From an uncultured Bacteroidota bacterium (GTDB lineage Bacteria; Bacteroidota; Bacteroidia; Flavobacteriales; Flavobacteriaceae): DNA of 34,166 bases. The notes below the pieces were generated by a model. That model was not told where the DNA came from and searched no databases. It saw nothing but the letters and a program-made list of their open reading frames with translations. Both the position numbers and the translations under genes were made by a program. Positions 1 through 34,166 of the stretch are shown here, in pieces. Where the stretch lies: assembly GCA_902593165.1 (NCBI GenBank), contig CACJHI010000017.1:1-34166 (forward strand), given 5' to 3'. Positions within the stretch are counted from its first letter, which is position 1. Each line of letters starts with the position of its first letter.

Positions 1-706
1 CTTTAACAGTTACGTCCCACCATTTAAGACCTACAATTCCCTCAACAATCCCTATATCAATATTACTACTATACAGATTACTTCCTTGTTCAATGTGCAT
101 TTCTAAAAAAGCATGGATATCTCCCATATTTCTTTTAACCTCATAAATCCTATCAACATTTCCACCAAGCCTTTCGACACCTTCTGCATTAGTATATCCT
201 GAAACAGTTACAACATCCAATGTCTGCTGATTGATTTTACCTGCTAGAGCTTTGCTTCCAAAAAGCCCACCCTCTTCATTAGCAAAAACTATAACTTCAA
301 GTGGATGATTTAATGAGATATTTTTTGAATAAACAGTCTGTAAAACTTCAATTGCATGTATTACACCAGCTGTTCCGTCATAATGCCCTCCATTAGGAAC
401 AGCATCAACGTGAGAACCAAATAAAATTGGTTTTAATTTACTATTATTTGGATTATAGTGTGCAATAAGATTACCTGCAAAATCAGTATAAACTTTAGCA
501 CCAGTTTTTTTAAGTTTATTGGAAATATAATCTCTTGCCTGAATTTCAAAGTCACTGTATGCCACTCTATCATTTCCTTGATTCTCATTTACTCCAAATT
601 TTTTCAAGTTCTCAAAAAGATCAATGATTCTATCTTTTTCAACTTTATAATCCTGAGAATAAACAATTGAGGAGCTTAACGCAAAAATAAATAATAGTTT
701 TTTCAT
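1..706 (-). CDS. Exported M20-family amidohydrolase (N-carbamoyl amino acid hydrolase / allantoate amidohydrolase type), partial
   Basis: The first 235 residues are present; the gene runs off the left edge of the window. An N-terminal signal peptide (about residues 1-18, ending VYSQ) shows export. The rest matches dinuclear-metal M20 hydrolases of the HyuC/AllC type: GSHVDAVPNGG at 97-107 with His99, Asp110 in HYDG, the ANEEGG block at 142-147, and LEMHIEQG at 201-208, giving the usual His/Asp/Glu/His metal ligands. Known relatives split N-carbamoyl amino acids or allantoate to release ammonia, and most act in the cytoplasm, so the signal peptide is notable. The start is the ATG at 704-706, directly before the hydrophobic signal. 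Substrate cannot be assigned from the sequence. Peptidase activity is less likely because the EGG and HIEQG blocks are typical of the amidohydrolase branch. Confidence 0.85.
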   Translation of the reverse strand, partial: MKKLLFIFALSSSIVYSQDYKVEKDRIIDLFENLKKFGVNENQGNDRVAYSDFEIQARDYISNKLKKTGAKVYTDFAGNLIAHYNPNNSKLKPILFGSHVDAVPNGGHYDGTAGVIHAIEVLQTVYSKNISLNHPLEVIVFANEEGGLFGSKALAGKINQQTLDVVTVSGYTNAEGVERLGGNVDRIYEVKRNMGDIHAFLEMHIEQGSNLYSSNIDIGIVEGIVGLKWWDVTVK

Positions 707-715
707 AATGTAAAT

Positions 716-1804
716 TTAAGAATTAATTGATTTGGACAATAAACTATGGAAATGGTGAACACCCTTTTCCATGGTAGGCGAGAATCTACCAGTTGAATAA
801 TATTTTGATTTTAAACCTTTATTTACTCCTTCTACAACAAATTCATCTTCCCTTTCAACCTTATCAAGATTTGCTCCTGCTCCTAATTCTAACTTAGACT
901 CATCATATACATAACTTAAGAAAGAGACTTTAGTTTTATTCATATTTATGGGCTTGATTATATTAATAGAAATTCCCCACGGATAAACATTAACCATGAT
1001 GTTTGGGAAGATCCAATAATAGTATGCTGAAATATTCTTGTTGTAATCTTGGTGATCTTTAGGAAAATCAAACACAGCATCATCTCCATCTTTTGAATAT
1101 CCAATCTGTAGATTAAAATACTCATCAATTTCAGTATCATACTTTTCGTAATCCAAGACATCATTTAAATCGTTATGAACAAATGGGATATGAAATCCTT
1201 CAAGATAGTTATCACAATATAAAGCCCAGTGAGAATTTACCATATAATCTTTACTTAAATCTGGACGATATTCAATATGATCCATTGGCAAGAATGATAT
1301 TCTTTGATTAATTTTAGAACAAACAGGCTCAAAGTCAAAAGATGGTTCTAGACCTACAAAAATGAAAGGTCCAAGATTAGCAATTGGAAACTCTTTGAGA
1401 TCATCACAATCCCTGGGAAATTCTTTTGCTAAACTAAACTCTGGCATAGACTTAAATTTTCCATCAAGATCAAATTTTCTCCCATGGTACATGCATCTCA
1501 AGTCTCTGACATTACCCTTATTATTAATAATAATATTAGCTCTGTGAGTACAAACATTTGAGAGACAACTTATTTTTTCATCTTCATCTTTAACAAGTAA
1601 TAATGGCTCCTCAACATAGTTTTTGATAAATTCAAATGGATAAGTATTTATGTTAATGGGTAAAATAGATTTATGACCTACAAATTGCCATGATTTTAAA
1701 AATACTTTTTCTTTAAGTTCTTCAAAATATGAGTTGCTTCTGTAAAAAATAGCAGGGAGAGTTTCTGCTTTTTCTATGTCTGGATTAACATAAATCTTTG
1801 TCAT
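716..1804 (-). CDS. Rieske-type aromatic ring-hydroxylating oxygenase, alpha subunit family
   Basis: A 362-residue Rieske non-heme iron oxygenase. The N-terminal Rieske [2Fe-2S] site is C85-x-H87 and C104-x2-H107. The C-terminal catalytic domain carries the mononuclear iron site in DNYLEGFHIPFVH at 198-210 (His205 and His210) and a probable acidic ligand near residue 320 in the VEREDEF stretch. This arrangement is shared by alpha subunits of ring-hydroxylating oxygenases and by choline/betaine/carnitine monooxygenases, so the substrate could be an aromatic or a quaternary amine. No signal peptide is present, so it is cytoplasmic. No reductase gene lies beside it; electrons must come from elsewhere in the genome. 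It is divergent from the exported Rieske lipoprotein operon at 1899 and lies downstream of the amidohydrolase on the other side. Confidence 0.85.
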   Translation of the reverse strand: MTKIYVNPDIEKAETLPAIFYRSNSYFEELKEKVFLKSWQFVGHKSILPININTYPFEFIKNYVEEPLLLVKDEDEKISCLSNVCTHRANIIINNKGNVRDLRCMYHGRKFDLDGKFKSMPEFSLAKEFPRDCDDLKEFPIANLGPFIFVGLEPSFDFEPVCSKINQRISFLPMDHIEYRPDLSKDYMVNSHWALYCDNYLEGFHIPFVHNDLNDVLDYEKYDTEIDEYFNLQIGYSKDGDDAVFDFPKDHQDYNKNISAYYYWIFPNIMVNVYPWGISINIIKPINMNKTKVSFLSYVYDESKLELGAGANLDKVEREDEFVVEGVNKGLKSKYYSTGRFSPTMEKGVHHFHSLLSKSINS

Positions 1805-1877
1805 AAAGACTTTAATTTAAATTAGTTAAAAGAATATTAAAAATATAAAATAATGTTCTAATACTAAATATACACAT

Positions 1878-1885
1878 TAGATTTG
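1878..1885 (+). promoter_or_regulatory. Candidate Bacteroidota -7 element for the Rieske/b561/YceI operon
   Basis: TAGATTTG fits the Bacteroidota -7 consensus TAnnTTTG and ends 13 bases before the ATG at 1899, implying a very short leader. No clear TTG -33 element at the usual distance was seen. Confidence 0.4.
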
Positions 1886-1898
1886 CGATCTGTAAATT

Positions 1899-2429
1899 AT
1901 GGAAAGAAGAAAGTTTTTAAAAAATACATGTCCAACAATTACATTTGCATTTTTTGGGCTATCATATATACAAGCTTGCTCAAAGTCTGATGATGAGTCA
2001 TCTTCATATAGCTCCAATAATTCAAACATTGTTCCTGATAATACTACTAGCAGTAGTACAAGTGGTAGTGGTACTCAAACTAGCAGTGGAATTGTATCAA
2101 GCGGTAATAATATTACAATTGACCTAACAAATTCTAACTTTAGCAGTCTTTCTAGTCCGGGTGATTTCATAAATCTTACATCAGTTGGTGTCTTACTCTT
2201 AAAAATATCTAACACAGAATTTAGAGCCTTTGACAACTGTTGTCCTCATAGTGGAACCAAAAATGATTGGTCATATTCAAACCAAGAGTTTACATGTGGA
2301 TCACATGGCAACAAGTTTGGAATCGATGGAAATAATATTGTAAATTGTGGTTCAGCTGCTACATCAGGAGATTTGAAAACTTATTCAACCTCTCTTGCTG
2401 GAGATAGCTTAACCATAACTACAAGCTAG
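1899..2429 (+). CDS. Tat-exported Rieske [2Fe-2S] lipoprotein
   Basis: 176 residues. The N-terminus holds a Tat-like RRKFLK motif (residues 3-8), a hydrophobic stretch and a lipobox ending at Cys27 (YIQAC). A Ser/Thr/Gly-rich linker (about 30-70) leads to a C-terminal Rieske domain with C115-P-H117 and C133-G-S-H136, the two Cys-x-His / Cys-x2-His pairs that bind [2Fe-2S]. The Tat route suits a protein folded around a cofactor before export. The residues after the lipid cysteine (SKSDDE) are acidic and resemble Bacteroidota lipoprotein surface-export signals, so it may sit on the outside of the outer membrane. Cys114 next to Cys115 is extra. It leads an operon with a b561-like protein (1-base gap) and YceI, which suggests an electron carrier. 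Its partner is not known. Confidence 0.87.
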   Translation: MERRKFLKNTCPTITFAFFGLSYIQACSKSDDESSSYSSNNSNIVPDNTTSSSTSGSGTQTSSGIVSSGNNITIDLTNSNFSSLSSPGDFINLTSVGVLLLKISNTEFRAFDNCCPHSGTKNDWSYSNQEFTCGSHGNKFGIDGNNIVNCGSAATSGDLKTYSTSLAGDSLTITTS

Positions 2430-2430
2430 A

Positions 2431-3066
2431 ATGCTTCAGATTAAGAAAAATATTTTATTAAGCTTATTGGCTTTAGCCCTAACTATTAGTTGTTTTGCTC
2501 AAGATTTCACTGAAGAATTTGAAAACCTCATCAACACAGAGAAACCAAGTCTTCTCCCTGAAAAAATGCTAATCACTCAAAGAATTCTATGGGGAGAAAA
2601 AGGCTTATTTAGAAAGACTGGTATTGCCAAGCTAAGTGTTGAAAATAGAGAAAAGGAACTAATTGTTAGAGAAAAGATGCTAAAGGCACATCAAATTATT
2701 GGATATGTAACTTTTGCTGGAATGATATACCAAGGGATATTAGGAGGAAAAATGTATAATGGTGATTATAGTGTATATGATACTCACAAAACACTTGGGA
2801 AAATTGTAACTGCTTCTTATTTTACGGGAGCTGGTTTGTCTTTATTTACGCCTCCTCCACTTGTTAGTAGAGAGAGAGAAGGTCTAAACAATATAAAGCT
2901 TCATAAAATATTTGCAAACATTCATGTACCAGCTATGATAATCACGAATGTATACGCTGACAAACAATATGAGGATGATAAATATAGAGAGATCCATAAA
3001 GTCTCTGCTTACACTGCATTTGCAAGTTATTCTTTTGCTATGATTTCTATAATACTTGACTTCTAA
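2431..3066 (+). CDS. Cytochrome b561-like membrane protein
   Basis: 211 residues with a signal-like hydrophobic N-terminus (about 1-23), a periplasmic stretch, then four predicted membrane helices at about 86-105, 122-140, 157-175 and 189-209. Histidines fall at or near helix starts (His87, His119, His158, His165, His189), the pattern of b-type heme ligands in the b561/ferric-reductase-like fold. It sits 1 base after the Rieske lipoprotein and 2 bases before yceI, so all three are surely co-transcribed. A b561-type gene beside yceI is a known pairing in proteobacteria. Inference: it moves electrons between a membrane quinone and the extracytoplasmic Rieske protein. Heme binding is inferred from the histidine pattern alone. 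Confidence 0.65.
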   Translation: MLQIKKNILLSLLALALTISCFAQDFTEEFENLINTEKPSLLPEKMLITQRILWGEKGLFRKTGIAKLSVENREKELIVREKMLKAHQIIGYVTFAGMIYQGILGGKMYNGDYSVYDTHKTLGKIVTASYFTGAGLSLFTPPPLVSREREGLNNIKLHKIFANIHVPAMIITNVYADKQYEDDKYREIHKVSAYTAFASYSFAMISIILDF

Positions 3067-3068
3067 TA

Positions 3069-3593
3069 ATGAGACTAATTGCCTTCATATTGCTTCTGGC
3101 TTCTAGTAATTTAATATCTCAAGAAATTAAAAGAGCTGATTCAGAAAGATCTTCTATTACTTATTCTGGTAAACATTTTTTACATAAATGGTCAGCTGAA
3201 AACAAAAATGTATCAGGACTAATTCAGATAGAGGATGAGTCTATTTCAAATATTGGTATTGTAGTAAAAGTTAGTGACTTTAAAAGTGGTAATTCTAGTT
3301 TAGACAGTAATTCATTAAGAGTACTTGATGCACTTCAATTTCCAAATGTTATTTTTAAGTCTACTGATGTTAAACAGGAAAACGGAAAAATAATATTTGA
3401 AGGAGTAATGAATTTTCATGGAATTGAAAAAGACTTTAACATATTAGCTGAGGTTACTCAACTTGATGGAATGACAAAGTTATTCGGAAAATTTAGTGTT
3501 TCCCTGACAGAATTTTTAGTCAAACGACCGTCATTACTTACAAGAAAAATTGATGATGAAATCAATTTGGAATTTGATTTATATTTCAAATAA
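3069..3593 (+). CDS. YceI-family periplasmic protein
   Basis: 174 residues with a signal peptide (about 1-18, ending LISQ). The body is a YceI/TT1927B-type lipocalin-like beta barrel: SSITYSGKHFLHKWS near the start, the VKVSDFKSG...LDSNSLR block in the middle, FPNVIFKST, then a MNFHGIEKDF stretch. Characterised YceI proteins bind polyisoprenoid chains in the barrel, for example a quinone-like lipid. It is the last gene of the operon with the Rieske lipoprotein and the b561-like protein. Its stop codon lies one base from the stop of the convergent esterase gene. A role in presenting a quinone or isoprenoid to the b561 partner is inference. Confidence 0.85.
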   Translation: MRLIAFILLLASSNLISQEIKRADSERSSITYSGKHFLHKWSAENKNVSGLIQIEDESISNIGIVVKVSDFKSGNSSLDSNSLRVLDALQFPNVIFKSTDVKQENGKIIFEGVMNFHGIEKDFNILAEVTQLDGMTKLFGKFSVSLTEFLVKRPSLLTRKIDDEINLEFDLYFK

Positions 3594-3594
3594 A

Positions 3595-4452
3595 TTAAAA
3601 CTGATGAAATCCTTGAGAGACAAATTCTAATACTGTTGGAAGAGATTCTCTCCAATATGTCCAAGTGTGTGCTCCATCTCTTACTCTATACTCATGATTA
3701 ATTCCTCTTTTAGAGAATGCAATATGAAGTAAGCTATTATCTTCGAATAAATAATCGTCATCTCCACAGTCAATATACCACCTAACAGAATTTAATTTAT
3801 TAAGAGGTATATCTTTAATTAATTCAAGTGGATGATTAGCTTTTAATAAAGACTGCATTTCATCTCTTGTAAATTCAAAACCATATCTTCTAATTCTTTT
3901 TAAGGACTCCTCAACATCAGTAGATCCTGTTGCAGAGCTAAGAGGAGCTGCTGCTGAGAATAAATCAGGTCTGTGTAGCGCATATGTCAGAGTCCCCCCA
4001 CCTCCCATTGATAACCCTGAAATTGCACGGAATCTCTTGTCTGATTTTATTCTATATTTTGACTCAACATGGGGCATTAATTCATTAAAAAAGAAATCTT
4101 CATACATCCAATTCTTTGATGGAATGTTAAAATATCCTACTTCACCTGTATTTGCATCAGGCATTACAATAACCATTGGAGTTGCTTCTCCGTTAATAAT
4201 AGCATTATCTGCAATTTTTTTCACCTCTCCAAATTGGATCCATCCAGTCTGATCATCACCTAGTCCATGCAAAAGATAAAGTACAGGATAAGTTCTAGAT
4301 GAGGTTTCATAGTCAGGCGGTAGATATATAGCATAGTTTCTATCCATATTTAGAATCTCACTATTCATTGTAAGATTATCAAATACTTTACTTTGAGCGT
4401 AAGTAAAATTTGCTACAGTAGTAAGTAAAATAAGCGTAAGAATATTTCTCAT
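3595..4452 (-). CDS. Secreted esterase (esterase D / feruloyl-esterase-like alpha/beta hydrolase)
   Basis: 285 residues with a signal peptide (about 1-20, ending TYAQ). It has the PF00756 esterase fold: YLLHGLGDDQTGW at 59-71, the nucleophile elbow GLSMGG at 146-151 (Ser148), a probable acid in DCGDDDYL (about 228-235) and the catalytic His262 in GAHTWTYW. Family members include acetyl-xylan and feruloyl esterases and S-formylglutathione hydrolase; the secreted form points to ester bonds in plant or algal polymers or other extracellular substrates. The specific substrate is not visible. It ends one base from the convergent yceI gene and is divergent from the gene at 4511 across a dyad-rich 58-bp gap. 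Confidence 0.87.
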   Translation of the reverse strand: MRNILTLILLTTVANFTYAQSKVFDNLTMNSEILNMDRNYAIYLPPDYETSSRTYPVLYLLHGLGDDQTGWIQFGEVKKIADNAIINGEATPMVIVMPDANTGEVGYFNIPSKNWMYEDFFFNELMPHVESKYRIKSDKRFRAISGLSMGGGGTLTYALHRPDLFSAAAPLSSATGSTDVEESLKRIRRYGFEFTRDEMQSLLKANHPLELIKDIPLNKLNSVRWYIDCGDDDYLFEDNSLLHIAFSKRGINHEYRVRDGAHTWTYWRESLPTVLEFVSQGFHQF

Positions 4453-4460
4453 TTTACCAA

Positions 4461-4500
4461 TTTAGTAAATAAATATTATATTTATTAATTAACTACTAAA
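4461..4500. promoter_or_regulatory. Nested inverted repeats between divergent genes (operator candidate)
   Basis: The 58-bp gap between the esterase start (4452) and the gene at 4511 holds two nested dyads: outer arms TTTAGTA (4461-4467) and TACTAAA (4494-4500), and inner arms AATAAATA (4468-4475) and TATTTATT (4479-4486) around TTA. All arms pair perfectly. The position suggests a shared operator; AT richness makes chance dyads more likely. Confidence 0.4.
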
Positions 4501-4510
4501 TCAATTAATA

Positions 4511-5260
4511 ATGAAAAAAATTCTAACAATATCCTTATTGTTTATTTCTCTTGGACTATTCTCACAGGAAGTCTTCTATATTCATACTGTTAATATTCCT
4601 GAGGAAAATCAAGAACATTTTGAAAACGTAATGACTAATTATGTAACAGGGTTAGCTCAGGATGAAATAGCTAAAGGTGATATTAAAGCATGGTATTTAA
4701 TGAAAAATGTGCCTAACATTGGTGAAAATAATCCTGATGGTACAAACTATTTATGGATTCATGTATTTGACAGCTATGAGGATATGACTGCTGGAAATCA
4801 GTGGTGGAATAACTCTACTGAAAAATATGGAATTGACCCAAGCATACTTTATTCAGGTTTTGGTGGAACCACGGGTGGTTTTTATTACTGGCAAACAGAA
4901 AGTGCAATAGAGTCTGATATAAAGGCTCAATACTTAATTTTAAATTTTGCAAGACCTAAAGATTTAAATGCTGTAATTGAAATAAATCAAGAAGTTGAAA
5001 AGCATTTTAAAAAGAACCTTGTAAAATCTGGAATGACAGGATGGGGATACGCAACTAGAATTGCTCCTCAGAACTCAACAAACGGAACAATTATGTTTTG
5101 GGATGTATACGATAATTTAACAAATGTCATGAAACACATGGCTGGTGGTGCTGCTCTTGAAGGTCTAGACCAATCCTTATTCAAAAAATTTGATAAGGCA
5201 AATCCAGATGGATGGTTAAATAGAATTATTCTTGAGTATGTTACTGGAACAACTGATTAA
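4511..5260 (+). CDS. Exported protein with two alpha/beta-barrel-like repeats
   Basis: 249 residues with a signal peptide (about 1-18, ending LFSQ). I do not recognise a named family. The mature part appears to be an internal duplication: residues 21-93 and 139-207 share the order of a strand with Tyr and Ile/Leu, an acidic helix, a tryptophan after a glycine (KAWYLM and TGWGYA), then a GTxxxW/F strand (GTNYLWIHVFDSYEDM and GTIMFWDVYDNLTNVM). This is the look of tandem dimeric alpha/beta-barrel (ABM-like) units. A Gly/Trp/Tyr-rich linker lies between (115-128). It precedes an NTF2-like lipoprotein by 10 bases, so they are likely co-transcribed. Function is unknown. Confidence 0.75.
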   Translation: MKKILTISLLFISLGLFSQEVFYIHTVNIPEENQEHFENVMTNYVTGLAQDEIAKGDIKAWYLMKNVPNIGENNPDGTNYLWIHVFDSYEDMTAGNQWWNNSTEKYGIDPSILYSGFGGTTGGFYYWQTESAIESDIKAQYLILNFARPKDLNAVIEINQEVEKHFKKNLVKSGMTGWGYATRIAPQNSTNGTIMFWDVYDNLTNVMKHMAGGAALEGLDQSLFKKFDKANPDGWLNRIILEYVTGTTD

Positions 5261-5270
5261 TTTTAAAAAA

Positions 5271-5795
5271 ATGAAAAATATATATATAATACTACTACTA
5301 AGTTTTGCAATTTTTAGTTGTGAAACTCCTACTCAGGCTAACTCAGATTATCCTGTAGTTATTGATGAGACTGAATTAGTCGCTCTACAAAATAGTCAAT
5401 ATGAGTCTATGAATTCTGGAGATATTGAATCTGTTATGGATCTGTACTCTGATACTGCTATGTGGTCATTTCCTAACGGAGTAAATATGGAAGGCAAAGA
5501 TCAAATAAAATCAATGCTTGAAACTACAACAGGTATATGGAACATTTCATCAGGTGAGGATACCAATTATATCGCAATGAAAGGAAAAGATATAAATGAA
5601 GATGGAGAAGAATTTGATTTCCATATTCTTTTAAGTTGGGGACCCCAAACATTTTCAAATGATGATACATCAATAACTGTTCCTTATCACAGTGCTACAT
5701 TTTTTGTAGGAGAAGACAAAAAAATCCAGTGGACTGGTGCTTTTTATGACAGGACAAAGTTTATAGAGGCATATGATGAAGATCCAATAAAATAA
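5271..5795 (+). CDS. NTF2/SnoaL-like lipoprotein
   Basis: 174 residues. The ATG at 5271 is preferred to an in-frame ATG at 5232 because it starts exactly at a lipoprotein signal (hydrophobic 4-14, lipobox IFSC with Cys17) and does not overlap the previous gene. The mature domain has the NTF2-like outline: a first helix (ELVALQNSQYESMNSGD), then DLYSDTAMWSFPNG with the usual acidic/Trp turn, GKDQIKSML, and a C-terminal beta sheet ending WTGAFYDRTKF. NTF2/SnoaL folds make a cavity used for binding or isomerising small hydrophobic molecules. No catalytic residue can be named. It resembles the lipoproteins at 5874 and 6648 and is followed by a strong terminator. Confidence 0.75.
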   Translation: MKNIYIILLLSFAIFSCETPTQANSDYPVVIDETELVALQNSQYESMNSGDIESVMDLYSDTAMWSFPNGVNMEGKDQIKSMLETTTGIWNISSGEDTNYIAMKGKDINEDGEEFDFHILLSWGPQTFSNDDTSITVPYHSATFFVGEDKKIQWTGAFYDRTKFIEAYDEDPIK

Positions 5796-5818
5796 TTAAT
5801 CAATATTTTATTTTAATT

Positions 5819-5846
5819 AAACCCCTGATTAACAGGGGTTTTTTTA
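5819..5846 (+). terminator. Rho-independent terminator after the NTF2-like lipoprotein
   Basis: Arms AACCCCTG (5820-5827) and CAGGGGTT (5833-5840) enclose a 5-base loop and are followed by a run of T. It ends the 4511-5795 transcript. Confidence 0.9.
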
Positions 5847-5852
5847 TTTTTG
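5845..5852 (+). promoter_or_regulatory. Candidate -7 element for the lipoprotein gene at 5874
   Basis: TATTTTTG fits TAnnTTTG and overlaps the T tract of the preceding terminator, 21 bases before the ATG at 5874. No clear -33 TTG was seen. Confidence 0.3.
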
Positions 5853-5873
5853 ATTAGAACAAAAAATTAAATT

Positions 5874-6395
5874 ATGAGAAAACTAGCTATATTATTAATT
5901 ATTTTATTTGCTTCATGTGAGGCTCCAACATCAGGAGTAAGTGAAGCAGACTCTAAAACATTTGAAAAAAATGTACAAACTATAAAAGATACCTGGATTC
6001 AAGGTTTTGAAGAGGAAAACTTTGAGAAAGCTATTTCTTTTATGGCGGATTCAATACAATGGACAGGTCCTAGTGGAGATACTGTAGGAATTGAATCGCT
6101 AAAGCAAAGTATTCAATACTGGATGGAAACATTTGACGAAATGACATACTCTGAAGGAGATGGCTTACCTGGAACTGATGTAGGTTTTTGGGGAGGAAAC
6201 ACATACCCTGCTTCACAAGCAATGTCTGGGCCTAACAATGTCAGAATGTATGGAACTTGGAGCATGAAAAATACTGCAACTGGTAAAACAGCTAAAACTA
6301 AGCATTATGCAGTATTAACATTTAATGAGGATGGGAAAGTTCATACAGCTACTGAATATGCATCTTTTGACGATGTTAGAAATTCTTTTGAATAA
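5874..6395 (+). CDS. NTF2/SnoaL-like lipoprotein (second copy)
   Basis: 173 residues. The lipoprotein signal ends at Cys15 (LFASC). The mature part follows the NTF2-like layout: a helix with VQTIKDTWIQGFEEENFEKA, then FMADSIQWTGPSGD, the helix ESLKQSIQYW, a Gly/Trp-rich loop (GTDVGFWGGNTYP, about 103-115), and strands ending with a conserved KHYAVLTFNEDGKV pattern. The ADS-I/V-x-W and P-x-G turns recur in the lipoproteins at 5271 and 6648, so the three are diverged paralogues. It has its own candidate promoter and a downstream terminator at 6494. Substrate or partner is unknown; the close spacing suggests a shared job with its neighbours. Confidence 0.75.
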   Translation: MRKLAILLIILFASCEAPTSGVSEADSKTFEKNVQTIKDTWIQGFEEENFEKAISFMADSIQWTGPSGDTVGIESLKQSIQYWMETFDEMTYSEGDGLPGTDVGFWGGNTYPASQAMSGPNNVRMYGTWSMKNTATGKTAKTKHYAVLTFNEDGKVHTATEYASFDDVRNSFE

Positions 6396-6454
6396 TTGTT
6401 AATAATTAATCTAATTGAACATAGCCAAAACATTAAAATCTTAATAGATTTACT

Positions 6455-6472
6455 TGTTCGTTTAGACGAACA
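6455..6472 (+). other. Perfect hairpin with TTAG loop in the 3' UTR
   Basis: Arms TGTTCGT (6455-6461) and ACGAACA (6466-6472) pair fully around TTAG. It lies between the 5874 gene and its terminator. It may stabilise the mRNA 3' end, be an operator, or belong to a short RNA ending at 6528. No T tract follows, so it is not itself a terminator. Confidence 0.4.
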
Positions 6473-6493
6473 TAAATTGGTTTATGGTTAATT

Positions 6494-6528
6494 AAAAGCC
6501 CTCAAGACTTAACTTGAGGGCTTTTTTA
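6494..6528. terminator. Strong intrinsic terminator between convergent genes
   Basis: Arms AAAAGCCCTCAAG (6494-6506) and CTTGAGGGCTTTT (6513-6525) with a 6-base loop and a T tract on the plus strand. The A run on the left arm gives a shorter T tract on the minus strand, so it could serve both the 5874 gene (+) and, 120 bases downstream of its stop, the 6648 gene (-). Confidence 0.88.
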
Positions 6529-6647
6529 TTTTGTCAGAATGACAAGTCTAAGACTATTAACCAATTATTTAGACATGTTTCAATGTAATGAATATATATG
6601 TCCGTAGTTAATAATCTAGATAATAGTTATTTACAGTTTCTTAACAA

Positions 6648-7151
6648 TTACTCATCAGACCCAGCTCCTATAGCATATTGTCTTAATGTTATAATCTTGC
6701 CATCAACTACATAATAGCTCTCATGGTGTAGGGTTGTATATTCTTCCCTATCTTCTGTAGCTGGATAGTCAACAGAGAATCCTGCTTGCACATGTTCGCC
6801 ACCTATTGAAGGATCAAGGTCTACAGAAAATGCATAATTATAAGACCAAGTAACTGAATCACCGGTGCTGATTGACTCAATGAAGGAATCAAATGTATTA
6901 GTATATGATCCGTTTGGTCTAATAACCTCAACTGAGTCTGCAAAATATGGTCTCATACCTTCATAGTCTTCATTTGCCCATAACTCGTCGACAGTTGAGA
7001 CTATGTCAATAGCGTCCTGAGTCCCAAGATGCCATTTTGTATCAGAATTATCACCGGTAACGAAACCAATGGATCTTTCTGTCATGTTAGATTCACATCC
7101 TACTAAAAAAATAGCAGCTGTGAAAAGTATTGTAAAAATTGAATTTTTCAT
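6648..7151 (-). CDS. NTF2/SnoaL-like lipoprotein (third copy)
   Basis: 167 residues. The lipoprotein signal has a lipobox ending at Cys19 (FLVGC). The mature domain follows the NTF2 outline: a first helix (about 45-65, ending LWANEDYEGM), then YFADSVEVIRPNGSY with the same ADS-V and PNG turns as the neighbouring paralogues, a helix DSFIESI, and a C-terminal sheet with LHHESYYVVDGKI. The two adjacent histidines on the last sheet (TLHHESYY) are a possible ligand or active-site feature, but this is a guess. It faces the other NTF2-like genes in convergent orientation. Function unknown. Confidence 0.75.
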   Translation of the reverse strand: MKNSIFTILFTAAIFLVGCESNMTERSIGFVTGDNSDTKWHLGTQDAIDIVSTVDELWANEDYEGMRPYFADSVEVIRPNGSYTNTFDSFIESISTGDSVTWSYNYAFSVDLDPSIGGEHVQAGFSVDYPATEDREEYTTLHHESYYVVDGKIITLRQYAIGAGSDE

Positions 7152-7351
7152 TGTAATTGATTAATTAACAAATATATAACTAATATTTTTAACAAATATG
7201 TATCATTTTGTACATGTACTTTTTTTATGTAATTATTTGAAATATTTATTTATAATATATAAGTTTTATAAACTTTTATCAATATATATAGAGATATTAT
7301 CTTATTTTATTATTAAATATTATTATATTAATTGTATTAATAATACGATTT
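7152..7351. other. AT-rich divergent intergenic region with small dyads
   Basis: Two hundred bases separate divergent lipoprotein genes. Visible items are a minus-strand promoter candidate (7169-7196), the 10-bp palindrome GTACATGTAC (7210-7219), a small dyad AAGTTT/AAACTT (7261-7275), and an imperfect 9-bp dyad at 7331-7349 directly before the ATG at 7352. No ORF with a credible start was seen. Confidence 0.5.
7169..7196 (-). promoter_or_regulatory. Candidate promoter for the lipoprotein gene at 6648-7151
   Basis: Read on the minus strand, TTTG (7196-7193) is followed after 16 bases by TATATTTG (7176-7169), close to the Bacteroidota pattern TTTG ... TAnnTTTG, although the spacer is slightly short. 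The start codon is 18 bases further on. Confidence 0.45.
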
Positions 7352-7810
7352 ATGATACATACATTAAAAATTAAGATTTTAATAATTTTAATTTTATTTA
7401 GTGGTTGCTCAACCCAGGCTTACAATGATGCTAAATATTTTGTAAGTGAAACATCTGAAGAGCTAAATTTTCCATTTTCTGATGCTTCAATAGTGGATAA
7501 TATAATTTATGTTTCTGGTCAAGTGGGAACAAAGCCTGGAACAAGAGAAATAATTGAGGGTGGAATTAGCGCTGAAACAACACAAACATTAAATAATATA
7601 AATATGGTTCTAAATGATCTAGGGTCAAATTCTGATAAAATATTTAAATGCTTGTGTATGCTTGAAGATATAAATGATTATGCTGAGATGAATAATGCTT
7701 ACACAACTTTTTTTAATGGCAGAAACAATCTACCATCAAGAAGCACTTTTGCTGGTTCAGGACTAGCTCTTGGAGCCAAGATAGAAATTGAATGTTGGGC
7801 AACTAAATAA
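7352..7810 (+). CDS. RidA (YjgF/YER057c/UK114) family lipoprotein
   Basis: 152 residues. A short basic and hydrophobic N-terminus ends in a lipobox at Cys19 (LFSGC), so the protein should be membrane-anchored outside the cytoplasm. The rest is a full RidA domain: YVSGQVGTKPGT (53-64), GGISAETTQTLNNI (70-83), EMNNAYTTFF (112-121), PSR at 128-130 and IEIECWA at 144-150. Arg130 and Glu147 match the conserved arginine and glutamate of RidA deaminases. Classical RidA is a cytosolic trimer that hydrolyses reactive enamines/imines from PLP enzymes, so an exported form is unusual. Other Rid-fold proteins only bind ligands. The start is the sole Met before the signal. It neighbours the NTF2-like lipoproteins. 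Confidence 0.85.
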   Translation: MIHTLKIKILIILILFSGCSTQAYNDAKYFVSETSEELNFPFSDASIVDNIIYVSGQVGTKPGTREIIEGGISAETTQTLNNINMVLNDLGSNSDKIFKCLCMLEDINDYAEMNNAYTTFFNGRNNLPSRSTFAGSGLALGAKIEIECWATK

Positions 7811-8011
7811 TTAACGCCTTTGTTTTGAAGTAGACTCAGTAATTAACTCTGCAAGTAATTCATCAGCTTTTTCATCTGCCTCTGATCTTTTATTAGAATC
7901 AAATTTCTTATAAACTGAAATAAAGTGATTAGCTGTTCGTTTACTAATTTTTTTTAGCAGTTGTGCTTCACGAACTCTTCTTAAAAAGATACTTTTAGAA
8001 TTAAGTTGCAT
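7811..8011 (-). CDS. Small basic hypothetical protein
   Basis: 66 residues, not recognised. It is rich in Lys/Arg in the first half (FLRRVREAQLLKKISKR, 9-25) and in acidic residues near 42-55, is predicted helical, and has no signal peptide or membrane segment. Its stop codon abuts the stop of the convergent RidA gene. A 104-bp gap separates it from the DUF5916 gene on the same strand. It could be a real small cytosolic protein, since no longer gene overlaps it, but no family supports it. Confidence 0.45.
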   Translation of the reverse strand: MQLNSKSIFLRRVREAQLLKKISKRTANHFISVYKKFDSNKRSEADEKADELLAELITESTSKQRR

Positions 8012-8115
8012 TGGTTTATAGTTAAAACTAAAATAAGAAAAATTCTTAATTATAATACTATTTGATTGAAAATTTAAGTTCCTTATATAGCATTTAAAAA
8101 TAAAATAACATCAGA

Positions 8116-10350
8116 TTACTTAAATAGGTACTGAAACTTCAAAAATAATTGAGTTTTATTAACCCTGTAGTGAGGAGAATTATAATCTGTAAATTGATCA
8201 ATATAATTTTGATTCCCTCCTAAGTAAAATATTGTATCTGGATTAGGTCTCCAAGAAATAAGTGGTTGAAAGAAGAACTGCTCAGAAAAATCATTATACT
8301 CAGAAATCAGTCTAAGATCTAGGGAGTTAGTAAATTGATAACGAATATCAAGCCTAGCAATATAACCTTTAAAATAATACTCATTTGAGTCAAGCTTTTT
8401 TATCGAAGAATAATTAATATTTGGTCTAATTCTAAAATTATCATTGATTGAAATTTCAGATGAGAACCTTATATCATTCACCATTCCTAACATGGGAGTC
8501 TCAAGTCTGTAAGCAATATCTTTACCCCACTTATAAAAAATATTAAAGTTTATAAAATCTGCAGGCTGAGTCTCAACCCTAAGCCAATGATTAATAAAAT
8601 CTCTGAATTGAAATTCTAGATGTGACTTAACAAAGTTATACTCATAGTTATATAAAACATCAGTGTTCAGGACTGTCAAAAAGCCTAGATAACCTTGAAA
8701 ATTAGATCTAGAGATATCATGAGAGTAACTATATTCGAAGTCTTGTCTTAAACTAACTCTATATCTTTTAATAAAATCTTTGTTTGGATATTGATTAAAA
8801 CTATGCCACAGAGTATATTTTTTTTGGTTATTAGTTGTTATAAATCCAAGATCTGACCTAAATCCATCTGAAAGTTGAGTGTATTCAATAAATGATCTCC
8901 ATATTTCTGTATCTCTTCTTATAGTTGCATAAACTGCGTTCCCATTGATTGTCTCTCCATCCAATTGAACTGATCTTTCCCCATATTTTTTGTCAGAATC
9001 AATCCAATTAGCAACTGGTTCCTTATTGTTGTTTAGAAACAATTCGAATTCAAATTTCCAAACATCAGAAAAGTTTACAAGTGCATCAAGTCCGTATAAA
9101 TTTCCATATGCATCTCCTTCATAATATCTATTAGATGCTAAAAGACCAATTCTAGTTTTAGAGTCAAGAAAATTTTGATATCTAATTACGTTACTGAAAC
9201 TTTTACCTCCAACTCCAGAAAAAGATTCAAATTGTGTTGGTACTAGATAAGGTGTTTCTTCATCAAAAGCACTTAAAACATATAATCTTGAATTTCTCCC
9301 TTGATTAATAATTTTTGATGCAAATGATGGATTGTTGATTGATCTTGAATAAAAAACATCAAGCTGGTAATCCAATGCATCAATTCCTCTATTAAAAAAA
9401 GGTCTTCTTTCAGGATAATTTATTGCTGTTGGTGAATTTATATCAATTTTTGTAGCATCAGATTCAACTTGTGAAAAATCAGGATTTAAAGTTGCTTCAA
9501 TTGAAAGATTTTTATTCAACTCCATATTTACTCCTATTCCATAATTTAATTCTGGGGTTTCATAATTAATCCTATCATAATATTTATCTCTTGAACCTGA
9601 AATATTGGAACTTATATAAGGCAAAAAATCTAATTTTTTATCTATTACGATATCATTCATGACAATAGTATGGTCAATTAAACATAGCTGACAACTAGCA
9701 TCTCTACTTGACTTGCTTGAAGCAGCTCGTACTTCAACACCTTGATTTTCATCATCTATATACCCTGTAAAAAGCTCAAACTTCCATGACTGATTTTTAC
9801 CGTTTGGAAAAGGAAGCTCAGATAAAGGGATTAAAAATTCAATCTCATAACCTTCATCTGTTATACTGCCTGAAGACTGGAAATCGAAATTAATATTTAA
9901 ATTAATATTTAAACCTCCACCAAAGCTGGTGCCTGGAAGTCTTATTCCATCAGTTTGGCTTCCAGATGGATTTGATATAAGAAGTATGTTGTTCCTTGCA
10001 TCTCCATAACTATCAATTGTAATTCCAGCAAAATCTCCTCTAAAAAGCGCACTATTGTCTCTTGTGGTTAACGGAGCTATTACTCTTTCTCTCTTTGCTT
10101 TTAAAGCTACATAGAGATATTTATCAGAATATGTTATATATCCTGTAGTCTCTTGGGATGGGGTTGTATTTAGACCAGGCTCAGCTTCATAAATTATTTC
10201 AAGAATCTTTGCTTTATTAATTTCGTCCTCTGAAATAACCCCATCAATATTAAATTTATTTTGATCAATTTTATTTAAAACTAAAGTGGTCTCTTGGGAT
10301 ATGGAGTTTGAAAAATAAAAACTAAAAATAATTAATAGAAATTTTTTCAT
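8116..10350 (-). CDS. Outer-membrane DUF5916 protein with N-terminal CBM9-like domain (copy 1)
   Basis: 744 residues. A signal peptide (about 1-19) precedes a carbohydrate-binding family 9-like domain (about 25-215): the IDGVISEDE opening, DKYLYVALKAKR, a DSYGDARNN segment (113-121) and the IPLSELPFP block. A linker with C220-x2-C223 (SCQLC) follows, then a large C-terminal region of alternating strands with aromatic ends that fits a transmembrane beta barrel (DUF5916) and ends in a short aromatic strand typical of outer-membrane proteins. The segment YPERRPFFNRG marks the family. Ligand and function are unknown; binding or passage of a glycan or organic ligand is inference from CBM9. It lies 47 bases after copy 2 on the same strand; the two are a tandem duplication, clearly alike over their whole length. 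Confidence 0.85.
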   Translation of the reverse strand: MKKFLLIIFSFYFSNSISQETTLVLNKIDQNKFNIDGVISEDEINKAKILEIIYEAEPGLNTTPSQETTGYITYSDKYLYVALKAKRERVIAPLTTRDNSALFRGDFAGITIDSYGDARNNILLISNPSGSQTDGIRLPGTSFGGGLNINLNINFDFQSSGSITDEGYEIEFLIPLSELPFPNGKNQSWKFELFTGYIDDENQGVEVRAASSKSSRDASCQLCLIDHTIVMNDIVIDKKLDFLPYISSNISGSRDKYYDRINYETPELNYGIGVNMELNKNLSIEATLNPDFSQVESDATKIDINSPTAINYPERRPFFNRGIDALDYQLDVFYSRSINNPSFASKIINQGRNSRLYVLSAFDEETPYLVPTQFESFSGVGGKSFSNVIRYQNFLDSKTRIGLLASNRYYEGDAYGNLYGLDALVNFSDVWKFEFELFLNNNKEPVANWIDSDKKYGERSVQLDGETINGNAVYATIRRDTEIWRSFIEYTQLSDGFRSDLGFITTNNQKKYTLWHSFNQYPNKDFIKRYRVSLRQDFEYSYSHDISRSNFQGYLGFLTVLNTDVLYNYEYNFVKSHLEFQFRDFINHWLRVETQPADFINFNIFYKWGKDIAYRLETPMLGMVNDIRFSSEISINDNFRIRPNINYSSIKKLDSNEYYFKGYIARLDIRYQFTNSLDLRLISEYNDFSEQFFFQPLISWRPNPDTIFYLGGNQNYIDQFTDYNSPHYRVNKTQLFLKFQYLFK

Positions 10351-10397
10351 GATTATTTATTAGATCAAAAAAATAAAAAAGTTTAAATATGTAAAAT

Positions 10398-12638
10398 TTA
10401 AGATTTTATAAGGTACTGAAATTTTAAAAACAATTGAGATTTATTAACTCTGTAATTAGGTGAATTATAATCAACAAACTCATCAATGTAATTTTGATTT
10501 CCACCAACATAAAATATTGTATCAGCATTTGGTCTCCAAGAAATTAACGGTTGGACAAAAAATTGATCGGAGAATTCGTTGTACTCAGATATAACCCGCA
10601 AATTTAGGGAGCTAGTAAATTGGTACCTAACATCAAATCTAGCTATATATCCATCAAAAAAATATTCTTCAGAGTCTAATTTTTTTAATCTAGACAGGTT
10701 TATAGATGGTTTAATTCTTAGATTATTATTTAATGTTACTTCAATAGAAGTGTTAAATGAAAACCTATCACCTAACTCTGGTATCTCTTCACGGTATGCA
10801 ATTTCATTACCTGTGCCAAAACCTCCGCTAATATTTAAAAAGTCATATGGTTTTGTAGAAAATCTAACATAATGAGATGTGAAGTTTTCGAATTCTGACT
10901 TTAAATGTGAATCATAAAAGGCATGTTCGTAGTTATAAAATATATCGGTGTTAAGAATTGTAAGAATAGTAAAATATGCTTCAAATGCTGATCTCTTTAA
11001 CTTATTAGAATAACTATATTCTCTGTCATATCTTGCACTAACTCTGTAGTTTCTTAAAAGCTTTTTATCAGGGTATTTATAAAACCCATGCCATATCTCA
11101 TATCTTTTTATGTCATTCTCAACAATAAAACCATTATCTGCTCTAAAGGTTGGAGAGATCCCTGTATACCTCATAAATGACCTCCATGTATTAGTGTCTC
11201 TTCTTAATTCACTGTAGATTGCATTTCCAGTAAAATTCTCACCATCAAGGGCTACAGTGTAATCCCCAAACTTCTTGTCAGAGTCAATCCAATCTGAAAT
11301 TGGCTCTTTATTTGAACTATTAAAATATTCCAGTTCAAATTTCCATCCTCCACTGAACTTTAATAGACCATCAAGCCCAACAAGGTTTCCATAAGCATCA
11401 CCTTCATAAAGTCTATTAGTTGCAAGAGCACCAACTTGAATATTTGGATTTATTATATTTTGATATCTCAAGATATTATTGAAACTTTTACCTCCTACAC
11501 CTGAAAAGGATTCAAATTGGGTAGGCACAATATATGGTGAATCTTGATCAACAGCTGTTAACATGTAAATTCTTGATTTTTTTCCTTGGTTGAGAATTTT
11601 AGAAGCAAAAGATGGATTATTAATTGATCGAGAGTAAATAACATCCATTGTATAATCTAATACATCAATACCTCTATTAAAGAATGGCCTTCTTTCTGGA
11701 TAATTAATTGCTGTAGGTGAATTAATATCAATTTTCGTCACATCAGCCTCAACCTGAGAGAAATCAGGATTTAGTGTAGCCTCCAATGATAGGTTTTTAT
11801 TAATCTCAAGATTAACACCAATTCCATAATTTATTTTTGGAGAAACATAATTAATTCTATCATATAGCTTTTGTCTTTCTCCTGAAATATTAGAGCTAAC
11901 ATAAGGAAGAAAGTCAAGATTTTTCTTATAACTTATATCCTTCATTACAATAGTATGATCTATTTGGCATAACTTACAAGAGCTATCATTATCAAGCTTG
12001 CTACTGTATGCCCTAGCAGTAGATCCTTGTTTTTTTTGATCCCTATAACCAGTACTAACTTTTAATTTCCATTGTTGGTCTTTTCCATTAGGAAATGGTA
12101 TCGCTGAAAAAGGAATCATTACTTCTACTTCATATCCAAATTCTGTTAGTCTGCCTAATGAGTCCCATTCAAAATTTGGGTCAAGACTCCACCCACTATC
12201 TTGTCTTCCGAAGCCTGAAGACTCAACTCTTACTCCGTCATTTTGACTTCCATAGATATTAGCACTAAATCCTAGATTATTTCTTGCATCTCCATATGTG
12301 TCAATATGTATATTGACATAATCCTCTGAGAACAATGAAAAATTATCTCTTGAATGTATTGATGCAATAACTTCATCCCTGTAGGCCTTAAATGCTATAT
12401 ATACAAACTCTTCAGAATAGTTTACGTATCCTGTAGTTTTATATGATGGTATAGTATTATAACCAGGTGTATGCTCATATATAATTTCAATAGGAAATGC
12501 GTTTTTTAGTTCTGAGTCAGACAAAATACCATCAAGAATAAATTCAGACTTTTGTGTTTTAACTAGGTTTAAAACTGTTTGTTGTGAAAAACAAGTTAAG
12601 CTTATGACTAAGCATAAAAATAGAAAGGCTTTTTTCAT
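10398..12638 (-). CDS. Outer-membrane DUF5916 protein with N-terminal CBM9-like domain (copy 2)
   Basis: 746 residues, with the same architecture as copy 1: signal peptide (about 1-18), CBM9-like domain (about 25-215) with a DTYGDARNN segment, the C221-x2-C224 pair (SCKLC), and a C-terminal beta-barrel region carrying YPERRPFFNRG and long stretches such as SINNPSFASKI and PTQFESFSGVGGKSF shared with copy 1. It is the upstream member of the pair and may be co-transcribed with copy 1. No Bacteroidota -7 box was evident in the 116 bases upstream. It is not a TonB-dependent receptor because no plug domain or TonB box is present. Gene dosage or split ligand specificity could explain the duplication, but neither is shown. 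Confidence 0.85.
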   Translation of the reverse strand: MKKAFLFLCLVISLTCFSQQTVLNLVKTQKSEFILDGILSDSELKNAFPIEIIYEHTPGYNTIPSYKTTGYVNYSEEFVYIAFKAYRDEVIASIHSRDNFSLFSEDYVNIHIDTYGDARNNLGFSANIYGSQNDGVRVESSGFGRQDSGWSLDPNFEWDSLGRLTEFGYEVEVMIPFSAIPFPNGKDQQWKLKVSTGYRDQKKQGSTARAYSSKLDNDSSCKLCQIDHTIVMKDISYKKNLDFLPYVSSNISGERQKLYDRINYVSPKINYGIGVNLEINKNLSLEATLNPDFSQVEADVTKIDINSPTAINYPERRPFFNRGIDVLDYTMDVIYSRSINNPSFASKILNQGKKSRIYMLTAVDQDSPYIVPTQFESFSGVGGKSFNNILRYQNIINPNIQVGALATNRLYEGDAYGNLVGLDGLLKFSGGWKFELEYFNSSNKEPISDWIDSDKKFGDYTVALDGENFTGNAIYSELRRDTNTWRSFMRYTGISPTFRADNGFIVENDIKRYEIWHGFYKYPDKKLLRNYRVSARYDREYSYSNKLKRSAFEAYFTILTILNTDIFYNYEHAFYDSHLKSEFENFTSHYVRFSTKPYDFLNISGGFGTGNEIAYREEIPELGDRFSFNTSIEVTLNNNLRIKPSINLSRLKKLDSEEYFFDGYIARFDVRYQFTSSLNLRVISEYNEFSDQFFVQPLISWRPNADTIFYVGGNQNYIDEFVDYNSPNYRVNKSQLFLKFQYLIKS

Positions 12639-12754
12639 TCTGGTTTTTAGACCTCAAAGAACTTAAAAAGTTTTAAGTATTTAGTTAAGTTTAGCGTTAA
12701 AAGTGAGTTAAATCAGATTTTAGGAAAAATAATAATCTTTAATATTGATAAAGT

Positions 12755-12931
12755 TTACTTTTTAAATCTAAAAAACTCTTTGATGTTGGAAGAATATCTT
12801 ATCCATATTGCAGCCATGCTCCAAAAAGATCCTAATGGTATCCACCATAATGCAATAACAAGAGCATAGAACTCTTTTTTATTAGCATTTTTCACTTTTT
12901 CTTTTAATTTCGAATAACTAAGTTTTTTCAT
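12755..12931 (-). CDS. 58-aa single-span membrane protein
   Basis: Reads ATG at 12931 to TAA at 12755. A basic N-terminus (residues 1-19, Lys-rich) is followed by a hydrophobic span at about 21-45 containing tryptophans and Pro32 (ALWWIPLGSFW), then a basic tail (FFRFKK). It begins 7 bases after the stop of the DUF2490 gene on the same strand, so it looks like the third gene of the DUF4956/DUF2490 operon. It fills most of what would otherwise be a 300-bp gap between 12639 and 12938; the remaining 116 bases (12639-12754) show nothing else. I do not recognise a family. Membrane location is inferred from hydrophobicity. Confidence 0.6.
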   Translation of the reverse strand: MKKLSYSKLKEKVKNANKKEFYALVIALWWIPLGSFWSMAAIWIRYSSNIKEFFRFKK

Positions 12932-12938
12932 TTAGCTT

Positions 12939-13613
12939 TTAATTAAAACTATACTTAAGTGAAATAATATTTGCAGAGGAATTTGGACTATACTTTTCTT
13001 TATATTTCTGATAAAAATAACGTAATGTTATACTTTGAGATTTAGTTGTGTTTATTTTCTTACTTATTCCATATCTGTAAGCTTTTTGATCATTACCCTC
13101 TATTTCATCAAAATATTCAAAATAAATTTTTGGATTATTTGACCAATCTTTCATTTTTAATTCAATTAAAGGCCTTAAACGAAACCTCTTCTTAGCTCTA
13201 TTCTTTCTATCCAGTGAGAAACGATTTTGATATGCAACTCTTAATTCAAAATTAAATTTATTTGAGTTGAATTTTTTTTCAATTCCAAATCTATATCGCA
13301 TCATATTTTCAAAACCTTGAATGCCACCACTATTATCATTTCTACTGTAATATCTTAATTGGCCTAATAAGGTCAATTTATTTATCGGTTCATATGATAT
13401 CTCTGACTCAGTTATATATGTATCAACAACATTAAGGTCTTCTTTCAATCTAAAGTGTTGACTTAAATCTACTTTCAACAAATCATTGATTTCAAAACCA
13501 TATTCAACAGACGACCATCCTTTTAATTCATTTGATTGCGCCAAACTAAAATTGCTTAGCAGTAGAAAAAATATTACAGCAAAAAAATTAGTTGCTCGTT
13601 TAGTAATAAACAT
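12939..13613 (-). CDS. DUF2490-type outer-membrane beta-barrel protein
   Basis: 224 residues with a signal peptide (about 1-26, ending SLAQ). The mature part is made of alternating strands with Tyr/Phe/Arg at the ends (for example LGQLRYYSRN, MMRYRFGIEKKF, FELRVAYQNRF, SITLRYFYQKY) and finishes in a final strand LKYSFN with a C-terminal-type aromatic, as in small outer-membrane barrels of the DUF2490 family. Its start overlaps the end of the DUF4956 gene by 14 bases, which means tight co-expression. No biochemical role is known for the family. The pair may couple an inner-membrane DUF4956 protein with an outer-membrane barrel, but that is inference. Confidence 0.75.
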   Translation of the reverse strand: MFITKRATNFFAVIFFLLLSNFSLAQSNELKGWSSVEYGFEINDLLKVDLSQHFRLKEDLNVVDTYITESEISYEPINKLTLLGQLRYYSRNDNSGGIQGFENMMRYRFGIEKKFNSNKFNFELRVAYQNRFSLDRKNRAKKRFRLRPLIELKMKDWSNNPKIYFEYFDEIEGNDQKAYRYGISKKINTTKSQSITLRYFYQKYKEKYSPNSSANIISLKYSFN

Positions 13614-14214
13614 GAATAGTAATGATGTTTAGATTTTTATCAATTTTGAAAACCTTAAATGTCTTCACATTAATGTTAAGATTTTTTTCTTGCTTTTTAA
13701 TTTCATCAGCTATTATTTTACTAATATCTCCATCAACATATTTAAGCTGCAAAACGATTCGTCTATTTATATCTTCTGCTAATGGGTGAACTTTATTATA
13801 TGAAAATTTCATTAGAATAAATTCTCCAAAAATTATAAATAGTATAACCGTTAAGTTTATAATAATTAGTTCACTTACTGATAAAAACTCTTCCGATAAA
13901 GCATTTATAACTGCCATTCCAATAGTAATAAATAAATACGTCATTTCTTCTGTTTGAAGAGGTTGAGTCCTATATCTTATTATCCCAAAAATTGCAAATA
14001 AACCAAGAGCCATCCCAAGGTTAAGGTCAAAATTCTTTAGAGTAAAACATAAAAAAAATACTATCAAACTAATCATCAAAAAAGAAAAAGAAAAGCGCCT
14101 TAAAACCATTTGTTTTGAGATTATTAGAATCATAGAGGCGATAAAAAATGTATTTACAGAAAATCTAATTAGAGCTGTATTCCAATCAAACTCAACAAGA
14201 AGCAAAGATGTCAT
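13600..14214 (-). CDS. DUF4956 inner-membrane protein
   Basis: 204 residues. Hydrophobic segments lie at about 14-33, 42-58, 66-79, 92-107 and 113-136, followed by a soluble C-terminal domain (about 140-204) rich in Lys and Ile. The segment GLFAIFGIIRYRT at 71-83 is the hallmark of DUF4956. Members are often found beside VTC/polyphosphate-polymerase-like or CotH proteins, but no such gene is in this window. It is the first gene of an apparent operon with the DUF2490 barrel (14-base overlap) and the 58-aa membrane protein. Function is unknown. The 87 bases upstream hold no clear promoter. Confidence 0.8.
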   Translation of the reverse strand: MTSLLLVEFDWNTALIRFSVNTFFIASMILIISKQMVLRRFSFSFLMISLIVFFLCFTLKNFDLNLGMALGLFAIFGIIRYRTQPLQTEEMTYLFITIGMAVINALSEEFLSVSELIIINLTVILFIIFGEFILMKFSYNKVHPLAEDINRRIVLQLKYVDGDISKIIADEIKKQEKNLNINVKTFKVFKIDKNLNIITIHVYY

Positions 14215-14301
14215 ATTTTATATGTTTTTGGGATAGGTAATTAAATATATGGTAATCTAAATTTTAATCAAAATAGTTTGGTGACAGACAGAATAATAAA
14301 T

Positions 14302-15561
14302 CTATACCATCGACATTTCTTTCACTGCCTCGACAAAAGTGTCAAGCTCTTCTGTTGTAGTGAAAATATTCGGGCTTATTCTGCAGCCTTTTACATTTGC
14401 ATAATCTATAGCAACTGTGAAAATATTGTACTTATCAAATAATATACTTTCCATTTTAGATGGACTAATATTTGTAAGTCCGACATTCCCAATCCCACAA
14501 CTTCTTTTAATATCAATTGGAGTATTTACAACAACATTTTTTAGATTTCTCAATTGATCAGACCAATATCTTTGTAAAAATCTCATTCTATTTTCCTTTC
14601 TTTCCATTCCAATCCACTTTATATAATCAATTGAGTTTGAAATAGCAAGATCAGTATGAACAGGATGGGTCCCTATATGATTTAATCTTTTAATATCTGT
14701 CTTATCAGTATTGCCATTGGCTAATAAAGGCCAGATTCTATGAGTTTTATTTTTATTTACATAAAGCAGGCCCGCTCCAAGAGGAGTAGCTAACCATTTG
14801 TGCAAACTTGATCCATAATAGTCACAATTAAAATCATCAATTGAAAAGTCAAAGTGTCCAACACAATGAGCTCCATCTACCATAACTTCAACTCCATAGC
14901 TATGTGCCATCTCACATATTTTTTTAATAGGTAATATTTGACCTGTAATATTTATCATATGACAGACCATAAGAAGCTTTGTTTTGCTTGTAATTTGACT
15001 TTCATATAATGATACTATTTCTTCATCATTTTTCGGATGATTAGGAACCGATATTATTTTGTTTACTACACCATATCTATCTGAAATTTGTTCAAACATT
15101 TCTTTCATAGTCCCATAATCTTGTTTTGCATAGACTGCCTCGTCACCTTTTTTCCAAGGAAAACCCGAGATCACAAGATCCAGAGACTCAGTTGCATTTC
15201 TTGTAATGGCAATTTGATCGGGCGTAGACCCAACTAAATTTGCAAGTTCACTTGTAACTCTATCTTTATTTTTATTTAAATCTTTTCTCATGTAATATGA
15301 GCCTTCAATATTTACATGCTTAACATGATTTATAAAATGATCTAATATAGGATTTGGGATTATATTATAGTACCCACTTTCAAGATTAATATATTCATCT
15401 TTGAGGGTATAATGAGATCTAACAGTTTTCCATAATTCATCTTCATTATTTATGACAGGAAGGTTTTTTGATATAGGCTTAAAATCACTTAATTCACTGG
15501 CAGAAATTAAAGGAGAAAATGATAAGGCACCCATTGATTTTATGAATCTTCTTTTATCCAT
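14302..15561 (-). CDS. Tat-exported class V aminotransferase-like PLP enzyme (isopenicillin N epimerase-like)
   Basis: 419 residues. KRRFIKSMG at 3-11 followed by a hydrophobic stretch to about residue 22 is a Tat-type signal. The enzyme domain has the fold-type I, class V landmarks: TRNATESLDLV (120-130), an MVCHMINITGQ segment (198-208), the PLP-binding acid in MVDGAHCVGHFD (227-238, Asp229 and His232) and the Schiff-base lysine Lys255 in GSSLHKWL. CefD/EgtE-like members act as epimerases, lyases or desulfurases, so the reaction cannot be fixed. A Tat route suits a PLP enzyme that must fold with its cofactor first. It diverges from the Kazal lipoprotein gene across only 32 bases and lies 87 bases upstream of the DUF4956 operon. 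Confidence 0.85.
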   Translation of the reverse strand: MDKRRFIKSMGALSFSPLISASELSDFKPISKNLPVINNEDELWKTVRSHYTLKDEYINLESGYYNIIPNPILDHFINHVKHVNIEGSYYMRKDLNKNKDRVTSELANLVGSTPDQIAITRNATESLDLVISGFPWKKGDEAVYAKQDYGTMKEMFEQISDRYGVVNKIISVPNHPKNDEEIVSLYESQITSKTKLLMVCHMINITGQILPIKKICEMAHSYGVEVMVDGAHCVGHFDFSIDDFNCDYYGSSLHKWLATPLGAGLLYVNKNKTHRIWPLLANGNTDKTDIKRLNHIGTHPVHTDLAISNSIDYIKWIGMERKENRMRFLQRYWSDQLRNLKNVVVNTPIDIKRSCGIGNVGLTNISPSKMESILFDKYNIFTVAIDYANVKGCRISPNIFTTTEELDTFVEAVKEMSMV

Positions 15562-15593
15562 TTAATTAGTAATTTTACTTCAATTTAATAAAA

Positions 15594-15809
15594 ATGTTCA
15601 AGCATATAGGTTTTTATCTATTGATTTTCACATTGTTAGTTGGATGTTCAAAATCTGAGAATCAATCTTGTAAGTCTGAAAAAATACAAATTGCATGTAC
15701 TAAAGAATACATGCCAGTGTGTGGTTGTGATAATACTACTTATTCCAATAAATGCGTAGCTCAATCTGAAGGAGTAAATACTTGGAGTATTGGCGCATGT
15801 AATGATTAA
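15594..15809 (+). CDS. Kazal-type protease inhibitor-like lipoprotein
   Basis: 71 residues. A lipoprotein signal ends at Cys18 (LLVGC). The mature part has six further cysteines (26, 35, 43, 45, 54, 69) in a Kazal-like spacing, with the hallmark PVCGCDNTTYSNKC segment (41-54) and a final G-A-C. Kazal domains inhibit serine proteases by presenting a reactive loop, here just before PVCG. Small Kazal lipoproteins are frequent in Bacteroidota, where they may guard the cell surface against exogenous proteases; target proteases are not known. It is followed by the IDO-family gene after 33 bases with no terminator, so co-transcription is likely. Confidence 0.85.
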   Translation: MFKHIGFYLLIFTLLVGCSKSENQSCKSEKIQIACTKEYMPVCGCDNTTYSNKCVAQSEGVNTWSIGACND

Positions 15810-15842
15810 TTTTTCCATACATTTATATCAAAACCCAATACA

Positions 15843-17228
15843 TTGAAATTAGAAAATTATACTGATAATTTCTTTGAAGTAAACTCAGTCAATGGATTTC
15901 TTCCAAAGAAAGGCCCATTATCCAAACTTCCTGAAAGATATAACGAGCTTCAAAAACTAATTGATGAAATGCCAATTAAAAAGGAAGATGGAAGTGATGG
16001 ATTGCTTTCAAGGAAAGGGGCTATTGAAGAGGGAGTTCATAGTCTATCAAATTTAAAAGATTTAGTAACTGGAGAAGATGATGTCTTTATCGTTCAGGCT
16101 TTGTTTAGAGCATATGCATTTCTTACAAGCGCTTACCTCTTAGCACCTGCCCACTTCAATTATATTGAAACAAAAAAATATGGAAAAGCACACAGTACTT
16201 TACCTGCACAAATTGCTGAGCCTTTTGTAATAGTTAGTAAGAAACTTGATGTTTATCCATTTATAGATTACCACTATGCATATTCTTTGGGTAATTACGT
16301 AAAGATAGATGATGCTAAGGGTTTTGAATGGGAGAATCTTGCTATGGCAGCAAAGTTCTCTGGCATGGATGACGAGAGAGGCTTCATAATGCTTCATGTT
16401 GATATAAATCAACATTCACCCGAATTAATTGGTAGCATATTTGATTATCTTGAATCTAATGATTCAACTGGAGTAAATAATTCTCTTAAAAAGTGTCTTT
16501 CATCGATGAAAAAAATAAATGAAAGAAGACAAATAATGTGGCAAGCCTCTAGATGGAAACATTATAATGACTTTAGAGTATTTATTATGGGAATTAAAGG
16601 TAATGATGAAATATTTGGTGATGGAGTGATATATGAAGGGGTATCCGATAAACCCGTTCAATACAGAGGACAGACAGGAGCTCAAGATAATATTATTCCA
16701 ACTGCTGATATCTTTACAGGAGTTATTGATTATTATCCATTAAATGATCTCACAAAATATCTGCTTGATTTAAGATCATATAGACCAAAGTGTATACAAA
16801 ATTTTTTAGAAGATATTAAAAATGAAATGGGAAATAGCAGATTATTTAACAGTCTAAAAGAGTCAAATAATGAGGAGGGGCTGTGTCTGTTAATTCAAAT
16901 TCTTGATGAAATATATTATTTCAGAAATGGTCACTGGCAATTTGTTCAAAAATATATAATGGCCAATACAAAATATGCTAAAGCAACTGGAGGTACTCCA
17001 ATAATTTCTTGGATTCCAAATCAAATTACTGCTGTATTAAATTACATGGATGATGTAATTAATTTATTACCTCAGAATTCAGAGTTTATAGATATTACAG
17101 AATTTAATAGTAAACTCTCCAAAAAAAGAGACTTACTAAATAAGCAGCTAAAATTACTTCATGGGGATGATTATAATGCAGATGAAGTTTTTTCACTAAA
17201 CAAAAAGATGAGTCTTAACGATGATTAA
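15843..17228 (+). CDS. Indoleamine 2,3-dioxygenase family heme protein
   Basis: 461 residues, close to usual bacterial IDO lengths. Family landmarks are GFLPKKGPLSKLP (18-30), LPAQIAEPFVIVSKKLDVYP (120-139), the YRGQTGAQ block (274-281), the LLDLRSYRP segment (307-315), RNGHWQFVQKYI (361-372) with the probable proximal heme ligand His364, and ATGGTP (381-386). IDO-family enzymes open the indole ring of tryptophan to N-formylkynurenine; related PrnB-type members use other tryptophan derivatives. No signal peptide. The start is TTG at 15843: the frame has a stop at 15807-15809 and no ATG, GTG or CTG between, and the first internal Met (residue 43) would cut off the conserved N-terminus. No kynurenine pathway genes are adjacent. 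Confidence 0.85.
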   Translation: MKLENYTDNFFEVNSVNGFLPKKGPLSKLPERYNELQKLIDEMPIKKEDGSDGLLSRKGAIEEGVHSLSNLKDLVTGEDDVFIVQALFRAYAFLTSAYLLAPAHFNYIETKKYGKAHSTLPAQIAEPFVIVSKKLDVYPFIDYHYAYSLGNYVKIDDAKGFEWENLAMAAKFSGMDDERGFIMLHVDINQHSPELIGSIFDYLESNDSTGVNNSLKKCLSSMKKINERRQIMWQASRWKHYNDFRVFIMGIKGNDEIFGDGVIYEGVSDKPVQYRGQTGAQDNIIPTADIFTGVIDYYPLNDLTKYLLDLRSYRPKCIQNFLEDIKNEMGNSRLFNSLKESNNEEGLCLLIQILDEIYYFRNGHWQFVQKYIMANTKYAKATGGTPIISWIPNQITAVLNYMDDVINLLPQNSEFIDITEFNSKLSKKRDLLNKQLKLLHGDDYNADEVFSLNKKMSLNDD

Positions 17229-17688
17229 AAGAATGAGAGTATTTTTTTTGATTTTATCTTTTCTGACAATTTATAATAGTTATTCTCAAGACAATCTAGA
17301 AAGTAGTTTAATTGGTGAGTGGGAATTCAAACTAGACATAAAAGATGTAATCAAAAACTCAGATGAGTTAACTGGATTTGAAAAATTAGCAGCAAGAACT
17401 TTTTCTGGGGTTATTGAAAAAGCACTAGATAAGACAAAAATATTATTCGATTTCAAGAAAGACAATACAGCTGCAATAACTGTAATTACTAGTGAGAGGA
17501 CACAAAGCAGAGTCGTTTTTAGTTGGGAAATAAATGAAAATGGCTACTTAGTATTAGATGAAATATCCGAACAATCTGAAGTTCGACTTGGCGATACTGC
17601 ATATTGGAAATTTGATAATGACAAATTGATTCCATATGATTCAAAGTCAAATATTAATGAAGGGATATTATTAATTAAAGTAAAATAA
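17221..17688 (+). CDS. Small exported protein, possibly lipocalin-like
   Basis: 155 residues with a signal peptide (about 1-22, ending SYSQ). After LIGEWEFKLD (30-39), a GxW opening like that of lipocalin-type barrels, come a helix (FEKLAARTFSGVIEKALDKTK) and a set of strands (ILFDFKKDNTAAITV, RVVFSWEINENGYLVLD, YWKFDNDKLIPYD). The start overlaps the IDO stop by 8 bases, so translation is coupled; an in-frame ATG at 17233 is the alternative. No specific family recognised. Coupling to the IDO gene hints at a common transcript rather than a common location, since IDO is cytosolic and this product is exported. Confidence 0.7.
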   Translation: MIKRMRVFFLILSFLTIYNSYSQDNLESSLIGEWEFKLDIKDVIKNSDELTGFEKLAARTFSGVIEKALDKTKILFDFKKDNTAAITVITSERTQSRVVFSWEINENGYLVLDEISEQSEVRLGDTAYWKFDNDKLIPYDSKSNINEGILLIKVK

Positions 17689-17713
17689 AAATTTCGGATC
17701 CCCCGTTTTTATC

Positions 17714-17721
17714 TAAATTTG
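17714..17721 (+). promoter_or_regulatory. Candidate -7 element before the third DUF5916 gene
   Basis: TAAATTTG fits TAnnTTTG and ends 9 bases before the ATG at 17731, so the transcript would be almost leaderless. No convincing -33 TTG was found. Confidence 0.35.
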
Positions 17722-17730
17722 CTGCTTTAA

Positions 17731-19968
17731 ATGAGAGAAATATCATTCTTCATATTAATCCTTCTTCTATCAAACTTTTGTTTTGCCCAAAAAGAATTTA
17801 ATCTAACTAAATCGTCAGATAATGATATAATATTAGATGGTATTATTTCTGAGGATGAAAAAAGAAATTCAAAAATTGCAACAATTGACTTTGAACAAGA
17901 ACCGGGTGATAATATTCCAACGAAACTTCAATCAGAAGTATTTATTACATATACTGATACCTTCATCTATTTCGGAGTAAAAGCTTATGGTAATCCAGAG
18001 AATATTAGAGGACAAATAAAACCAAGAGATCAAGCAGATTATGAAAATGAAGATATGATATTCTTAAGAATTGATCCTTTTGGTGACTCAAGATCAAATT
18101 ATATTTTAGGATCAAATGCATTTGGAAGTCAAGTTGACCTTAGAGTTAAAAATGCTACGAGTGAGGAAGACACTTTTGATGAAGGTTATAATGCTGTCTT
18201 CGAAACTAAAAGCTCAATAGTTGATGATGGATATATTTTAGAATTTAAAGTTCCTATTAATTCACTTCCATACCCTCCTGGGAAAAATCAAATCTGGAAC
18301 TTTAATATTTCAAGAGTTTTTACACTTGATGGAACTTTTTACAGAAGTCAAACTCAACCATATGACAGATCAGACCCTTGCTGGGTATGTCAAGTAACAG
18401 ATAAATTGATTATGAATGATATTGTCTACAGAGGCAAGACTGAACTCCTTCCTTACATTTCATCAAACATATCAGGCCAAAGACAAACAGGATATAACGA
18501 TCCAATTGAATATGGAAAAATTAAAGGCGACGTTGGCATTGGTCTCAACTATGACTTTTCCCCATCTTCCTCAATTGAGGCAACAATAAACCCAGACTTT
18601 TCCCAGATTGAAGCTGATGAAACACAAATAGATATCAACTCTTCTTTTGCATTAGATTATCCTGAGTTAAGACCTTTTTTCAATAAAGGAATGGACCTAC
18701 TAAAGTTTATGGATAGAGGATTTTATTCTAGGACAATTAACTCTCCTAGTTTTGCATCAAAATTTGTTAATCTTGGAAGAAATTCAGGGACAATTCTTTT
18801 AAATGCTGTAGATGAAGTATCTCCCTATTTGATCGGAGGTGAAGATAAATCTTATAGTGGAAATGGAGGTGTTAGTTATGTAAATGCATTTCGCCATCAG
18901 AGATTAATTAATGAAGGATCAAAGTATGGAGTGTTCACTACAAACAGATACTTCAGAGAAGGTGGTTATGGAAATCTAATTGGAATTGATGGGCTATTCA
19001 CATTTAACACAATATGGAGATTTCAATTTGAATTTTCTAAAAGTTTTAATAAAGAGCCTGTTGCAAATTGGATTGAAAGTGACGAAACATTTTTAGATAA
19101 AACAGTAAAACTAGATGGGGAACAATTCAAAGGGAATGCCAGTTATGTCAGACTATCAAGAGACACAGAGCATTGGAACACCTCTATATTTTACAAAGGA
19201 ATTTCTCCAGGTTTTAGAGCAGATGTTGGCTTTGTTCCTCGAATAAATAGAAGGTATGGAACTATCTACCACGGGTATACAAGTTTTTTTGATAAAAAAT
19301 ATCTAAAAGAATTTAATACAAGCCTAAAAGGGGATATAAACTATAATTATGATAATAAGTTGAAAACCAAAAATTTTGATTTTAACATAAGCATTAAAAC
19401 ATTTGGAAAAACAGAGATTGGGTATGTTTATGAGTATAATTTATTTAGGAAGTATTTAAATATTGATTTTAGAAATTACGGAAAGTCTGGTATAGGAATT
19501 CGAGGGTTTCCAACTGAAAATTTGACATTTGGTTTTGAAGGAAAAATTGGTAAAGAAATTGCATTTAATGAAGAGATCCCAAAAATTGGTAAAGAGAAAT
19601 CTATATTTTTTAGCCTTGCTTATAAGCTTGGCAATAATATTAACTTAAGTTCATCAATTAATTATTCAAGATTAGAAAATTTGGAAAACAATGAAGCAAT
19701 TTATGATGGATACATATCAAGGTTGTCTTTTAGTTATCAGTTTAATAATGACTTAAGCTTAAGGTTAGTCTCCGAGTATAATAAATTCAATGATACTTTT
19801 CTTTTTCAACCTCTGTTGAAATGGAATCCAAACCCATCAACAATTTTTTATATAGGTGGGATTCAAAATTCAATAAATAATTTTGAATTAGAACCAGAGG
19901 ATTTTGACCCTTTTAGAGTAAATAGGTCTCAATTTTTTCTTAAATTTCAATATCTAATAGGAATATAA
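17731..19968 (+). CDS. Outer-membrane DUF5916 protein with N-terminal CBM9-like domain (copy 3)
   Basis: 745 residues. Signal peptide (about 1-19, ending CFAQ), CBM9-like domain (about 25-210; LDGIISEDE, TYTDTFIYFGVKAYG, RIDPFGDSRSN), C217-x2-C220 (CWVC), then a beta-barrel region with YPELRPFFNKG and an aromatic terminal strand (KFQYLIGI). It is clearly homologous to the tandem pair at 8116-12638 but more diverged from both than they are from each other, so it looks like an older paralogue. It lies 42 bases after the lipocalin-like gene and 2 bases before a small lipoprotein gene that probably shares its transcript. Ligand unknown. Confidence 0.85.
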   Translation: MREISFFILILLLSNFCFAQKEFNLTKSSDNDIILDGIISEDEKRNSKIATIDFEQEPGDNIPTKLQSEVFITYTDTFIYFGVKAYGNPENIRGQIKPRDQADYENEDMIFLRIDPFGDSRSNYILGSNAFGSQVDLRVKNATSEEDTFDEGYNAVFETKSSIVDDGYILEFKVPINSLPYPPGKNQIWNFNISRVFTLDGTFYRSQTQPYDRSDPCWVCQVTDKLIMNDIVYRGKTELLPYISSNISGQRQTGYNDPIEYGKIKGDVGIGLNYDFSPSSSIEATINPDFSQIEADETQIDINSSFALDYPELRPFFNKGMDLLKFMDRGFYSRTINSPSFASKFVNLGRNSGTILLNAVDEVSPYLIGGEDKSYSGNGGVSYVNAFRHQRLINEGSKYGVFTTNRYFREGGYGNLIGIDGLFTFNTIWRFQFEFSKSFNKEPVANWIESDETFLDKTVKLDGEQFKGNASYVRLSRDTEHWNTSIFYKGISPGFRADVGFVPRINRRYGTIYHGYTSFFDKKYLKEFNTSLKGDINYNYDNKLKTKNFDFNISIKTFGKTEIGYVYEYNLFRKYLNIDFRNYGKSGIGIRGFPTENLTFGFEGKIGKEIAFNEEIPKIGKEKSIFFSLAYKLGNNINLSSSINYSRLENLENNEAIYDGYISRLSFSYQFNNDLSLRLVSEYNKFNDTFLFQPLLKWNPNPSTIFYIGGIQNSINNFELEPEDFDPFRVNRSQFFLKFQYLIGI

Positions 19969-19970
19969 AA

Positions 19971-20393
19971 ATGAGAAATAAAATAATTATAGTTGGACTC
20001 TTACTTACATTTTCATCATGTGGTATATTTATTGTTGCTGATACTTCTTCAAAACAGACTACCTATGTTAAAGAGGTGGCTGAAGTTGATTCAACAAAAA
20101 AATTTATTGGAACATATGATTTCACTGTTTTTGGTGTCCCCAGTGTAGGTGAACTTCCAATCAGCATGAACATATCTAGAGACGGTGATAAGCTTAAAGC
20201 AGAATTTATTGATGATGGTAATGAAACAGGATTTAATATTCTTGAAACGGAAATTGAAGAGGATATCCTCTATGTAGATATTTATGTTGAGAGCTATGGA
20301 GTTAATGTTGCATTTGAAATTTATGTTGATGGAGATAAAGTCTCTGGATATCTAGCAGATCAATTTGAACTCGAGGGAACAATTTCTAGATAA
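19971..20393 (+). CDS. Small lipoprotein of unknown function
   Basis: 140 residues. The lipoprotein signal ends at Cys17 (FSSC). The mature part begins with a polar stretch, then KKFIGTYDFTVFG (43-55) and a series of short strands (PISMNISRDGDKLKAEF, DILYVDIYVES, VAFEIYVDGDKVSGYL, FELEGTISR), an all-beta protein. No family recognised. Its start lies 2 bases after the DUF5916 stop, so the two are co-transcribed, and it could be a surface or periplasmic accessory of that barrel (inference). It is convergent with the SET-domain gene across 28 bases. Confidence 0.75.
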   Translation: MRNKIIIVGLLLTFSSCGIFIVADTSSKQTTYVKEVAEVDSTKKFIGTYDFTVFGVPSVGELPISMNISRDGDKLKAEFIDDGNETGFNILETEIEEDILYVDIYVESYGVNVAFEIYVDGDKVSGYLADQFELEGTISR

Positions 20394-20421
20394 TTAATAA
20401 AAATTACAGAGGATTAATTAA

Positions 20422-20790
20422 TCACTGAGAAACTTCATACTCAAATTCCCAAAGAGGATTGTCAAGTTTATTGATTATATAATTTAAGGTAAGCTCTTCG
20501 CCTGATAAAATATTTTTTTCAGAAATTATTCTTATGTGTTTTATGTTTCCAATTGATTCATGTGAATCAGATACTACTGCCTTACAGTTTGGCATTTCGT
20601 GATGGTTAATAAATGCACCTAATGGAAGTCTTATGTAATTATCTGGAAATCTTTTATCATATACATGAGATATTCCAAGGTCAGTATTTGCAGGAATATC
20701 TTGGACAGCAAATACGCCGAGGCCTTCAATTTTACTATCCTTGATAGTAATAGATTCTGGCAATGGCCTCCATTCTTTTTTCTCTTTCAT
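20422..20790 (-). CDS. Small SET-domain protein (putative lysine methyltransferase)
   Basis: 122 residues, almost entirely one SET domain: EGLGVFAVQDI (22-32) as the SAM-binding start, NYIRLPLGAFINHHEMPNC (51-69) with the NHxxxPNC motif, and GEELTLNY (97-104) with the catalytic-type Tyr104. SET domains transfer methyl groups from SAM to protein lysines. The domain is minimal and has no pre-SET or post-SET zinc regions. No signal peptide, so cytosolic. It is the last gene of a minus-strand run after the PHP phosphoesterase (10-base gap). Its substrate is unknown; in bacteria candidates include HU-like or ribosomal proteins, but nothing here shows that. Confidence 0.8.
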   Translation of the reverse strand: MKEKKEWRPLPESITIKDSKIEGLGVFAVQDIPANTDLGISHVYDKRFPDNYIRLPLGAFINHHEMPNCKAVVSDSHESIGNIKHIRIISEKNILSGEELTLNYIINKLDNPLWEFEYEVSQ

Positions 20791-20800
20791 ATTATCAATT

Positions 20801-21904
20801 TTAATAAATTTCTAAATCATAATCAAGTTTTAAAGATTTTCTTAGACCAGTTACAACATTTAAAATCTTAAAAGGAAGATTAATTTTTTTTAGCTTGGAA
20901 ATAGTTTTTAACTGGATATTTATCGAACTATTTGGAGGGATACTTAAAAATTTAGAGTTTTTATAAAACGTGTATTCTCCAAGATATTCGATGTTAATAG
21001 AGGCGCTACTTAAATTAGAAATTTTAACCTCAAGTAGTGTAGTTTCTCCAACATATCCATTACTTTTTAATTTTAAATTTGAATTTATTATTGGTTCTAT
21101 GTTTTCCTCCTTTCCTATCAGTAAGTCTTTAAACCAAACAAAAGTGTTTCCTTGAAATAATGCTTCTCTAATTGAGCTTTGAGAATTATCTTTTGTTAAA
21201 ATAAATGTAAGTGGGCGGTGTCCTCCATCAGGAATATTAAAATCCCAATCCACAAGACCATGTATATCGGAGGTTCCTAGAATTGTAAGATTATTTTTTA
21301 ATGCAATCTCAAGTGCTTCCTCAGAGTAAGTGTCTTCATTTGCAACTTCAATTCCGTGTACAAGATTTTTTGAAAACAGTTCTTTATGAACTGGATCTAA
21401 TTTAGCAATCCCATCCATTCTTCCATCTTTTTTACTTGTCCAATGAGGATGATTCCAAAAAACAAATGCATCCTGTTTATTTGCTTCAATAATTCCTGCA
21501 AGTGAATCTCCCTTGACTAATAATTTATTCGCATCCTTTATGAAAATTGCATTAAAATGTCCAGGAGGCATGCTTCTTGTTATTTCAGATCCCCTTAGAA
21601 TTATTAAATCTTTTTCGTTTACAGATTGTCTTGCAATAAAGTAAGATCTGTTTAGGTCTGGGTTTGGAATATCTTCTTTGTGAGGTTGATATTCTAGATG
21701 ATCTGTAATTGCAATTATTTCAATGCTTTCCCTCAATGCTTCTTGAGCTCTAACCGAAGGCCATACCATACCATCAGAAAAAACAGTATGAGTATGTAAG
21801 TCAGAACCTAATAATAAATAACCCTCAGGTGCTTTAAAGAATTTGGATGTATTTTGACTGAATATACTAAGTGAGACTAAACAAAGTAAATATTTGATTT
21901 TCAT
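20801..21904 (-). CDS. Exported PHP-domain phosphoesterase (Sb-PDE-like)
   Basis: 367 residues with a signal peptide (about 1-16, ending IFSQ). The PHP metal-binding pattern is complete: LHTHTVFSDG (36-45; His37, His39, Asp44), ITDHLEY (66-72; Asp68, His69), RGSEITR (104-110; Glu107), GHFNA (115-119; His116), WNHPHW (150-155), and TSDIHGL (211-217; Asp213, His215). A C-terminal all-beta part (about 265-367) resembles an Ig-like or accessory sandwich. PHP enzymes hydrolyse phosphoesters with up to three metals; the exported type with this tail matches the Sb-PDE family, which includes an organophosphate phosphodiesterase. A role in phosphate scavenging is inference. It follows the nuclease gene in the same direction after 45 bases. 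Confidence 0.82.
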   Translation of the reverse strand: MKIKYLLCLVSLSIFSQNTSKFFKAPEGYLLLGSDLHTHTVFSDGMVWPSVRAQEALRESIEIIAITDHLEYQPHKEDIPNPDLNRSYFIARQSVNEKDLIILRGSEITRSMPPGHFNAIFIKDANKLLVKGDSLAGIIEANKQDAFVFWNHPHWTSKKDGRMDGIAKLDPVHKELFSKNLVHGIEVANEDTYSEEALEIALKNNLTILGTSDIHGLVDWDFNIPDGGHRPLTFILTKDNSQSSIREALFQGNTFVWFKDLLIGKEENIEPIINSNLKLKSNGYVGETTLLEVKISNLSSASINIEYLGEYTFYKNSKFLSIPPNSSINIQLKTISKLKKINLPFKILNVVTGLRKSLKLDYDLEIY

Positions 21905-21949
21905 TTTATTAATGTATAAATAATTATTGATTTAATATTTATAAAAGTA

Positions 21950-22618
21950 TTAACTACAATTAATCTCGTAGTCTTGCCATACTTTATCAGGAGTAGTATT
22001 TGGAAAATAATAACATCTCTTTGTGCCATCAGGGAAAGAAACATATTTATAAAAAGCTGTTGGCACATGAGCACCGGTATTCAAAATAATATGATTAGCA
22101 TCAAATTCTAGATATATTTCAATCTCTATATCTCCTAAGTCATCTGCCCATGACCTCACTTGTTCTTCCAGATCTACCCATACTCCCCTATTAAGATCGT
22201 CATATTGAAGAGCAACATTTAAATATGTGAATGTTGAATATAGATTTTCGTATGAATCATTAAATGAACCTGCTGGAGCCATATGACCTCTATCCCATCT
22301 ATTTGAGTAATAATCATTATCATCTGATGTATAGATAGAATCAACAGTATAGAAGCTCATTCCATCTCTATCTGCATTTTTGACAATGTCTCTAACGGTG
22401 TATTTAACCCAGTTTGGTTGTTCAAAAATTTCATTGTATGAAATCTGAAAAATATTTGTTGTAACTAAAATTGAATCTATTTTATCCCTATCTAATTCTT
22501 GAGATATTTCTAGTTGAGGAAATTGAGGTTCCTCAATTGTAACTTTATCAGTTGATTTATTTTCTTCTTTCTGACATGAGCAAATTATGATCAAAAAAAA
22601 CAATAAATACTTATGCAT
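21950..22618 (-). CDS. DNA/RNA non-specific endonuclease lipoprotein (NucA-like)
   Basis: 222 residues. A lipoprotein signal with lipobox IICSC; the lipid cysteine is most likely Cys15 (Cys13 also possible). The next residues QKEEN resemble the lipoprotein surface-export signal (x-K-acidic-acidic) described in Bacteroidota. The nuclease domain has DRGHMAPAG (109-117, with His112 as general base) and LNVALQYDDLNRGVW (133-147, with Asn143 as metal ligand), the beta-beta-alpha-metal motif of NUC1 nucleases. These degrade DNA and RNA without sequence preference. A surface nuclease next to an exported PHP phosphoesterase would suit use of extracellular nucleic acids (inference). It begins 2 bases after the tesB stop, so they are co-transcribed. 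Confidence 0.85.
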   Translation of the reverse strand: MHKYLLFFLIIICSCQKEENKSTDKVTIEEPQFPQLEISQELDRDKIDSILVTTNIFQISYNEIFEQPNWVKYTVRDIVKNADRDGMSFYTVDSIYTSDDNDYYSNRWDRGHMAPAGSFNDSYENLYSTFTYLNVALQYDDLNRGVWVDLEEQVRSWADDLGDIEIEIYLEFDANHIILNTGAHVPTAFYKYVSFPDGTKRCYYFPNTTPDKVWQDYEINCS

Positions 22619-22620
22619 TA

Positions 22621-23481
22621 TTATTTCTTTAATTTTCTCATTAATCCTTCTTGGGCAACTGAAGCAATCATAGTCCCATCTTCTTTAAAAATACTCCCTC
22701 TTGCAAATCCTCTAGAATTTGATGCACTTGGACTCTCCATGTCATAAAGCAGCCAATCATTAATGGAAAAATCACGATGAAACCAAAGAGCGTGATCAAG
22801 ACTAGCATAATACGCTCGAGTCTTAGCAATTTCTTTTCTGTGAGGAAGAGATGCTGTCGCTAAAAGTTGATAGTCGCTAACAAATGCTAATAGTTGATGA
22901 TGAAATTGAAGGGGCATGTCTATTTTATCCTTTAACCTAAACCAACAATGATTAATCGGAAGTGCATTTTCTTTTCTTAAAAAAATATTGGTTCCAACTG
23001 GTTTAAAGTCAAAAACCTTTGGATGAGCAGCTAAAAATATTTGATACCTTTCTGCTAGTTCATCCTTAAACTTTTCTGCTTGCTCAAAATCTGTAAGTAA
23101 TAAGTCCGGGCTCAAAACATTCGGTTTTTGAATTTGATGATCATACCCTTCTTCATCCTTTTGAAAAGAAGCAGCCATATTAAAAATTGCTCTTCCTTTC
23201 TGGAATGCTACAACCCTTCTTGTAGTAAAGCTTCCACCATTTCTAATATTATCAACCTCGTAAGTAACTGTTTCATTTAAGTCTCCAGGTAAAATAAAGT
23301 ACCCATGCATAGAATGAGCGATTCTATCCTCAGGTACAGTTTGATATGCTGCATGAAGTGATTGACTTAAAACTTGTCCTCCGAATATTCTTCCCCAGAC
23401 TGTTTTATAATTTTGACCCTCAAATTTATTATCGCCAATTTTTTTAAGCGTAACTATTGAAATTAATTCCTCTATATCCAT
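22621..23481 (-). CDS. tesB: Acyl-CoA thioesterase II
   Basis: 286 residues, the usual TesB length, with two hot-dog domains (about 10-110 and 160-284). Family blocks are RIFGGQVLSQSLHAA (31-45), HSMHGYFILPGD (56-67), ASLDHALWFHR (226-236) and SPSASNSRGFARG (250-262). The catalytic residues of E. coli TesB map to Asp203 (SDY), Ser227 (in place of Thr) and Gln277 (VAQEG). It hydrolyses acyl-CoA to free acid and CoA in the cytosol. It heads a minus-strand run (tesB, nuclease, PHP, SET) and is divergent from the M16 peptidase operon across 103 bases that hold a 15-bp palindrome. Confidence 0.93.
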   Translation of the reverse strand: MDIEELISIVTLKKIGDNKFEGQNYKTVWGRIFGGQVLSQSLHAAYQTVPEDRIAHSMHGYFILPGDLNETVTYEVDNIRNGGSFTTRRVVAFQKGRAIFNMAASFQKDEEGYDHQIQKPNVLSPDLLLTDFEQAEKFKDELAERYQIFLAAHPKVFDFKPVGTNIFLRKENALPINHCWFRLKDKIDMPLQFHHQLLAFVSDYQLLATASLPHRKEIAKTRAYYASLDHALWFHRDFSINDWLLYDMESPSASNSRGFARGSIFKEDGTMIASVAQEGLMRKLKK

Positions 23482-23507
23482 ATGATTTCAAAAAAAACTT
23501 TTGTAAA

Positions 23508-23522
23508 CCCAATAATATTGGG
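23508..23522. promoter_or_regulatory. 15-bp perfect palindrome between tesB and the M16 operon (operator candidate)
   Basis: CCCAATA-A-TATTGGG has seven-base arms that pair perfectly around one central base. It lies 26 bases before the tesB start codon in the divergent gap, where a regulator could act on either gene. Its GC-containing ends make chance less likely than for pure AT dyads. Confidence 0.45.
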
Positions 23523-23553
23523 ATTTCATAGGATAAAGTTAACTACAATTTAT

Positions 23554-23561
23554 TATCTTTG
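23554..23561 (+). promoter_or_regulatory. Candidate -7 element for the M16 peptidase operon
   Basis: TATCTTTG fits TAnnTTTG and lies 23 bases before the ATG at 23585. No TTG was seen at the usual -33 distance. Confidence 0.45.
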
Positions 23562-23584
23562 ACCTCAATTTAATACAAATTTTA

Positions 23585-24919
23585 ATGAAAAAAATATTAG
23601 CTACAGCATTTCTAGCTCTAACATTTTGCGCTTTAAATGCACAGGAAATCAATTTTGTTGAATATGATTTAGATAATGGTTTACACGTTATTCTTCATCA
23701 AGATAATACAGCTCCAGTAATTACAACTGCTGTCTCTTATCACGTTGGATCCAAAGATGAAGAAGAGGGTCGAACTGGGTTTGCTCATTTTTTTGAACAT
23801 CTTCTTTTTGAAGGAACAAAAAATATTGAAGGAGGTCAATGGTTCAAAATTGTTGAGGCCAATGGTGGATCAAACAACGCATATACATCAGATGATCAGA
23901 CTTATTATTATGAAGTCTTTCCTTCAAATAAGTTAGAATTAAGTCTATGGATGGAATCTGAAAGAATGTTACACCCAATAATAAGACAAGAGGATAGAAT
24001 TACTCTGCAGGAAGGGGTCGTAAAAGAGGAAAAAAACTTTAGACTTAGGAATGCTCCATATGGTGCTCTACTATATGCTGTAAGAAGTAATCTATACAAA
24101 AAACATCCTTACGGGAGATTAACAATTGGTCTGGATAAGGATTTAACGGCTGCAAATATTGATGACTTTAAAAAGTTTAATGCTAGATATCATAAACCAA
24201 ATAATGCCACTCTAGTTGTTGCTGGAGATATTGATATTGATCAAACAAAAGAGATGGTAGAAAAGTATTTTGCTGATATTCCAAGTTCTGATGATGTTGT
24301 TCGAAATCTTCCTAAAGAAGATCCAATTGAAGAAACGATTCGTTCTACTTGGTATGATCCAAATATTCAAGTTCCTGCTCTACTAGTTGGTTATATAACA
24401 CCTAAAATGAACACTAGGGAAGCTAGAGTCTTAAGTCTTCTCTCAACATATTTAAGTGATGGTAAAAGTTCAGTGCTTTATAAAAGAATGGTAGATGACA
24501 ACAAGACTGCGCTAGCAGTTCAAACTGTTAACTTAGCACAAGAAGACTATGGTACTTATTTAATGCTAGCTCTACCTCTAGGAGAGATTACTTTAGAGAA
24601 ACTACTATCTGAGATTGATGAAGAGATTGAAAAAATTAAGAATGAATTAATTACTGACAGAGACCTCGAAAAACTGCAAAATTCACTGGAAACACAATTT
24701 GTTAATAGAAACGCATCAATTGAAGGAATAGCAAATTCTTTATCTGACTATTATACTTTTTATGGAGATACAGGATTGATAAACAGTGAACTTGATATTT
24801 ATAGAAGTATTACAAAAGAAGAGATTAGAGATGTTGCAAAAAAATATCTTAATTCAAATCAAAGGGTAATTGTTGATTATTTACCAGGTGATGAAACTAA
24901 TAAAACAATAATAGAGTAA
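23585..24919 (+). CDS. M16 (pitrilysin-like) zinc metallopeptidase, catalytic subunit
   Basis: 444 residues with a signal peptide (about 1-19, ending LNAQ). The inverted zinc motif H68-F-F-E71-H72 lies in GFAHFFEHLLFEGT, and the third ligand is Glu148 in VVKEEKN, 76 residues later, as in active M16B peptidases. Two M16 half-domains follow (N-terminal about 25-200, C-terminal about 200-440). It is expected to degrade peptides in the periplasm. The next gene starts inside its stop codon (TAATG) and encodes the non-catalytic partner, a common heterodimer arrangement. Confidence 0.92.
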   Translation: MKKILATAFLALTFCALNAQEINFVEYDLDNGLHVILHQDNTAPVITTAVSYHVGSKDEEEGRTGFAHFFEHLLFEGTKNIEGGQWFKIVEANGGSNNAYTSDDQTYYYEVFPSNKLELSLWMESERMLHPIIRQEDRITLQEGVVKEEKNFRLRNAPYGALLYAVRSNLYKKHPYGRLTIGLDKDLTAANIDDFKKFNARYHKPNNATLVVAGDIDIDQTKEMVEKYFADIPSSDDVVRNLPKEDPIEETIRSTWYDPNIQVPALLVGYITPKMNTREARVLSLLSTYLSDGKSSVLYKRMVDDNKTALAVQTVNLAQEDYGTYLMLALPLGEITLEKLLSEIDEEIEKIKNELITDRDLEKLQNSLETQFVNRNASIEGIANSLSDYYTFYGDTGLINSELDIYRSITKEEIRDVAKKYLNSNQRVIVDYLPGDETNKTIIE

Positions 24920-27042
24920 TGGAAAAAAAATTAAACAACATATTTAAAATAAAAATTGTAAAGAATATAATCTTAATTCTTGCAATAGTATTTACAGGAA
25001 GTTTGCACTCGCAACTTGATAGATCAATAGTTCCTGAGTCCGGACCTTCACCAGAGATATCTTTTGGAAAACCACAAACTTTTAAATTGGAAAATGGTCT
25101 TACTGTATTAGTGGTTGAGAATAATAAACTCCCAAGAGCTTCTGCTTCACTTTCATTTGACAATCCATTAATCTATGAAGGGGAAGTTGCAGGTGTAAGC
25201 TCAATCCTTGCTGAAATGATTGGAAATGGGACACAGTCTATCTCTAAAGAAGATTTCATTGAAGAAGTCGACTACATGGGAGCTTCAGTAAGTGTTACAG
25301 GATCTGGTGCATTTGCAGGGTCTTTAAAAAGATATTTTCCTAGAGTACTTGAATTAATGGCCTCTGCAGTTTTAGAACCATTACTTACTCAAGAAGAATT
25401 TGATAATCAAAAAAACCTTATTAAGGAGAGTCTAAAAACTTCAGATAAAGATGTTTCAACTGCAGCTTCTAGAGTTCAAGATTTAATTACTTATGGTCCG
25501 AAACATCCAAACGGTGAATTCATCTCACAAGAATCTCTTGACAGAGCAACTTTAAAAGACGCTGTTGATTTTTACAACAATTATTCTAGTCCAAATAATG
25601 CTTATTTAGTTATTATAGGAGATATAGAGTTTGAGGAAGTTAAATCAAAAGTAACTGAACTTTTCAGTCCATGGGAGTCTAAACAGGTAACTAGTGAGTC
25701 ATTTCCACAGCCAGAGAGTCCAAATGAGACTGAAATAATTTTTGTTGATATGCCAAATGGTGTTCAGTCTGTTGTTTCAGTTATGAATACTGTTGACTTT
25801 AATAAAAAAGAGTCAGACTATTTTTCAGCTTTGGTTGCAAACAGAATATTAGGAGGTGGAGGAGCTGGTAGGCTATTCAATAACCTTAGAGAGGATAAAG
25901 GATGGACATATGGTTCATATTCTGGAATATCTGAAAGCATAAAGACTAAGGGGAGAGTTATAGCTCAGGCACAGGTAAGAAATGAAGTTGTAGACAGTGC
26001 TGCTGTAGAGCTTTTAACGGAGCTTGATAAAATGAGAAATACTCTTGTAACAGATGAGGAAATCAACTCAGCTAAGGCAAAATATACAGGGAACTTTGTT
26101 ATGTCACTTGAAGATCCTTCAACAATTGCTGGAATTGCACTTAATATAATTACAGAGGATCTTCCAGAAGATTATTACAATAGTTTTCTTGAAAACATAA
26201 ATAATGTTACTAAAGAAGATATTCAAAAAGCTTCTCAAAATTACTTTACCCCAAACAAAACAAGAATTTTTATTACTGGAAAAGGAAGTGAAATTTTAGA
26301 GAAGGTTGACAACATTGAATACAATGGAAAAGAAATTTCAATTCGATACTTTGATAAGTTTGGTAACGAAATCCAAAGGCCAGACTATTCTGTATCAACA
26401 GATGTAAGTGCAGAGGGAATAGTAACTAATTACATAAATTCTATAGGCGGTAGAGATAGACTAGAGAAAGTTGAATCTATTGAAATTTCAGGAAATGCTA
26501 ATCTAAACATGCAAGGCCAAAGCTTTGTTTTAGAGTTCTATTCTCTGAAAAACAATCAAAATCAATCTCTAGCAACAGTGACTGCAGGAGGTATGATGGT
26601 TCAAAAAAGTGTTTTCAATAAGTATCAAGGATATAATGAGGTTAATGGTCAAAGAATGCCTCTAACAGATTCAGAACTTGAAAGTGCAATAATTGACTCT
26701 GCCTTATTCTCTGAATTAAATTATGATTTTTCAACGATTGAACTTATTGGGACTTCAGTTGTAAACGACGAAAAAGTTTATGAAATTAAAATCACTGATA
26801 ATAAAACTGAGTACTATTCGATTGAGTCCGGCCTTAAAGTAAAAGAGATCGAAACAACAGAGGTAGAAGGAAATCAGATTGTTGTTGAAACAACTGTAAA
26901 TGAGTATGAAGAAGTTGATGGAGTCTTAATCCCAAGTGAAATAAATCAAGTAACTCCTGCTCTACCAATACCTGGTGGAATTACTATAAAGTTTAGTAAG
27001 ATAAAGCTTGATGTAAAAACTTCAGACTCTGATTTTAATTAA
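24919..27042 (+). CDS. M16-family inactive partner with LolA-like C-terminal domain
   Basis: 707 residues with a signal anchor or signal peptide (about 13-32, ending LHSQ). The first M16 half (about 45-260) has GVSSILAEMIGNGT where the HxxEH motif should be, so it lacks the zinc site. The second half keeps the Arg/Tyr region (FNNLREDKGWTYGSYSG) that completes the partner's active site in M16B dimers. From about residue 503 (TNYINSIGGRDRLEKVESI) a further 205-residue all-beta domain resembles LolA/outer-membrane lipoprotein-sorting folds common in Bacteroidota. It overlaps the catalytic subunit by one base, so translation is coupled. The tail may bind lipoprotein or peptide substrate (inference). 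Confidence 0.88.
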   Translation: MEKKLNNIFKIKIVKNIILILAIVFTGSLHSQLDRSIVPESGPSPEISFGKPQTFKLENGLTVLVVENNKLPRASASLSFDNPLIYEGEVAGVSSILAEMIGNGTQSISKEDFIEEVDYMGASVSVTGSGAFAGSLKRYFPRVLELMASAVLEPLLTQEEFDNQKNLIKESLKTSDKDVSTAASRVQDLITYGPKHPNGEFISQESLDRATLKDAVDFYNNYSSPNNAYLVIIGDIEFEEVKSKVTELFSPWESKQVTSESFPQPESPNETEIIFVDMPNGVQSVVSVMNTVDFNKKESDYFSALVANRILGGGGAGRLFNNLREDKGWTYGSYSGISESIKTKGRVIAQAQVRNEVVDSAAVELLTELDKMRNTLVTDEEINSAKAKYTGNFVMSLEDPSTIAGIALNIITEDLPEDYYNSFLENINNVTKEDIQKASQNYFTPNKTRIFITGKGSEILEKVDNIEYNGKEISIRYFDKFGNEIQRPDYSVSTDVSAEGIVTNYINSIGGRDRLEKVESIEISGNANLNMQGQSFVLEFYSLKNNQNQSLATVTAGGMMVQKSVFNKYQGYNEVNGQRMPLTDSELESAIIDSALFSELNYDFSTIELIGTSVVNDEKVYEIKITDNKTEYYSIESGLKVKEIETTEVEGNQIVVETTVNEYEEVDGVLIPSEINQVTPALPIPGGITIKFSKIKLDVKTSDSDFN

Positions 27043-27054
27043 TACAGACGAAAC

Positions 27055-27951
27055 TTAATTAGAGGCACCTTTAATGGGTGCCTTTTTTTTTGTGACTAAA
27101 TAAACTCCTATCAAAATAATACTTGTTCCTATAAACTGAGTTAATTTAAATTCTTCACCATCTAAAAGTCCCCAAAAAATTGCAACAACTGGCATTAAAT
27201 ATGTTGTTGATACAGAAAACACTGGCGAAGATATAGCTAGCAATTTTATATACATCACCTTTGCAATTGCTGTTCCAAATAGTGCGAGTATTACTATGTA
27301 GATTATAGACTCTAATATTAATGGATCTGATGTAAAATCAGAAAATGGGAAGTCTGAGAAAAATAGTACAATAAAAGCTGGAATAAACATGAATAAAAAA
27401 CTCATGAATACTATACCTAGTGCTGGTATATTTGGAAGTTTATATTTTAAAAGATTTGCATTAACTGCATAACAAAAAGCAGCCAATACAATAAACATAA
27501 CATACAGTAAATTAAAAGATGAGGATAGAAGTTCATTATTAATTAATACTACAATTCCTAGAAACCCTATAATTACTCCAATTACTTGTTTTTTTAATAA
27601 CTCTTCTCCAAAAATTATTACACTAATTAATAAAGTAAAGAGAGGTGTTAGTGAAACCATTACGGCAGTAACAGAGCTTGAAATTTCAGTTTCAGCAAAT
27701 GCAAATAAATATGCAGGAAAGAATGAGCCAACAAATGCTGAAACAGCTACCCATTTCATTTTATTTTTTGGAATGTGTTTGATTTTATTATATCCAATGG
27801 GAGCTATTAATATAGTTGTTATAATTACTCTAAGTGATCCTAGTTGAACTGGTGTAAGACCTGTTAAGCCTTTTTTAATTAGTATATACGAGCTTCCCCA
27901 TATAACAGATAGAATAATCAGAGTTCCCCATTTTCTAAGATTTAAGTTCAC
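27055..27951 (-). CDS. EamA-family drug/metabolite transporter
   Basis: 298 residues, ten predicted membrane helices in two EamA repeats (about 8-140 and 148-288). Landmarks are IWGSSYILIKKGLTGLTPVQLGSLR at the start of repeat 1 (positions 18-42) and a matching AIFWGLLDGE near the end of repeat 2. DMT-family proteins export amino acids or small metabolites across the inner membrane; the substrate is unknown. The start is GTG at 27951, since the frame is closed by a stop two codons upstream. It begins 3 bases after the gldE stop, so it is in the gldE transcript, in the place where gldD is often found. Its 3' end contains the terminator of the opposite operon. Confidence 0.88.
   Translation of the reverse strand: MNLNLRKWGTLIILSVIWGSSYILIKKGLTGLTPVQLGSLRVIITTILIAPIGYNKIKHIPKNKMKWVAVSAFVGSFFPAYLFAFAETEISSSVTAVMVSLTPLFTLLISVIIFGEELLKKQVIGVIIGFLGIVVLINNELLSSSFNLLYVMFIVLAAFCYAVNANLLKYKLPNIPALGIVFMSFLFMFIPAFIVLFFSDFPFSDFTSDPLILESIIYIVILALFGTAIAKVMYIKLLAISSPVFSVSTTYLMPVVAIFWGLLDGEEFKLTQFIGTSIILIGVYLVTKKKAPIKGASN
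27063..27090 (+). terminator. Intrinsic terminator of the M16 operon, inside the convergent gene
   Basis: Arms AGGCACC (27063-27069) and GGTGCCT (27077-27083) followed by eight further T. It lies within the last codons of the minus-strand transporter gene, 20 bases after the M16 stop. On the minus strand no T tract follows, so it works for the plus strand only. Confidence 0.85.
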
Positions 27952-27954
27952 CGA

Positions 27955-29211
27955 TTATTTATTTTTTGGCATTATTAACTTGACTTGCTTAATTCTTTTT
28001 TTATCAACTATTTCTATAACAAACTTTAGAGATTCATGATTTATAACCTGACCAACTCTTGGAATTTTTTTAACTTTTTCAATTAAAAATCCACCAAGAG
28101 TTTCAATCTCTGTTGAAATATCATCAAATGAGGTTGAGTCTTTTAAATTTATTGCTCTATAAAAGTCTTGAAGATTAATTTTTGAGTCAAATATATATGT
28201 AAAATCATCCAGTTTAGAAAATAAATTATCTTCTTCATCAAACTCTCCACTTATTTCTCCAAAGATTTCTTCAATAACATCTTCTAATGTAATTATTCCA
28301 GAGGTTCCTCCATACTCATCAACTACAATTCCAATATGTATTTTTTTAGTTTTAAACTCTGTCAATAAATCATCAAGCTTCTTATTTTCAGGTATAAATA
28401 GTGGTTTTCTAAGTAAGTCTTTCCAATTAAAATCATTTTTTTCTAAATGTGGTAATAAGTCTTTAACATATAGTACACCTTCTATCTTATCAAGATTATC
28501 GTTATAAACTGGGACTCTAGAAAATCCTTTATCAATTAGATTGTCAACTATTTCAACAAATTTTTTATTTACATCCAGTGCAAAAACATCGACTCTAGGA
28601 CACATTATCTGCCTTGTTTCAACATTTCCAAAATTCACAATACCTTTAAGAATCTTTTTCTCCTCTTTACTAGTTTCTTTTGAGTCAGTAAGTTCAAATG
28701 CCTTAGAAAGTTTATCTACAGAAAGTTTTTTTGAGTCCTTTGCTAAGTTGGATTCTAAATAGCTCATGGATTTACTCATTGGCCTATTGAATAGGAAAAG
28801 TACATATCTATCTAAAAAGTAGATTGGATTCACCATGATTTTAGAAAAAACTAATGGGTTTCTATTAGCATAAATTTTAGGGAGGATGTCTCCAATAAAT
28901 AAAATTAACATTCCAATTAAACCCACTTCAATTATAGTTTCGAGTATAGGGCTATTGAGTGAACTTAAATATGGGTTATCAATAGAAGCAAACAATATAA
29001 CTATAGCAATATTGATGAAGTTATTTGATATTAATATAGTAGCGAGTAGTCTTTTAGGCTTATCTAAAAGCGAAAGTATTTTAGCTATTAATTTATTGCC
29101 TTTTTCGTCAGGTATATTTGACTTATCCAATGAAAAAAAGGCCACCTCAGAGCCAGACGTTAGAGCTGATAAAATTAGAAATAAAAAGATTAAAAGATAT
29201 TTAACTATCAC
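27955..29211 (-). CDS. gldE: GldE-like CNNM/CBS/CorC protein
   Basis: 418 residues. An N-terminal CNNM (DUF21) membrane domain (about 1-190, helices near 1-22, 60-76, 92-110 and 128-142) is followed by a CBS pair (about 200-320; VPVYNDNLDKIEGVLYVKDL and the HIGIVVDEYGGTSGIITLED block) and a CorC/HlyC domain (about 335-415; ISTEIETLGGFLIE). GldE supports gliding motility in flavobacteria; the fold is shared with metal-ion efflux proteins, which is the alternative name. The position next to ssb and mutY matches the flavobacterial gldE locus. Start is GTG at 29211 because an in-frame TAG lies three codons upstream. No gldD follows. Gliding itself cannot be judged here. Confidence 0.85.
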   Translation of the reverse strand: MIVKYLLIFLFLILSALTSGSEVAFFSLDKSNIPDEKGNKLIAKILSLLDKPKRLLATILISNNFINIAIVILFASIDNPYLSSLNSPILETIIEVGLIGMLILFIGDILPKIYANRNPLVFSKIMVNPIYFLDRYVLFLFNRPMSKSMSYLESNLAKDSKKLSVDKLSKAFELTDSKETSKEEKKILKGIVNFGNVETRQIMCPRVDVFALDVNKKFVEIVDNLIDKGFSRVPVYNDNLDKIEGVLYVKDLLPHLEKNDFNWKDLLRKPLFIPENKKLDDLLTEFKTKKIHIGIVVDEYGGTSGIITLEDVIEEIFGEISGEFDEEDNLFSKLDDFTYIFDSKINLQDFYRAINLKDSTSFDDISTEIETLGGFLIEKVKKIPRVGQVINHESLKFVIEIVDKKRIKQVKLIMPKNK

Positions 29212-29240
29212 AGAATTCTAGTATTTAATTTATGTGTATT

Positions 29241-29666
29241 CTAGAATGGTAAATCGTCTTCCGCCTGATCACTTGTCTGATTATTTGAAGGTGTTGTTTG
29301 ATTAGACTCAACATTAGGGGAAGACTCTTTTTTTGTAGATAAAAAAGTAAACTCATCCACGTTAACCTCAGTAGTATACCTGTCAGCACCATCATCTCCC
29401 TGCCATTTTCTTGTTCTAAGTTTTCCTTCAACATAAACCTTATCTCCTTTAGATAGATATTTCTCGCAGATTTCGGCTGCTTTATTTCTTAAGACAATAT
29501 TATGCCAATCTGTGTTTGTTACTTTTTCATTTGTTGACTTATTAGTGTATGTTTCATTAGTTGCCATGGGAAATCTAGCAATACATCCACCGTTATCAAA
29601 GTGCTTGATCTTAACATCATCACCTAAATGACCTATTAACATAACCTTATTTAGAGTTCCACTCAT
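29241..29666 (-). CDS. ssb: Single-stranded DNA-binding protein
   Basis: 141 residues from the ATG at 29666 (MSGTLNKVMLIGHLG), which is the family start; an in-frame ATG 9 codons upstream would add a tail not seen in SSB. The OB fold covers about residues 1-105 (ARFPMATNETY, TDWHNIVLRNKAAEI, KGDKVYVEGKLRTRKW), followed by a short Ser/Asn/Gln linker and the acidic tip EDDLPF that recruits partner proteins. SSB binds single-stranded DNA as a tetramer in replication and repair. It lies between mutY (38 bases) and gldE (29 bases) on the same strand, so the three are likely one transcript. Confidence 0.95.
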   Translation of the reverse strand: MSGTLNKVMLIGHLGDDVKIKHFDNGGCIARFPMATNETYTNKSTNEKVTNTDWHNIVLRNKAAEICEKYLSKGDKVYVEGKLRTRKWQGDDGADRYTTEVNVDEFTFLSTKKESSPNVESNQTTPSNNQTSDQAEDDLPF

Positions 29667-29704
29667 ATATGTATTTATATAGCTAATATACAAAAATAGA
29701 GTAC

Positions 29705-30745
29705 CTAGAATAATTTCTTATTAATAAAATTATTAATGGGTACAGGGAAGTTATAGTTGCTTAATTGGGATAAATTTACACCTGATGAAATCTCTTTTTC
29801 AATCTTAAATTTATGAAATGTTATTTGCAAAATTTGGTGAGATAAAACGTGTTTAACATTATACCTTGAATATTTCTCAATTTTAATAGGGGTCTTTTGT
29901 GAATTGATAAATTTTTTAAAACTAGATATTCTCATAATATCCTCAACCTTAAAATTAGTTTCAATTAACGGGAACTGATTAAGTTTAAACCATATATCTT
30001 TTTCAACTCTTTTTTCAACAATAGTATTATTTTTTTTGTCTATTAAAACTATATAGTTTAGAAACCTTTCTTTTGTTTTTTTCTTTTTTAATTTGACAGG
30101 AATCTTTTCAACTTCGTTGTTATTAAGTGAGATACATTTTGAACTTAAAACACATGAATTACAATCAGGGAAAGGAGTACATATCAATGCACCAAATTCC
30201 ATCATAGCTTGATTAAAATCTCCAGGACTATCAGTTTTATCAATTAATTTTTTTCCAATCTCTTTAACTTTGTTTTGAGTTGTTTTAGAATCAATTGGAT
30301 CTTTTATACCATAATATCTTGTTAGAAATCTTAGAACATTTCCATCAACAACTGGGTTATACTCATCGAAACAGATAGAGGATATTGCACTTGCAGTATA
30401 ATCACCTATTCCCTTTAACTTTATTAAGTCTTCATATTTAGAGGGGAAGATTCCATTCAGGTTTTTAAAAATTTCTTTTGAAGTTTTATGAAGATTGATT
30501 GCCCTATTATAATACCCCAAGCCTTGCCAGGCCTTAAGAACTTCACTCTCTTTAGAGATAGAGAGTTCCTCAATATTTGGAAATCTCTTCATAAAGCTAT
30601 TATAATACTGAGTTCCTTGAGAGACTCTAGTTTGTTGAAGAATTATTTCTGAAATCCAAACACTATATGGGTCCTTATTCTGTCTCCACGGCAAATCTCT
30701 TTTGTTAATTAAATACCATTTAAGTAATTGATTTTCCAAAGACAT
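29705..30745 (-). CDS. mutY: A/G-specific adenine DNA glycosylase
   Basis: 346 residues. The HhH-GPD glycosylase domain is clear: SEIILQQTRVSQG with catalytic Glu33, LKGIGDYTASA (110-120) helix-hairpin-helix, and NPVVDGNV with catalytic Asp134. The [4Fe-4S] cysteines are Cys189, Cys195, Cys198 and Cys204, a C-x5-C-x2-C-x5-C pattern; the common MutY spacing is C-x6-C-x2-C-x5-C, so the cluster loop is one residue short. The C-terminal NUDIX-like domain (about 230-345) recognises 8-oxo-G. MutY removes adenine mispaired with 8-oxo-guanine. It is divergent from the HU gene across 110 bases. Confidence 0.95.
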   Translation of the reverse strand: MSLENQLLKWYLINKRDLPWRQNKDPYSVWISEIILQQTRVSQGTQYYNSFMKRFPNIEELSISKESEVLKAWQGLGYYNRAINLHKTSKEIFKNLNGIFPSKYEDLIKLKGIGDYTASAISSICFDEYNPVVDGNVLRFLTRYYGIKDPIDSKTTQNKVKEIGKKLIDKTDSPGDFNQAMMEFGALICTPFPDCNSCVLSSKCISLNNNEVEKIPVKLKKKKTKERFLNYIVLIDKKNNTIVEKRVEKDIWFKLNQFPLIETNFKVEDIMRISSFKKFINSQKTPIKIEKYSRYNVKHVLSHQILQITFHKFKIEKEISSGVNLSQLSNYNFPVPINNFINKKLF

Positions 30746-30806
30746 CTAGCAATTTATTAGTGGCTAATTATATGTTACTAAATCACTAATTTAAAATATA
30801 AATTTA

Positions 30807-30814
30807 TATATTTG
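30807..30814 (+). promoter_or_regulatory. Candidate -7 element for the HU gene
   Basis: TATATTTG fits TAnnTTTG and lies 41 bases before the ATG at 30856. No clear -33 TTG is visible. Confidence 0.5.
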
Positions 30815-30855
30815 CTAGCCTTAAAAGCTAATTGTATAACCAATATAACAGAAAA

Positions 30856-31146
30856 ATGACAAAGGCAGATATTGTAAAAAATATATCGGATCAAACAGGA
30901 ATGGATAAAACTGATGTACAGATGATCGCTGAAAAATTTATGGATGAAATCAAAAATTCTCTCCAAAATAATAATAATGTTTATCTAAGAGGTTTTGGAA
31001 GTTTTATAATCAAGACAAGAGCAGAGAAAACAGGTAGAAACATTTCACAAAATACTGCTGTAATTATCCCAGCTCATAATATTCCAGCATTTAAACCTTC
31101 GAAAACTTTTGTCAAATCTGTGAAACAAAACGTTCCAGTTAGCTAA
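30856..31146 (+). CDS. HU-family DNA-binding protein
   Basis: 96 residues from ATG 30856 (MTKADIVKNIS), the usual HU start; an in-frame ATG at 30832 would add eight residues not typical of the family. The HU fold is complete: helical N-terminal half with MDKTDVQMIAEKFM, GFGSF at 46-50, the DNA-binding arm with GRNISQN (60-66) and the proline-containing NIPAFKPSK (75-83) that closes the arm. It bends and compacts DNA as a dimer. It is followed 17 bases later by a 29-aa basic protein gene and then rng, a gene order typical of flavobacteria. Confidence 0.94.
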   Translation: MTKADIVKNISDQTGMDKTDVQMIAEKFMDEIKNSLQNNNNVYLRGFGSFIIKTRAEKTGRNISQNTAVIIPAHNIPAFKPSKTFVKSVKQNVPVS

Positions 31147-31163
31147 TTATAAATTAGATAGAT

Positions 31164-31253
31164 ATGCCTAGCGGTAAAAAAAGAAAAAGACATAAGGTTG
31201 CTACTCATAAAAGGAAAAAAAGAGCAAGAGCAAACCGTCATAAAAAGAAATAG
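31164..31253 (+). CDS. 29-aa highly basic protein, ribosomal-protein-like
   Basis: 29 residues from ATG 31164 to TAG 31253, starting MPSGKKRKRHKV and made almost entirely of Lys, Arg, His and small residues. It has no stop-prone or random look, and sits 17 bases after HU in the same direction, ahead of rng. Tiny proteins of this kind are present in Bacteroidota genomes at this locus; from memory it resembles the small Bacteroidota-specific large-subunit protein reported as bL38, but I cannot confirm identity. An RNA-binding ribosomal role is the best guess. It was confirmed by codon-by-codon reading. Confidence 0.8.
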   Translation: MPSGKKRKRHKVATHKRKKRARANRHKKK

Positions 31254-31282
31254 TGTTCGGGATTACACTTTAAAAAACCCAA

Positions 31283-31296
31283 GTTCTTTGAAATAA
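31283..31296 (+). promoter_or_regulatory. boxA-like element in the rng leader
   Basis: GTTCTTTGAAATAA resembles the boxA antitermination element of bacterial rRNA leaders (TGCTCTTTAACA in E. coli). It lies one base before the first hairpin of the leader (31298). A short match like this can occur by chance. Confidence 0.3.
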
Positions 31297-31297
31297 C

Positions 31298-31357
31298 ATA
31301 TAACGAAAGTTATATAATTATTGAAAAATGTTTAACCTTTCTACTTTAGAGTAGAAA
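31298..31357 (+). promoter_or_regulatory. Two perfect stem-loops in the rng 5' leader
   Basis: Hairpin 1: arms ATATAAC (31298-31304) and GTTATAT (31309-31315) closed by a GAAA loop, a GNRA-type tetraloop on a C-G pair. Hairpin 2: arms TTTCTACT (31338-31345) and AGTAGAAA (31350-31357) around TTAG, ending 14 bases before the GTG of rng. Neither is followed by a T tract, so neither is a terminator. They could be processing or autoregulation sites for RNase G, as leader hairpins are in E. coli rne. Confidence 0.6.
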
Positions 31358-31371
31358 TAATACTTATAACA

Positions 31372-32922
31372 GTGAAAAAAGAATTGATTATAAGGTCAAA
31401 TTCAAATGCTGTTGATTTTGCAATGCTTAATGAGGGTAGACTTATTGAGTTAGACAAAGAAGTAGGTAAAAACAAATTTTCTGTAGGTGATATTTTTGTT
31501 GCAAAAATACGAAAAACTATTCCTGGACTTAATGCTGCATTTGTAAATGTGGGGCATGAAAAGGATGGGTTTTTACATTATCATGACTTAGGACCTAAAT
31601 TATTATCATTATCCAAGTTTGTAGATCAAATTGACTCTAAAAAAGTAAAATCTTTTTCATTTAGTAAGTTTGATTTTGCAAAGGATATTCCAAAGAATGG
31701 TCTTATTAAAGATTGTCTAAAAGCAAAGCAGACAACTTTAGTACAAATTATTAAAGAACCTATATCAACCAAGGGGCCAAGATTAAGCTCTGAAATTTCA
31801 TTAGCAGGTAGGTATATGGTTTTGATTCCCTTTTCAGAGAGAATCTCAATTTCACAAAAAATTAAAAGTCAAGATGAAAAGAAAAGGCTAAAGACCTTAG
31901 TAAAGAATATTAAACCAAAAGGTTTTGGTGTAATAATTCGAACAGTAGCAAAAAATAAATCCGTAAGTGAGCTCGAGGGAGATCTTAAAGATTTAATTTT
32001 GAGATGGAAAAGGCTATGTATAAATTTTAGTAAGTCTGATTCATATCCAACAAAAATCTTAGGAGAAATAAATAGGACGACATCAAAACTAAGAGATGTA
32101 TTTGATGATTCATTCTCCAATATATATCTAGATGACCCAAATTTACACAGCGAAATTAAAGAGTATATTAAGCTGATTGCTCCAGGAAAATCATCAATTG
32201 TTAAACTCTATAAAGGAGTAACTCCTATTTTTGAAAAATATGGAATTGAGAGACAAATTAAATCTTCATTTGGAAGAACCGTCTCCATGCAAAAAGGAGC
32301 ATATCTAATAATAGAACATACAGAAGCTCTTCATGTTATTGATGTTAATAGCGGAAACAGATCAAATAAATCAAAAACACAAGAGGAGACTGCCATGGAA
32401 GTTAACTTAATTGCGTCTGCTGAAATAGCAAGACAATTAAGACTTAGAGATATGGGAGGAATTATAGTTGTAGATTTTATAGATTTAACTAAACGAGAAA
32501 ACAGAAAAAAGTTGTTTGATCACTTTTGCGCAGAAATGGCAAAAGATAGAACAAAGCATAAGATTCTTCCACCAAGTAAATTTGGATTAATACAGATTAC
32601 AAGGCAGAGGGTAAGGCCTGAAATGAATATTAAGACAAAAGAAGCAAATCCAAATAAAGGATTAGAAGTGGAAGCACCTATTTTACTGGTTGACAAAATT
32701 AACACAGAACTTAGCAGAATTGTTAAGAATTCGCGTTACAAGAAAGGAGCAATATACATTCATGTTCACCCATTTGTAGCAGCGTATATAAATAAAGGTC
32801 TATTCTCATTCAAAAATAAGTGGAGCTTACAGTATAAAAGAATAATTAAAGTTATTCCTAGAGACTCTTACTTATATCTTGAATATAATTTAACAAATAA
32901 TAGATCAAAAATTTTAAAATAA
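31372..32922 (+). CDS. rng: Ribonuclease G/E family endoribonuclease
   Basis: 516 residues. An S1-like N-terminal region (PGLNAAFVNVGHEKDGFLHY, 51-70) precedes the catalytic core: RLSSEISLAGRYMVLIP (137-153), the 5' sensor region, HVIDVNSGN (321-329) with Asp324 and IIVVDFIDL (364-372) with Asp368, the two metal-binding aspartates. The CPxC Zn-link of proteobacterial RNase E/G is absent; no cysteine occurs after residue 388, which fits the Bacteroidota branch. No long RNase E-type C-terminal scaffold exists. Cleaves single-stranded AU-rich RNA and matures rRNA. Start is GTG at 31372 (KKELIIRSNSNAVDFA is the family N-terminus). Preceded by a structured leader and followed by a terminator. Confidence 0.93.
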   Translation: MKKELIIRSNSNAVDFAMLNEGRLIELDKEVGKNKFSVGDIFVAKIRKTIPGLNAAFVNVGHEKDGFLHYHDLGPKLLSLSKFVDQIDSKKVKSFSFSKFDFAKDIPKNGLIKDCLKAKQTTLVQIIKEPISTKGPRLSSEISLAGRYMVLIPFSERISISQKIKSQDEKKRLKTLVKNIKPKGFGVIIRTVAKNKSVSELEGDLKDLILRWKRLCINFSKSDSYPTKILGEINRTTSKLRDVFDDSFSNIYLDDPNLHSEIKEYIKLIAPGKSSIVKLYKGVTPIFEKYGIERQIKSSFGRTVSMQKGAYLIIEHTEALHVIDVNSGNRSNKSKTQEETAMEVNLIASAEIARQLRLRDMGGIIVVDFIDLTKRENRKKLFDHFCAEMAKDRTKHKILPPSKFGLIQITRQRVRPEMNIKTKEANPNKGLEVEAPILLVDKINTELSRIVKNSRYKKGAIYIHVHPFVAAYINKGLFSFKNKWSLQYKRIIKVIPRDSYLYLEYNLTNNRSKILK

Positions 32923-32930
32923 AAATTACC

Positions 32931-32966
32931 AAAAAACCGTTTAGAAATTCTAAACGGTTTTTTTTA
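32931..32966 (+). terminator. Intrinsic terminator after rng
   Basis: Arms AAAAAACCGTTTAG and CTAAACGGTTTTTT with a 5-base loop (32945-32949) and a T tract. It ends 10 bases before the recX start, so recX needs read-through or a promoter overlapping this hairpin. Confidence 0.9.
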
Positions 32967-32975
32967 TATTATACT

Positions 32976-33425
32976 ATGGAGAGTTCTGTAAAAAAGAAAA
33001 TCGAATATTTTTGTGCATATCAAGAAAGATGTCACTCCGATGTTATTAATAAACTTAACAAACTTGGAGTTTTTGGTGATCAAGTAGATGAATACATCTG
33101 CTACTTAATTGATGAAAATTTTTTATCAGAAACAAGATATTCAGAGGCATATGTTAGAGGCAAGTTTAATAATAACAACTGGGGTCGTGTTAAAATTATT
33201 AGAGAACTTAAGTTGAGAAATATTTCTGAATGGAATATTAACAATGCTTTACTTCAAATAGACGATTTGGAATATGAAAAAAAACTAGATAAAATTTGTG
33301 AGAAGCAAATTCAACAAATTAGCGGGACTTCGTCTGAAGCAAAAAATAAGATAATTAGGCGCCTAGCTCAAAAAGGTTGGGAAACTGAATTAATAATTAA
33401 ATGTCTCAATCGACCAATAAAGTAA
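32976..33425 (+). CDS. recX: RecX-family regulator of RecA
   Basis: 149 residues, the usual RecX length. Three-helix repeats are visible; family motifs are ENFLSETRYSEAYVRGKFNNN (the 47-67 region), WGRVKIIRELKLRNIS (69-84) and RRLAQKGWETELI (128-140). RecX binds in the groove of RecA filaments and dampens recombination and SOS activity. recA is not in the window. The last 20 bases overlap the end of the convergent atpC gene. It follows the rng terminator closely, so its promoter is unclear. Confidence 0.88.
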   Translation: MESSVKKKIEYFCAYQERCHSDVINKLNKLGVFGDQVDEYICYLIDENFLSETRYSEAYVRGKFNNNNWGRVKIIRELKLRNISEWNINNALLQIDDLEYEKKLDKICEKQIQQISGTSSEAKNKIIRRLAQKGWETELIIKCLNRPIK

Positions 33426-33681
33426 CTTGATTATTATTCATTTCAACAGTACCAGAATCAATGTCAAGTATTGTTTCCTTATCAGTATATTCAAATTTAT
33501 CTTTAACCCCCTCCTCAATAGAAATTTTACCTATAATTTTAACCTTACCTTTTGTAAGAGTTGATACAATAGGAGCATGGTTATTAAGCACCTGAAAGTC
33601 TCCGTAGGTTCCAGGAAAAAGAATTGATTCTACTTCTCCTTTGAATAAAGTTTTCTCTGGTGATATTATTTCTAGGTACAT
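33406..33681 (-). CDS. atpC: F1 ATP synthase epsilon subunit (short form)
   Basis: 91 residues, only the N-terminal beta-sandwich: MYLEIISPEKTLFKGEVES, FPGTYGDFQVLNNHAPIVS (22-41), then strands to VTLLVD. The C-terminal two-helix domain that inhibits ATPase in other bacteria is missing, the usual state in Bacteroidota. The subunit links the gamma stalk to the c-ring. It follows atpD with a 2-base gap in the same direction. Its 3' end overlaps recX by 20 bases in convergent orientation. Confidence 0.93.
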   Translation of the reverse strand: MYLEIISPEKTLFKGEVESILFPGTYGDFQVLNNHAPIVSTLTKGKVKIIGKISIEEGVKDKFEYTDKETILDIDSGTVEMNNNQVTLLVD

Positions 33682-33683
33682 TC

Positions 33684-34166
<483 letters not shown>

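Follow-up and report, generated by a model that had tools for sequence, protein, structure and literature searches.

Immediately downstream of an M16 peptidase gene in a 34,166-nucleotide stretch of flavobacterial DNA (the window, from a genome that we call G000 and that is 75% complete) lies a gene for a second M16-like protein, P0001, which appears to have lost its own zinc site and continues into an additional C-terminal domain. What would such a domain do on an inactive peptidase subunit? A sequence-only reading had called it a LolA-like tail that may hold or select substrates for the catalytic partner. Here we ask what the two halves of P0001 are, how widely they are joined, and whether they have travelled together; the features on which the answers rest are collected in the table.

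Table. Features of the M16 locus in the window and of related tail-bearing M1-type peptidases (window coordinates unless a locus is named; G005 is a close relative of G000).
Feature	Coordinates	Strand	Basis or remark
Active M16B partner gene, 444 aa	23585..24919	+	Pfam, HFFEH site
HFFEH zinc site of active partner	23786..23800	+	motif
Predicted inactive M16B subunit gene with C-terminal LolA-like domain (P0001, 707 aa)	24919..27042	+	open throughout
Putative signal peptide, P0001 residues 1-31	24919..25011	+	by eye; A31 and Q32 nearly invariant in relatives
Conserved N-terminal segment, QxDRSxxPxxGPAPEI, P0001 residues 32-48	25012..25062	+	alignment of relatives; lower model confidence
M16B body, P0001 residues 50-470	25066..26328	+	Pfam, model, Foldseek
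Lost zinc site S95-I-L-A98-E99	25201..25215	+	alignment; HFFEH in active partners
R/Y pair, R324 and Y331	25888..25911	+	alignment of relatives
LolA/LolB-fold tail, P0001 residues 498-707	26410..27039	+	profile matches, model, Foldseek
Low-identity block, 58% DNA identity between G000 and G005 (surroundings 91%)	23708..26495	+	ends at body/tail joint
M1-type peptidases with the tail	L062 1498-4113; L065 1250-3877; L066 1209-3809	-	Pfam, tail match

The two genes of the pair overlap, the stop codon of the first sharing bases with the start codon of P0001 (TAATG). By the Bacteroidetes Q-rule, as given in the available text of PMC5837995, mature P0001 would begin at Q32, and the conserved segment that follows may bind the partner subunit. 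Elsewhere in the window are an indoleamine 2,3-dioxygenase-like protein (15843-17228; Pfam IDO, 2.8e-43) and three proteins of about 745 aa (8116-10350, 10398-12638 and 17731-19968), the first of them with DUF5916; the other two have no Pfam match at E 0.01.

Pfam recognizes Peptidase_M16 at residues 67-179 of P0001 (2.9e-8) and Peptidase_M16_C at residues 210-388 (2.2e-34). The absence of HxxEH, noted from the sequence at the outset, is borne out by alignment with 12 active M16 partners, in which the corresponding columns of P0001 read SILAE. M16 active sites use an R/Y pair besides the zinc motif (PMC12731061, section 7, in the text available); R324 and Y331 are invariant in 36 of 36 relatives in one alignment and in 75 of 75 in a larger one, and the pair is absent at the matching place in all 12 active partners aligned. 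With R/Y in the inactive half and HFFEH in its partner, the subunits would therefore hold complementary parts of one active site. The full-length model of P0001 (pLDDT 90.9, pTM 0.79) has as its top Foldseek match 3amj_B, the inactive subunit of the Sphingomonas A1 M16B heterodimer, with a target TM-score of 0.87 for the M16 body. The locus thus combines what characterizes an inactive M16B subunit, namely a two-domain M16 fold of about 420 aa, HxxEH in the adjoining gene, and R/Y in the zinc-less half, and by these sequence features P0001 is an M16B pseudo-peptidase subunit, with the upstream gene product as its predicted partner. The heterodimers SPH2681/SPH2682 (Sphingomonas sp. A1, 3amj) and TTHA1264/TTHA1265 (7v4y) likewise have one chain with HxxEH and one without, but their chains of about 420-440 aa, unlike P0001, leave no room for a LolA-like tail. 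FusC and PqqL are likewise periplasmic bacterial M16B peptidases but, according to the available text of PMC12731061, are single chains of 924 and 931 aa with a role in iron acquisition, whereas the locus described here has two chains and a tail.

The tail had been described as 205 residues of all-beta structure resembling lipoprotein-sorting folds. It is a separate domain, at about residues 498-707, but it is not all-beta: helices are modelled at 498-509, 512-517, 584-593, 598-601 and 703-706 of the full-length protein, the chain running from a pair of helices into a long antiparallel sheet, interrupted by two further helices, and ending in a short one. When the tail is modelled alone from a 75-row alignment the pLDDT is 95.6, and the resemblance to sorting folds stands, model and fold search yielding a confident LolA/LolB fold and not an unrelated one, with the open antiparallel beta half-barrel and inserted helices of that superfamily. 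Foldseek returns 41 PDB matches at E <= 0.001. The first is a DUF1329 protein, followed within the top ten by NE2245 (two chains), Porphyromonas gingivalis LolA3 (two chains), a Vibrio lipoprotein-sorting domain, LolB in the LolCDE complex, Escherichia coli LolB and a variant of it, and P. gingivalis LolB; the best match within the LolA superfamily proper is NE2245 (3buu, E 3.3e-9). Further down the list are many LolAs, LprF, LppX and MucB/RseB, as well as the unrelated names VioE, EPD-BCP1 and a PNGase. The tail therefore has the same fold as NE2245, LolA3 (9tp6), and the LolBs of P. gingivalis (9tpm) and E. coli (1iwm), at identities of 8-14%, although unlike any of these it is the end domain of a peptidase subunit.

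At the sequence level, the tail alone scores 26.1 bits with DUF4292 (PF14125; cut-off 23), the whole protein 21.2, and the whole-genome search 24.8, and the tail alone scores 14.2 bits with LolA_like (cut-off 30). Among 75 tails, DUF4292 matches 18 and LolA_like nine at E 0.1, and 57 are without a DUF4292 match. Searching the PDB with a sequence profile of the aligned tails yielded a single chance match (E 0.59), and profile comparison with LolB1 by hhalign is weak (probability 20%, E 0.001). Only three positions are invariant across the 75 rows, and because the sequence is so poorly conserved no conserved ligand site can be named. One face of the tail strands is more hydrophobic than the other (58% versus 30%; 52 of 2000 shuffles are as high), which fits a lipid pocket without proving one, and this face may be just the fold core.

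Could the tail simply be a LolB? LolB acts at the outer membrane and bears, between its strands 3 and 4, a protruding loop that exposes a hydrophobic residue (PMC11885536, in the text available). This loop is missing from the tail model, in which strands 58-64 and 67-74 (tail numbering) are joined by a two-residue GG turn, and the hhalign alignment with LolB1 has a 14-residue gap in the tail at the same position. LolB is, moreover, a lipoprotein with a lipidated N-terminal Cys, and Cys is absent from the first 50 residues of P0001; by eye, a lipobox-like Cys is present in three relatives (L038, L051 and L162), all of them tail-bearing. On the absent loop and the absent Cys we reject the identification of the tail as a true LolB. 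We also reject the notion that it is the sole LolB-like protein of the genus, LolB1 genes scoring above the cut-off in 18 of 25 genus genomes, although the 75%-complete window genome yielded none. Some frames as long as the fused protein (689-725 aa) weakly match LolB1_Flavo (NF053559), all of them below its cut-off of 50 bits. LolA itself is a periplasmic carrier to which LolCDE passes lipoproteins; its Pfam model has matches in none of the 25 genus genomes.

The M16-LolA-like fusion is common in Bacteroidota and is not peculiar to the window genome. The family profile has matches in 182 of 197 genomes of the class (the window's included), and near-full-length fused matches, down to E 3e-157, occur in at least 53 of the 197, a count that may miss weak or diverged fusions; among the matches listed, the next ones cover the M16 part only, and most of their frames are about 950 aa long. 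When the tail by itself was the query, 47 of 149 class genomes had a match at E 0.01. Among named genomes, a scan gave at least 590 confirmed stretches, from which 80 loci were kept; of these, 78 have a fused frame (660-760 aa, in no case with HxxEH), and an active M16 gene lies directly upstream in 77 of the 78, the sole exception (L106) lying on a short contig with 593 bases upstream. The remaining two are a broken frame (L126) and a locus at which the catalytic gene was picked (L148). Named records with a match include, among those listed, Flavobacteriaceae, Chryseobacterium, Pedobacter, Mucilaginibacter, Chitinophagaceae, Bacteroidales, Melioribacteraceae and Stygiobacter. Nor is the tail confined to M16 proteins. 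M1-type peptidases of 867-876 aa, recognized by the Pfam M1 domain in three genomes, end in the same tail (hhalign probability 99.9 for L062, the sole M1-type protein compared), and stand-alone tail proteins, 242-260 aa long and judged by eye to have signal-like starts, are found at L039, L056, L059 and L070, the last (4200-4925, 242 aa) directly after a fused gene. Conversely, the 345-kb genome G039, presumably that of a symbiont, keeps the M16 pair without the tail (L030, 194-2853), its inactive subunit having no evident signal peptide.

Within the window's genus the M16 bodies form three fully supported clades (I, II and III), 40-45% identical between classes, and the catalytic genes sort into the same three classes, in agreement with the body in all 16 genomes placed in both trees. 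Flanking genes and tails disagree with the M16 class. For example, G000 and G005 have protein identities of 99% for TesB, 94% for the tail, and 96% for both EamA and GldE, but 58% for the catalytic subunit and 43% for the body; G008/G009 and G020/G007 show the same pattern, while in G010/G002 the tail differs as well (70%), the identity profile of the DNA staying low throughout it. Trees were built from 16 rows for the body, 16 for the tail and 15 for EamA (G017 left out, G024 without an EamA in reach, the G002 EamA 39% filled). The body trees reject uniting G000, G005 and G023 (p-AU 1.5e-84), G008 and G009 (2.3e-47), and G020 and G007 (5.5e-50), and uniting class I is rejected by both the tail tree (5.2e-5) and the EamA tree (2.7e-96). 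The class label needs six changes on each of the latter two trees, where the minimum is two, and clusters no more tightly than shuffled labels (as low in 58 of 200 shuffles for the tail and 124 of 200 for EamA). As a counter-point, the tail tree weakly rejects the G000, G005 and G023 clade (p 0.049), other close relatives being mixed in.

The classes are not readily explained as paralogues: of the 24 other genus genomes, 20 have matches, and in each of these 20 there is one fused-type gene (in two pieces in G017) and a catalytic gene (except in G017), although at 54-95% completeness a second M16 copy could be missing from some; G011 has an extra 345-aa frame besides its M16 pair. It is also unlikely that they are assembly chimeras, since comparable joints turn up in separate assemblies and again in Chryseobacterium, there mostly in named strains. 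Two of the genus contigs bear AG- isolate names, which we take to be single-cell names, and their record titles say MAG. Either assembly errors or decay have broken both M16 genes of G017 (L069, 1142-4635), the break in the fused gene lying near the body/tail joint.

Breakpoints were placed by a one-block fit to DNA identity in four genome pairs. In three of these the divergent block stops at the body/tail joint (65 bases past the YxxxIGG-type codon in G000/G005, 57 bases past it in G008/G009 and 16 bases short of it in G020/G007), with identities of 58-59% inside the block and 85-91% outside; in the fourth, G000/G023, both of class I, the fit is weak and the block ends inside the body (73% inside, 85% outside). 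In Chryseobacterium the L124/L139 comparison has DNA identities of 91% for the catalytic gene and body and 88% downstream, but only 58% for the tail, that of L139 being of the L144 type (80%). Tails of the seven Chryseobacterium loci compared divide five versus two, with 58-61% identity between groups (protein identities were obtained for six of the seven), and a similar tail split (L104, L129 and L152 versus the rest) is seen among eight other Flavobacteriales loci with bodies 59-77% identical. The exchange thus has opposite senses in the two genera, and the M16 half and the tail therefore seem to move independently at one joint; in some lineages, to judge from these comparisons, the tail appears to be a self-contained exchange unit and the M16 pair a co-inherited one.

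A question separate from the role of the tail is whether this pattern reflects anything beyond ordinary recombination among divergent exported genes, with no special selection on the locus. We sampled a single genome pair, G000/G005, in which 74 of 359 ORFs have syntenic anchors on both sides and 68 of these have usable matches (median identity 93%), the remaining six having no match or a short one. By whole-protein identity the M16 genes are third and fifth lowest of the 68, and nine fall below 70%, several with signal-like starts by eye; the M16 locus is thus among the most divergent in this pair, yet not alone. On contig 14 of G000 (L181), two frames with signal-like starts (3623-4351 and 15621-16367) have 40-46% identity to G005 in conserved surroundings, and are candidate exchange loci. 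Ordinary recombination does not so easily account for the recurrence of one joint in three of the four fitted pairs, the reversed direction in Chryseobacterium, or the excess of class-label changes on the tail and EamA trees, and we place its chances a little short of even. A more ambitious and, in our view, rather improbable proposal is that the locus acts as a polymorphic device for recognition in the periplasm, in which a peptidase pair and a lipid-binding domain each persist as several old, diverged allele classes and are reshuffled between species independently of one another, always at the same joint, because of the changing set of incoming acylated or hydrophobic peptides that each module meets (e.g. 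lipopeptide antibiotics, bacteriocins, host or algal peptides).

What, then, does the tail do? We propose, with a probability of roughly one half, that the locus encodes a periplasmic two-gene M16B peptidase whose tail has the putative role of capturing acylated or hydrophobic peptides for the protease chamber. The proposal builds on the architecture, the split of catalytic residues, the fold, the conserved gene pair and the separate module exchange, as read from sequences and models, and adds heterodimer formation, a tail ligand, a substrate and its hand-over as presumed steps. The upstream subunit would supply the zinc site, and the downstream subunit would contribute R/Y and complete the chamber with its second half; with these split over two subunits, activity should need both. 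The tail would most likely bind an acyl chain or another hydrophobic part of a peptide (lipoprotein fragments, lipopeptides) and would feed bound peptides into the chamber. The earlier suggestion that it holds or selects substrates is compatible with the data, and is favored because the same tail is fused to the unrelated peptidase family M1, and because exchange affects the tail and the M16 pair independently, the behavior one would expect from a specificity module. The M16 pair can evidently serve without the tail, since G039 keeps it so.

A docking role fits nearly as well, the tail binding an outer-membrane lipid or lipoprotein carrier and placing the peptidase at the membrane with no substrate contact. 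LolB, an outer-membrane protein (PMC11885536, in the text available), is among the fold matches, and the tail is lost in the tiny genome G039. Since a lipobox is not visible by eye in most members, the tail could stand in for a lipid anchor, but the three relatives with a lipobox-like Cys keep the tail too, and the loop between strands 3 and 4 that distinguishes LolB is absent; we regard docking as unlikely, if less so than the alternative that follows. It is doubtful that the tail has a LolA fold but no lipid ligand, and acts in subunit contacts or as a lid: its top Foldseek match is to a DUF1329 protein, and the protein-binding MucB/RseB are also listed, but tails 50% identical sit on bodies 97% identical, and tails 94% alike on bodies 43% identical, an uncoupling that argues against tight, co-evolved contact with the body.

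M16B pairs and LolA folds are already known, and it is their fusion and exchange, with the body/tail joint as an exchange boundary, that on sequence comparison is apparently new here; we found no paper on an M16-LolA fusion or its exchange, including in the available text of PMC11885536, PMC13103446, and the reviews PMC12731061 and PMC11266112, subscription literature being mostly outside this scope. Which substrates bacterial M16 proteases cleave physiologically is poorly defined (PMC12731061, in the text available). A fused lipid-carrier fold that is widespread, that also occurs on M1-type peptidases, and that appears to be exchanged as a unit would make acylated peptides, the substrates proposed here, a testable substrate class, and the natural chimeras at this locus offer material for asking what each module decides.
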